Positions 1 to 47,234 of a stretch of DNA of 47,234 nucleotides are shown here, in pieces. Position 1 is the first letter of the stretch; each line of letters opens with the position of its first letter. The DNA comes from an uncultured Oscillospiraceae bacterium. Its GTDB lineage: Bacteria; Bacillota; Clostridia; Oscillospirales; Oscillospiraceae. The stretch is taken from positions 1 to 47,234 of the forward strand of contig CANQIO010000009.1 in the NCBI GenBank assembly GCA_947624065.1, in the 5' to 3' direction. Both the position numbers and the translations under genes were made by a program. The notes beneath the pieces are model-generated. The model was not told where the DNA came from and did not search any database. It saw only the letters and a list, made by a program, of their open reading frames with translations.

Positions 1-732
1 TATTGGAGCGTCCTAAAAACGCGCATGAAAAAAGAGGGCAGTCAGTTGCCTACACTTTGTAGTCAACTGAGAATGCTATCTGCTGATGGTAAACGATACA
101 AAACCGACGTTGCCGACACCGCCGGACTTCTCCGCATCATTCAATCCATTCCGTCTCCCAAGGCGGAGCCATTCAAGATGTGGCTGGCCCAGGTGGGGAA
201 CGAGCGGATCGAGGAGACGATAGACCCGGAGCTTTCCATTGACCGGGCGCTGGGTACATATGCGCGGCTGGGCTACTCGCCGGAATGGATCAACCAGCGC
301 ATCCGCACCATCCAAGCCCGGAAAGAGCTGACGGACGCATGGAAGGAGCACGGCGTAGAGGAAGGGCGCGAGTATGCCATTCTTACCGACGAAGTGACCC
401 GTGCGTGGTCTGGCATGAGCACACGGCAATATAAAAGGCTGAAGGGCCTGAAAAAGCAGAATCTGCGGGATAACATGAGCACACTGGAATTGGCTCTGAA
501 CATGCTGGCCGAGGCTACGACGACGGAACTGACCAAGACGGAGAATCCGCAGGGTCTAGCGGAAAATATCGTTGTCGCCCAGGCTGGCGGCGAAGTTGCC
601 GGAGACGCCCGGCGCAGCATTGAGGCCCGCACTGGCCGCCCGGTCATCACCAGCGAGAATGCCGCACAGCTCAATGCTGTGGTGACAAACCTGATCGAAG
701 GCGTGGCGGAGGATGAGGAGGGCAAGAAATGA
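1..732 (+). CDS. BRO-N family antirepressor-like protein, 5' end cut off
   Basis: The first ATG in frame is at base 25, but the frame is open back to base 1, and the eight codons before that ATG read YWSVLKTR, which fits the BRO-N core (a YW..LK.R pattern) and runs straight into the conserved body. The gene therefore starts to the left of the window and is partial. Later landmarks are DVADT, a SIPSPKAEPFKMWLAQVG stretch, an EWINQR stretch, and a C-terminal half rich in the LTDE, LRDNM and AEATTTE motifs of the BRO-N / DinD-like family. Such proteins are DNA-binding antirepressors or regulators of phages and integrative elements. The last four bases overlap the recombinase start (ATGA), so the two are co-translated. 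Family call is good; the exact role is inferred. Confidence 0.8.
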   Translation, partial: YWSVLKTRMKKEGSQLPTLCSQLRMLSADGKRYKTDVADTAGLLRIIQSIPSPKAEPFKMWLAQVGNERIEETIDPELSIDRALGTYARLGYSPEWINQRIRTIQARKELTDAWKEHGVEEGREYAILTDEVTRAWSGMSTRQYKRLKGLKKQNLRDNMSTLELALNMLAEATTTELTKTENPQGLAENIVVAQAGGEVAGDARRSIEARTGRPVITSENAAQLNAVVTNLIEGVAEDEEGKK

Positions 733-2228
733 CTGGTGTGATTTACGCCCGGTATTCCTCGGATAGCCAGCGGGAAGAAAGCATAGAAGGGCAAATTCGT
801 GAGTGCACCGCTTTTGCAGAGAAAAACGGCATCACTGTACTTCGTCACTACATAGACCGGGCGTTCTCCGCTAAGACCGATAACCGCCCGGAGTTCCAGG
901 CCATGATAAAGGACAGCGGCAAGAAGCTGTTTGACATGATCATCGTATGGAAGCTGGACCGCTTCGCCCGGAACCGTTATGACAGTGCCCGGTACAAAGC
1001 TGCGCTCAAAAAGAACGGCGTCAAGGTGGTATCTGCCACCGAGGTCATCTCCGAAGGAGCGGAAGGTATCATTCTGGAGTCCGTGTTGGAAGGCTATGCC
1101 GAGTATTATTCCGCCGACCTGTCCGAGAAGGTTATTCGGGGCATGACGGACAACGCCCTGAAATGCAAATTCAACGGCGGCACTTTGCCTACTGGCTATG
1201 TCATCAACAGCGAGCACCATTTCCAGATCGACCCTCTGACGGCACCCTATGTGCTGGAGGCGTTCAAGAAATACGATGCCGGGTACACCATGACGCAGAT
1301 ATGCAGCTGGTTGAACGAGAAGGGCGTGAAGAACACCCGCGGACAGGCGTTTTCCTACAACAGCATCCAGCATCTGCTGAACAATCGCCGCTACATAGGT
1401 GAGTTCCGCTACCGTGATACGGTGGTCCCCGACGGCATCCCAGCCATCGTGCCCAAGGACTTGTTTGACAGGGTGCAGGAAAAGCTGGCGAAGAATAAAA
1501 AAGCTCCGGCCCGGCACAAGGCTGAAGACGACTACTTACTCACGACTAAGCTGTTCTGCGGCTACTGCGGCAGCTATATGTGCGGTGAGAGCGGCACCAG
1601 CCACACTGGGAAGGTGCATCATTATTACAAATGCGCCACGGTGAAGAAGAAACGTGGGGACTGCCGCAAGAAGCCGGTCAACAAGGCGTTCATCGAAGAT
1701 TTCATCATCCACGAGACGATGAAGGAGATACGGGACGACAAGGTGGTTGCGGCTATCGTTTCCACGGTGATGGACCTACAAGAACAAGAGAACACCCAAC
1801 TCCCGCTGTACGAGCAGCAGCTGAAAGAAGCAGAGACGGGCATCAACAATTTACTCAACGCCATCCAGCAGGGAATACTTACTCCGTCCACCAAAACTAG
1901 GTTGGAAGAGTTGGAAGCCACAAAGGAGGACTTAGAGATCAGGATCGCCAACGAGAAGCTGGCGAAGCCGAAGCCGACGGCGGAGTTCGTGACCATGTGG
2001 CTGGAGCGGTTCCGCAAGCTGGACATGAGGAAGAAAGAGCACCGGCAGCAGCTCATAGACACGTTCATCAACTCGGTCTATTTGTTCGATGACAAGCTGA
2101 CGCTCCACATCAACTACAAAGACGGAACGAAGACCGTCACCTTTGACGAGATGAAAGCGGCCCTGGATGAACAGGCCGCGGGTTCGGATTTGGATTGCAC
2201 TGGTGCACCAGCGTCAAAACGCTCCTGA
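729..2228 (+). CDS. Large serine site-specific recombinase (integrase)
   Basis: 499 residues, the usual size for a large serine recombinase that integrates and excises prophages or conjugative elements. The N-terminal resolvase domain has Y-A-R-Y-S, giving Arg8 and the probable catalytic Ser10, and the KLDRFARN motif near residue 80. A recombinase DNA-binding domain follows (about 150-260), then a zinc ribbon with Cys277, Cys280, Cys302 and Cys312, and a predicted coiled coil around 355-425 that in this family controls synapsis. The C-terminus ends in the GSDLDCTGAP type of tail common to clostridial members. It starts inside the stop region of the BRO-N gene. No frameshift or missing catalytic residue is seen, so it appears intact. 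As such genes normally lie at one end of their element, the attachment site is expected just downstream. Confidence 0.93.
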   Translation: MTGVIYARYSSDSQREESIEGQIRECTAFAEKNGITVLRHYIDRAFSAKTDNRPEFQAMIKDSGKKLFDMIIVWKLDRFARNRYDSARYKAALKKNGVKVVSATEVISEGAEGIILESVLEGYAEYYSADLSEKVIRGMTDNALKCKFNGGTLPTGYVINSEHHFQIDPLTAPYVLEAFKKYDAGYTMTQICSWLNEKGVKNTRGQAFSYNSIQHLLNNRRYIGEFRYRDTVVPDGIPAIVPKDLFDRVQEKLAKNKKAPARHKAEDDYLLTTKLFCGYCGSYMCGESGTSHTGKVHHYYKCATVKKKRGDCRKKPVNKAFIEDFIIHETMKEIRDDKVVAAIVSTVMDLQEQENTQLPLYEQQLKEAETGINNLLNAIQQGILTPSTKTRLEELEATKEDLEIRIANEKLAKPKPTAEFVTMWLERFRKLDMRKKEHRQQLIDTFINSVYLFDDKLTLHINYKDGTKTVTFDEMKAALDEQAAGSDLDCTGAPASKRS

Positions 2229-2229
2229 A

Positions 2230-2264
2230 GACGATGAGGACCGGCAAGCCGGTCCTCATTCGTC
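2230..2264 (+). terminator. Long hairpin after the recombinase
   Basis: A 16-17 base stem (left arm 2230-2245, right arm 2248-2264, two-base AA turn, one bulged A) begins one base after the recombinase stop codon. The right arm is not followed by a T run, so it may be a weak terminator, an mRNA-end structure, or part of the element end rather than a classical intrinsic terminator. Confidence 0.5.
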
Positions 2265-2285
2265 GGTCAGGGGCGTTTCTCCTTT

Positions 2286-2320
2286 CCCCACGCGATTCGC
2301 TTCGCTGGATCCGCGTGGGG
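2286..2320. repeat. 9-base inverted repeat near the element end
   Basis: CCCCACGCG at 2286-2294 pairs perfectly with CGCGTGGGG at 2312-2320 around a 17-base loop. It lies between the recombinase and the ATPase operon, in a stretch without genes (2229-2560). It could be a terminator stem or part of the element boundary; nothing more can be read from it. Confidence 0.4.
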
Positions 2321-2421
2321 GCCCGATAAAAAGCTTGAGAGCACTCGCACCAAATAAGAACGGCGGCCGTATCACGGCAGGAACGCATGGTCCCTCTCCC
2401 GATGCGATTTGCCTTGGAGGG

Positions 2422-2450
2422 TTGAAAGTTCATTGCATTTAAGATAAAAT
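2422..2450 (+). promoter_or_regulatory. Promoter of the ATPase-HNH-DUF262 operon
   Basis: TTGAAA (2422-2427), 17-base spacer, TAAAAT (2445-2450). It lies in a locally AT-rich stretch and gives a leader of about 100 bases before the ATPase start at 2561. The presence of a dedicated promoter supports the three genes being an independent cassette. Confidence 0.6.
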
Positions 2451-2560
2451 ATCAATATCAACAGGTCCAAAAGGGCATGATGGCTGAATATGGAACGCGG
2501 ACAAGCAGATTTCTGCTGACGGCAGCAGACGGGGCGGCGCTGCGCGCGGGAGGGAGTCAA

Positions 2561-3541
2561 ATGGAGATCCAGATCCCACAGGTCAATGTCATAAAGCAAC
2601 AGCGCATGACGATCGATAAAGACGTCTCCATCATATATGGCTATAACAACAGCGGAAAGACCTCCATACTCAAGGCGATCTACACATCGCTGGAGACCGC
2701 TCTGCTGACTTCCTTTTTGAGCGGCGGAGACGGACAGCGCTCGGTGTATATCCCCACAAACAGGCTGATCTATTCCCCCGTGAACACCAAGGACCCGCTG
2801 CCTGAGGATGTGGAGGACTTTGTCTCCTACCAGAGGGGCATCTATGACGATTACAGCCTGCATTTGAAGCACCTCCGGGACTATCTGCTGGGCTTCCACA
2901 GCGTGTCAGAGCTGATACGCCAAAGACTGGGCGAGATCTTCGGGATGGAGATATCCGATCTTCACGAACGGCACAGCGACGGGATAGAAAACATCATCCA
3001 TATTTATCTCTGCATTATCTGGGAGATGGTTTGGGACAGGTCGGTGGATATGTCCAAGCTGGAGAGCCTCCGGAGGGGCCTGGCGGGCAAAAACGTCCTC
3101 ATTATGATCGACGAGATCGAGATGTTCCTCCATGTGAAGGTGCAGGCCAAGCTGATCAGCAGCCTGAAGGCCGACTTTGTGAACTCCCAGATCCTTCTTA
3201 CGACCCATTCTCCGCTTATTTTGACGAGATACAAAAACTGCGCGATCTATTGCATTGACGACGGGGTGCTCACTCTGGAGCAGCAGCCGTTTTACTACAG
3301 AGATCTGGACGACGTGTTTGAGTCCTTTTTCTCCGTGGATGAACTGCCGCCGGAGGTCTCTCGGGATATCAGCTATCTGGGGCGGGTCATCCTGCGGGAA
3401 TGCCCCTATGACGGCCGCGAGGTGGATCGGATCGCCGCATACCTCAGAGAGGACTATCCGAGCCTGTATCAGAAATACAACAGGTTCGTGGTCAAGGCGC
3501 AGGGCGTCGGCGAGAGCTTGGGGGGCGAGCGCGCAGAATGA
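2561..3541 (+). CDS. AAA/ABC-type ATPase, PtuA-like (putative antiphage defence)
   Basis: 326 residues from the ATG at 2561, chosen over the ATG at 2477 because GGAGGGAG lies just upstream and the conserved fold starts here. A Walker A motif (GYNNSGKTS, residues 27-35, Lys33) follows an N-terminal beta strand. Walker B ends in Asp184-Glu185 (LIMIDEIEMFLH), and LTTHSPLIL carries the switch His216. This is the layout of AAA_15/AAA_21 ATPases of the OLD/PtuA kind, in a compact version; a canonical ABC signature is not obvious. The stop codon overlaps the start of an HNH nuclease gene by four bases. ATPase plus HNH partner is the arrangement of Septu defence (PtuA senses and gates, PtuB cuts nucleic acid). 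The defence role is inference from this pairing and from the neighbouring mobile element. Confidence 0.8.
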   Translation: MEIQIPQVNVIKQQRMTIDKDVSIIYGYNNSGKTSILKAIYTSLETALLTSFLSGGDGQRSVYIPTNRLIYSPVNTKDPLPEDVEDFVSYQRGIYDDYSLHLKHLRDYLLGFHSVSELIRQRLGEIFGMEISDLHERHSDGIENIIHIYLCIIWEMVWDRSVDMSKLESLRRGLAGKNVLIMIDEIEMFLHVKVQAKLISSLKADFVNSQILLTTHSPLILTRYKNCAIYCIDDGVLTLEQQPFYYRDLDDVFESFFSVDELPPEVSRDISYLGRVILRECPYDGREVDRIAAYLREDYPSLYQKYNRFVVKAQGVGESLGGERAE

Positions 3542-4185
3542 CCAATATCGTTCGGTCCGACACCCCGCCGGGACTGGCCGCGACGAGCCGGGAATTCCTT
3601 GCCAGCGTCGATGGCATGAGCGACGAGCAGGCCTATGAACACTATAAGGACCATAAAAACCGCTATCAATACAACACGCCGGAGACAAAGCGGGTCTTTC
3701 AGGAAATGAACGCATCCCGCTGCTCCTTCTGCACAAGATACATATTTGAGTTTGATTCCGAGATGACCGTGGAACACATCGAGCTCAAAAGCAAATGCCC
3801 GCGCAAGATCTTCGAGTGGAACAATCTGCTCTGCTCCTGCAAGACATGCAACTGCAAGCGCAGCACGAACGCTTATGACCGGGAGAGATATCTTGATCCC
3901 ACGGCAGTGGCGGATATAGAGAGGTATTTTTCTTTCTGCGCTGACGGCAGGGTGGAGCCGAGACAGGGACTGAGCGAAGCGGATCGGGGCCGCGCGCAAT
4001 ACATGATCGCGCTGTACAAGCTGAACCGGGGGGAGCTCGTCAGCGAAAGACGAAGGTTTTTTGCAGATCTGCTGGACGACGATTATTATGAACTGCTGGC
4101 CAAGCGGGGGAAAACAGATCAGAATATCATATTCTGGGCGGTATTTGCATACTATAAAAGGAGCAGGGAAGACCATGGACGCTAA
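3538..4185 (+). CDS. HNH endonuclease, PtuB-like
   Basis: 215 residues. The HNH core spans roughly 62-107: Cys62-x2-Cys65, then VEHIE with the catalytic-type His80, Asn95-Asn96-Leu, and Cys101-x2-Cys104-Asn105, which together form a zinc-bound beta-beta-alpha metal finger. The HNH is central with a helical C-terminal extension of about 100 residues, as in Septu PtuB and retron-associated HNH nucleases. It would cleave DNA or RNA once licensed by the ATPase. The start ATG overlaps the ATPase stop (ATGA), and the end overlaps the DUF262 gene by 11 bases, so all three are translationally coupled. All key residues are present. Target and trigger cannot be read from sequence. Confidence 0.82.
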   Translation: MTNIVRSDTPPGLAATSREFLASVDGMSDEQAYEHYKDHKNRYQYNTPETKRVFQEMNASRCSFCTRYIFEFDSEMTVEHIELKSKCPRKIFEWNNLLCSCKTCNCKRSTNAYDRERYLDPTAVADIERYFSFCADGRVEPRQGLSEADRGRAQYMIALYKLNRGELVSERRRFFADLLDDDYYELLAKRGKTDQNIIFWAVFAYYKRSREDHGR

Positions 4186-5536
4186 GAGGTTCATTTTGGA
4201 TCAGACGACGATCAAAAAGCTGTTGACCATATACAAATTGAACATCCCCGACTATCAGAGAAACTTTGTGTGGAAAAAGGATAAAAAGCGTAGGCTTTTG
4301 GACTCCCTCTTTCGCGGTTTTCCGATCGGGGCGATCACTTTGTATGAGGAGGACCAGACCTACTATATCATCGACGGCCTGCAGCGGATCAACACGCTCA
4401 GCCAATATCTCTCCCGCCCGAACGACATCATCCCCTTCAAAGAGTTCTACCAAAAGATGAAGGGCGATCTCGAGCGATTCCTCCGGGAGAGCGGCCTTTC
4501 CATACCGGCCGCCAAATTGAGAAAAGCCCTGGAGACATGGTATACAGGGCTGAACGCGCTTTACGCCTATGAAAAGGTGAGCACTTTGTATAACGCGCTG
4601 CGATCCGCCCATCCGGCGGTCGCCGACGCCTTCGTCGATCTCCCGCTGGTAGAGCGGCTGGCAGAGATCCTGAACCGCGGGATCGCGATCACCAACGATG
4701 ACATCGCGCTGATCATTTACAAAGGGAGCAAGGACGACCTGCCGGACCTGTTCAAGAATATCAACACCGGCAGCGTCGCGCTGTCGCCGTATGAGATCCT
4801 GCAGGCCGTATGGAATGGCTACAATTTGGACGCGGATATTCTGGAGCCCACCTATTCCGCGTACGATATGGCGCTGAAGCTCATCAACCGGGAATATGAG
4901 ATAGACTCCATCCGGACCGCCGGCTCTTTTGACATGTTCAAAAACCTGGTGGGGCTGAATCTACTGCTGTGCTGCAATGAAAAGTGCGACGTCCTGTTCC
5001 GCTCCAATTCCTTCAGGAGGCTGTCGCCTCCCATCAATCTGCCGGACGGAGCAAAAAAGTATTACGAAAACAACGAGATCGCCTTTGAGATCTATTCGAC
5101 GCTTCTGTACGGCGCGCCCAATAAGATCTCCAAGGCCATGGAAGAGCTCTTCCACAGCGGCCACAGCCAGGAGGAGATCAGCCGGTTCACCGCCAGCTTG
5201 AACCGGGCCATACTGGAGTCGGTGGATATCGCCATAGAGAATATTTCCCATGCGAAATGCGCCCTCCAGGACAGCAAATACCACTCGCTGTATGTGTTGG
5301 CCGGCGTGATCATCTCCCGGTATGACATCGGGACCGGGACCAGCCTCTCTGTCACAAGGACAGCTGTCCAAAATGAGATTATGGGCCGCTGCCTGGATCT
5401 GCAGATGCACAGGAAGGAAAGCTGGTTCGTGGATGAGAACCGGCAGATCGGCTTTTTCAACGTCAAGATCAGAGAACTTTTGAATCTGAAAAACGATGTG
5501 CTCTCTCTGATCGAGGCGGATCAGACGCCGGGATGA
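4175..5536 (+). CDS. DUF262 (ParB/GmrS-like) protein, third component of the cassette
   Basis: 453 residues from the ATG at 4175, with a purine-rich AGCAGGGAAG site before it; a longer frame opens at 4061 but would lie deep inside the HNH gene. The N-terminus is a clear DUF262 domain: IPDYQRNFVWK (24-34), a short linker, then IIDGLQR (65-71), equivalent to the DGQQR nucleotide-binding motif of GmrS and BrxU. A second block with FKNINTG fits the same family. No C-terminal DUF1524 HNH domain is seen; the last 150 residues are helical and unassigned. In GmrSD-type enzymes the DUF262 part uses NTP to drive a fused nuclease, so here it may act with the separate HNH protein encoded upstream. That coupling is inference. 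Confidence 0.78.
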   Translation: MDAKRFILDQTTIKKLLTIYKLNIPDYQRNFVWKKDKKRRLLDSLFRGFPIGAITLYEEDQTYYIIDGLQRINTLSQYLSRPNDIIPFKEFYQKMKGDLERFLRESGLSIPAAKLRKALETWYTGLNALYAYEKVSTLYNALRSAHPAVADAFVDLPLVERLAEILNRGIAITNDDIALIIYKGSKDDLPDLFKNINTGSVALSPYEILQAVWNGYNLDADILEPTYSAYDMALKLINREYEIDSIRTAGSFDMFKNLVGLNLLLCCNEKCDVLFRSNSFRRLSPPINLPDGAKKYYENNEIAFEIYSTLLYGAPNKISKAMEELFHSGHSQEEISRFTASLNRAILESVDIAIENISHAKCALQDSKYHSLYVLAGVIISRYDIGTGTSLSVTRTAVQNEIMGRCLDLQMHRKESWFVDENRQIGFFNVKIRELLNLKNDVLSLIEADQTPG

Positions 5537-5588
5537 GCGCGCCCCGGCATATCCCCGGCGCTTGCGGCCGCCTTCGCGGCGCGCGGCC

Positions 5589-5631
5589 AAACGAAAAGCA
5601 GCCCCACCAGGTGGGGCTGCTTTTCGTTTTT
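5589..5631. terminator. Bidirectional terminator between the DUF262 gene and dihydrofolate reductase
   Basis: A near-perfect stem of about 19 base pairs (5589-5607 with 5611-5629, loop CAG) contains the GCAGCCCCAC core, flanked by an A run on one side and a T run on the other. It can stop transcription from both converging genes. Confidence 0.9.
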
Positions 5632-5639
5632 GGGACCGG

Positions 5640-6116
5640 TCATTTTCTCTTATAGACCGCGTAGCGGTAGCGGAGGCCGGCGTGCTCCATGTCCGGGGAG
5701 AGCTCCGTCATCCGCCAGGCGGGGTCTTTGTCCAGGTCGGGAAACCAGCGGTCCGCGGGGAAGCTGGCGTCGATCTTCGTCACGTACGCGGTGTCGCACT
5801 GGGGCAGCAGCGCCTCATAGACGGAGGCGCCCCCGATCACTACGGCGTCCTCCGGCGCGGCGGCCAGCAGCGCCGCCACGGACCCATAGACCTCCGCGCC
5901 CTCCGGGGCGAAGCCCTCGGTCCGGGACAGGATCATGTTCCGCCGCTCCTTCAGGGGCCTGCCGCCGGGGAAGGTGGCCAGGGTCTTTCGCCCCAGGATC
6001 ACGGTCCGGCCCACGGTCAGCGCCTTGAAGCGCTTCAGATCCCCGGGGATATACGCCAGCTGGTCCCCGTCCTTTCCGATGGCCCAGCTGCGGTCCACTG
6101 CCACGATCAGCTCCAA
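5640..6116 (-). CDS. folA: Dihydrofolate reductase
   Basis: NADPH-dependent reduction of dihydrofolate to tetrahydrofolate, needed for thymidylate and purine synthesis in the cytosol. 158 residues from the TTG at 6116, the normal length. That start is chosen because AGGGAGG lies 8 bases upstream and the protein then begins ELIVAVDRSWAIG as in the family; the frame runs on to an ATG at 6176, but that would add 20 unlikely residues and cover the promoter. Asp26 in YIPGDLKRFK is the substrate-binding acid, GRTVILGRKT is the cofactor phosphate loop, and VIGGASVYEALLP is the second nucleotide motif. It sits at the end of the sugar transport operon but has its own promoter and terminator. Confidence 0.95.
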   Translation of the reverse strand: MELIVAVDRSWAIGKDGDQLAYIPGDLKRFKALTVGRTVILGRKTLATFPGGRPLKERRNMILSRTEGFAPEGAEVYGSVAALLAAAPEDAVVIGGASVYEALLPQCDTAYVTKIDASFPADRWFPDLDKDPAWRMTELSPDMEHAGLRYRYAVYKRK

Positions 6117-6166
6117 CGGTCTCGCCTCCCTGCGCCGGCGCCATCCTGTCGGGCCGGTGCTGTACC

Positions 6167-6195
6167 AGTGTAGCACATCCGCCCGGCAAATACAA
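6167..6195 (-). promoter_or_regulatory. Promoter of folA
   Basis: Read on the minus strand: TTGTAT (6195-6190), 17-base spacer, TACACT (6172-6167), about 50 bases ahead of the TTG start at 6116. It overlaps the end of the DUF624 gene, so the reductase can be expressed independently of the transport operon. Confidence 0.55.
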
Positions 6196-6846
6196 TCACG
6201 TCCGCCCGCCGGCAGTGTGGTCCGCTTCCAGCCGGGCCATGACGGGGTCCAGGCATTTCAGCGCGGCCAGGGCTGTCAGGGAGAAGCCGATGGGCACCCA
6301 GATGAAGAGCATGGCGGTGAGGATGCTGCTGAGAAAATAGACCGCCAGGATCGGCAGCAGGTCGATGAACACCAGCAGCAGCGTCCGGGGGAAATAGGCG
6401 ATGCCCAGCATCACCGCGTCGGTCAGCAGCCCGCCCAGCGTCACCTGGAACCGGGCCAGCAGCGGAAAGCCGTATGCGGCGACCAGGATCAGCAGCGCCA
6501 TGGGCACGCACAGCGCCGCCCGCACGGCGACGGCCGCCGGCCCCGCCCACCCGGAGGTGAGCCAGAAGGAGGCGACCAGGCCCGCCCCCGCCGCGGCCAG
6601 CAGCAGCCACAGGGCCGTGGCCTGCCGGAAATTTTGCCGGAAGGCGCGGAAAAAGCAGCGATACACTCCCGGCTCATCCCGCCGCAGGCACCCGATGGCG
6701 CTGTACAGCGCGCAGGTGGCCGCGCCAGCGGTGATCACAGGCACGCACAGAAGGACCCACAGCAGATCCAGGGCACACAGATCCACCGCCCGGTTCAAAA
6801 ACCGGGCGAAGGGCATGTTTTCGTCAAAGAGCCGTCGGTAATTCAC
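6196..6846 (-). CDS. DUF624 (YesL-like) membrane protein
   Basis: 216 residues with about five hydrophobic segments. The N-terminal MNYRRLFDENMPFARFLNRAVDL, followed by a membrane span and a conserved YRCFFRAFRQNFRQA region, is the hallmark of the DUF624/YesL family. These proteins are nearly always encoded with family-1 carbohydrate ABC importers, as here, and their molecular function is not established. It is the last gene of the leftward transport operon, 54 bases after the esterase. An auxiliary role in sugar uptake is inferred from context only. Confidence 0.75.
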   Translation of the reverse strand: MNYRRLFDENMPFARFLNRAVDLCALDLLWVLLCVPVITAGAATCALYSAIGCLRRDEPGVYRCFFRAFRQNFRQATALWLLLAAAGAGLVASFWLTSGWAGPAAVAVRAALCVPMALLILVAAYGFPLLARFQVTLGGLLTDAVMLGIAYFPRTLLLVFIDLLPILAVYFLSSILTAMLFIWVPIGFSLTALAALKCLDPVMARLEADHTAGGRT

Positions 6847-6900
6847 GTTCCGCCTCCCATACGCCCGCCGGACTGGAGCTGGCCATGACCGGGAGCGCGG

Positions 6901-7653
6901 TCAGAGCGCGTCCGCTGCCGGCAGCAGCAGCTCCATGGCCCGCTCCACGGAACGGTCCCACAGCCGCCACTCATGGCCGCCCGGCCAGTGCTCAAACCGG
7001 ACGTCAGCGCCCTTTTTCTCCAGGGCCTTCACCATGCGCTGGTTGCCGTCCCAGAGCCCGTCCTCCTCGCCGCAGGACAGATAGAACCGGGGCAGAGCCG
7101 CCGCGTCCGCTTTTCGCAGCAGCGCGTACAGGTCGCTCTCCGCGGGGACGGCCCGGCCGGGGCCGTAGAGGGCGTCGAACTCGCGCCGCTGCTCCTCCGG
7201 GGCGGCCTTGCGACGGGCCCTGATGTCCGTCACGGAGGAGAACGCCCCGCAGCCGGCATAGCGCTCCGGCGCGGTGAGGGCGCATTTGAGCGCGCCGTAT
7301 CCGCCCATGGAGAGGCCCATCACGAAGTTCCGCTCCCTGGCCGCCGACAGCCCGAAGGTCCGCCGGCAGAAATCGGGCAGCTCCTGGGAGATGTACGTGA
7401 AGTAGCGCAGCCCCAGGGCCATGTCGGCGTAAAAGCTCCGCTGGACCTCCGGCATGATGACCGCGGCGTTGTGCTCCCGGGCATAGCGCTCCACGCCGGT
7501 GAGCCGGGTCCAGCCGGTGCAGTTGTCGCTCAGCCCGTGCAGCAGGTATATCACCGGCACGTCCCCCAGGGGGACGTCCTCCGGCAGCAGGGCGATGAAG
7601 CTGGTGCACATCTCCAGGGACTTGGAGCTGAAATCGCAGCGCAGGTATGTCAT
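6901..7653 (-). CDS. Alpha/beta-hydrolase esterase (esterase D / FrmB / EstA-like)
   Basis: 250 residues, cytosolic (no signal peptide). IYLLHGLSDN gives the oxyanion loop, and MGLSMGGYGALK places the nucleophile at Ser115. An acidic residue in the CGEEDGLWDGN stretch and the His of GGHEWRLWD complete the catalytic triad. The family includes S-formylglutathione hydrolase, tributyrin/acetyl esterases and feruloyl esterases. Lying between the permeases and the DUF624 gene in a sugar-import operon, it probably removes acetyl or acyl groups from an imported oligosaccharide; this is inference. The start at 7653 is preceded by an AAAGGAG site. Confidence 0.85.
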   Translation of the reverse strand: MTYLRCDFSSKSLEMCTSFIALLPEDVPLGDVPVIYLLHGLSDNCTGWTRLTGVERYAREHNAAVIMPEVQRSFYADMALGLRYFTYISQELPDFCRRTFGLSAARERNFVMGLSMGGYGALKCALTAPERYAGCGAFSSVTDIRARRKAAPEEQRREFDALYGPGRAVPAESDLYALLRKADAAALPRFYLSCGEEDGLWDGNQRMVKALEKKGADVRFEHWPGGHEWRLWDRSVERAMELLLPAADAL

Positions 7654-7692
7654 AGACGCGTCTCTCCTTTCACAGTGGCCGCCGCGCGGCGC

Positions 7693-8562
7693 TCATCCCT
7701 TCACGGCGCCCACCGTGACGCCCTCCAGGAAGTATTTCTGGAGCGTGAAGAACAGGATGAACATGGGCAGCGCCGAGATGGTCGCGCCCGCCATCATGGG
7801 CGACAGCAGCGTCCAGCTGGCGTCCTTGAAGGTCTTGAGCGCCACCTGGATGGTGTACATGGAGTCCTGGGTGGTGGCCAAAAACGGCCAGAAGAAGGTG
7901 TTCCAGTTGCCCACGAAGGTGTTGATGGCCATGACGGCCAGCACGGTCTTGGACATGGGCAGGATGATGCTCCAGAAGATGCGGAACTGGTTGGCGCCCT
8001 CCACCTTGGCGTTTTCGATGAGGGCGGTGGGGATGCCGGAGAAGAACTGCTTGGACAGGAAGATGTTGTAGGACGTAACGCACCCCGGCAGGATCAGCGC
8101 CGCGTAGGTGTTGGACATGTTGAACTTGTTCACCAGCAGGATGTACAGCGGCACCTGGGTGACCTGGTAGGGGATCATCATGGCCACCAGGATCAGGAAG
8201 AACAAAAACTTGTTGCCGGGGAAGCGCACCTTGGCAAAGGCGTAGCCCGCCATGCTGGCAAAGATCACGTTGGACACGGTGGTGCCCGCGGCCATGATGA
8301 AGGTGTTCAGCAGCCACCGCAGGGAATAGGGGCTGAAATCAAAGAAAGCTTTGTAGGAGTCCAGCGTCCACTTGCGGGGAAAGACGGTGTACAGGCTGGA
8401 GGACATCTTCACATTGGGCCCGAAGGACCAGGAGACCATGTATACCAGCGGGAACAGAACCACGCCCGCGAAGGACAGCAGGATCAGCGCCAGAACGAGG
8501 TTGCGGACCAGGCGCATGCGGGGGTTGTGGTGGTGCTGGGAGTAAAGGCCTTTCGCTGCCAT
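7693..8562 (-). CDS. Carbohydrate ABC transporter permease, MalG type
   Basis: 289 residues, six membrane spans expected. The inner-membrane EAA loop reads VEGANQFRIFWSIILPMSKTV, with the conserved G and the P after LP, and contacts the ATPase. The C-terminal QKYFLEGVTVGAVKG ending is typical of MalG/CUT1 permeases. It starts 12 bases after the stop of its partner permease. No ATPase gene is in the operon, which is usual in Firmicutes, where a shared MsmX-like ATPase energises several CUT1 importers. Confidence 0.93.
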   Translation of the reverse strand: MAAKGLYSQHHHNPRMRLVRNLVLALILLSFAGVVLFPLVYMVSWSFGPNVKMSSSLYTVFPRKWTLDSYKAFFDFSPYSLRWLLNTFIMAAGTTVSNVIFASMAGYAFAKVRFPGNKFLFFLILVAMMIPYQVTQVPLYILLVNKFNMSNTYAALILPGCVTSYNIFLSKQFFSGIPTALIENAKVEGANQFRIFWSIILPMSKTVLAVMAINTFVGNWNTFFWPFLATTQDSMYTIQVALKTFKDASWTLLSPMMAGATISALPMFILFFTLQKYFLEGVTVGAVKG

Positions 8563-8574
8563 ATGCCCACCCCC

Positions 8575-9483
8575 TTAATATTCCACGTCGCTGCCGGCGA
8601 CCTTGAACTGGATGGCCGTCATGGCGGCGATGAGGATCGTCAGCAGGATCGCCTGGGCGCAGGCCAGGCCGTACTTGCCGTATTTGAAAGCGTTGTTGAA
8701 GATCAGCAGCCCGATCATGGTGGTGTTGTTGTCCGGGCCGCCGCCGGTCATCATGTAGGCGTTGATGAACACCTGGAAGGAGTTGATGATGCCGGTGATG
8801 AACAAAAACAGGGTCGTGGGCTTGCACAGGGGCAGCACGATATAGCGCACCTTCTGCCAGAAGGTGGCGCCGTCCACCTCGGCCGCCTCAAAGTAGGTGT
8901 TGTCGATGCCCATGAGGGCGGCGATATAGATGATGATGCTGCTCCCGTTGCCGCCCAAAAGCGCCATGAGCACCAGGGAGAGCATGGCCGTCTTGCTGGA
9001 GGTGAGCCACTGCTGGGTGGGCAGGTGGAAGAAGGTCAGCAGCTGGTTGAAGAGCCCCGCGTCTGAGGAGTCGTAGATCCACAGCCACACCATGCTGGTC
9101 ACCACGGCCGAGGCCACGGCCGGGATATAGTACAGGGACTTGAAAAACGATTGGGTGCCCCGCCGGAAGGGAAGGATCATCAGCGCCACGATGAAGGCGA
9201 TGACCAGCGACAGAGGCACGGTCAGCGCCGTGTAGACGAGGGTGTTCCGGCAGGCCTTCCAAAAGAGCTTGTTGCTGAGGGCCGTCTCGTAGTTGTCGAG
9301 CTTCACCCAGGTGGAGCCGAAGGGCTTATAGTTTTGGAAACTGGTGATGACCGCGCTGATGAGGGGATAGATCGTGAAGAGCAAAAACACGACCATGGCC
9401 ACGGCGATGAACAGATAGCCGCTGATATGATCCTCCCGGATGCGCAGCTTGCCTCTTTTTCGGATCGTCCTCTGCTGTTCCAT
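8575..9483 (-). CDS. Carbohydrate ABC transporter permease, MalF type
   Basis: 302 residues. A charged cytosolic N-terminus (RKRGKLRIREDH) precedes the first span, and about six spans follow. The EAA loop is EAAEVDGATFWQKVRYIVLP. It forms the heteromeric channel with the MalG-type permease encoded next. The ATG at 9483 has GAGAGGAG upstream. It is separated from the binding-protein gene by two strong hairpins that probably set the ratio of binding protein to permease. Confidence 0.93.
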   Translation of the reverse strand: MEQQRTIRKRGKLRIREDHISGYLFIAVAMVVFLLFTIYPLISAVITSFQNYKPFGSTWVKLDNYETALSNKLFWKACRNTLVYTALTVPLSLVIAFIVALMILPFRRGTQSFFKSLYYIPAVASAVVTSMVWLWIYDSSDAGLFNQLLTFFHLPTQQWLTSSKTAMLSLVLMALLGGNGSSIIIYIAALMGIDNTYFEAAEVDGATFWQKVRYIVLPLCKPTTLFLFITGIINSFQVFINAYMMTGGGPDNNTTMIGLLIFNNAFKYGKYGLACAQAILLTILIAAMTAIQFKVAGSDVEY

Positions 9484-9524
9484 GATTGCACTCCTCTCGC
9501 ATACCGGCGGACGCGCCGGATAGG

Positions 9525-9591
9525 GTTTTCAGCCGGAAAGCCAGGCTTTCCGGCTGAAACGAAGGGCGGCCCGCCCGCGGGGGCGGGCCGC
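9525..9591 (-). terminator. Two tandem hairpins between binding protein and permease genes
   Basis: Stem 1 joins 9566-9576 and 9581-9591 (GC-rich, 11 pairs). Stem 2 joins 9527-9542 and 9544-9559 (perfect 16-base inverted repeat). Neither is followed by a clean T run on the minus strand. They resemble the mRNA-protecting or partially terminating structures that follow binding-protein genes in ABC operons. Confidence 0.6.
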
Positions 9592-9617
9592 TTTCAAAGG
9601 TCTGGAAAGGAGTGGGA

Positions 9618-10991
9618 TCAGCTGATGAAGCCGGTCTCGCAGTTCTCCTCGCCGAACTGGGCGAAGGCCTCCTCGCAGATGGTGTCATACATCTCCTGGG
9701 CGGTGGTCTCGCCGGCGATCAGGGCCTGCATCTTGGGCACGATGATCTCGTCCATGATGGTGTTGGCGATGCCGGACTGCTCGCCGGTGACGCCGGAGGG
9801 AGGCGCCACCACCAGGCTGACGGCACGGGCCGCGGCCGCGGCGTTGCCCTCGCTCTGGTCAAGGGTCATGCTGGCCTGGGCCTCGCGGCCGCTCTCGCAG
9901 ACGGCGGAGAGGTAGCAGTCGCCGGCGGTCTTGGCGGCGGGCTCACCGGAGCAGATGTAATCCAGGAAGAGCATCACGTTCTTCAGGTGCTCATCGGTGG
10001 TGTTCTTGTTGCGCAGGGGCAGGAAGGCGTTGGCCATGCCGTAGCAGGTCTCGGTGGCGCCCTCCATGATGGGGCAGGGCAGGAACACGTATTCCACTTC
10101 CACGGAGCCTTCCACGGCGGTGCCGTCGGCGATGCCGGCGTTGTTGGTGTTCACGTTGCTCTCAAACAGAGGCATGGCCTTGCCGGTGATCATGCACTCG
10201 CCGGTCTCCAGCATCACCAGACGGGTGCCGGCCTCCACGCCGTAGTTGGGCATGTAGCCGCTGGAGATGATCTCCTCGATGGCCTTGAGCAGGTTCAGCA
10301 TGTTCTCGGAGGTGTAGGCATACTTCAGATCGGCGGTGAAGTCGTTGCTCAGACCCGCCACGGAGCCGAAGATGTGCACGAAGTCGGTGGTGGTGATGCC
10401 CGCGTTGGCGAACACGAAGCCAAAGCAGTCGTCGGTGGTGCCCTTCTCGATGGCCTCCAGGAATTCCTCATAGGTCCAGCCCTCGGTCTGCACCTTCTCC
10501 ACGTCCACGCCGGCGGCCTCCAGCATGGCCTTGTTGCCGCCCATGGCCTGGATGCTCACGTACAGGGGCAGGCCATAGAGCGTGTCGTCCAGGGTCATGT
10601 AGCCCAGCACGGACTCGTCATAGTCCTCCAGGCGGCCCTCGGGCATGTAGTCGGTGATGTCGATGGCCACGCCCATGTCCACATAGGTGCCAAGGGTCTG
10701 GCACTCGATGTTGGCGATGTCGGGCGCGTCGCCGGACAGGCACAGGGTGCTCAGGCGGGAGACGTTGTCATCCCAGGAGGAGGGGGTCACCTCGATGTGC
10801 AGATTGGGGTACATCTTGTTGAACTCCTCGATCCAGCCCTGCAGGTGGGTGGTGTAGTCGGTGATGATCGGGGGCGCCAGGATGGTGATGGTGTCCTCCA
10901 CGTCGCTGATGACTTCCCCATCGGCCAGAGCGAAAACGCTCATGGACAGGACCATCGTCAGCGCCAGAAGCATAGCCAGAAGCTTTTTCAT
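9618..10991 (-). CDS. Extracellular carbohydrate-binding protein of the ABC importer
   Basis: 457 residues from the ATG at 10991, which has AAGGAGG ten bases upstream; the frame extends to 11078, but that would cover the promoter. The N-terminus MKKLLAMLLALTMVLSMSVFALA is a Sec signal peptide, with cleavage likely after ALA. The body has the family-1 solute-binding layout: WIEEFNKMYPNLHIEV, SGDAPDI, YGLPLYVS, and a C-terminal half with GKAMPLFES. It delivers a sugar, probably an oligosaccharide, to the two permeases. Unlike most Firmicute binding proteins it has no lipobox cysteine, so how it stays at the surface is unclear. First gene of the leftward operon. Confidence 0.9.
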   Translation of the reverse strand: MKKLLAMLLALTMVLSMSVFALADGEVISDVEDTITILAPPIITDYTTHLQGWIEEFNKMYPNLHIEVTPSSWDDNVSRLSTLCLSGDAPDIANIECQTLGTYVDMGVAIDITDYMPEGRLEDYDESVLGYMTLDDTLYGLPLYVSIQAMGGNKAMLEAAGVDVEKVQTEGWTYEEFLEAIEKGTTDDCFGFVFANAGITTTDFVHIFGSVAGLSNDFTADLKYAYTSENMLNLLKAIEEIISSGYMPNYGVEAGTRLVMLETGECMITGKAMPLFESNVNTNNAGIADGTAVEGSVEVEYVFLPCPIMEGATETCYGMANAFLPLRNKNTTDEHLKNVMLFLDYICSGEPAAKTAGDCYLSAVCESGREAQASMTLDQSEGNAAAAARAVSLVVAPPSGVTGEQSGIANTIMDEIIVPKMQALIAGETTAQEMYDTICEEAFAQFGEENCETGFIS

Positions 10992-11034
10992 CGTCGTTCC
11001 TCCTTGTTTGTAGTAGTGGCTTGTGGCAGTTTGT

Positions 11035-11050
11035 TTCAAAACCGGTTCAA
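11035..11050. promoter_or_regulatory. Candidate operator at the transport operon start
   Basis: TTCAA is repeated on either side of the perfect palindrome AACCGGTT (11040-11047), directly downstream of the -10 box, where a repressor would block transcription. The likely binder is the divergent RpiR-type regulator or a LacI-type protein; this is a guess from position. Confidence 0.35.
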
Positions 11051-11078
11051 TTGTATAACTTCCATAAAAAGATTTCAA
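11050..11078 (-). promoter_or_regulatory. Promoter of the carbohydrate transport operon
   Basis: On the minus strand TTGAAA (11078-11073), 17-base spacer, TACAAT (11055-11050). Transcription would start near 11043, about 50 bases ahead of the binding-protein start codon. Confidence 0.65.
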
Positions 11079-11223
11079 TAATTTTGCAGTTTTATGGTAT
11101 TTTGTTTCGCTGATTGACTTTTTGTTGGGGATTATGGCGGGTCCTGTGGTATTTTTTGGCGAATTACGACAACCTGACAGCTGGGTGTGCCGTGAAAGGG
11201 CGGCTTCGCGGCGTGAAAGTTAA

Positions 11224-11264
11224 TTGCTTTTTTACCGGGGAACGCGGTATAATTGTTGCAACAA
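11224..11264 (+). promoter_or_regulatory. Promoter and palindrome ahead of the RpiR regulator
   Basis: TTGCTT (11224-11229), 18-base spacer, TATAAT (11248-11253). The perfect palindrome TTGTTGCAACAA (11253-11264) overlaps the end of the -10 box and the start site, which fits an autoregulatory operator. The rest of 10992-11298 holds no gene. Confidence 0.6.
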
Positions 11265-11298
11265 AATTTCATGCCCGCGCCGGAGGGGAGGCATCACG

Positions 11299-12153
11299 AT
11301 GAAGAGCGTTCTGATCCGTCTGCAGCACCATCTGCCCTCGGCCAGCGTGGCGGAGCGGGGGGTGCTGGAGTTCATCCTGGCGAACCCGGAGGCCACCGCC
11401 GAGTGCAACATCCACGAGCTGTCCCGGCTCAGCTACTGTTCCCCGTCCACCATCGTGCGCATGTGCCGGAAGCTGGGCTTCGAGGGCTACCGCGACCTGC
11501 GGCGGGACCTGCTGTGCGAGCTGGCGGTGCGCCGCAAGAACACCCAGGAGAACGCCGACGGCCTGGAGCGGTCCGACCGCCCGGAGGACGTGATCCAGCG
11601 GACCACCTATGGCAACATCTCCTCCCTGGAGCAGTCCATGCAGCTGCTGGACGGGGAGACGGTGGAGCGGTGCGTGGACCTGCTGGCCGGGAGCGACGCG
11701 ATCCTGCTGTTCGGGCTGGGGGCGTCCTATCTGGTGGCGCAGGACGCCTATTTGAAGTTCCTGCGGATCGGGAAGAGTTGCAGCTGCTGCGAGGACATCC
11801 ACTCCCAGTATCTGCTGGCCCGGAACGCCAGGCCGACCGACGCGGCCGTCATCGTCAGCTACTCCGGCTGCACCGAGGAGATGATCCGCTGCGCGGGGGA
11901 GCTGCATGCCCAGGGCACGCCGATCATCGCCGTGACCCGGTTCCAGCATTCGCCCCTGGAGCAGCTGGCGGCCCAGTGCCTGTATGTGGCGGATTCGGAG
12001 GCGCCGTTCCGCTCCGGCGCCATGGGCTCGCGCATCGCGCAGCTGAACGTGATCGACATCCTCTACACAGCCTATGTGAACCGGGATTTTGCCAACAATG
12101 TGGGCCGGCTGGAGCACAGCCAGATCAGCAAGCCCGCGCCGGATCGGGAGTGA
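11299..12153 (+). CDS. MurR/RpiR family transcriptional regulator
   Basis: 284 residues from the ATG at 11299, preceded by GGAGGGGAGG. The N-terminal HTH_6 domain (about 1-75) includes ECNIHELSRLSYCSPSTIVRMCRKLGFEGYRD. A SIS phosphosugar-binding domain (about 120-250) contains LLFGLGASYLVAQDAYLKF and VIVSYSGCTEE. Such regulators sense a phosphorylated sugar or amino sugar. The gene is divergent from the ABC importer and is the obvious candidate to control it; effector unknown. A very short gap (4 bases) to the next gene suggests co-transcription. Confidence 0.9.
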   Translation: MKSVLIRLQHHLPSASVAERGVLEFILANPEATAECNIHELSRLSYCSPSTIVRMCRKLGFEGYRDLRRDLLCELAVRRKNTQENADGLERSDRPEDVIQRTTYGNISSLEQSMQLLDGETVERCVDLLAGSDAILLFGLGASYLVAQDAYLKFLRIGKSCSCCEDIHSQYLLARNARPTDAAVIVSYSGCTEEMIRCAGELHAQGTPIIAVTRFQHSPLEQLAAQCLYVADSEAPFRSGAMGSRIAQLNVIDILYTAYVNRDFANNVGRLEHSQISKPAPDRE

Positions 12154-12157
12154 ACGT

Positions 12158-12865
12158 ATGGCGAGCGAATATCTGAAACAGAAATATAAGGACGTGCAGC
12201 CCTGGCAGACCCGGGAGCTGACGCCCCGGGAGAAGCGGGCCAACTGGTGGCATTACCACAAGTGGCATGTGCTGGCGGCGCTGGCGGCGGCGCTGGTCCT
12301 GGGGGACATTTTCTGGCATGTGCTGGGCATCGGCCTGGTGGAGCCGGACTATCAGATCGCCTATGTGGGCGTCGAGAAGCTGCCGGAGGATACGGCCAAC
12401 GCCATGAGCGAGGCGCTGAGCGCGCTGGGGGAGGACTGCAACGGCGACGGCGCCGTCACGGTGCTGATCCGCCAGTATGTGGGCGCGGCGGAGGGCCCCG
12501 CGGCCTATTCCACCGCCATCACGCTGACGGCGGACATCTCCGAGGGGGACAGCAGCATCTTCCTGCTGGAGGACCCGGCGGGGTTCCAGGAGCAGTGCCA
12601 GGTCCTGCGCCCCCTGGAGGGGCCCCTCCCGGAGGGGGGATGCGCCCCCTATGAGGACTGCGTGCTGGCCTGGACGGACTGCCCGGTGCTGACGGCCCTG
12701 CCGCTGGGGAGCTACAGCGAGAAGGTGCTGGGCGAGGAGATCTCCGGGGACAGCCAGCAGCGGCTGGCGGGCATCTATCTGGCGCGGAGAGGCTTTTGGA
12801 CGGACAAGACCTGCGATCATCCGGAGGCGAGCGACCGGCTGTGGGAGGCAATGACGGCCTCCTGA
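12158..12865 (+). CDS. Uncharacterised single-span membrane protein
   Basis: 235 residues from the ATG at 12158. The sequence opens with a charged cytosolic stretch (about 1-35) with the motif TPREKRANWWHYHKWH, then one membrane segment (about 37-58), then an outward-facing domain of about 175 residues with few cysteines. The short basic N-terminus plus single span is a pattern seen in many uncharacterised clostridial membrane proteins. It follows the RpiR gene by 4 bases and precedes a separate promoter. I do not recognise a family with confidence. Confidence 0.75.
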   Translation: MASEYLKQKYKDVQPWQTRELTPREKRANWWHYHKWHVLAALAAALVLGDIFWHVLGIGLVEPDYQIAYVGVEKLPEDTANAMSEALSALGEDCNGDGAVTVLIRQYVGAAEGPAAYSTAITLTADISEGDSSIFLLEDPAGFQEQCQVLRPLEGPLPEGGCAPYEDCVLAWTDCPVLTALPLGSYSEKVLGEEISGDSQQRLAGIYLARRGFWTDKTCDHPEASDRLWEAMTAS

Positions 12866-12874
12866 CAGACGCTG

Positions 12875-12903
12875 TTGTAAAGGCCGCGGGAAGATGGTAT
12901 GAT
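12875..12903 (+). promoter_or_regulatory. Promoter of the 12933 gene
   Basis: TTGTAA (12875-12880), 17-base spacer, TATGAT (12898-12903), 30 bases before the start codon at 12933; GGGGAGG is the ribosome site. Confidence 0.6.
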
Positions 12904-12932
12904 ATCCATATAGACATAATGGGGAGGTTCCT

Positions 12933-14624
12933 ATGGAAAAGAAAAAGCGGAAGATCCACATGCCCGCGGGCAAGGTGGGAAAGGTCCTGTTCAGCCTGAT
13001 CGTCACGGTGCTGCTGGGCGGGGTGTATTTCTATTTCTCTCTGCCGGCGCTCAACTTCCAGGACGGGGAGTTTTACAGCTTCCTGATCTTCCTGTGCGTG
13101 GTGTATATCCTGTGCGCGCTGCTGACCATGGCCAGGGACACGCTGCACCAGGCCGGCACGCCCCAGCAAAAGGTCCGGGATATCCTCTCTTTTGTGCGCC
13201 ATCGCTGTCTGCCGGTGGGCCTGCTGCTGGCGCTGGTGCTGCTGGCGGCCGTGATCGGCAAGCTCGTCTCCCTGCCCATCTTCCGGGCCGGGGCATACCG
13301 GGAGCTGCTGGACGTGCAGACCGGGGACTTCGCCCAGGACGTGGCCCAGATCTCCTTCAACGAGATCCCCACCCTGGACAAGACCAGCGCCAACTATCTG
13401 GGGGACCGGCAGATGGGCACCCTCAGCGACATGGTCAGCCAGTTCGAGTACTCCAACGACTCCACTCAGATCAACTACCAGGGCCGGCCCGTGCGGGTGG
13501 CGCCCATCGGGTACGCGGACCTTTTCAAGTGGTTCACCAACCGGCGGGACGGCTTGCCGGCCTATGTGGTGGTGGACATGGTGACCCAGGAGGCCAACGT
13601 GGTGCGCCTGCCCGAGGGGCAGGGGATGAAATACTCCTTCTCTGAGCCCCTGAACCGGAACGTGATGCGCCAGCTCCGGTTCCAGTACCCCACCATGATG
13701 TTCTCCACGCCGGAGTTCGAGATCGACGAGGACGGCCACCCCTGGTGGATCGCGCCGCGGCTGGTCAAGACCATCGGCCTCTTCGGCGGCCGGGACATCC
13801 GGGGCGCGGTGCTGCTGGACGCGGTGACCGGCGAGAGTGAGTACTATGAGACCGTGCCCACCTGGGTGGACACCCTCTATACCCCCCAGCTGATCATGGA
13901 GCAGTACGACTACCACGGCACCCTGATCCGGGGCTTCATCAACTCTATCCTGGGCCAGCGGGACGTGACCATGACCACGGACGGGTATAACTACATCGCC
14001 ATGAACGACGATGTGTACGTCTATACCGGCGTGACTTCCGCCAACGCGGACCAGTCCAACCTGGGCTTTTTGCTGTGCAACATGCGCACCAAGGAGACGA
14101 AATATTATGTGGCGCCCGGCGCCACCGAGGCCGCGGCCCGGCTCTCCGCCGAGGGCGTGGTGCAGGACCTGGGCTACCGGTCCACGTTCCCGTTGCTGCT
14201 GAACATCTCCGGCGAGCCCAGCTACTTCATCCCCCTGATGGACGCCACCAACCTGGTCAAGAGCTACGCCATGGTGAACGTGGCCCAGTACCAGATCGTG
14301 GCCACCGGCTCCACCGTGTCGGCCTGCGAGCGCAGCTATATCAACCTGCTGTCCGAGCGGGGCGTGGTCCAGGGGGCGGGCGCGCCCGACGTGCAGGATG
14401 AGAGCAGCGGTGCCATCGCAGAGATCCGCACGGCAGTGCTCTCCGGCACCAGCTGGTACTATATCCGGCTGGAGGACGAGGACGTGTTCTACGCCGTCTC
14501 CGCCGCCCAGGACCAGAACGTGATCGTGCTGAACGTGGGCGATAAGGTGACCATCTCCCACGCCGTGGCGGAGGAAGGGACCGACCCCGCCATCCTGGAG
14601 GCATACGGCCTGACCATCGGATAA
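12933..14624 (+). CDS. Uncharacterised membrane protein with large extracytoplasmic domain
   Basis: 563 residues. After a lysine-rich start there are three hydrophobic spans (about 17-36, 47-66, 92-112), then about 450 residues that should lie outside the membrane. The outer part has a DMVTQEANVVRLPEGQGMKY region, WWIAPRLVKT, and repeated beta-rich blocks that look like a two-lobed domain. Full-length homologues seem to be widespread in clostridia without an assigned function; I cannot name a family. It has its own promoter and is followed after 10 bases by another unknown gene, with which it is probably co-transcribed. Confidence 0.8.
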   Translation: MEKKKRKIHMPAGKVGKVLFSLIVTVLLGGVYFYFSLPALNFQDGEFYSFLIFLCVVYILCALLTMARDTLHQAGTPQQKVRDILSFVRHRCLPVGLLLALVLLAAVIGKLVSLPIFRAGAYRELLDVQTGDFAQDVAQISFNEIPTLDKTSANYLGDRQMGTLSDMVSQFEYSNDSTQINYQGRPVRVAPIGYADLFKWFTNRRDGLPAYVVVDMVTQEANVVRLPEGQGMKYSFSEPLNRNVMRQLRFQYPTMMFSTPEFEIDEDGHPWWIAPRLVKTIGLFGGRDIRGAVLLDAVTGESEYYETVPTWVDTLYTPQLIMEQYDYHGTLIRGFINSILGQRDVTMTTDGYNYIAMNDDVYVYTGVTSANADQSNLGFLLCNMRTKETKYYVAPGATEAAARLSAEGVVQDLGYRSTFPLLLNISGEPSYFIPLMDATNLVKSYAMVNVAQYQIVATGSTVSACERSYINLLSERGVVQGAGAPDVQDESSGAIAEIRTAVLSGTSWYYIRLEDEDVFYAVSAAQDQNVIVLNVGDKVTISHAVAEEGTDPAILEAYGLTIG

Positions 14625-14634
14625 GAGGCGCACC

Positions 14635-16149
14635 ATGGACCTGCTGGCACAGTATGAGCGGTCAAAGCTGGACCTGCGCTGCCTGGGACTGGCCCGGGGC
14701 CCCGCCCGCAGCAGCTATTTCTGCGCGCCGGTGGGGGCCCATGTGATCGGCTGGGCGGAGGCGGACGGCGTCCACTTCTGCACGGTCCGGGGCCTGGGCG
14801 GGACGGTGTTCGCGGTGAGCCCCGCCAACGGGCCGGGGGACTATGTGCACCCGGTGGCGGCGTCCCTTGAGGACTTTTTGCGGCTGATCCTGGCCTGCGG
14901 CGGCACCGCCGCCATCGAGCAGGCCCACGGCTGGGGCGAGGCGCGGTTCGACGCCTATCTGAAAGAGAACGCCCCGGATGAAGAGCGCCGGGCCGCCATG
15001 GCGCGGCTGGCGGAGCGCTTTGCCCTCTCGCCCATGGAGGCGCCCTACCGCTATATCCGCGCGCTCCAGGCGGGATTTAACTACCGGGCGCTGCGGTTCG
15101 GCAGGGACTACACGGAGTGGGCCCCGGCGGAGCCGGCCGTGCCCACGGCGCCGGCCTGGGAGGTGCGCTTTGGCCGGGGCTTTTTCAGCGGGGGCCGGGA
15201 GCGCCCCGGCCGGGAGGCGGCCGCGGACGTCCGCTTCACTTGGGCGGGGGAGCCCTGGTCCGTGCCGGCCTATTATGTGAGCGCCAAGGGGATCACGGTG
15301 GACCTGTGCGTCCGGCTGGACCCGGTCCGGGTCCGGGCGTGGATGGATAAGTGGCGGCTGGTACAGGACGAGGCGGGGGAGCGCCTGACCCGCGAGCAGC
15401 GTATGCGCGCGGAGCTGGAGAGCCCGCTGGCCCCGGACTTTCAGACGGAGCTGGAGCTGCGGGGGCGGCATCTGACGGAGCGGTCCGCCTATGGGCTGAC
15501 CTATGTGCCGGACGTGCCGGAGCTGTCGGAGGGACTGCCGGCCCGGTGGGTGCTGGAGCACTACGGCCTGGACCCGGCGTCGGCCTGGAGCATCCGGCGG
15601 GTACATATCCCCTGGGCCACCGCCCGGCCGCCCAGGCCGGGCCCCATGACGCTGACCCTCCGGCCGGAGCGGGCCACGATCCCCGGTCCCCGGTTCCGGA
15701 CGCCGGCGCCGGGGCAGAGCGTGGCGCTGACCCATCCCCTGACCGGGCAGACCTATACGCTGACCGTTCAAGATGTGGAGCCGGGGACGCTGGACCGGCC
15801 GGTGGAGGCCGGCGGCGACGAGTACCCCGACCGGTATCTGGCGATGACGTATACCCTCTCGCCGGAGCTGGCAGAGGACCGCTTTCAGGTGACGGACTGC
15901 GACGGGAGCGACCCGCCCCGGCGAAAGCCCGGGTCCCTGAGGCCCCAGGCGGAGAACAGCGTGGTGATGGCGGTCATCGGCGGGGCGGACGGCATCACGG
16001 CCCTGGGGTCGGGCGGGGGAGAGCGGCTGCACGCGGCATGCTCCTCGCTGCGGTTCGAGACGCCCAGGGACGTACAGTGGCGCATGGACTTCATGGAGCT
16101 TCTCCGCCAGCCCGTCAGCGCGGCGCTGCCGCCATGGGGCGGAAAATGA
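14635..16149 (+). CDS. Uncharacterised cytosolic protein
   Basis: 504 residues, no signal peptide or membrane span. The first 110 residues (FCAPVGAHVIGWAEADGVHFCTVRGLGGTVFAVSP and the later SLEDFLRLILACGG) faintly recall the SUKH/SMI1-KNR4 immunity-type fold, but this is weak. The middle part has DLCVRLDPVRVRAWMDKW; the C-terminal half carries a HPLTGQTYTLTVQDVEPGTL segment. It is translated 10 bases after the preceding membrane-protein gene, and the pair ends at a strong terminator. Codon use is like the GC-rich chromosome, so recent transfer is not indicated. Function unknown. Confidence 0.75.
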   Translation: MDLLAQYERSKLDLRCLGLARGPARSSYFCAPVGAHVIGWAEADGVHFCTVRGLGGTVFAVSPANGPGDYVHPVAASLEDFLRLILACGGTAAIEQAHGWGEARFDAYLKENAPDEERRAAMARLAERFALSPMEAPYRYIRALQAGFNYRALRFGRDYTEWAPAEPAVPTAPAWEVRFGRGFFSGGRERPGREAAADVRFTWAGEPWSVPAYYVSAKGITVDLCVRLDPVRVRAWMDKWRLVQDEAGERLTREQRMRAELESPLAPDFQTELELRGRHLTERSAYGLTYVPDVPELSEGLPARWVLEHYGLDPASAWSIRRVHIPWATARPPRPGPMTLTLRPERATIPGPRFRTPAPGQSVALTHPLTGQTYTLTVQDVEPGTLDRPVEAGGDEYPDRYLAMTYTLSPELAEDRFQVTDCDGSDPPRRKPGSLRPQAENSVVMAVIGGADGITALGSGGGERLHAACSSLRFETPRDVQWRMDFMELLRQPVSAALPPWGGK

Positions 16150-16157
16150 GAACAGAA

Positions 16158-16198
16158 ACCTGCCGGACCGGCCCGAGGGCCGATCCGGCAGGTGCTTT
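16158..16198. terminator. Terminator shared by converging genes
   Basis: Stem of CCTGCCGGA and GGCC blocks (16158-16173 with 16178-16193, loop GAG and one mismatch) followed by GCTTTTT on the plus strand. It ends the 12933-16149 pair and lies just past the stop of the leftward operon. Confidence 0.85.
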
Positions 16199-17293
16199 TT
16201 ATATGGGCTTTTTGGACCGGGGGTCCTTTTTCAGCTTCCGCCCCCCGATGGCCACCAGGGGCAGCGCGGCGGCCAGGGCCAGGAGCCCCGGCAGCTTGGG
16301 ATACTGGTCGTCCCGGTATACGCCCCCGTCGCCCACGGGCGGGAGCGGGACCGGGTCGATGGGCAGGCCGTAGTCCGCCGCCAGCAGCTTCACGTTCAGC
16401 AGGTGGATCACCGGGACCTTGTCGGCCAGGAACAGCTGGATGAGGCCCACGGTGTGGTCATTCACCGCCAGCTCCGTCAGGATGCCCCCGTCGGTGTGGA
16501 CCATGGAACTGCTGTCGCCGAAGGAGACGTCGTTGCCGCCCACGTTGATGAAGCAGCGGATGTCCCCCTGGGAGCGGTAGAAATCGTGTCGTGCCCGGAC
16601 GTTGTGGACGATGTCCTCATCGTACCACAGCTCGTAGCCCAGGCCGGTGAGCCGCTCCACCACGGAGTCCCGGGTGCCGGGGTCCATCTCGGTGCCGATG
16701 TCCCGGTTGCCGCCGATGGAGAAATACCGGCTGCGGGTGGAGATGAGGCCCTGGTCATAGAGGTAGGCCTCCATGTCCTGATAGGTCAGGGCCGGGTCGT
16801 TGGCCCCGTGGGTGGAGGCGCCGAAGGAGCTCATCAGCACCGGTTCCAGCCCCAGGGTCTCCATGGCGCAGACGGCGGCGATGTTCAGCGCCGGGAAGGA
16901 GCCGGAGAAGTTGGCCGCCACCGTGTCCCCCGGCTGCAGGCCCAGTTCGGTCATCATGTCCACCAGCATGGCCGCCATGTTGGGGTTGGTGCTGGTCCGC
17001 TTGGCCTCCAGGGGGCCCAGGGTGGTGGTGATGAAGGAGTATTCCGGGCCGATGAGGCCGGTGCCGTTGACATCGCTGGCCAGGTCGATGGTCTCGCCCC
17101 GGTCCAGCCGCAGCTGGCGGATGGCGTCGTAGCACCGCTGGGCCCGTTCCGCGGCCTCCAGCTTCAGCGCGCAGTCCTCCGTGGGCACGGAGACGCGGCC
17201 GGCCTCCGTCGCCAGCCAGCCGGCCAGCAGGCAGCACAGCGCCGCCGCCAGCCACCAGAGCCCCGCCCATTGGGTTTTCCGTTCGCTCTTCAT
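16199..17293 (-). CDS. Poly-gamma-glutamate system protein
   Basis: 364 residues. A short basic start is followed by a signal anchor (about 11-30), a large extracytoplasmic domain and a C-terminal hydrophobic segment (about 333-352) with a basic tail. Conserved blocks include DVNGTGLIGPEYSFITTTLG, TSTNPNMAAMLVDM, NFSGSFPALN and SFGASTHGAN; the Asn, Ser and Gly-rich pattern suggests a catalytic or binding role. This matches the family annotated as poly-gamma-glutamate system protein, found with CapB and CapC homologues, whose biochemical activity is not known. It is the last gene of the cluster, 7 bases after PgsC. Family call is from memory of motifs and context. Confidence 0.72.
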   Translation of the reverse strand: MKSERKTQWAGLWWLAAALCCLLAGWLATEAGRVSVPTEDCALKLEAAERAQRCYDAIRQLRLDRGETIDLASDVNGTGLIGPEYSFITTTLGPLEAKRTSTNPNMAAMLVDMMTELGLQPGDTVAANFSGSFPALNIAAVCAMETLGLEPVLMSSFGASTHGANDPALTYQDMEAYLYDQGLISTRSRYFSIGGNRDIGTEMDPGTRDSVVERLTGLGYELWYDEDIVHNVRARHDFYRSQGDIRCFINVGGNDVSFGDSSSMVHTDGGILTELAVNDHTVGLIQLFLADKVPVIHLLNVKLLAADYGLPIDPVPLPPVGDGGVYRDDQYPKLPGLLALAAALPLVAIGGRKLKKDPRSKKPI

Positions 17294-17300
17294 CGCCCGC

Positions 17301-17732
17301 TCACCCCATCAGCAATACCTGCAGCAGCCGGACCATCAGCGTCACGGCCGCCAGGGCGAGGGTGGTCTTGACCACGCCCTGCCGCTCCATGGTGCTGCCC
17401 AGGATGCCCGGCACCAGGTGGCCGATGGTCATGGACAGGTCGAAGAACATGTAGGACGGGCCGGTGTACAGGTAGGTGAACAGCACCTTCAGAAGGATGC
17501 CCACCACGATATACAGGGCAAAGCGCCGCCGGCCATAGAGGATCGTCACGTTGGACAGCAGCCGCACGATGCCCACCGAGAGGGCTGCCGCCAGCACCGT
17601 AGCCGCCATTTTCATGGGCTCGTCCAGGTACAGCACGAAGTAGAAGGGCACGATGATGCCGCCGGGGGCGATGCCCGTCAGCTCCACGAACAGCAGGCTG
17701 AACAGCAGGGAGATGATGGCCAGTTCATTCAT
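17301..17732 (-). CDS. pgsC: Poly-gamma-glutamate synthase membrane subunit PgsC/CapC
   Basis: 143 residues, nearly all hydrophobic, about four to five membrane spans. The first span, with VELTGIAPGGIIVPFYF, is the CapC signature (a Gly-rich turn in the membrane), and YMFFDLSMTIGHLVPGIL is conserved. It works with PgsB to make or pass gamma-linked glutamate chains across the membrane. Its start overlaps the PgsB stop by 8 bases, so the two are translationally coupled. Length is normal for CapC. Confidence 0.88.
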   Translation of the reverse strand: MNELAIISLLFSLLFVELTGIAPGGIIVPFYFVLYLDEPMKMAATVLAAALSVGIVRLLSNVTILYGRRRFALYIVVGILLKVLFTYLYTGPSYMFFDLSMTIGHLVPGILGSTMERQGVVKTTLALAAVTLMVRLLQVLLMG

Positions 17733-18816
17733 CGCGCTTTTCCTCCTCCAGCTTCAGCAGAATGTCGTATACCTCGCCCTTGATGTTGCCCACGCCCACC
17801 ACCGGGCCGGTCTCGCCGGGGCGAAAGACGTCGTCCCAGCGGCGGACGGCCTCCACATTGGCCACGCCGCCCTTGCGCAGCAGCCGGCATGCCAGCGCCC
17901 GGCTCTCGCCGATGACCACCACCCGGCGGTAATTGAGGCCGGGGAAGAAGTACTTGGCGAACAGCTCCACCCGATCTGGCCGGTCCATGCGGTTGTTGTA
18001 GACGATGGTGGTGTCCTCGCCGCTGCCGCCGCAGCGGTCAAGCAGCAGGCGGGTGGACTGGGGGTCGTTGGCGGAGAACAGATTCAAAAACGGCCGCCCG
18101 TGGACGGTATAGCGCTTGCTGGCGCCGAAGTCCTCCTGGTAGCCCTCCAGGCTCCGGCGGAAATCCTCCGCCCTCGCGCCCAGATGCAGCCCCACCGCCA
18201 GGGCGATGGCCTCGTTCTCGTCCCGGGCCGGCGCTTCGGTCCGGCACAGCACCGCCTGGCTGCCCAGGGCCTGGCACCGGCGGGAGAAGAAGTCGAAATA
18301 GGCCTCGTCGGCGGTGAAGAGCACGCCATTTTTGGGGATGGTGCCGGCCAGGCTCTCGGCGATCTCGTCCAGCGTCCCGCCCATGGCGTAGACGTGGTCG
18401 TAGCGCACATTGGTAATCACGTTCACGTCGCCCCGGATGATGCGCTCCTGGGCGGCCTTTTGCAGCTCCGGCGCCACGGCCATGCACTCCAGGATCAGGA
18501 TCTCGGCGCCCTCCCGGTGAGCCTGGCGGATCACGCGCAGCTGCTCATGGATGTTGGGCGGGCCCCAGCGGCGCAGCGGACGCTCCTGGCCGGCGGTGTC
18601 GATGATGAGCGGGGTGGAGCCGGTGGTCTTGGTGAACACCTTATACCCGGCGCCCCGGAGGGTGGCGTCGATGAGGCGGCACACGCCGGTCTTGCCGCGG
18701 ATGCCGTTGACATGGATCACGTGGCGGAAGCCGGCCAGATACCGGTCGTTGGCCCATTTTTCCCAGACCAGGTACAGGATATAGCCCGCCGCGAGGACCA
18801 GGGCGAAGATCAGCAT
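17725..18816 (-). CDS. pgsB: Poly-gamma-glutamate synthase ligase subunit PgsB/CapB
   Basis: 363 residues. One N-terminal membrane anchor (about 1-18) is followed by a Mur-ligase-like ATPase domain: GIRGKTGVCRLI is the phosphate-binding loop, ECMAVAPELQKAAQERII and TNVRYDHVYAMGG hold the Mg/substrate acids and the DH pair. It forms gamma-glutamyl amide bonds using ATP. The length fits CapB; AAAGGAGG lies before the ATG at 18816. No PgsA/CapA phosphoesterase is seen nearby, so the polymer and its fate are uncertain; the operon instead carries a zinc deacylase and a dipeptidase. Confidence 0.9.
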   Translation of the reverse strand: MLIFALVLAAGYILYLVWEKWANDRYLAGFRHVIHVNGIRGKTGVCRLIDATLRGAGYKVFTKTTGSTPLIIDTAGQERPLRRWGPPNIHEQLRVIRQAHREGAEILILECMAVAPELQKAAQERIIRGDVNVITNVRYDHVYAMGGTLDEIAESLAGTIPKNGVLFTADEAYFDFFSRRCQALGSQAVLCRTEAPARDENEAIALAVGLHLGARAEDFRRSLEGYQEDFGASKRYTVHGRPFLNLFSANDPQSTRLLLDRCGGSGEDTTIVYNNRMDRPDRVELFAKYFFPGLNYRRVVVIGESRALACRLLRKGGVANVEAVRRWDDVFRPGETGPVVGVGNIKGEVYDILLKLEEEKRDE

Positions 18817-18910
18817 GGCGCGCCTCCTTTCTCGGGGAAAAGCCCCCGGAGGCCTCCGGAAAACCGGGGCGTCCAGGGGCTCTCGCGTTTATGGGGTCAG
18901 GCTCGTCCGA

Positions 18911-20077
18911 TCAGTCGTAAGCGATACGGCTGGGATCGACGGTGGACGGGTCGTGATAGTAGCTGCCCAGGCCCTGCAGCAGGTCCTCGTAGGCGGGGAG
19001 CCCTTCAACGGTGATGACGGACTCGGGATGGAGCTGGCCGAAGAAGTCCATCAGAGAGGTGGTCACGGACAGGTGCCGGGCCACGCGCTTCTCGATGGGC
19101 CAGCCATTCTCGTCGATGGGGGCGTACAGCAGGCCATGCTTGCCGGCCTCGATGACGAACACGTCCTTGCCGCTCATCAGCAGCTGCTCATCGGTGATGC
19201 CGCGAATACGGTCCAGCATGGGCTCCGCCACCTCCACCAGGAAGGGGATGCAGTCGGAGAAGTCGCCCACTTCGCGGTGGCACAGGCCATGCAGCGCGGT
19301 GGGGGAAATCTCGCTGGTCACGGGCACATCAAAGGTGTAGGCGGTCAGGGTCATGGACGCCATGGCGGCCACGTCGCTGCCTCTCTGGTGGGCGACGATG
19401 GTGTTTTCCACGGCGTACTCCAGCTCCGCCTCGTGCAGGTCCAGGGACAGGTCCACGCCCTCCTGCTCGATCAGCTGCATCACCGCGTAAGCGGTGCGCT
19501 CGGTCAGCAGGCCGCCCTCTTTGCCGGGCCAGTTACGGTTGGCGTTGCGGATGTCCATGTAGGCCAGGCTCTGGCCGCTGGGATAGTGCAGGTACACCTC
19601 GGGATCGGGCCAGGAGTCCAGAGGACTGGCGGTACGGTCGCCGTAGCGCCACTTCTTGACGCCCCAGTCGGTCTCATAGGTGAAATAGCGGGGATAGGCC
19701 TCGCCGTTGCGGGTATAGGTGGTGCCGCTGGTGTTCAGGGAGTTGATGATGATGACCTTGCCCTTGGTGACCTTCATGTTCTCGATCATCAGGTTGGTGA
19801 CCATGGGACCGGTAGGCTCCTCGGGGTGGGTCCGGGCGAACACCAGCATGGTGCCGCCCTCAACACCGCTGTCCATGATGTAGACGTTGCAGTCGTTGAT
19901 GGTGCCCTTGACCACATCGCTGTATTCGCTGAGCTTCTTGACCTCGGTGACGCCGTCGCCCAGGACCACGGGCTCTTTATAATTCCGGTGCTCCCAGAAC
20001 AGGTATCCGGCTGTCGCCATGCAGGCCACGACCAAGATGACGGCGATGATCTTGATGCAAACAGTTTTTTTGTCCAT
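18911..20077 (-). CDS. Membrane-anchored zinc deacylase/carboxypeptidase, AstE/AspA-like
   Basis: 388 residues. A signal anchor (about 8-27) places the enzyme outside the membrane. His84-x2-Glu87 (ARTHPEEP) and His215 (SLDLHEAE) fit the three zinc ligands, and RNANRNWPG (177-185) is the substrate-binding block of succinylglutamate desuccinylase / aspartoacylase enzymes; VEVAEP or VIEAGKHG may supply the catalytic Glu. These enzymes, related to M14 carboxypeptidases, hydrolyse an amide next to a free carboxylate. Next to PgsB/PgsC it may trim or release gamma-linked amino-acid polymers. The ribosome site overlaps the stop codon of the 57-residue gene upstream, so expression is coupled. Confidence 0.75.
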   Translation of the reverse strand: MDKKTVCIKIIAVILVVACMATAGYLFWEHRNYKEPVVLGDGVTEVKKLSEYSDVVKGTINDCNVYIMDSGVEGGTMLVFARTHPEEPTGPMVTNLMIENMKVTKGKVIIINSLNTSGTTYTRNGEAYPRYFTYETDWGVKKWRYGDRTASPLDSWPDPEVYLHYPSGQSLAYMDIRNANRNWPGKEGGLLTERTAYAVMQLIEQEGVDLSLDLHEAELEYAVENTIVAHQRGSDVAAMASMTLTAYTFDVPVTSEISPTALHGLCHREVGDFSDCIPFLVEVAEPMLDRIRGITDEQLLMSGKDVFVIEAGKHGLLYAPIDENGWPIEKRVARHLSVTTSLMDFFGQLHPESVITVEGLPAYEDLLQGLGSYYHDPSTVDPSRIAYD

Positions 20078-20087
20078 GTGCTCCTCC

Positions 20088-20261
20088 TTACTTCAGGCGC
20101 AACAGGCGCAGCACGAACGGGATCATGATCACGCAGTACACCAGCGCGTCCTGAATGTTCTTGGTCTTGATGAAGGTGCGCACGATAGCCACCAGGAAGA
20201 ACAGCGTGACGGCGTAGGTGCAGATCGTGATGAACGTATTGATAAGTACCAGAATATTCAT
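20088..20261 (-). CDS. Small hydrophobic protein, 57 residues
   Basis: Reads MNILVLINTFITICTYAVTL at its start and ends LRLLRLK: one long membrane segment (about 3-28), a polar loop with KTKNIQDA, and a second hydrophobic stretch (about 40-52). The start ATG at 20261 lies just 3 bases after the stop of the permease gene at 20265, and the stop at 20088 overlaps the ribosome site of the next gene. Tight spacing on both sides and coding-like codon choice argue that it is real. In TRAP transporters a small membrane subunit (DctQ) pairs with DctM, but this is much shorter and shows no DctQ motif. Confidence 0.75.
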   Translation of the reverse strand: MNILVLINTFITICTYAVTLFFLVAIVRTFIKTKNIQDALVYCVIMIPFVLRLLRLK

Positions 20262-20264
20262 GTC

Positions 20265-21602
20265 TTACACCCCCAGGAAGTTGCCGAACGGCTTATTGAA
20301 GATCATGGCGATGGTGCAGATAGCCAGCACGAACAGCATCGGGATCAGCGCGTTCTTCACGAAGCCCTTATAGTAGTCTCCCTTGTAGTCCAGCTCCAGG
20401 ACGGCGGCGCGGCCGACCACGGCAGTGGGGGGCAGGCAGTCGCCCACGGGCCACATGACGGCCCAGGTGGACAGGGCGATGACCGGGTTGTAGCCCAGCA
20501 TGTTGAACAGCATGATCAGCGGCACGCCGAACAGCGGGGCCACAGCATACTGCAGCACGCCCTCAGACACGGGCAGGATCAGCCACAGGGCCGCGAACAG
20601 CAGCCAGATGGGCAGCACCACCACGGCCAGAGACAGCAGGCCGCGGGCGCCGGTCAGGGTCATGATCTGGTTCAGGATGCCGACCACCATCATGATGCCG
20701 ACCAGCTCCTTCAGGTTGACCACCACGGTGCAGGCGACCTGGAAGATCTTGACCTTCTTGGGGCTGCAGATGAGCACCGCTATGGCGGAGAAGATGAAGA
20801 TCATGGGCAGGCCGACCACGGGCCAGACCTTGGGGAAGATGCGGGCGCCGACGATCAGCACGATCATGACGATGAACGGGACCAGGGCCCGGAGCATGTT
20901 CCAGCCCTCGGGGGCCTCGGGAAGGGTCTGGAGGACCTCCTCCATGGGCCGGTCGTTTTTCAGCCCGCGGGTCAGATAGAAGGTGGCGAACAGCGCGCCC
21001 GCGATGGACAGGATGGCCAGCGGGTACGTGAAGCCCACATAGGGCATGTTGGCGCCGGCGGCGGCCATCATGGCCCACAGGTTGATGGGCGGGCAGGCCG
21101 CGGACATGGCGGCCAGCAGGAAGATCAGCGCCACGCGCCGGTCCTCCTTCATCCCCATGGCGGTCAGCACCGCGCCCACCAGGCCGCCCACGGTCAGCAC
21201 CGTGGTGGCGCCGGAGCCGGTGACGGCGCCGGGGATCAGCATCACGATCATCAGCAGCAGCAGGCACACGAAGCGGTGCTTGTAGAACTTGCTGACGATC
21301 AGCCGGACCATATAGCTGACGCCGCCGGCCTCTTTATAGAGGGTCATGAAGAACGTGGCGGTCAGGAAGGTCAGGCACACGTCAAAATAAGTAAAGGTAC
21401 CCTCTACAAAGTGCCGAATGATCTCGGTAAAGGGCAGGGGAGAACGGGGGTCCACCCCCATGGGGACAAGCAGATGAGCAATAATCGCACCAATGGAACC
21501 CAGCAGCAGTGACAGCTCCGTGGAGACCTTGCATTTCTTGGCGATGGCAAAAACCACCACGATCACAGCAAGCACTGCCAGGGCATGGTGAAACATTGTC
21601 AC
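20265..21602 (-). CDS. DctM/ion-transporter superfamily permease (TRAP-like large subunit)
   Basis: 445 residues, about eleven to twelve membrane spans. The GSGATTVLTVGGLVGAVL and SAACPPINLWAMM blocks are the two conserved half-repeat motifs of the DctM/IT superfamily; a second copy is seen near TWAVMWPVGDCLPPTAVVG. It probably imports a carboxylate, amino acid or peptide using an ion gradient. The GTG at 21602 is preferred, since AGGAGG lies 8 bases upstream; the ATG at 21596 is the alternative. No DctP-type binding protein is present; the nearest candidate for a binding partner is the DUF6305 lipoprotein encoded upstream. Substrate unknown. Confidence 0.7.
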   Translation of the reverse strand: MTMFHHALAVLAVIVVVFAIAKKCKVSTELSLLLGSIGAIIAHLLVPMGVDPRSPLPFTEIIRHFVEGTFTYFDVCLTFLTATFFMTLYKEAGGVSYMVRLIVSKFYKHRFVCLLLLMIVMLIPGAVTGSGATTVLTVGGLVGAVLTAMGMKEDRRVALIFLLAAMSAACPPINLWAMMAAAGANMPYVGFTYPLAILSIAGALFATFYLTRGLKNDRPMEEVLQTLPEAPEGWNMLRALVPFIVMIVLIVGARIFPKVWPVVGLPMIFIFSAIAVLICSPKKVKIFQVACTVVVNLKELVGIMMVVGILNQIMTLTGARGLLSLAVVVLPIWLLFAALWLILPVSEGVLQYAVAPLFGVPLIMLFNMLGYNPVIALSTWAVMWPVGDCLPPTAVVGRAAVLELDYKGDYYKGFVKNALIPMLFVLAICTIAMIFNKPFGNFLGV

Positions 21603-21624
21603 AAAGAGCACCTCCTCTTAAGAT

Positions 21625-21656
21625 GAGCTATGCGGCGGGAGTCCACCGCATAGCTC
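21625..21656. terminator. Hairpin between lipoprotein and permease genes
   Basis: Perfect 11-base stem GAGCTATGCGG (21625-21635) with its complement (21646-21656) and a 10-base loop. On the minus strand it has no T run, so it more likely protects or processes the mRNA of the lipoprotein than stops transcription. Confidence 0.5.
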
Positions 21657-21679
21657 GTTTTGTGCAATGATTTGACGGA

Positions 21680-22426
21680 TCAGGCGATGTAAGCGCTCAG
21701 ATCCAGCGCCTGGGGCGCGATGATGATGGGGATGTTATGCTCAGCAGCATAGTTGGTGAACAGACCGTCGCTGTCGCTGTCCTCGATGGCCACGATCATA
21801 TCGGCCTGGGCGATGATGGCGTCGATGGAGGCCTGGTCGGAGTTATCGGTCCGGCGGGCCATGCCCTCGATGTGGGCGCAGACGATGGTCAGACCGGCCT
21901 CGCGGGCCTTCTCGATCAGAGCGGTGCAGCGCTCGATCTCGTCGTCCACGTCGGTGCCGGCGGCGCCCATGCCCTTGCCGCTGGTGCCGGTGGTGACGAC
22001 CAGGGTCTTGTAGTCGCCGGCCTCGAAGGTGTCGGCAGACAGGGCGTTGTCAGCATCAGCAGTGACGCCGGCGGTGGTGGCGATCATCTTCATCATGGTG
22101 GCGCCGGGGCTCTGGCCGCAGGTGGTGACGATCATGGGGCCTTCGATCTTCAGCTCGCCGTCGGCAGACGCAGCGGCCTCGGGCTCATCCTCCGGCTCAG
22201 TCTCCGGCTCGGTCTCCGGCTCAGTCTCCGGCTCAGTCTCCGGCTCTTCCTCGGGCGCCTCAGTGGGCTCGGGTTCGGGCTCCGCGGTGGGTTCCGCTTC
22301 GGGCTCCGCAGTGGCCTCGACCTCGGGCTCCGCAGTGGGCTCGGGGGCCTTGGTCCCGCCGCAGGCGGGGAGCAGGAGCATGGAGAAGATCAGAAGCGCA
22401 GCGATCAGCATTTTTACGGATTTCAT
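21680..22426 (-). CDS. DUF6305-type lipoprotein with acidic Pro-Glu linker
   Basis: 248 residues. The signal peptide ends in a lipobox, LLLPAC, giving lipidated Cys22, so it is held on the outer face of the membrane. Residues about 26-90 are a low-complexity linker of PTAEPE and TEPE units that would span the cell wall. The C-terminal domain (from about 95) has [45 protein letters not shown] and DSDGLFTN, which match what I know of DUF6305, a small Rossmann-like extracellular domain of unknown function. In this operon it could bind a substrate for the permease. The 12-base DNA repeat in the linker may vary in copy number. Confidence 0.72.
22189..22247. repeat. Tandem 12-base repeat coding TEPE units
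   Basis: About five copies of TCTCCGGCTCNG in direct order. The unit length is a multiple of three, so gain or loss of copies keeps the lipoprotein in frame and changes only the length of its linker. Confidence 0.8.
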
Positions 22427-22454
22427 AATGCGAATCTCCCTTTCCTTAAGTCAA

Positions 22455-22480
22455 GGCGCCTTGGCTGACGCCAAGGCGCC
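22455..22480. terminator. Hairpin between dipeptidase and lipoprotein genes
   Basis: Perfect 11-base stem GGCGCCTTGGC (22455-22465) with 22470-22480 and a four-base loop, lying in the 89-base gap. No T run follows on the minus strand; a processing or stabilising structure is likely. Confidence 0.5.
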
Positions 22481-22515
22481 GGTCTTAAATGCGGTTTGCT
22501 GGGGTGATGTTTGGC

Positions 22516-24168
22516 TTACTCGATGCCGAGCGCGGCCTTGTCGGCGAGGCTGGTCTGGCCATAGCCGACCTCTTCCATCCACTCAGTGGGATAGCCGGGG
22601 TTGCTGGAAGTGCCGTCCTTGACCAGCATGCCGTCCTGATAACGGCCGACCAGCGTCCAGGCGAAGTCCCACCAGCCCTCGTTGACCTTGTTCATGTTGT
22701 CGTTGACATACTTGGTCAGGACAGCCTTGGCGCCGTCGATGTCGCCGGCGTTGTAGAGCTCGAGAGCCTCGGCCTCCACGTCGCCGTGGCTGGCGAAGAA
22801 CTCGTCCTCATAGATGGCCTTCTCGGCGCGGATGTCAGCATAGATGGCGTCCCAGCGGATGTTGGCCCAGTTGTTCACGAAGTTGAAAGCCCACCAGGCG
22901 CAGTTGGGATCGAAGTTGTAACGGTCACCGGTAGACCACTCCACGGGCACCTCGGTGGTGCCGGCGTACAGAGGCACATAGACGGTGGTGTCGGGGGAGT
23001 CCTCACCGAACCACATCAGACTGCCGATCTCGCCCGGCAGGTCGGGACGGAGCTCAGCGACGAAGCTGTAGCTGCAGCGGAACTGAGCGATCTCGCGCTC
23101 CCAATCCTCCTTGGCCGCATCTTCGGGCTTGGTGCCGCCCTGCCAGCGGGTGGGGTTGTGGAACGGGCCGGCGGCCAGACCCTGGGTCATATCATACTCG
23201 GTGCCTTCCAGGTGGTCGCTGTAGATGTCCATGATGTTCTGGACGGTCACAGGCTCGTCGGGAGTGATGGCGAAGTCATAGTGATCCTGACGGCCGATGA
23301 CCTCGAAGTTCTGGGAGGGAGCCAGCAGGCTGAACGCGCGCCACTCACGGCGGCTGGCATAGAACTCATAGCCATAGGGGGTGGGGTTGAAGATCTTGGT
23401 GTAGTTGAACTCCTCGCCCTCGCTCCACCAGCCGAGCTGCTCAGGCAGGGCGGTGATGTCGGTGGACCACATGAAGTTGTCGGGATCGTCAAAGTCGATC
23501 ACGCCGATGCGGGAACGGTTGGAGCCCACAAAGACCTTGTCGTCGGGCACACGCCGGGCAGCCCAGTGGGCGCCGGGAGCGCCGCTGTCGGGAGTCCACA
23601 GCGGGCCGCCGCCGCAGACCTCGAAGATCCACACTTCGTTGTTGTCGGCGACCAGCAGGCACTCGCCGCCGTCGCAGTAGCCATACTGCTCGGCGATCTC
23701 GCCCATGACCTGCACGCACTCCTTAGCGGTGGCGGCGCGGGCCAGGCCGATCTGCTCCAGGTTCGCGATGACCATCAGGCCGTTGGGGCAGTAAACGTCG
23801 CCAGTGCCGCTCCAGGTGAACTCACTGATGACGACGCCCTTCTCGTTCATGAAGGGATACGCGATGTTGAAGTAGGTGTAGGTCTCGGGGGCCTGAGGGA
23901 TCTGGCCCACCAGTTCGGGAGTGCTCTTGGTATCGGTGCAGGGGTCACGATAGATGTCGACCATCTCGCCATCTTCATGAGTGCCGCCCTCTACGATCTG
24001 GATGCGGTGGTCGTACCAGCCGTCGCAGGTGTGAGCGACCAGAACGGAGCCATCGGCGGAGGCGTCCTTGCCGACCGCGACAGTGGTGCAAGCCAGGGCG
24101 CTGCCGCCCAGAGAGACCACCAGCGCCACGACAACGAGCACGGTGACGAGCTTCTTCAGGTGTTTCAT
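22516..24168 (-). CDS. Secreted C69-family dipeptidase
   Basis: 550 residues from the ATG at 24168 (AGGAGG upstream). The signal peptide ends SALA and exposes Cys27 as the first residue of CTTVAVGKDASADGS. In this N-terminal nucleophile family the freed cysteine is the catalytic residue, so processing by signal peptidase also makes the active enzyme. Further conserved blocks are AHTCDGWYDHR, a WTPDSGAPGAHWAARRVPD loop, NRSRIG and WWAFNFVNNWANIR. It cleaves dipeptides with broad specificity outside the cell. As first gene of the leftward operon it would supply amino acids or dipeptides to the permease. Typical C69 length. Confidence 0.9.
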   Translation of the reverse strand: MKHLKKLVTVLVVVALVVSLGGSALACTTVAVGKDASADGSVLVAHTCDGWYDHRIQIVEGGTHEDGEMVDIYRDPCTDTKSTPELVGQIPQAPETYTYFNIAYPFMNEKGVVISEFTWSGTGDVYCPNGLMVIANLEQIGLARAATAKECVQVMGEIAEQYGYCDGGECLLVADNNEVWIFEVCGGGPLWTPDSGAPGAHWAARRVPDDKVFVGSNRSRIGVIDFDDPDNFMWSTDITALPEQLGWWSEGEEFNYTKIFNPTPYGYEFYASRREWRAFSLLAPSQNFEVIGRQDHYDFAITPDEPVTVQNIMDIYSDHLEGTEYDMTQGLAAGPFHNPTRWQGGTKPEDAAKEDWEREIAQFRCSYSFVAELRPDLPGEIGSLMWFGEDSPDTTVYVPLYAGTTEVPVEWSTGDRYNFDPNCAWWAFNFVNNWANIRWDAIYADIRAEKAIYEDEFFASHGDVEAEALELYNAGDIDGAKAVLTKYVNDNMNKVNEGWWDFAWTLVGRYQDGMLVKDGTSSNPGYPTEWMEEVGYGQTSLADKAALGIE

Positions 24169-24391
24169 TTGTTTCCTCCTCAAGATTTTTGTTCCGGTAT
24201 GTACCGGGCGTAGGCTGCCATGTACACATCGTTGGACAAAACGCTCCGGAAGATCCGCCATGGCAACGCGGCGCTCCCGGCTATTAATAAAGGTGTCCCC
24301 TGCGCCCGGACCGATTCCCTCCTGCGGCCGCCGCGCCGGCGAAACACTTCATTAATCAAAAAGAAAGCAAATCATCAGGAATTTTATGTTT

Positions 24392-24419
24392 ACTATAAGA
24401 CATATTGTTATTTTGGCAA
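24392..24419 (-). promoter_or_regulatory. Promoter of the dipeptidase operon
   Basis: On the minus strand TTGCCA (24419-24414), 16-base spacer, TATAGT (24397-24392). It would give a leader of about 215 bases. No riboswitch or other folded element was recognised in 24169-24390; the stretch from about 24350 to 24520 is markedly AT-rich for this genome. Confidence 0.55.
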
Positions 24420-24592
24420 ACTACTTCGCTAAAATGTTATTTTTCTTGTCGAATATTACCAATATGCAATATACCACAGATAGAAAAGAAAAGCAAGCCC
24501 GGATGGTGATATAGGAAAATTTTATAATCGGTACTTTTTCGGAAAATATCCGGAAGATCGGGGGCGGGGCGGTCCGGCGGAGAAAAAATGGA

Positions 24593-24621
24593 TTGTGCGC
24601 GCGTCCGTTCCGTGCTATGAT
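24593..24621 (+). promoter_or_regulatory. Promoter of the foldase gene
   Basis: TTGTGC (24593-24598), 17-base spacer, TATGAT (24616-24621), about 60 bases before the ATG at 24680. Confidence 0.6.
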
Positions 24622-24679
24622 GGGACCAGCACTTACCGCGTACGGCGCGGGAGAGAACGGAGAGAAAGGAACGGCTGTG

Positions 24680-25855
24680 ATGAAGAAACGTTTTTGCGCG
24701 CTTACGGCGCTGATGCTGGCGGCGGTCCTGTGCGCCGGCGCGGGGGTCCCCGCCCTGGCCGCGGAGGAGCAGCCCGCCATTTATGAGCAGATCACGGACA
24801 TCGCTCCGGACGCGGCGGTCATGGAGGTCGACGGCACGCCGGTCCCGGCGGAGCTCTATTTCTACTGGGTCAACTACAACTACAGCGTCACGCAGCAGCA
24901 GCTGGCCACATACAACGCCTATTACGGACTGTATAGCGATCTGTTCGCCGAGGACGGCTCCATGCTCTGGGACGGGGAGCTGGCCGAGGGCGTGACGGTC
25001 CGGGACTATGTGGAGGAACAGATCCTGTCCACAGTGAAATTCTATTTCTCTGTGGAGAATATGGCCAAGGAGCTGGACGTGAGTCTGACGGAGGAGGACC
25101 TCGCCTCCATTGAGGGGGATTATGCGGCCGGCGTGGAACAGGCCGGGGGCGAGGACGCCTTCCTGGACGCGATGTATCAGATGGGGCTGAGCCGGGAGAA
25201 CTTCGACCGGATCAACGCCACGCTGTATCTGTTCGAGCGGATGTGCGAGCTGGTGACGGAGGAGGGCAGTCCCCTGTATATGCCGCCGGAGGCGTGGGAC
25301 GATCAGGCCGTGTACGCCGACCATATCCTGCTGTCCACCAGCGACCAGGAGACCGGCGAGGAATACGACGAGGAAAAGAAGGCCGAGCTGTATGCCCAGG
25401 CGCAGGATATCCTGGCCATGCTCCAGGCCGCCACGGACGACGTGACGGTGCTGTTCAGCCAGCTGGCGGGGATGTACGGCCAGGACCCCGGCCGGGCGGA
25501 GCACCAGGGCTATGTCTATACCCCCGGCACCATGGTGGAGCCCTTCGAGACGGCGGCGGCCGCGCTGGAACCGGGACAGTTCAGCGACATCGTGGAGTCT
25601 CAGTATGGCTACCACATCATCCTGCGCAAGGATCTGCAGGAGGGGCTGGAGGCGGACCCGGATCAAAAGAGCGCCATTGCCGAGCAGCATGTTTACGAGC
25701 TGCTCCAGGAGCGGATCGACGGTGCCGACGTGACGGTGAGCGACACGCTGGCGGACTTTGATACCCTCGCCTTCTTCCAGGCCTACAGCGATATCCTCAT
25801 GGAGCTGAACGCCGATGCTGCCGACAGTTCTGACACGGCTGAGGACGCGGACTGA
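24680..25855 (+). CDS. Secreted parvulin-type peptidyl-prolyl isomerase, PrsA/SurA-like
   Basis: 391 residues. The signal peptide ends VPALA and no lipobox is evident, so it may be released or loosely held rather than lipidated like classical PrsA. The body has a helical SurA-like chaperone domain (about 35-195), and a rotamase domain (about 205-330) with YADHILLST, QGYVYTPGTMVEPFETAAAALEPGQFSDIVESQYGYHIILR split by one insert. These patterns (HIL at the start, G-Y-H-I-I at the end) define the PPIC fold. It would help exported proteins fold. It stands alone between a promoter and a terminator. Confidence 0.85.
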   Translation: MKKRFCALTALMLAAVLCAGAGVPALAAEEQPAIYEQITDIAPDAAVMEVDGTPVPAELYFYWVNYNYSVTQQQLATYNAYYGLYSDLFAEDGSMLWDGELAEGVTVRDYVEEQILSTVKFYFSVENMAKELDVSLTEEDLASIEGDYAAGVEQAGGEDAFLDAMYQMGLSRENFDRINATLYLFERMCELVTEEGSPLYMPPEAWDDQAVYADHILLSTSDQETGEEYDEEKKAELYAQAQDILAMLQAATDDVTVLFSQLAGMYGQDPGRAEHQGYVYTPGTMVEPFETAAAALEPGQFSDIVESQYGYHIILRKDLQEGLEADPDQKSAIAEQHVYELLQERIDGADVTVSDTLADFDTLAFFQAYSDILMELNADAADSSDTAEDAD

Positions 25856-25882
25856 GCACCGCGGCCTCCCCGAAAAGACGCG

Positions 25883-25913
25883 AAAAAGCTCCCCCGAAAA
25901 GGGGGAGCTTTTT
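25883..25913. terminator. Bidirectional terminator after the foldase gene
   Basis: Perfect 13-base stem AAAAAGCTCCCCC / GGGGGAGCTTTTT with a GAAAA loop. It serves the foldase gene on the plus strand and the MATE gene on the minus strand. Confidence 0.92.
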
Positions 25914-25927
25914 GCTGTACGAAGGGT

Positions 25928-27304
25928 TCAGCGCACCTTCAGGGCGTCCCAGGCCTCGGGAGTGATGTGGCGGCGGAGCCAGTTCATGCGCAGATGGTAG
26001 ATGATGAACACCACGCCGGTGATGCCCCAGGTGACGGGGTAGCTGGCTGCCACCATGGCTGGGGTGCGGTAGAAGGGCAGCACCACCCAGATCCAGACCA
26101 GCCGCAGCACGCACACGCCGAAGATGGTGATGATCATGGGAGTCATGGCCTCGCCCACGCCGCGGGCCGCGCCGGAGAAGATCTCGATGAACACATAGGC
26201 GATGTAGGCCGGGGCCCACACCCGCACGAAGGTGGTGCCCAGGGCCACCACGGCGTCGTCGCCGGTGAAGATATGCAGGATAGGCCCGGCAAAAGCGATC
26301 TCCGCCGCGCTCAGCACCAGGATGGTCCCCGCCGTCATGGCCAGGCACACCCGCGTGCCCCGCAGCACCCGGTCATACCGGGCCGCGCCGTAGTTCTGGC
26401 CCACGAAGGTGGTCACGGAGATGCCGAAGGCGCCCATGATCATCCACACGAAGCCGTCGATGCGGCTGATGGCGGACCAGCTGGCCATGGCGTCGGTGCC
26501 GAAGGAGTTGACGGCGGCCTGGATCACCAGGTTAGAGACGGTGTACAGCACCGACTGCATGCCCGAGGGCAGGCCCAGGCGCATGACGCGCCGGAGCATG
26601 GCCCCGTGGAAGCGGATCTTCCGCAGCTCCACCCGGTAGCTGTCGGTGGTGGACATGAGCCGCACCATGATCAGCACGGCGCTCACCACCTGGGACAGCA
26701 CCGTGGCCAGGGCCACGCCGAACACGTCCCAGTGGAACACCACCACGAACAGCAGGTCCAGCACGATGTTGACCACGCAGCAGGCGATGAGGATGTACAG
26801 CGGCCGCCTGGAGTCGCCGATGGCCCGCAGGATGCCGGTGCCCACGTTGTAGATCACGGTGGCCACCATGCCGCAGTAGAATACTTCTATGTAGGTCATG
26901 GCCTCGTCCATGACCTCCTCCGCCACGTCCAGGATCTGCAGGGAGACGCGCGCCGTCAGCAGGCCGATGACCATGATGACCACGCCGCCGGCCAGGCTCA
27001 GGGCGATGGAGGTGTGCACCGCCTTGGACAGATCCTCCGCGTCCCGGGCCCCGTAGAAGTGGGAGATGATCACCGACGCGCCGCCGGCCAGGCCGATGAA
27101 AAATCCCAGCCAGAGGTTGACCACGTTGCCGGTGGCACCCACGCCCGCCAGGGCCTCCTTGCCCACGTACTGGCCCACGATGATGGTGTCCACGGTGTTG
27201 TACAGCTGCTGGAAGAAGGAGCCGATCAGGATGGGGAAGAAAAAGACGAGAAGCTGCTTCCAGATCACGCCCTCTGTGATCTCGTTGCGCTGGACGGTCT
27301 GCAT
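25928..27304 (-). CDS. MATE family multidrug/cation antiporter
   Basis: 458 residues, twelve membrane spans in two halves. The N-terminal motif WKQLLVFFFPILIGSFFQQL with YNTVDTIIVGQYVG is the MATE signature, and the matching half-repeat begins near LGLPSGMQSVLYTVSN. It exports cationic drugs or metabolites using Na+ or H+. The ATG at 27304 follows a GGAGG site. It is 98 bases downstream of the histidine kinase gene, with a GC-rich hairpin between them. Substrate cannot be predicted. Confidence 0.92.
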   Translation of the reverse strand: MQTVQRNEITEGVIWKQLLVFFFPILIGSFFQQLYNTVDTIIVGQYVGKEALAGVGATGNVVNLWLGFFIGLAGGASVIISHFYGARDAEDLSKAVHTSIALSLAGGVVIMVIGLLTARVSLQILDVAEEVMDEAMTYIEVFYCGMVATVIYNVGTGILRAIGDSRRPLYILIACCVVNIVLDLLFVVVFHWDVFGVALATVLSQVVSAVLIMVRLMSTTDSYRVELRKIRFHGAMLRRVMRLGLPSGMQSVLYTVSNLVIQAAVNSFGTDAMASWSAISRIDGFVWMIMGAFGISVTTFVGQNYGAARYDRVLRGTRVCLAMTAGTILVLSAAEIAFAGPILHIFTGDDAVVALGTTFVRVWAPAYIAYVFIEIFSGAARGVGEAMTPMIITIFGVCVLRLVWIWVVLPFYRTPAMVAASYPVTWGITGVVFIIYHLRMNWLRRHITPEAWDALKVR

Positions 27305-27325
27305 GGGTACGCCTCCTTATATGAT

Positions 27326-27354
27326 GCCCGGCGGCGCACAGGGCGCCGCCGGGC
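27326..27354. terminator. GC-rich hairpin between histidine kinase and MATE genes
   Basis: Perfect 12-base stem GCCCGGCGGCGC (27326-27337) with 27343-27354 and a five-base loop. No T run follows on the minus strand, so termination may be partial. Confidence 0.5.
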
Positions 27355-27401
27355 TATCATAGCATATATTTGGTTTTAGTCAAGTCATTTTTATGCCCAT
27401 T

Positions 27402-28652
27402 TCACAGGGCCGGCCGGAAGCGGATCTCCGCCCGGAACATGTCCTCCGCTTCCCGCACCTCCAGCGCCGCGCCGCTGCGGGAAAGAAGCTTGCGGACCGT
27501 GGGCAGGCCGATGCCGCTGCTGGGGGCGTCGGCGCCGGGCAGGACGCGGTTGGTCACGGTCAGAGCCGGCGCGCCGCTGCCGGCGTCCAGCCGCATCTGC
27601 ACCGGCTGGGCCGGGTCCGCGTATTTGGTGATGTTGGAGAAGAGGTTGTCCAGCACCCGCTGCAGGTCCCGCTCGCCGATGGCCACGGGGCCGATGTCCG
27701 CGGCCGTCTCCGCCACGGCGTCGAAGCCCGCCGCCCGCAGGTCCCGGCACTGGTCTGCCAGCATCTGTTCCAGCCGCTGGGCGCTGACCGGCTGGCCGTC
27801 GGGATGGGCGACGGGTTCCTCCGGCTGCACCTGGAAATGGCGGAACATCTCGTCGGAGAGGGTGTGCATCTGGCGGGCGTTGTCCATGGCCCGCTCCAAA
27901 TAGGCGTCATGCTCGGCCTGGTCGGTGTATTTTCCCAGCCGCAGGATCTCCAGATAGCCGGTCAGCTTCGTCAGGGGCGTGCGCAGATCGTGGGACAGGG
28001 AGGTGATGAGCCGGCTGTTGGCCAGCACGGCCTCGTTCTCCCGCGAGATCTGCTCCAGCACGGACCGGCGCATGCCCTCGATGTCCCGGCCCAGATCGGC
28101 CAGCTCGTCCCGGCCGGGGGAGGCGATCTCATAGGCCAGGTCGCCGCCGGCCAGGATCTCCATCTCCCGGCTCAGGTGGGTGATGCGGTGGATGAGCTTG
28201 TATATATAAGGGATCAGGATCAGCAGAAAGCAGACCACCGCCGAGATGAGGGCGATGCCGGTGCCCAGCCGGCGGTAATGGCCCTCGGCGGGGAAGATGT
28301 AGGCAGACAACTGCCCGTCGGCGCACGCGATGGTCCGGCCGCCGTCGGCCGCGTCCGGATCGGATTCCTCCAGGATCAGGACCATGTTCATGGCCCGGCC
28401 GCCGCTGGTCCAGTATTCGTATTCCATGGCCTGGCGGGTGGACAGCCGGTGGGCGGTCACGTAGTCCTGGAAGCTGTCCAAGGCGGCCTGCTCCCGGACG
28501 CTCCAAAAGCCGGCGGCCCGCTCGGAGTGGAGCAGCTGGTCCACCACCACGTCCGTCAGAAAGATGTATACCCCCAGGGCCAGCGCCAGGGCCGCCACGG
28601 CCACCAGCGTGAATTTCAGCCCCAGGCGGGGGACGATGCGGGGCCTATTCAA
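27402..28652 (-). CDS. Sensor histidine kinase
   Basis: 416 residues. Two membrane spans (about 13-33 and 130-150) bracket an extracellular sensor of about 95 residues. A HAMP linker (about 150-205) leads to the HisKA helix with SLSHDLRTPLTKLTGYLE (the phospho-accepting His) and an HATPase domain with DNLFSNITKYA (N box) and GIGLPTVRKLL (G2 box). The TTG at 28652 is the likely start, with AAGGGG 7 bases upstream; it overlaps the response-regulator stop by 8 bases. The signal sensed is unknown; the MATE exporter downstream is a possible target. Confidence 0.92.
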   Translation of the reverse strand: MNRPRIVPRLGLKFTLVAVAALALALGVYIFLTDVVVDQLLHSERAAGFWSVREQAALDSFQDYVTAHRLSTRQAMEYEYWTSGGRAMNMVLILEESDPDAADGGRTIACADGQLSAYIFPAEGHYRRLGTGIALISAVVCFLLILIPYIYKLIHRITHLSREMEILAGGDLAYEIASPGRDELADLGRDIEGMRRSVLEQISRENEAVLANSRLITSLSHDLRTPLTKLTGYLEILRLGKYTDQAEHDAYLERAMDNARQMHTLSDEMFRHFQVQPEEPVAHPDGQPVSAQRLEQMLADQCRDLRAAGFDAVAETAADIGPVAIGERDLQRVLDNLFSNITKYADPAQPVQMRLDAGSGAPALTVTNRVLPGADAPSSGIGLPTVRKLLSRSGAALEVREAEDMFRAEIRFRPAL

Positions 28653-29349
28653 TGCGATACCCCTTTCCCCAGACGGTTTTCAAGATCCTGGGATTCTGCG
28701 GGTCCACCTCGATCTTCTCCCGCAGGCGGCGGATATGGACCATGACGGTGTTGCTGGTGGAGGCGAAATAGGGCGCCTCCCACACGCTCTCGTATATGGC
28801 CTGGGCGGAGATGGTCTGGCCGTGGTGGAGCATGAGCAGCCGCAGGATCTGGTAGGCGGTCTCCGTCAGGCCGACCTCTTTGCCCCGGACCCGGACGCTG
28901 TTCTGCTCCCGGTCCAGGCGGATGTCCCGCCACTCGACGAAGCGGTCGTCCGTATCCCGCGCGTCGCCCTTGTAGACCTTATACCGGCGCAGCAGCCCCT
29001 TCACCCGGGCGATGAGCTCGGCATAGGAAAAGGGCTTGGACAGGTAGTCGTCCCCGCCGGAGGCGAAGCCGTAGGTCAGATCCGCGTCCTGGCTCTTGGC
29101 GGTCAGGAACAGGATGGGCACGTTGGACCGCTGCCGCAGGCGGATGCACACCTGGTAGCCGTCCATGCCCGGCATCAGCACGTCCAGGATCACCAGGTCC
29201 ACGTCGTCGGAGAACACGTCCAGGGCCTGCTGGCCGTCGGCGGCCTCCAGCACCTGGTAGCCCTCGCTTTGGAGCAGCACCCGCGCGATCTGGCGGATCT
29301 CCTCGTCGTCGTCCACCAGAAGGATCAGGCTCCGGCGATCCGGCTCCAT
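28645..29349 (-). CDS. OmpR/PhoB-type response regulator
   Basis: 234 residues. The receiver domain (about 8-120) has the acidic pair in VDDDEEIR, the phosphorylated Asp in LVILDVLMPGMDGYQV, and Thr and Lys in FLTAKSQ and YLSKPFSYAEL. The C-terminal winged helix (about 137-232) has LTETAYQILRLLMLHHGQTIS and NTVMVHIRRLREKIEVDPQNPRIL split over its recognition helix, as in the PhoB family. It is activated by the kinase encoded next, with overlapping genes. Target promoters are not evident. Confidence 0.95.
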   Translation of the reverse strand: MEPDRRSLILLVDDDEEIRQIARVLLQSEGYQVLEAADGQQALDVFSDDVDLVILDVLMPGMDGYQVCIRLRQRSNVPILFLTAKSQDADLTYGFASGGDDYLSKPFSYAELIARVKGLLRRYKVYKGDARDTDDRFVEWRDIRLDREQNSVRVRGKEVGLTETAYQILRLLMLHHGQTISAQAIYESVWEAPYFASTSNTVMVHIRRLREKIEVDPQNPRILKTVWGKGYRIE

Positions 29350-29476
29350 GGCGGCGTCCCCCTCTCAAGTCAACTGCTTTTTCATTTTGCGCCCCCTGGG
29401 GGCAGATTGCAAGGAAATTTAAGAATTGTTCAGATTTTTGCCGCCGGGGACCGCGCCCGGCAGCCGCAGGAACTCT

Positions 29477-29505
29477 TTGCCAAAGGTGCGGGAGTGTGGT
29501 ATGAT
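29477..29505 (+). promoter_or_regulatory. Promoter of fbp
   Basis: TTGCCA (29477-29482), 17-base spacer, TATGAT (29500-29505), 25 bases ahead of the ATG at 29531. Confidence 0.65.
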
Positions 29506-29530
29506 AAAAAAAGAAAGCGAGGGGACCGAT

Positions 29531-31522
29531 ATGCAGACCGACCGTACCTTTACCAGCGAAGAGCTGCGCTACCTCACGCTGCTGTCCCGGCAGTTCCCCA
29601 CCGTCCAGGACGCCAGCCGCCAGATCATCCACCTGCAGGCGCTGATGAGCCTGCCCAAGGGCTGCGAGCACTTCATCTCCGATGTGCACGGGGAATATGA
29701 GGCGTTTTTGCATGTGCTCAATTCCTGCTCCGGGGTGGTGAAGGAGAAGCTGCGGGACCTGTTCGGCACCGCCATGACCCGGGCGGAGCTGGAGGAGCTG
29801 GCCACGCTCATCTATTATCCGGAGGAGAAGCTGGCGGACGTGCGCGAGCGGGTGGAGGACATGGACGAGTGGTGCGCCATCGCTATCCACCGGCTGGTGG
29901 AGCTGTGCCGGCAGACGGCCGGCCGCTATACCCGCGCCACGGTCCGGGAGGCCCTGCCGGCGGATTACGCCTACATGATCGAGGAGCTGATCCACACCGA
30001 CCGGTCCGAGCCCGACAAAAAGGAGTATTTTGAGAGCATCATCCACGCCGTCATCGACACCGGCCAGGCGGACGGTTTCATCGAGGCCATCAGCGCCGTC
30101 ATCAAGCGCCTGGCGGTCCAGCGGCTGCACCTGGTGGGGGACATCTTCGACCGGGGGCCCCGGGCGGACATCATCATGGACTCGCTGCTCACCCACCACA
30201 GCGTGGACATCCAGTGGGGCAACCACGACGTGCTGTGGATGGGCGCCGCCTCCGGGTCCCGGACGCTGGTGGCCACGGTGCTCTCCAACTCCATCCACTA
30301 CAACAACCTGGCGGTGGTGGAGACCGGCTACGGCATCTCTCTGCGGCCGCTGAGCGTGTTCGCCAACGAGGTCTACAAGGACTGCGATGTGTCCCGGTTC
30401 GCCGTGAAGCTCACCGGGGAGGACGCGGCCAAATATACGGAGAAGGACAAGCTCCTCTCCGCCCGGATGCACAAGGCCATCACCATTATCCTCTTCAAGC
30501 TGGAGGGGCAGAAGATCATGCGCCATCCCTCCTATGGCATGGCCGACCGGCTGCTGCTGGACAAGATCGACTACGCCGACCGGTCCGTCACCATCGGCGG
30601 GAAGAAGTACCGTCTGGAGGACTGCGACTTCCCCACGGTGGACCCGGCGGACCCCTATAAGCTCACGGAGGAAGAGGACGCGGTCATCGACCAGCTGACC
30701 GATTCGTTCCTGCACAGCGAGAAGCTCCAGCGCCATGTGCGGTTTTTGTATTCCAAGGGCAGCCTCTATAAGCTCTATAACGGCAACCTGTTGTACCACG
30801 GCTGCATCCCCCTGAACGAGGACGGCTCCTTCATGACCTTTTCCATCGGCGGGAAGGAGCGCGGCGGCAAGGCCTTTTTGGACTACGCGGACGCCGCCGC
30901 CCGCCGGGCCTATTATCTGCCCCTGGGCAGCAAGGAGCGGCAGCTGGGGATGGATTTTCTGTGGTTTTTGTGGGCCGGGCGCAACAGCCCCATCTTTGGC
31001 CGGGACCGGATGACCACCTTCGAGCGGCGGCTCATCGCCGACGAGAGCGCCTGGGCCGAGCCGAAAAACCCCTACTATTCCCTCTATAACGATCCGGCGG
31101 TGTGCGAGGCCATTTTGCGGGAATTCGGCCTGGAGGGGCCGGGCTGCCACATCATCAACGGCCACGTGCCCGTCAAGGCCGGCAGGGGGGAGAGCCCCAT
31201 CAAGTGCGGCGGCAAGCTGATCGTCATCGACGGCGGCTTCTGCAAGGCGTACCAGGCCACCAGCGGCATCGCCGGCTATACCCTCACCTTCAACTCCAAC
31301 TGCCTGCGCATCATTGCCCACCAGCCCTTCGCCGGCAAGGACAAGGCGGTGAAGGAGAACTTTGACATATCCTCCACCGCCACGGTGGTGGAGAACCTGG
31401 ACCGGCGCATGATGGTGCGGGACACGGACGCGGGCCGGGATCTCCAGGCGGAGATCGACGATCTGCAGCTGCTGCTGGAGGCGTATCGCGCCGGCGCCAT
31501 CCTGGAGGACCACAGAAAATGA
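29531..31522 (+). CDS. fbp: Fructose-1,6-bisphosphatase, class III
   Basis: Hydrolyses fructose-1,6-bisphosphate to fructose-6-phosphate, the committed step of gluconeogenesis. 663 residues from the ATG at 29531, the normal class III length; GAGGGG lies upstream. The metallophosphatase motifs are Asp51-x-His53 (SDVHGEYEAF), GDIFDRGPRADIIMD and WGNHDVLWMGA, and a later NGHVPVKAG carries another metal His. Class III enzymes of this type are found mainly in Firmicutes and Bacteroidetes and need Mn2+. A single gene with its own promoter; no operon partner. Confidence 0.96.
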   Translation: MQTDRTFTSEELRYLTLLSRQFPTVQDASRQIIHLQALMSLPKGCEHFISDVHGEYEAFLHVLNSCSGVVKEKLRDLFGTAMTRAELEELATLIYYPEEKLADVRERVEDMDEWCAIAIHRLVELCRQTAGRYTRATVREALPADYAYMIEELIHTDRSEPDKKEYFESIIHAVIDTGQADGFIEAISAVIKRLAVQRLHLVGDIFDRGPRADIIMDSLLTHHSVDIQWGNHDVLWMGAASGSRTLVATVLSNSIHYNNLAVVETGYGISLRPLSVFANEVYKDCDVSRFAVKLTGEDAAKYTEKDKLLSARMHKAITIILFKLEGQKIMRHPSYGMADRLLLDKIDYADRSVTIGGKKYRLEDCDFPTVDPADPYKLTEEEDAVIDQLTDSFLHSEKLQRHVRFLYSKGSLYKLYNGNLLYHGCIPLNEDGSFMTFSIGGKERGGKAFLDYADAAARRAYYLPLGSKERQLGMDFLWFLWAGRNSPIFGRDRMTTFERRLIADESAWAEPKNPYYSLYNDPAVCEAILREFGLEGPGCHIINGHVPVKAGRGESPIKCGGKLIVIDGGFCKAYQATSGIAGYTLTFNSNCLRIIAHQPFAGKDKAVKENFDISSTATVVENLDRRMMVRDTDAGRDLQAEIDDLQLLLEAYRAGAILEDHRK

Positions 31523-31561
31523 CCGGGCCGGCGGCAGACGATTTTGATTCAATATAAACAA

Positions 31562-31590
31562 TTGCAATTTCTGTAAGAAGGACATATAAT
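31562..31590 (+). promoter_or_regulatory. Promoter of the amino-acid ABC operon
   Basis: TTGCAA (31562-31567), 17-base spacer, TATAAT (31585-31590), an almost ideal vegetative promoter, 50 bases ahead of the TTG start. Confidence 0.75.
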
Positions 31591-31640
31591 ACTCTTACTC
31601 TACATGACCTTCTGATACCATGGCGTAGGAGGACCCGCAT

Positions 31641-32324
31641 TTGAGCGAGCGCGTCGTCAACATACTTCTCACATCTTTCCCCCGCATCCTGGGGCAGGGG
31701 CTGCTGGTCACCATCCCGCTGACCGTCATCTCCTTTTCCCTGGCGCTGGTGATCGCGGTGATCTGCGCCATGATCCAGATCGCCGACGTCAAGGGCCTGA
31801 AGCAGCTGGTGCGGTTCTATATCTGGGTCATCCGGGGCACGCCCCTGATGGTCCAGCTGTATCTTGTCTATTTCGGCCTGCCGGACCTGGGGATCATGCT
31901 GCCGGCGTTTCCATGCGCGGTGGCGGTGTTCGCCCTGAACGAGGGCGCCTATTGCGCCGAGACCGTCCGGGCGGCCATCGAGGCGGTGCCCCACGGCCAG
32001 ATGGAGGCGGGCTACTGCGTGGGCATGAGCTACACCCAGATCATGCGCAGAGTTGTGCTGCCCCAGGCCTTCCGCACGGCCTTCCCGCCCCTTTCCAACT
32101 CCCTCATCAGCATGGTGAAGGACACCTCCCTGGCCGCCAACATCACCGTCACGGAGATGTTCATGACCACCCAGCGGGTGGTGGGCCGGACCTATGAGGC
32201 CCTGGCGCTGTACAGCGAGGTGGCGGTCATATACCTGCTGTTCTGCACGGTCATCACCCGGCTGCAGCGGATGGGAGAACGCAAACTCAACGCCATGAAC
32301 GGGGGGAACGTGATCCGTGCTTGA
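31641..32324 (+). CDS. Polar amino-acid ABC transporter permease
   Basis: 227 residues, about five spans. FYIWVIRGTPLMVQLYLVYFGLP is the signature of HisM/GlnP permeases (one block, longer than twenty residues in the protein but cited here only by IRGTPL), and the EAA loop lies near EAGYCVGMSYTQIMRRVVLPQA. The TTG start at 31641 is supported by AGGAGG 8 bases upstream; no ATG fits. It overlaps the ATPase gene by 8 bases. With one permease gene, the channel is probably a homodimer. Confidence 0.92.
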   Translation: MSERVVNILLTSFPRILGQGLLVTIPLTVISFSLALVIAVICAMIQIADVKGLKQLVRFYIWVIRGTPLMVQLYLVYFGLPDLGIMLPAFPCAVAVFALNEGAYCAETVRAAIEAVPHGQMEAGYCVGMSYTQIMRRVVLPQAFRTAFPPLSNSLISMVKDTSLAANITVTEMFMTTQRVVGRTYEALALYSEVAVIYLLFCTVITRLQRMGERKLNAMNGGNVIRA

Positions 32325-33057
32325 GATAAAAGGTCTGCGCAAATCCATCGGCGGCAATGAGATCCTCCGGGGCGTGGACTTGTCCATCGAAAAGGGCGAC
32401 GTGCTGGCGGTGCTGGGTCCCTCCGGCGGCGGCAAGACCACGCTGCTGCGGTGCCTGAACTATTTGGAGCGGGCCGACGCCGGGACCATGACGTTCCTGG
32501 GAAGAGAGATGGATATGCCCGCCGTCAGCCGGCGGGAGATCGCCGAATACCGGCGGCATACCGCGTTCGTGTTCCAGAGCTTCAACCTCTTTTCCAATAA
32601 GACCGCCCTGCAAAACGTCACCGAGGGGCTGATCGTGGCCCGGAAAATGGCAAAGTCCGAGGCGGAGGAGCGGGCCATGGGGGCCCTGGAGCGGGTGGGC
32701 CTGGCGGACAAGCGGGACGCCTATCCCTCCCAGCTGTCCGGCGGCCAGCAGCAGCGGGTGGCCATCGCCCGTGCCGTGGCCGGGGAGCCGGACGTGATCT
32801 TCTTTGACGAGCCCACCAGCGCCCTGGACCCGGAGCTCATCGGCGGGGTGCTGGATGTGATCCAGGACCTGGCGGAGGACGGCATGACCATGATCGTGGT
32901 GACCCATGAGGTGCATTTTGCCCGGAACGTGTCCGGCAAGGTGCTGTTCATGGAGGACGGCCGGGCCCTGGCCTTCGCCCCCACCAAGACGTTTTTTGAG
33001 GAGCAGAAGCTGGAACGGATCCAGAGCTTTTTCCGCTCCCTGGACAGGAAGGAATAA
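32317..33057 (+). CDS. Polar amino-acid ABC transporter ATP-binding protein
   Basis: 246 residues from the GTG at 32317. Walker A is [10 protein letters not shown] (about 34-43), the Q loop is in FVFQSFNLF, the signature is [14 protein letters not shown], Walker B is [14 protein letters not shown], and the switch His is in VVTHE. This is the GlnQ/HisP pattern. It energises the permease encoded upstream. The GTG start overlaps the permease stop and has a GGGGGG ribosome site. Confidence 0.96.
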
Positions 33058-33085
33058 TTTTTATTTAATAGAAAGGATGCGTGAC

Positions 33086-33877
33086 ATGAAAAGAATCATT
33101 GCCCTTGCCTTGGCCGCTGTGCTGTGCCTGGGACTGCTGGCCGGATGCGGCGGCTCCGGCAGCGACCTGCTGGAACAGGTGAAGAAGAACGGCAAGATCA
33201 CCATCGCTATGGAGGGCACATGGTCTCCCTGGACCTACCACGACGAGACCACCAACGAGCTGGTGGGCTTCGACGTGGAGGTGGGCCGCTACATCGCCGA
33301 TCATATCGGCGTGGAGGCGGAGTTCGTGGAGATCCCCTGGGAGGGGCTGTTCGCGGGCATGGACTCCAAGCGGTATGACCTGGTCATCAACGGCGTGGAT
33401 GTGACCGAGGACCGCAGCGAGAAGTATGACTTCTCCGACGCCTATGCCTACATCCGCACGGCCCTGGTGGTCCGCTCCGACAACGAGGACATCACCTCCT
33501 TCGAGGATCTGAAAGGCCGCACCACCTCCAACAGCGTGGGCAGCACCTATATGGAGCTGGCCGAGCAGTACGGCGCCACCTGCGAGGGCGTGGACTCCCT
33601 GGGCGAGACCATGCAGATGGTGGAGTCCGGCCGGGTCGACGCCACGCTGAACGCCGAGGAGTCCATCCTGGACTACTTCAACGAGCACCCCGAGGCGGAG
33701 CTGAAGATCGTGGCCTATACCCCCGACGCCAACCAGATCGCCATCCCCATGCGCAAGGGCGAGGAGACCGCCTCCATGCGGCAGGCGGTGAACGAGGCCA
33801 TCGCCGCCATGCGTGCCGACGGCACGCTGACGGAGCTGTCCGTGAAGTACTTCGGCGGGGACATCACCCAGAACTGA
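33086..33877 (+). CDS. Amino-acid-binding lipoprotein of the ABC importer
   Basis: 263 residues from the ATG at 33086 (AAAGGA 8 bases upstream). The lipobox LLAGC puts the lipidated residue at Cys21. The family-3 binding fold shows in [20 protein letters not shown] (split here as [11 protein letters not shown] and LVGFDVEV), [14 protein letters not shown], and the Arg/Asp binding residues near KYDFSDAY. The pattern resembles cystine/glutamine-type binders, though the ligand cannot be fixed. Last gene of the operon, closed by a strong terminator. Confidence 0.93.
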
Positions 33878-33891
33878 GCCGGAGGGACAAG

Positions 33892-33925
33892 AAAAGAGCG
33901 GTCCGCGCGGGACCGCTCTTTTTTA
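33892..33925. terminator. Terminator after the amino-acid ABC operon
   Basis: Perfect 13-base stem (33892-33904 with 33910-33922) with the core GAGCGGTCC and T and A runs on both sides; it also ends the leftward asparaginase gene. Confidence 0.92.
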
Positions 33926-33933
33926 TGCCGTTT

Positions 33934-34929
33934 TCAGTTCCCGGCGGCCCGGAGGATGTCCCGGGCCACGGGGGTATAGAACAGCCGCACCACTTCCTGG
34001 GGCTGCTTGGTCCTGGCCAATATCCACATGATCTTGGCCAGCACCGCCTCGGTGGACATGTCGTAGGCCTCCAGCACGCCCAGATCCTTTTTCAGGCGGT
34101 GCCCCACGTGGTAAATGCCCAGGTCGCTGCCCTCGTTCTCCACCTGGGTGGTGAGCACCACGAATCTGCCCCGGGCCATCCACCGCTCAATGCAGGGATA
34201 GTAGTCCCCGTCCTCCGGCACGCCCCCCACGCCGAAGCTCTCGATGATCAGCGCGTCGTTGCGCTCGAAGAGGAAGTCCAGATACTCGCTCTTCATCCCC
34301 GGCACCAGCTTCACCAGCGCCACGTCGCTGTCCAGCGCGTCGAAGAACACCGGCGCGGGACCGCAGTCCGGCGTGATGTAGCGCGTCAGGGCCCCGTCCC
34401 GCAGCACGCCCAGATAGGGATAGTTGATGCTGGTGAAGGCGTTGAAGCTCTTGGAGTGGGTCTTTTTGGCCCGGGTGCCCAGGATGACGCGGTGGTCGAA
34501 CACCACCGATACCCCCGGCAGGCCCTGGGCCGCGCAGGTGAACGCGTCGGTCAGGTTGATCTTGGAGTCGGTGGACTCAAAGCCGATGGGCTGCTGGGCG
34601 CCGGTGAGGATGATGGGCTTGGGGGAGCCCTGGATGAGGTAGCTGAGGGCCGCGGCGGTATAGGCCATGGTGTCGGTGCCGTGGGTGATCACGAAGCCGT
34701 CGAAGGCGTCGTAATTGTCCCGGACGCACCGGGCGATGGCCAGCCAGTGGGCGGGGGTGATGTTGGTGCTGTCCAGATTCATCAGCTGCAGGCAGCTGAC
34801 CCGGCAGATCCTGCAGATGGCCGGCACCCGGCTGAGCAGCTGTTCGGTGGTCAGCTCCGGGGAGAGCCCCGCCTCCGTGATCTCCGAGGCGATGGTGCCG
34901 CCGGTGCCGATGAGCAGGATGTCCTTCAT
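33934..34929 (-). CDS. ansA: L-asparaginase, type I (cytosolic)
   Basis: Hydrolyses L-asparagine to aspartate and ammonia. 331 residues from the ATG at 34929, which is preceded by an AAAGGA site; the frame runs on to 34980 over the promoter. The first catalytic Thr is Thr12 in GTGGTIASE, and the second catalytic block is ITHGTDTMAYTAAAL. A helical C-terminal domain follows. No signal peptide. Its position next to an amino-acid importer fits asparagine or related amino-acid use, although it is transcribed from its own promoter. Confidence 0.93.
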   Translation of the reverse strand: MKDILLIGTGGTIASEITEAGLSPELTTEQLLSRVPAICRICRVSCLQLMNLDSTNITPAHWLAIARCVRDNYDAFDGFVITHGTDTMAYTAAALSYLIQGSPKPIILTGAQQPIGFESTDSKINLTDAFTCAAQGLPGVSVVFDHRVILGTRAKKTHSKSFNAFTSINYPYLGVLRDGALTRYITPDCGPAPVFFDALDSDVALVKLVPGMKSEYLDFLFERNDALIIESFGVGGVPEDGDYYPCIERWMARGRFVVLTTQVENEGSDLGIYHVGHRLKKDLGVLEAYDMSTEAVLAKIMWILARTKQPQEVVRLFYTPVARDILRAAGN

Positions 34930-34970
34930 GGCCGCGCCGTCCTTTCCGGTCGTGTATTCGTACCGTAGAC

Positions 34971-34999
34971 ATGATACCATGTCCGGCGTCCCGGCGCAA
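34971..34999 (-). promoter_or_regulatory. Promoter of ansA
   Basis: On the minus strand TTGCGC (34999-34994), 17-base spacer, TATCAT (34976-34971), about 42 bases before the ATG. Confidence 0.6.
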
Positions 35000-35090
35000 G
35001 AGATGAAATAATTATAAAAACTTCATCATTCAGTCACAAACCCCGGCCTGTTGTGGTGTAGAATAGGACCGGCAAAAGGAGGCAAGGGCC

Positions 35091-36083
35091 TTGATCGAAG
35101 TGAACCATCTGACAAAGCGATACGGCGCCCACACGGCGGTGGAGGACCTGACCTTCACCGTGGAGAAGGGATACGTATACGGCTTTTTGGGCCCCAACGG
35201 GGCCGGAAAGAGCACCACCATGAACATCCTCACGGGCTGCCTGGCCGCCACGGAGGGACAGGTCACCGTAGGGGGATACGACATCTTCGAGGAGCCCATC
35301 AAGGCCAAGCGCCTGGTGGGCTATCTTCCTGAGCAGCCGCCCCTCTATGGGGGGATGACCGTGCTGGAATACCTGTCCTTCGTGGCCAGGGCCAAGGGCG
35401 TGCCCGTGCGGGAGCTGGACCGGCAGCTGGCGGACGTCATGGCGGTCACCGGCGTGAAGGATGTGGCCGCGCGGCTGATCCGGAACCTGTCCAAGGGCTA
35501 CCGCCAGCGGGTGGGCATCGCCCAGGCGCTGCTGGGGGAGCCGGAGATCATCATCCTGGACGAGCCCACCGTGGGGCTGGACCCGCTGCAGATCGTGGAG
35601 ATCCGCCAGCTGATCCGGGACCTGGGCCGGGAGCGGACCGTGATCCTCTCCAGCCATATCCTCAGCGAGGTCCAGGCGGTGTGCGACCGGGTGCTGATGA
35701 TCCACCGGGGCCGCCTGGTGGCCAGCGGCATCCCCGCCGAGCTGGAGAGACAGTGTGCCGGGAAGGTGACCTACCGTGTGACCGTGAAGGCGCTGCCTGA
35801 AAAAGCACGGGCGGCCCTGGGGCCGGTGAAGGGCATCGTGGACGTCGACGCCGCGGCCGGAGAGGGCGGGCGCACGGAGCTCACGGTGACCGCCTCGGAG
35901 ACCGGCGCGGACATGGACGAGCGGCTCTCCTTCGCCCTCAGCGACCGGCACATCCCCGTGCTGCGGCTGGAGCGGGAGCAGGCCAGCCTGGAGGATGTGT
36001 TCCTGGCGCTGGCCCAGGACGCCCCCGAAGCGGCGCCGGCGGAGGAAAAGCCCCGCCGGCGGGGAAGGAGGGACCGGACATGA
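35091..36083 (+). CDS. ABC transporter ATP-binding protein, GldA-like
   Basis: 330 residues from a TTG at 35091 with AGGAGG 8 bases upstream. Walker A is GPNGAGKSTT, the Q loop is in GYLPEQPPLYGG, the signature is LSKGYRQRVGIAQA, Walker B is IIILDEPTVGLDP, and the switch His is in SSHILSE. About 90 residues follow the ATPase core and end in a basic Arg-rich tail. It belongs to the ABC-2 exporter ATPases such as GldA. The stop overlaps the permease start by 4 bases; first gene of a four-gene operon. Confidence 0.93.
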   Translation: MIEVNHLTKRYGAHTAVEDLTFTVEKGYVYGFLGPNGAGKSTTMNILTGCLAATEGQVTVGGYDIFEEPIKAKRLVGYLPEQPPLYGGMTVLEYLSFVARAKGVPVRELDRQLADVMAVTGVKDVAARLIRNLSKGYRQRVGIAQALLGEPEIIILDEPTVGLDPLQIVEIRQLIRDLGRERTVILSSHILSEVQAVCDRVLMIHRGRLVASGIPAELERQCAGKVTYRVTVKALPEKARAALGPVKGIVDVDAAAGEGGRTELTVTASETGADMDERLSFALSDRHIPVLRLEREQASLEDVFLALAQDAPEAAPAEEKPRRRGRRDRT

Positions 36084-36952
36084 CCGCCATCTATGAGAGA
36101 GAGCTGGACAGCCAGCTCAACGGCCTGACCGGCTATGTATACGGGGCACTGATGCTGCTGTTCGCGGGCATCTATGTGATGGTCTACAACCTGTCCGGGT
36201 CCCCGGATTTCACCTCGGTCATGTACAGCATGACCTTCATCTACCTGATCGCCATCCCCCTGCTGACCATGCGCGCCATCGCCGAGGAGCGCCACCAGAA
36301 AACGGACCAGCTCCTCTACAGCCTGCCCCTGAGCATGACGAAGATCGTGCTGGGTAAGTATCTGGCCCTGGTGACGGTGATGGTCATGCCCATCCTGCTG
36401 ATGGCCCTCTATCCGCTGGTGCTGAACGCCCTGGCCACCGCCGGGAGCATGTCCTTCAAGAGCGCCTACGGGGCCATCGCGGGCTACATCCTGCTGGGGC
36501 TGGCCCTGACGGCCATCGGCCTGTTCGTCTCCAGCCTGATGGAGAGCGCGGCCCTGGCGGCGGGCGCCTGCTTCATCCTGATGCTGCTCATCTATTTCAT
36601 GGGCCCGCTGACGGAGTATATGCCCGAGACGGCGGGGGCGTCCCTGGCGGCGCTGGCCGTGACGGCGGGGCTGTTCGGGCTCATCCTGTGGCGGCTGACG
36701 AAAAACGGGCCCTTTGCCGGCGTGGTCACCCTGGCGCTGGAGGGGGCCCTGGGCGGGTGTTATCTGGCCTGGCCGGACAGCTTCCGGGGCCTTTTTGCCA
36801 AGGTGGCGGGACAGCTGGCCGTTTTCGACAGGTTCGACAACTTCGCCTATGATATATTCGACCTGCGGGCGGCGGTGTATTTTCTGTCCGTGGCGGCGGT
36901 GTTCCTGTTCCTCACGGTCCAGGTCATGGAGCGCAGGAGGTGGGCCCAGTGA
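36080..36952 (+). CDS. ABC-2 type permease, GldF-like
   Basis: 290 residues, six to eight hydrophobic segments. The start, MTAIYERELDSQLNGLTGYVYG, and the block with IPLLTMRAIAEERHQKTDQLLYSLP (here cited as LTMRAIAEER and TDQLLYSLP) are typical of GldF/NosY-type ABC-2 permeases. It pairs with the upstream ATPase and the GldG-like protein downstream. The gene overlaps its neighbours by 4 bases on each side, so the proteins are made in a fixed ratio. Substrate unknown; the gliding machinery itself is not expected in a Firmicute. Confidence 0.88.
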   Translation: MTAIYERELDSQLNGLTGYVYGALMLLFAGIYVMVYNLSGSPDFTSVMYSMTFIYLIAIPLLTMRAIAEERHQKTDQLLYSLPLSMTKIVLGKYLALVTVMVMPILLMALYPLVLNALATAGSMSFKSAYGAIAGYILLGLALTAIGLFVSSLMESAALAAGACFILMLLIYFMGPLTEYMPETAGASLAALAVTAGLFGLILWRLTKNGPFAGVVTLALEGALGGCYLAWPDSFRGLFAKVAGQLAVFDRFDNFAYDIFDLRAAVYFLSVAAVFLFLTVQVMERRRWAQ

Positions 36953-38400
36953 AGCGTTTCGGCGGGAAGCTGCGGGCCGCGTTCACCACGCGGGCCTGGC
37001 GGGCGGGCGGCTACAGCGTGTTCGCGGCGGTGCTGGTCGTCGCCATGGCGGTGGTTGCCAACCTGGCCGTGTCGGCCCTGCCGGCGTCGGCCACCCAACT
37101 GGACATGACCCGCAACCGGCTCTATTCCATCTCCCAGGGCACGGAGCAGGCCCTGGCGGCCCTGGACAGGGATGTGGAGATATACTGGCTGGTGCCGGAG
37201 GGGCGGGAAAACCCCACCATGGAGCAGGTGCTGATGCGATACGCCGAGTTCGACCGGGTGACCGTCACCCAGGTGGACCCGGTGCGCTATCCCGGCTTTG
37301 CCGCCGGGTACACGGACGAGACCGTCACGGAGAACAGCGTGCTGGTGGTCTGCGGCGAGCGGAGCATGTACATCCCCTATGGGGACATGTGGACCTATTC
37401 GGACTACGACACCTACGCCTACTACATGACCTATTATGAGACGGAGTACCTGGACGTGTTCGCCGGGGAGGGGAAGATCACCGGCGCCATCCGGTATGTG
37501 ACCAGCGACTCGCTGCCGGTGATGTACTACCTCACCGGCCACGGGGAGACCGGGGTGTCCGACAGCGTGCTGGACGCCATCGCCCTGGAGAACATCCGTG
37601 CGGAGAGCCTGAACCTGCTGACGGAGCAGGCCGTGCCCGAGGACTGCGCGCTGCTGGCGATGTTCGGGCCGGTCAGCGACCTGACCGTCCGGGAGCGGGA
37701 GATGGTGGAGGACTATCTGGCCGCCGGCGGGCAGATGCTGCTGACCACCGCGTATACGGCGGAGCCCCTGGAGAACCTGGAGTCCCTGCTGGAGGACTTT
37801 GGCCTGCAGCTCACCGGCGGGTATGTCATGGAGTCCGACAGCCGGTATTACAGCTACGGCTATATCGACCTGGTGCTGCCCTCCATCGGCGCCCATGCCA
37901 TCTCCGATCCCCTGCGGGAGGGGGGCTATACCGTCGTCATGCCCGACGCCCAGGCCCTGGAGCTGGGCCCCGAGCGGGCGGGCGTGACCGTGACGCCGCT
38001 GCTGGAGAGCTCCCTGACCAGCTATATCAAGCAGTCGGTGGAGGGGCTGGACAGCTATGACCAGACGACGGACGACCGGGAGGGCTCCTTCATGCTGGCG
38101 GCGGCGGCGGAGAACGCGGACACCGGCGGGCGGCTGACGGTGTTCGGCTCCACCCGGTTCATGGAGGCGGATTTCAGCGACATGGTGTCCGGGGCGAACC
38201 TGGACCTGTTTTTGAACGCGGTCAACTGGCTGTGCCGGGTAGAGGGCGGGGTGTCCATCCATCCCAAGCTCCTCACCGGGGACTACCTGACCTTTGACGA
38301 CGGCGCGGCCCGTGTGCTGCAGCTGGCGCTGACGGTGGGGATGCCGCTGCTGTTTTTGGCGGCGGGCCTGGGGATATTCATTCGAAGGAGGCGGCGCTGA
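36949..38400 (+). CDS. GldG-like ABC transporter auxiliary protein
   Basis: 483 residues from the GTG at 36949, chosen because AGGAGG lies 8 bases upstream; the GTG at 36940 is too close to it. One N-terminal span (about 20-43), a large outer domain starting at LDMTRNRLYSISQGTEQALAAL, and a C-terminal span (about 455-473) followed by IRRRRR. The outer part with YYLTGHGE fits the GldG / ABC_transp_aux family. It is anchored at both ends and probably helps the exporter outside the membrane. Overlaps GldF-like by 4 bases (GTGA). Confidence 0.87.
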   Translation: MKRFGGKLRAAFTTRAWRAGGYSVFAAVLVVAMAVVANLAVSALPASATQLDMTRNRLYSISQGTEQALAALDRDVEIYWLVPEGRENPTMEQVLMRYAEFDRVTVTQVDPVRYPGFAAGYTDETVTENSVLVVCGERSMYIPYGDMWTYSDYDTYAYYMTYYETEYLDVFAGEGKITGAIRYVTSDSLPVMYYLTGHGETGVSDSVLDAIALENIRAESLNLLTEQAVPEDCALLAMFGPVSDLTVREREMVEDYLAAGGQMLLTTAYTAEPLENLESLLEDFGLQLTGGYVMESDSRYYSYGYIDLVLPSIGAHAISDPLREGGYTVVMPDAQALELGPERAGVTVTPLLESSLTSYIKQSVEGLDSYDQTTDDREGSFMLAAAAENADTGGRLTVFGSTRFMEADFSDMVSGANLDLFLNAVNWLCRVEGGVSIHPKLLTGDYLTFDDGAARVLQLALTVGMPLLFLAAGLGIFIRRRRR

Positions 38401-39812
38401 TGAAGCGCGGAGCGAAGCTGGGCGTGCTGGCGGCGGCGCTGCTGGTGCTGGTGGGGGCGTGGCTGCTGGCCGAGTCCGTCACCGGCCGGCGGCAGCAGAC
38501 GCTGGCGGACCAGGCCCATGAGCAGCCCCTGGACATCTCCGTGGGGCCGGCGGAGGAAGTGACCGCCGTGTCCTGGGACTATTTCGGCGACGCGGTGAGC
38601 CTGCGGTATGACGATGCCGCGGCGGCGTGGGTCAACGCCGATGATCCGGACTGCCCCATCGACCAGGACCAGGCCGAGGCCCTGGCCCAGGCGGTGGGGT
38701 CCCTGACGGCCGGCGGCGCGGTGGAGGACGTGGCGGACTTTGACCAATACGGCCTGGCGGACCCGGCCTTCGTGGTCATGGCCGCCGCCGGGGACACCAT
38801 CCGCACCTACTATGTGGGCAGCAGCGCTGCGGACGGCAGCTGGTATGTGCGCCTGGACGGGGAGGATACGGTCTATCTGGAGACCGGCACTCTGGCGGAG
38901 CACTTCCAGATCGGCCTGGACGACGTGCTGGAGCGGGACGCCGTGCCCCAGGACATCGCCGTGGTGACGGCCCTGGCGGTCACCTCCGGCGGAGGGGACT
39001 ATGTGCTGCGGTATCTGGAGGACCCGGGGGATGCCTGGTATACCGACGCGTTCCCCTGGTTTTTGACGGACGCGGACGGCGCGCCGGTCCGGCCGCTGGC
39101 CACGGACCAGGTGGAGGAGCTCTACAAGCTGGCCACGGACCTCATCCTCTATGACTGCCAGACCTGGCGGGCGGAGGACCCGGCGGAGTATGGCCTGGAC
39201 GAGCCCCAGTGCCGGGTGCGGGTGGACTATACCGACGACGAGCAGCGGCAGGCGTCCTTCGGCCTGGAGTTCGGCAGCTATGCCGACGGGGACGTCTATG
39301 TGCGCCTGAGCGGCTCGGAGATGGTGTTCCGGGTGGACGGCAAGACGCTGGACGGGCTCATGTACCCGGACTTTGACGCCATGGCGCCCATGACGCCCCT
39401 GGCCCTGGACTGGACGCGGCTGAAGAGCGTGGCCATGGAGCTGCCCCAGGGCAGCTACACCGTGACCCGCTCTGTCACCACGCCCATGGGCGAGGGGGAG
39501 GACCCGGAGGACATCTTCGTGTGCGACGAGCGGAGCCTGGACCCGGACGCGGCGGCCCGGTGGCTGCGACAGGCGGAGGAGCTGCCCATGGACAGCCTGG
39601 TCGCGCCGACGGAGGGGCGGGGGGAGCTGTTCACCTTCCTGTTCTCGATGGACAGCGAGCGCTGGCCCCAGGTACGGGTGGAGTTCCGCAGCTATGACAG
39701 CACCCATTATCTGTGCGTGGTAGATTGGCGGGAGTACTACCTGGTGTCCCGCACGGCGGCCCAGTCCCTGGCGGACAAGGCGGCGGAGCTGGTCATCGAG
39801 CTGCCGGAATGA
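38400..39812 (+). CDS. DUF4340 membrane-anchored protein
   Basis: 470 residues. One signal anchor (about 7-25), then an outer domain built of repeated beta blocks. The block DVADFDQYGLADPAFVVMAA and the second copy AEDPAEYGLDEPQCRVRV are the repeated D-x-x-x-YGLD-x-P pattern that defines DUF4340. Such proteins commonly follow GldG-like genes in the same operon, as here. The start overlaps the previous stop by one base (TGATG). The role is unknown; probably part of the exporter complex outside the membrane. Confidence 0.87.
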   Translation: MKRGAKLGVLAAALLVLVGAWLLAESVTGRRQQTLADQAHEQPLDISVGPAEEVTAVSWDYFGDAVSLRYDDAAAAWVNADDPDCPIDQDQAEALAQAVGSLTAGGAVEDVADFDQYGLADPAFVVMAAAGDTIRTYYVGSSAADGSWYVRLDGEDTVYLETGTLAEHFQIGLDDVLERDAVPQDIAVVTALAVTSGGGDYVLRYLEDPGDAWYTDAFPWFLTDADGAPVRPLATDQVEELYKLATDLILYDCQTWRAEDPAEYGLDEPQCRVRVDYTDDEQRQASFGLEFGSYADGDVYVRLSGSEMVFRVDGKTLDGLMYPDFDAMAPMTPLALDWTRLKSVAMELPQGSYTVTRSVTTPMGEGEDPEDIFVCDERSLDPDAAARWLRQAEELPMDSLVAPTEGRGELFTFLFSMDSERWPQVRVEFRSYDSTHYLCVVDWREYYLVSRTAAQSLADKAAELVIELPE

Positions 39813-39826
39813 CAGAGAAAAATGAG

Positions 39827-39862
39827 ATAAAAGCGGACACGGCGGTGTCCGCTTTTATTTTG
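39827..39862 (+). terminator. Terminator of the Gld-like operon
   Basis: Perfect 14-base stem (39827-39840 with 39845-39858, loop GGCG) with core GCGGACAC, followed by TTTT. Confidence 0.9.
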
Positions 39863-39935
39863 TGGTTTGACCCTTTTCCCGATATGCTGTTTGTGATACA
39901 ATGGAGCATCATGCGACGGGAAGGAGGCGGCGGCC

Positions 39936-41309
39936 ATGGCGCGGGCTGGCCTGCGGGGCAGGACCATGGACATGACCCAGGGGGCCATCTGGCCGGTGCT
40001 GGTGTCCTTCTCCATCCCCCTGCTGCTGGGGGATCTGTTCCAGCTTTTGTACAACACCGTGGACAGCATCGTGGTGGGCCAGTTCGTGGGGCTGTCTGCC
40101 CTGGCGGCGGTGGGCAGCACGGGCCACATCTGCAAGCTGCTGGTGAACTTCTTCTCCGGCTTTTCTATGGGGGCCAGCGCCGTCATCAGCCAGTGCTTCG
40201 GCGCCCACGACACCCAACGGCTCCACCGGGCCATCCAGACCACCATGGTGCTCACCTTCGCCGCCTGCGCCGTGCTCACGGCGGTGGGCGTGCTGGGCTG
40301 CGACTGGCTTCTGGAGCAGACGGACACCCCGCCGGACGTGTTCTCCGAGGCCAGCCTCTATCTGCACATCTACTTCGCCGGCCTGCCGGGGCTGCTCATT
40401 TATAATATGGGCAGCGCCATCCTCCGGGCCCTGGGGGATACCCGCCGGCCCACCCTCTTTCTGCTGGTCTCCAGCGGCCTCAACGTGGCGCTGGACCTGA
40501 TATTCGTGATCGCCTTCCACTGGGGCATCGCGGGGGTGGCGGCGGCCACCATCCTGGCCCAGGCGGTGTCCGCCGTGCTGGTGCTCGTGGTGCTGACCCG
40601 CCTGCCCGAGCCGGGCTGCGCCTATGTGTGGCGGGAGGTGACGGTGGACCGGACCCTGGCCGGGCGCATCGTGAACATCGGCCTGCCTGTGGCGGTGCAG
40701 AAAGCCATCGTGGCCTTCTCCAACGTGTTCATCCAGGCGTACATCAACGCCTTCGACACCGCCGCCATCGCCGGCTGGGCCTGCTATCGGAAGCTGGACC
40801 AGTACCTGATGCTGCCCATGCAGAGCATGGGCCAGGCCGCCTCCACCTTCGTGGCCCAGAACCTGGGGGCCGGGCAGCCGGACCGGGCGAAAAAGGGCGT
40901 TTGGGCGGCGCTGGGGATGTCCTTCGGCGTGTCGGCCCTGGCGGCGGTGGGCATCTGCGCCGTGCCCACGCCGCTGGTGCGGCTGTTCATCGACGACGGC
41001 GACACCATCCGTTTCGGCACGCTGTTCATCCGGCTGTGCGTGCCCTTCGCCACGCTGTGCTCTCTCAACCAGGTGTTCTCCGGGGCCATGCGGGGCGCCG
41101 GCAGCAGCCGCATCCCCATGATCGTCACCCTGTGCACCCACGTGTTCTTCCGCCAGGCGTTTTTGTTTGTGATCAGCCGCCTGCTGCCGGGGAATCTGCG
41201 GGCGGTGGCCTTCGCCTATCCCCTGGGCTGGGTCATCTGCGGCGTGGTGATCAGCCTGTGCTACCGCTTTTCCGGCTGGGACAAAAAGTGGCGGGAGAGG
41301 CCGGCGTGA
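39936..41309 (+). CDS. MATE family multidrug/cation antiporter
   Basis: 457 residues, twelve spans. The signature is PVLVSFSIPLLLGDLFQLLYN, the phrase VDSIVVGQFVG follows, and the second half-repeat starts near NIGLPVAVQKAIV. It is a distant paralogue of the other MATE protein in the window (25928-27304), with the same domain plan but many differences. The ATG at 39936 has AAGGAGG upstream. It has no operon partner. Substrate unknown. Confidence 0.92.
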   Translation: MARAGLRGRTMDMTQGAIWPVLVSFSIPLLLGDLFQLLYNTVDSIVVGQFVGLSALAAVGSTGHICKLLVNFFSGFSMGASAVISQCFGAHDTQRLHRAIQTTMVLTFAACAVLTAVGVLGCDWLLEQTDTPPDVFSEASLYLHIYFAGLPGLLIYNMGSAILRALGDTRRPTLFLLVSSGLNVALDLIFVIAFHWGIAGVAAATILAQAVSAVLVLVVLTRLPEPGCAYVWREVTVDRTLAGRIVNIGLPVAVQKAIVAFSNVFIQAYINAFDTAAIAGWACYRKLDQYLMLPMQSMGQAASTFVAQNLGAGQPDRAKKGVWAALGMSFGVSALAAVGICAVPTPLVRLFIDDGDTIRFGTLFIRLCVPFATLCSLNQVFSGAMRGAGSSRIPMIVTLCTHVFFRQAFLFVISRLLPGNLRAVAFAYPLGWVICGVVISLCYRFSGWDKKWRERPA

Positions 41310-41343
41310 GGGAGGCGCTTCGTTTTCTCGGCCGCCGATGATG

Positions 41344-41377
41344 AGCGCCTGCCTCTGACATATTAGGGGCAGGTGCT
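41344..41377. terminator. Hairpin after the MATE gene
   Basis: Thirteen-pair stem (41344-41356 with 41365-41377, two G-T pairs) with an eight-base AT-rich loop; a short T-rich stretch follows at 41384-41389. A second hairpin, CCGCCGGT (41423-41430) with 41438-41445, lies further on. The 41310-41469 gap has no gene. Confidence 0.55.
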
Positions 41378-41469
41378 CCGACGTTTCTTATGTGCCAATT
41401 TGATCTGTGCAATACTAATGCCCCGCCGGTCAGAATAACCGGCGGAGCGCTGGTGCACTTTTGTGGATA

Positions 41470-42663
41470 TCAGGACATGATGCTGAAAGCAACAGTCATG
41501 TAGAGGGTCTTCCATATATTTGCTTCTTTGCCTACGGACTGAGGATTGTTACCCAGCGAGCGGCTCATGGAAACTGTAGATTCTACCAAATCGGGGCCGA
41601 CCTTTTCCAGAATGTCAAATGGATCTGCTTTCCAGCAGTATCTGTCATCCTGGCTTTCTACCAGAGCGCGGAAAGCGCCTAGAATGGGATAGATGAAGCC
41701 GTTTGGGGAGGCGTAATCCATTCTGTTCTGAAAAAATTTGGAGCGAAATTCCTGCCCATCTTTCGGTTTTTGAACGCCCTTGGTGGCGCCATAACGCCCG
41801 CCGGGATTCTTAAGCATGTAATAGCGACCGATGTTGACTTCGATGGCATCGTAAAGCCGAAAGATATCCGGCATAATGTCGTGCATCTTAACATATGGGT
41901 TTTCCTGGGAAGCGCCGTATTTCTTGTGGTCCTCAATATAATAATCGATGCACTTTTTCTTGAAACTGTAAGAGGCGATGGGGAAGGATGCCATGCCACT
42001 GTAACGATCGATGTTAAACAGGTTCAGCAGGGCCAGCAAATCGGTGACGTCGATGTCACCGGTGTCGTTTTCCTTGAAAAAAACGCGGCTGCTCTGCATG
42101 TATGGTTCGTTGCTGAGCGTGTTTTTTAAAATGTCAAACCGGTTCTCCAGCTCGGCGATAGACTTGTCCTGCACCTGGACAGAGGTATTGCGGGCTGCGG
42201 CCAGACTCTGAAATATTCCCTCGATACCAGTCAGTATTTCCAGCTTGACAAACTGCTTGCCGTAGTCCAGTTCCTCTCGATTCTCAAGAATCGTCCGATA
42301 AGTATGCCCTCCATCCACATTGCCGTGGACATCAGGGATTTCAAACACGATGGTTATTTCATTGGAATAATTGTTATAGGCCACGCTTTTGGCTGACAGG
42401 AGGATACCACGGTTGAGAAGAAAAAAGTCGGTCTCGGCCGTGTCCAGCAGGGAAGCCTTGATTTTCTTCGCCACACCGGTGGTCATCTTTTGTTCTCGAG
42501 GGTTCGTTTCCATGGGGATGTCATCAGGAATGTCCTTCACATCACAGACGGCAACATACATCTCGGCAGAGCGTTCGCCGTCGGCTGTTTTCAGGTGGGG
42601 ATTGGGAATACGCCGAAAGGACTGGACCTTAAAAGTCATAGTTTTAGAGGTGGTTTCATTCAT
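41470..42663 (-). CDS. AIPR/DGQHR-like protein, putative phage-resistance factor
   Basis: 397 residues, no signal peptide or spans. The sequence LNRGILLSAKSV (83-94), then IPDVHGNVDGGHTYRTI (109-125), then AAARNTSVQVQDKSI (155-169) follow the order of motifs in AIPR (abortive phage infection) proteins, where a NNG and an NGxQT block are followed by an ARxTNxQ block. The VDGGHT also resembles the DGQHR motif of DndB-like and ParB-like proteins, so the exact family is open. The ATG at 42663 has AAGGAG 8 bases upstream. The gene is more AT-rich than its neighbours and is encoded after an XRE regulator, both signs of an acquired module. Defence role is inference. Confidence 0.6.
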   Translation of the reverse strand: MNETTSKTMTFKVQSFRRIPNPHLKTADGERSAEMYVAVCDVKDIPDDIPMETNPREQKMTTGVAKKIKASLLDTAETDFFLLNRGILLSAKSVAYNNYSNEITIVFEIPDVHGNVDGGHTYRTILENREELDYGKQFVKLEILTGIEGIFQSLAAARNTSVQVQDKSIAELENRFDILKNTLSNEPYMQSSRVFFKENDTGDIDVTDLLALLNLFNIDRYSGMASFPIASYSFKKKCIDYYIEDHKKYGASQENPYVKMHDIMPDIFRLYDAIEVNIGRYYMLKNPGGRYGATKGVQKPKDGQEFRSKFFQNRMDYASPNGFIYPILGAFRALVESQDDRYCWKADPFDILEKVGPDLVESTVSMSRSLGNNPQSVGKEANIWKTLYMTVAFSIMS

Positions 42664-42722
42664 GTTTTTATCTCCTTCAAGAGATTGTATTTGGATACGC
42701 GGCCGCCGCCATCCATGGGCCT

Positions 42723-42751
42723 ATTGTAACAGGAATAAATCAGCATGTCGA
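42723..42751 (-). promoter_or_regulatory. Promoter of the AIPR-like gene
   Basis: On the minus strand TCGACA (42751-42746), 17-base spacer, TACAAT (42728-42723), in the gap between the XRE gene and the AIPR-like gene. Confidence 0.5.
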
Positions 42752-42768
42752 CGCTATATATGACGTTT

Positions 42769-42996
42769 TTACACAATATCTTCAAATAATTCCGCCAGGG
42801 AAACGCCTGTGGCGTCCGAAATCCGCTGGCACTGGTCTAGCGTAGTGCTGTGTTCTCCACGTTCAATCCGTCCATAATAGGCACGGCTGATACCGCACAG
42901 AGCGGCGAATTGCTCCTGTGTCTGCCCGCGCGCTTCGCGAAGTCGACGCAGGATGTCCCCGAACTGCACGTTTATATTTCTCCAGTCGTTTTGCAT
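42769..42996 (-). CDS. XRE-family transcriptional regulator
   Basis: 75 residues from the ATG at 42996; a longer frame to 43128 would cover the promoter. A single HTH_3 domain fills the protein: FGDILRRLREARGQTQEQFA, then CGISRAYYGRIERGEHS (recognition helix) and a closing helix. It is probably the repressor of itself and of the AIPR-like gene downstream, as is common in small defence or toxin-type modules. Confidence 0.88.
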   Translation of the reverse strand: MQNDWRNINVQFGDILRRLREARGQTQEQFAALCGISRAYYGRIERGEHSTTLDQCQRISDATGVSLAELFEDIV

Positions 42997-43029
42997 TACA
43001 GTATTCCCACCCAAAGTTGTTATAGATAC

Positions 43030-43058
43030 ACTATACCATTTTAGGCGTATTGGTGCAA
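43030..43058 (-). promoter_or_regulatory. Promoter of the XRE gene
   Basis: On the minus strand TTGCAC (43058-43053), 17-base spacer, TATAGT (43035-43030). The -35 box lies inside the sequence TATTGGTGCA (43048-43057, plus strand), which is also found ahead of the other XRE gene at 45313-45322. Confidence 0.65.
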
Positions 43059-43094
43059 ATCCAATAGGAATGCGATAATTCTGCTTCTGCCTTG

Positions 43095-43123
43095 TTGCAA
43101 TCGGGCGCGGCGCGTGATACAAT
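43095..43123 (+). promoter_or_regulatory. Promoter of typA
   Basis: TTGCAA (43095-43100), 17-base spacer, TACAAT (43118-43123), 45 bases before the ATG at 43169. It is divergent from the XRE promoter. Confidence 0.6.
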
Positions 43124-43168
43124 ACCAAATCGTGTCAAAGACTAGATGATAAGAAGTGAGCTTTTACT

Positions 43169-44980
43169 ATGCAGGAACTGAGAAACATCGCCATCATCGC
43201 CCACGTGGACCACGGCAAGACCACTCTGGTGGACGCCATGCTCCGCCAGTCCGGCGCCTTCCGCCAGAACCAGCAGGTCCAGGAGCGGATCATGGACTCC
43301 GGCGACCTGGAGCGGGAGCGGGGCATCACCATCCTGGCCAAGAACACCGCCATCCACTATAAGGACGTGAAGATCAACATCGTGGACACCCCGGGCCACG
43401 CCGACTTCGGCGGCGAGGTGGAGCGTATCCTGAAGATGGTCAACGGCGTGCTGCTGCTGGTGGACGCCGCCGAGGGGCCCATGCCCCAGACCCGGTTCGT
43501 GCTGGAGCACGCGCTGCAGCTGGGCCACAAGGTGATCGTGGTGGTCAACAAGATCGACCGGCCCGACCAGCGGGTCTATGAGGTCATCGACGAGGTGCTG
43601 GAGCTGCTCATGGACCTGGGCTGCACCGACGAGCAGCTGGACAGCCCCATGCTCTTCGCCTCCGCCCGCCAGGGCACCTGCTCCGTCAGCCCGGACCAGC
43701 CGGGCACGGACCTGACGCCCCTGTTCGACGCCATCGTCAACTATATCCCCGCGCCGGAGCGGAAGCTGGACGCCCCCTTCCAGATGCTGGTCAGCTCCAT
43801 CGACTACAACGAATATGTGGGCCGCATCGCCATCGGCCGCATCGAGCGGGGCCGGGTGCTCCAGAACCAGGAGATCGCGGTGTGCGACTACCACAACGAC
43901 CGGCCGGTGCGCCATGCCAAGGCCGTGAGCATGTATGAATACGAGCCCCTGGGCCGGGCCCCGGTGACGGAGGCGCAGGCGGGGAGCATCATCGCCATGA
44001 GCGGCATCGGCGACGTGACCATCGGGGACACCATCTGCGCCCCTGAGGTGGTGGAGCCGCTGCCCTTCGTGAAGATCTCCGCACCCACCATCGAGATGAC
44101 CTTCTCCGTCAACGACAGCCCCTTCGCCGGGCGGGAGGGACGCTGGGTCACCAGCCGGAACATCCGCCAGCGGCTGGAGCAGGAGACCTTGAAGGACGTG
44201 TCCCTGCGGGTGACGGAGACCGACTCCACCGACGCGTTCAACGTGGCCGGGCGGGGAGAGATGCACCTTTCCATCCTCATCGAGACCATGCGCCGTGAGG
44301 GCTATGAGTTCCAGGTGTCCCCGGCCCGGGTGTTGTACCGGGACATCGACGGGAAGAAGTGCGAGCCCATGGAGCGGGTAGTGCTGGACGTGCCCGGCGA
44401 GTGCGTGGGGCCTGTGATGGAGAAGCTGGGCCAGCGCAAGGGCGAGTTCATCCAGATGACCCCCGTGGGCACGCGGATGAAGCTGGAGTTTTTGGTGCCC
44501 ACCCGGGGCCTGTTCGGCTACCGGAGCGAATTTCTCACCGACACCCGCGGCGAGGGCATCATGGCCAGCGTGTTCGACTCCTACGCCCCCGTGAAAGGCG
44601 AGGTCAAGCGGCGCAATACCGGCTCTCTGATCGCCTTCGAGACCGGCGAGGCGGTGGCCTACGGCCTTTGGAACGCCCAGGACCGGGGGGCGATGTTCAT
44701 CACGCCGGGCACGGCGGTATACGCCGGCATGGTGGTGGGCGAGTGCCCCAAGAAAGAGGACGTGGTGGTGAACGTGTGCCGGTCCAAGCACCTGACCAAC
44801 ACCCGCGCCTCCGGCTCCGACGAGGCGCTGCGCCTTGTCCCGCCCCGGCAGATGAGTCTGGAGCAGTGCATGGAGTTCATGGCCGACGACGAGCTTTTGG
44901 AGGTCACGCCCGAGCATCTGCGCCTGCGCAAGGCCATTTTGAACCACGAAAAACGCATGAAGAGCCAGTTCCGGAAATAA
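43169..44980 (+). CDS. typA: Ribosome-associated translational GTPase TypA/BipA
   Basis: 603 residues, the standard length. GTPase motifs are [10 protein letters not shown] (11-20), the RGITI switch, [10 protein letters not shown] and [12 protein letters not shown]-like domains III and V and the TypA-specific C-terminal domain follow, with [19 protein letters not shown] and the [17 protein letters not shown] block that contacts the ribosome (quoted in part as [13 protein letters not shown]). It binds 70S ribosomes and supports assembly and stress growth. Monocistronic with its own promoter. Confidence 0.97.
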
Positions 44981-44987
44981 ATATAAC

Positions 44988-45059
44988 TCCGCCGCCCTCA
45001 ACAACTGAGGGCGGCGGACATTGTGGAAGGATCACGCCCCGGGGATGACCCCGGGGCGT
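44988..45059. terminator. Two hairpins between typA and the XRE gene
   Basis: Stem 1: 44988-45000 with 45006-45018, 13 pairs, five-base loop. Stem 2: 45034-45044 with 45049-45059, 11 pairs, loop ATGA, with a GTTT-like end on the plus strand. They separate typA from the convergent XRE gene ending at 45065. Confidence 0.6.
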
Positions 45060-45064
45060 TTGGC

Positions 45065-45289
45065 TTATACGAACAGATCGTCGTAGCTTACAGACAGGAT
45101 CTCCCGCAAAAACCGGATCTCATCGGCGTATATATGCCGCTGTCCTACTTCCATCTTTGCCAGGCCGCTTCTCGTGATGTCGCATCCCCGCACCTGAAGC
45201 CGAGCGGCTAACTGCTCCTGAGACATGCCCCGCTCCATCCGCAGACGCCGGATGTTCTGTCCCATCGCCTTGTCATACGAAGAGTCCAT
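45065..45289 (-). CDS. XRE-family transcriptional regulator
   Basis: 74 residues, one HTH_3 domain: NIRRLRMERGMSQEQLAARL, then CDITRSGLAKMEVGQRHI (recognition helix) and a C-terminal acidic tail. It is not closely similar to the XRE protein at 42769. It is divergent from a 55-residue gene, and the shared region contains a 10-base direct repeat, so it likely represses both genes. Confidence 0.85.
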   Translation of the reverse strand: MDSSYDKAMGQNIRRLRMERGMSQEQLAARLQVRGCDITRSGLAKMEVGQRHIYADEIRFLREILSVSYDDLFV

Positions 45290-45305
45290 ATCCTCAACAC
45301 CTTTC

Positions 45306-45369
45306 GCACTTATATTGGTGCACCATGTGTTGATTCTATGGAAAAAGCGTGCTATAATTGCACTTATAT
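45306..45369. promoter_or_regulatory. Promoter with paired operator-like repeats
   Basis: GCACTTATAT occurs at 45306-45315 and again at 45360-45369, on either side of a plus-strand promoter: TTGATT (45330-45335), 17-base spacer, TATAAT (45353-45358). The palindrome GGTGCACC (45317-45324) lies between. The 54-base step between repeats is about five helical turns, so one regulator dimer could bind each side. Confidence 0.6.
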
Positions 45370-45391
45370 AAGAGCAAACGAGGGTTTTATT

Positions 45392-45559
45392 ATGGACGGG
45401 AATGTGGACTATGCGGAGCTGTATCTGCGGATGGCGAGAGCGACGGAAAAGGCCATCCGCATCCTGGTCGAGGCACAGAAGGAATGTGAAGAGCTATACA
45501 TCCGGGCAGGGGAAGATAACGCGGTCATAAAACTGGACGACCACCGCAGCGAAAAGTGA
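45392..45559 (+). CDS. Small acidic protein of unknown function
   Basis: 55 residues from the ATG at 45392 (GAGGG upstream), a single predicted amphipathic helix: YAELYLRMARATEKAIRILV and then EAQKECEELYIRAGEDN. It has a strong promoter with regulator-like repeats and is divergent from an XRE gene. It could be a partner or effector controlled by that regulator; no family is recognised. Confidence 0.6.
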   Translation: MDGNVDYAELYLRMARATEKAIRILVEAQKECEELYIRAGEDNAVIKLDDHRSEK

Positions 45560-45593
45560 ATGGCGGCCGCCGCGAAAGATATCCAAAATTATT

Positions 45594-45622
45594 TTGACAA
45601 ACGGGGCATTCTATGGTATAGT
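45594..45622 (+). promoter_or_regulatory. Promoter of rpsO
   Basis: Consensus TTGACA (45594-45599), 17-base spacer, TATAGT (45617-45622). Confidence 0.85.
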
Positions 45623-45628
45623 ACCAGC

Positions 45629-45717
45629 GCTTGGATCGACCCGCGGACTTGGTCAGGGGCAAGGCCCCCTCACTCAGCCGCCGGGATTAGTAAAACCGAA
45701 AGGAAGGGCATAACACC
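45629..45717 (+). promoter_or_regulatory. Leader of rpsO, possible S15 binding structure
   Basis: About 90 untranslated bases with a GGGGC-AAG-GCCCC hairpin (45657-45669) and flanking pairable blocks. In many bacteria S15 binds its own leader to limit its synthesis; whether this leader does so cannot be seen directly. Confidence 0.4.
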
Positions 45718-45984
45718 ATGATCACCAAGGATCAAAAGACCGCTATCATCGAAGCCAACAAGACACACGAGGGCGACACCGGTTCTCCGGAGGTCCAGAT
45801 CGCCATCCTCACCGAGCGCATCAATCAGCTCACCGAGCACTTGAAGGTGCACAAGAAGGACAATCACAGCCGCATGGGCCTGTTCAAGATGATTGGCAAG
45901 CGCCGCCGTCTGCTGGACTACGTGGCCAAGAACGACATCGAGCGCTACCGTGCCATCATCGCCAAGCTTGGCATCCGTAAGTGA
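45718..45984 (+). CDS. rpsO: 30S ribosomal protein S15
   Basis: 88 residues, the exact family length. Conserved [19 protein letters not shown] (split as [11 protein letters not shown] and AILTERI), [11 protein letters not shown] and [11 protein letters not shown] bind helix 22 of 16S rRNA. It starts the rpsO-pnp pair, and a terminator between them allows rpsO to be made at higher level. Confidence 0.98.
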
Positions 45985-46019
45985 GTTTTCGCTTACACTG
46001 AGGGGTATGAAGGTTTTTT

Positions 46020-46056
46020 GAGTGGGACAAGTTCATACTGTCCCACTCATTTTTTC
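46020..46056 (+). terminator. Terminator between rpsO and pnp
   Basis: Perfect 10-base stem GAGTGGGACA (46020-46029) with 46039-46048, then ATTTTTTCC. Read-through or a weak promoter after it must supply pnp. Confidence 0.85.
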
Positions 46057-46125
46057 CTGTGAAGTTTACCCGCGGCCGCGGGTTTTCTGGATAGAATTAG
46101 GTATGGAATGAAAGGAAAAGTACAA

Positions 46126-47234
46126 ATGATCATCAAGCACAAAACATTCGACAACCTGCACCGCTGGGAGATGGACTTCTGCGGCCGGCCCCTCAAGATG
46201 GAGGTGGGCCGGATGGCGGAGCTGTGCAACGCCGCGGTGCTGGTCCAGTACGGCGACACCACGGTGCTGTGCACCGTGACCGCCTCCCCCCGTCCCAAGG
46301 ACGGCATCGACTATTTCCCCCTCTCCGTGGACTTCAACGAGAAGCTCTACGCCGTGGGCCGCATCCCCGGCTCCTTCATGCGCCGTGAGGGCCGCCCCTC
46401 GCTGCCCGCGGTGCTGGCCAGCCGCCTGATCGACCGGCCCATGCGCCCGCTGTTCCCCTCCGACCTGCGCAACGACGTGGTCATCGCCTGCGAGGTCATG
46501 AACGTGGACCGGGACTGCTCTCCCGAGATCACCGCCATGATCGGCGCGGCCGCCGCCGTGTCCATCTCCGACATCCCCTTCAACGGCCCCATCGCCGGCA
46601 TCGTGCTGGGCTGGGACGGGGAGAAGTACCTCTTCAACCCCACCCACGCCGAGAAGGAAGTCAACCAGATGACCGTCACCGTGGCCGCCACCCACAAGAA
46701 GATCGTCATGATCGAGGCCGAGGCCAAGGAGATCCCCGACGACGTGATGTACGAGGGCATCGTCCAGGCCCATGAAAAGCTCCAGCCCGTGCTGGACCTG
46801 ATCGACCAGATGGTGGCCGAGGTGGGCAAGCCGAAGTTCGAGTATGAGCACGCCGCCTTCGACGACGAGCTCTTCGAGACGCTGGTGGCCAACGAGTTCG
46901 AGGGCATGGAGCACTGCATGGACACCGACGACAAGAACGTCCGGGAGGCCCGCGTCAACGAGTGGGTCACCGCCATGCAGGCCAAATACGGCGAGGACCA
47001 CCCCGACATGATGCAGTATATGGACGAGATCCTCTATAAGCTGCAGAAGAAGGTCGTGAAGAAGTGGCTGCTGGCCGGCAAGCGCGTGGACGGCCGTGCC
47101 ATGAACGAGATCCGGCCCCTGGACAGCCAGGTGGACGTGATCCCCGGGGTCCACGGTTCCGCGCTGTTCACCCGCGGCCAGACCCAGGTGCTGTCCATCA
47201 CCACCCTGAACACCCTCTCCGCCGCCCAGAAGCT
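46126..47234 (+). CDS. pnp: Polyribonucleotide nucleotidyltransferase, 3' end beyond the window
   Basis: The phosphorolytic 3'-to-5' RNA-degrading enzyme PNPase. The frame is open from the ATG at 46126 (AAAGGA 9 bases upstream) to the window end: 369 complete codons, roughly the first half of the protein. The first RNase PH domain is seen: VGRMAELCNAAVLVQYGDTTV, a SVDFNEKLYAVGRIPGSFM loop with the FFRR-like FMRREGRPS, and SRLIDRPMRPLFP. The helical linker and the start of the second RNase PH domain (GKRVDGRAMNEIRPLD) follow. Encoded next to rpsO, as in most bacteria. Confidence 0.97.
   Translation, partial: MIIKHKTFDNLHRWEMDFCGRPLKMEVGRMAELCNAAVLVQYGDTTVLCTVTASPRPKDGIDYFPLSVDFNEKLYAVGRIPGSFMRREGRPSLPAVLASRLIDRPMRPLFPSDLRNDVVIACEVMNVDRDCSPEITAMIGAAAAVSISDIPFNGPIAGIVLGWDGEKYLFNPTHAEKEVNQMTVTVAATHKKIVMIEAEAKEIPDDVMYEGIVQAHEKLQPVLDLIDQMVAEVGKPKFEYEHAAFDDELFETLVANEFEGMEHCMDTDDKNVREARVNEWVTAMQAKYGEDHPDMMQYMDEILYKLQKKVVKKWLLAGKRVDGRAMNEIRPLDSQVDVIPGVHGSALFTRGQTQVLSITTLNTLSAAQK

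Follow-up and report, generated by a model that had tools for sequence, protein, structure and literature searches.

To our knowledge, what triggers Septu is an open question. Phages that escape Septu share no mutation in common, as far as the available part of one report goes (PMC13096335). A version of the system with a dedicated and recognisable candidate sensor would make the trigger testable by swapping or mutating a single gene. Here, we ask whether such a version is encoded at the start of a contig from an uncultured Oscillospiraceae bacterium (CANQIO010000009.1; the window, meaning the whole stretch analysed, is 47,234 nucleotides long). Our main finding is that three overlapping genes on the + strand (2561-5536), coding for an ATPase, an HNH protein and a DUF262 protein in that order, probably represent, judging from their sequences, a new Septu variant with its own built-in trigger. 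Several related bacteria of the gut have also kept this trio together.

The gene order, strand and overlaps (4 bases between the ATPase and HNH genes, 11 between the HNH and DUF262 genes) are those given by the first-pass annotation, which also considered the trio to be one unit with a common promoter and terminator. The eight sets now available, that of the window included, bear out the single unit. As for the transcription signals, the terminator repeat was found (Table 1), and is absent from the list produced by a consensus terminator scan; a promoter-like site does exist, but it is weak evidence, because the four sites found by the consensus scan are close to the chance level of shuffled sequences (2.2 +/- 1.6). 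A longer open reading frame from position 2477 is unlikely to mark the true start of the ATPase gene, since the orthologues start at or near the methionine at 2561.

Table 1. Features of the trio locus and its surroundings in the window
Feature	Coordinates	Strand	Basis or remark
Bro-N domain protein, phage-type gene at contig edge	25..732	+	Pfam PF02498 E=1.5e-6, 29.1 bits, cut-off 25.6
Large serine recombinase	729..2228	+	Pfam Resolvase 1.9e-29, Recombinase 3.2e-20
Possible promoter, TTGAAA-17-TAAAAT	2422..2450	+	Consensus scan, 10/12 matches
PtuA-like compact ABC/OLD-type ATPase, 326 aa	2561..3541	+	PADLOC PtuA, PDB PtuA; start from orthologues
PtuB-like HNH endonuclease, 215 aa	3538..4185	+	PADLOC PtuB, TIGR02646, PDB PtuB
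GmrS-type DUF262 protein lacking a nuclease domain, 453 aa	4175..5536	+	Pfam GmrSD_N, PDB 7p9k, motifs
Bidirectional terminator, perfect 20-bp inverted repeat	5589..5629	.	Common to the convergent DHFR gene

The proposal that the ATPase and HNH protein form a Septu-type pair is upheld by profile and structure matches, both for the ATPase (PADLOC PtuA, E=1.1e-29; PDB PtuA 8ee4, 7e-16 with alignment A2) and for the HNH protein (PADLOC PtuB, E=5.1e-27; PDB PtuB 8ee7, 3e-14 with alignment A3). The latter also exceeds the TIGR02646 cut-off (55.6 against 52.15 bits), and Pfam lists only two HNH families for it, both below their curated cut-offs (19.4/27.5 and 15.3/21.4 bits). Residue alignments took in seven sets, the eighth (L183) being left out, and all seven ATPases match PtuA models. 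The motif residues lie where they had been placed and are invariant in 7/7 sets, namely Lys33 (Walker A), Asp184-Glu185 (Walker B) and His216 (switch) in the ATPase, and the zinc cysteines Cys62, Cys65, Cys101 and Cys104 with His80 in the HNH protein. Compared with Septu EcB88, as described in the accessible text of PMC13096335, the spacing of His80 and Asn96 equals that of the essential His75 and Asn91 of PtuB, whereas the stretch from Walker A to Walker B in the ATPase has some 120 residues fewer than that of PtuA (K33-D184 here, K43-D316 there). The PtuA-PtuB assembly as it is known may therefore not form with this compact ATPase.

The third protein matches Pfam GmrSD_N (PF03235) with an E-value of 7.8e-28 (98.4 bits, cut-off 33.2), and PDB 7p9k at 5.5e-8 when alignment A5 (12 rows) is used and at 0.0084 when A4 (7 rows) is. 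The motifs of GmrS have been listed as QR, DGQQR and FxxxN (PMC4619093, in the part available); here QR, DGLQR and FxxxN are kept and invariant in 7/7 aligned sets, with the Asp-Gly-Leu-Gln-Arg at residues 67-71 as reported at first. Pfam gave no match to the GmrSD_C (DUF1524) nuclease in this protein up to E=1. Its closest kin outside the trio are mostly GmrSD-like single chains, of which L063, L058 and L097, all near relatives, are 610-640 aa long. Six of the eight trio copies carry an extra C-terminal domain, which the window copy and L092 are without. This domain has no Pfam match in the three copies scanned and no convincing NCBIfam or PDB match, and it weakly resembles a PHROG of unknown function in all six members (best 7e-4).

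These relatives bring to mind a split type IV restriction enzyme, in which the DUF262 protein would bind modified phage DNA and the HNH protein would replace DUF1524 in trans, with the ATPase as an assembly or translocation factor; invading DNA would then be cut directly, and cell death would not be required. Consistent with such a split, homology to the three single chains stops just before their DIEH...N nuclease-like segment, and L058 has a weak GmrSD_C match (16.4 bits, below the cut-off of 23). However, the HNH protein belongs to the PtuB/TIGR02646 family and not to DUF1524, to which it has no match in the Pfam scan, and PtuAB pairs work elsewhere without DUF262, in Septu (PMC13096335) and in retron-Eco7 (PMC11555353), according to the available portions of both reports. 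We regard a split type IV enzyme as unlikely.

Is the DUF262 gene a constant companion of the pair, or a passenger? A genome scan returned seven close relatives of the DUF262 protein (49-58% identity), and in six of them the same three genes lie in the same order, which argues for an association beyond local chance; the first-pass annotation had named homologues found apart in most genomes as evidence against the trio, which is not the pattern among these seven. The seventh, L093, is without upstream ATPase and HNH genes, and its DUF262 gene is cut off by the end of the contig. One further trio came from a search with the HNH alignment, giving the eight sets. An ordinary Septu pair, with an independent DUF262 gene hitch-hiking on the same mobile segments, could draw on the finding that 0/12 inspected ordinary PtuA/PtuB-like loci have a DUF262 gene, so that the PtuAB family needs none. 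Against this, order and closeness are kept in the eight sets, across at least five different neighbourhoods and with identities to the window copy of 40-57%. In addition, the eight trio ATPases and the eight trio HNH proteins each form a clade of their own (branch support 100/99 and 97/99), with a warning from the tree program that long branches meet, in the ATPase tree those of L070 and the trio. Over 28 pairs, the pairwise identities of one protein correlate with those of the other two (r 0.78-0.92), although not independently of common host history. On the basis of synteny, correlated identities and separate clades, we set aside the idea of a chance neighbour, and consider hitch-hiking quite improbable.

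The trio is rare. No relative was found in viral contigs with the DUF262 protein alone or with the ATPase, HNH or C-terminal-domain alignments; DUF262 alignment A1 detected 13 DUF262 loci there, 0 with the trio. Plasmids and phages gave no match to the DUF262 protein at 1e-5.

How does the trio relate to known systems? As the first-pass annotation had noted, DUF262 is a third component outside Septu as described in the available text of PMC8565338. The likeness to type I (PtuA-PtuB) lies in the two protein families, their adjacent, overlapping genes and the catalytic residues; the differences are the third gene, the compact ATPase and the separate clades. Type II, also named retron I-A (reverse transcriptase, PtuA and PtuB), is a precedent for a third gene on the PtuAB module (PMC8565338, same text), but its reverse transcriptase gene is upstream, while DUF262 is downstream, and the 332-bp gap between recombinase and ATPase leaves no room for such a gene. 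Membership of the retron I-A equivalogs of NCBI (Ec78 effector) was rejected, with 72.3 bits for the ATPase (cut-off 500) and 74.7 bits for the HNH protein (cut-off 150). DUF262 is joined to an ATPase in two precedents, Menshen and ptuXYZ. Menshen (NsnABC) likewise combines DUF262, an OLD/ABC-type ATPase and a third protein, but here the third protein is an HNH protein and not NsnC, and the ATPase is nearest to PtuA. PtuA heads the PADLOC families matching the ATPase, NsnB is not among the best 25 of 163, and the best 25 of 52 for the HNH protein are PtuB or retron HNH families, not NsnC. Since the DUF262 protein matches only the N-terminal part of NsnA (71.7 bits, profile 55-202 of 385) against 476.9 bits for the true Menshen locus L075, membership was again rejected. 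The ptuXYZ operon, in the available part of PMC11980606, is a predicted tripartite defence operon with a nuclease-less DUF262 protein and a PtuA-like ATPase, but it has a PIN-like/BECR-fold RNase in place of the PtuB-type HNH protein, and a different gene order. GmrSD, BrxU and SspE share the DUF262 domain with QR, DG(L/Q)QR and FxxxN; the trio protein differs in being without a DUF1524 nuclease domain and in its partner genes. For the PADLOC candidate system PDC-M55, the match of the DUF262 protein to M55C is short (residues 21-61); M55A is not matched at 1e-5 in the genome of the window, and M55B is matched in 0/6 genomes at E<=1, a search whose sensitivity is in doubt as it matched nowhere. 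We found no description in the available literature of a PtuA-like ATPase, a PtuB-like HNH protein and DUF262 in combination.

By analogy with type II, our best reading is that a nuclease-less DUF262 sensor holds the place of the retron. With slightly better than even confidence, we propose a mobile antiphage unit of the Septu kind, with a PtuAB-like effector and DUF262 as sensor or switch. In this model, the effector complex would consist of the ATPase and the HNH protein. The DUF262 protein keeps the NTP-binding ParB/Srx-type core found in modification-dependent restriction enzymes and lacks their nuclease domain; it would detect a signal brought by infection, the likeliest being DNA that is modified or otherwise foreign, or an altered nucleotide pool. 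Its binding or hydrolysis of NTP would release or activate the PtuAB nuclease, which would cut DNA or tRNA and so stop the infection. More tentatively, and at rather less than even confidence, it is conceivable that the Septu effector is armed here in a third and independent manner. A DUF262 protein that has lost the nuclease it once had would recognise modified phage DNA or nucleotides and control a compact PtuAB complex, merging type IV restriction sensing with an abortive effector. If the sensor reading is true, PtuAB is a modular effector driven by different sensors (retron, DUF262), and DUF262 proteins can act as sensors apart from a nuclease of their own.

The direction of control could also follow a toxin-antitoxin logic, where DUF262 silences a PtuAB toxin that is freed when a phage causes the loss or titration of DUF262. 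In retron-Eco7, PtuAB is neutralised by the reverse transcriptase and msDNA (PMC11555353, in the text available), and the overlaps hold the three genes together, but the close DUF262 relative in L093, with neither gene upstream, speaks against it, and we judge this arrangement improbable.

Turning to the surroundings, the suggestion of a defence island is not supported. Ten flanking ORFs from five of the other seven trio loci were compared with PADLOC; nine had no match at 1e-5, and the tenth, from L183, has matches to helicase models (DpdF) and looks to us like RecQ. Within the window, PADLOC was run on the trio and recombinase, and Pfam assigned a family to 6/10 other ORFs, none obviously defence; the other four may be wrong frames. 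No recombinase relative occurs in the available flanks of the other seven trio loci (short in L089 and L091), and no attachment site was found; a short intergenic motif after the recombinase (2263-2329) is unclear as such a site, since copies occur elsewhere in this genome and also in G712. Of four stretches compared from the genus, only G712 aligned: it is 95.6% identical from 5589 onward, with no trio there. GC content is 53.5%, against 63.6% for 5640-47234. This lower GC and the absence of the trio from G712 at that place are signs of a foreign origin.

The trio of PtuA-like ATPase, PtuB-like HNH protein and GmrS-type DUF262 protein is real, conserved and rare; it is a new variant of Septu and not a categorically new system, and it is probably a defence unit. 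All three open reading frames (P0001, P0002 and P0003, respectively) are present where the first-pass annotation had placed them, with the overlaps it described, 4 bases for ATPase/HNH and 11 bases for HNH/DUF262. The ATPase frame is open already from 2477; because its orthologues begin at or near the methionine at 2561, which has GGAGGGAG before it, we place the start there (326 aa), and the ATPase residue numbers of the annotation agree with this start. Of the single promoter and terminator also proposed, the terminator is one that could stop transcription, and the promoter at 2422 matches near chance level.

Features of the window and of loci in other genomes
Feature	Location	Coordinates	Remark
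Bro-N protein and large serine recombinase	window, left edge		
Hairpin-like intergenic stretch	window, 3' of recombinase	2263-2329	
PtuA-like ATPase (P0001)	window	2561-3541	
PtuB-like HNH protein (P0002)	window	3538-4185	
DUF262 protein (P0003)	window	4175-5536	
Predicted terminator	window	5589-5629	both directions; perfect 20-bp inverted repeat; also serves convergent DHFR gene
Stretch aligned with G712	window	5589-10343	95.6% identity
EamA transporter, HSP90	L088 flanks		Pfam
Class II tRNA synthetase, M19 dipeptidase	L090 flanks		Pfam
DegT aminotransferase, one ORF without family	L092 flanks		Pfam
M19 dipeptidase	L094 flank		Pfam
PtuA-PtuB-like pair and neighbours	L009, Rhizobium plasmid	2566-7455	
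Menshen locus	L075 (G574:C13)	2272-5471	NsnA 1e-143, NsnB 2e-112, NsnC 1e-57
Distant DUF262 protein, then ATPase	L129, Enterococcus	5638-7975	ATPase E 3e-4

P0001 matches the PADLOC model of PtuA (1.1e-29) and P0002 that of PtuB (5.1e-27); P0002 also passes the NCBI TIGR02646 cut-off, and neither protein reaches the NCBI equivalog cut-offs for retron PtuA/PtuB. Orthologue profiles gave as top solved structures PtuA 8ee4 for the trio ATPase (7e-16) and PtuB 8ee7 for the trio HNH protein (3e-14). P0003 matches Pfam GmrSD_N (7.8e-28) and, in its N-terminal part only, NsnA of Menshen (1.6e-20). Among solved structures, a seven-row DUF262 alignment (A4) found 7p9k alone, weakly (0.0084), a match that improved to 5.5e-8 once five distant kin were added (A5); this entry is entitled 'DUF262 domain-containing protein', and we take it to be BrxU.

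Used as a single query, P0003 had no match at 1e-5 among plasmids (72,556 records) or phages (50,697 records), and among 300 genomes of the host family it matched the host alone. A pattern scan of species genomes, for which P0003 was aligned with two GmrSD-like proteins to serve as query, matched 269 stretches, of which 150 were confirmed and the best 80 of 150 kept; counts from a scan of this type are lower bounds. These best 80 include at least seven close DUF262 relatives (L088-L094, 49-58% identity), labelled Lachnospiraceae (five), Roseburia (one) and Mucispirillum (one, a MAG); next by E-value (1e-25) comes L095, with 31% identity over residues 21-265. When 93 loci (these 80 and 13 viral ones) were screened for the trio, all three proteins were present in the same order at six (L088, L089, L090, L091, L092 and L094). 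At L093, DUF262 sits after what reads in translation as a MATE transporter gene, and the contig ends inside DUF262. At L129, the distant ATPase follows the DUF262 gene directly, perhaps as another DUF262-ATPase combination.

An HNH alignment, searched against 299 genomes of the G544 family (probably Lachnospiraceae, since L058 of G544 is identical to the L102 protein, which is so labelled), gave two matches at 1e-10: an eighth complete trio, L183 in G985 (8.9e-100), the only one among these 299 genomes, and a PtuA/PtuB pair without DUF262 in G843 (1e-13). In a 21-row tree a single branch sets the eight trio ATPases apart (support 100/99), and in an 18-row tree one does so for the eight HNH proteins (97/99); both trees are unrooted with several long-branched non-trio rows, and in the ATPase tree L070 and the trio were flagged as two long branches that join each other. 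Identities among the eight sets are 40-69%, catalytic residues are invariant across the seven sets aligned, and differences at codon positions 1, 2 and 3 (0.32-0.40, 0.22-0.28 and 0.58-0.60) follow the pattern expected of selected proteins.

Outside the window, the trio was not found in any of four partly overlapping samples: 34 further genomes from the genus, judged at orthologue level (four gave five short matches, 32-41%); 299 from the host family; 116 from the order, with a threshold of 1e-30; and 397 from the phylum sample, again judged at orthologue level, two of which have a distant PtuB. The PtuB family model matches 21 of the 398 phylum genomes (25 matches, the window counted as one). 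Neighbours were analyzed at 14 loci: 8 of the 24 non-window PtuB matches, 5 of 11 plasmid and phage matches, and G843. ATPase and HNH were both detectable at nine (L006, L009, L065-L070, L184), ATPase without HNH at three (L005, L007, L008) and neither at two (L071, L072); with P0003 as query, a DUF262 protein was detected at none of the 14. The NsnA model matches 49 of the 398 genomes, and none of 10 loci drawn from these matches has a PtuA-PtuB pair; L075, with its NsnB ATPase, and L080 and L081 belong to these ten. DUF262 of this kind therefore accompanies the PtuAB clade of the trio, not PtuAB generally. The L009 pair lies between helicase-related and DUF1156 proteins, an arrangement that recalls the Hma operon reported near Septu in PMC8565338.

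The GC content of the trio is 53.5% and that of the recombinase 53.9%, versus 63.6% for 5640-47234. DHFR is present in four other genus genomes; of four stretches compared, G712 alone aligns, and homology ends at 5589, beyond which G712 has other genes. With the Bro-N protein and the recombinase at the left edge, these features fit acquisition of the trio segment, whose left end and attachment site were not seen. Part of the hairpin-like stretch recurs at three places in its own genome (up to 3 mismatches, window copy counted) and in G712; it may be a dispersed repeat or a site remnant. Pfam covered seven flanking ORFs at four trio loci (see table); L089, L090 and L094 share an M19 neighbour and are therefore probably at one site. 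PADLOC at 1e-5, covering 10 flanking ORFs of five trio loci (L088, L090, L092, L094 and L183), gave nothing for nine; the one remaining ORF, at L183, has DpdF helicase models as its match (4.7e-196), though its translation looks like RecQ.

Near outsiders of the trio DUF262 (L063, the same as L096; L058, the same as L102; L097; L168; L169; 610-777 aa) extend beyond DUF262 and a helical part into a segment of the form DIEHIA...NLCYLPEYVNRSK. We interpret this segment as a His-Me nuclease like DUF1524; a match to Pfam GmrSD_C appears in L058 only and is weak (E 0.0087, below cut-off). Alignment of P0003 with them runs up to this segment, then stops; the contig of L095, the nearest outsider by E-value, ends before it would be reached. 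Six of the eight trio copies (L088, L089, L090, L091, L094, L183; alignment A6) have instead an extra C-terminal domain of about 110 aa, absent from L092 and from the window copy, where no remnant was seen by eye in the 100 bases 3' of the gene. It is conserved (PYATGxKRYL...GDYYIETHKS...), belongs to no known family apart from a weak PHROG 32890 match, and may set what the sensor recognises. Elsewhere, DUF262 proteins of ~365 aa occur at L077-L081, with an HNH segment within the protein, at its end, in L080 and L081; L080 matches PADLOC REase_II (2.5e-153). Read in translation, neighbours of the L077 and L080 genes look like adenine methyltransferases, and the GmrSD-like protein of viral contig L169 adjoins two cytosine-methyltransferase-like genes and a restriction-like gene.

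In the trio, the genes of the predicted PtuAB effector and of the DUF262 protein overlap as one set. The DUF262 protein retains the portion that serves sensing and NTP binding in modification-dependent restriction enzymes and lacks the portion that cuts. Taken together, the proteins are most simply read as a sensor, DUF262, and an effector, PtuAB; DUF262 might exert control as an activator, as a silencer, or as the DNA-binding half of a restriction complex. According to published work, Walker and HNH residues of Septu are essential and tRNA-Tyr is its cleavage target (PMC13096335); PtuAB acts both in stand-alone defence and as a retron effector (PMC13096335, PMC11555353), being in retron-Eco7 the toxin to an RT+msDNA antitoxin (PMC11555353); and RT precedes 7.6% of Septu (type II; PMC8565338). 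Further sources are PMC4619093, PMC12137116 and PMC10853773.

No description of the PtuA+PtuB+DUF262 combination was found in the PMC literature searched, outside which lay most subscription papers and bioRxiv, as well as DefenseFinder and later lists. DUF262 occurs in Menshen, Dazbog, PD-T4-2, GmrSD, BrxU and SspE (PMC10952713). Menshen and ptuXYZ likewise combine DUF262 with an ATPase of this kind, and the trio converges with them in this respect. L075 is a genuine Menshen locus; its NsnC end looks BECR-like, a likeness not supported when Pfam and PDB were searched by sequence. L075 shares with ptuXYZ, as described in PMC11980606, whose main text never names Menshen, the plan of a nuclease-less DUF262, an ATPase and a third protein; the plans are so alike that Menshen and ptuXYZ may be one system.
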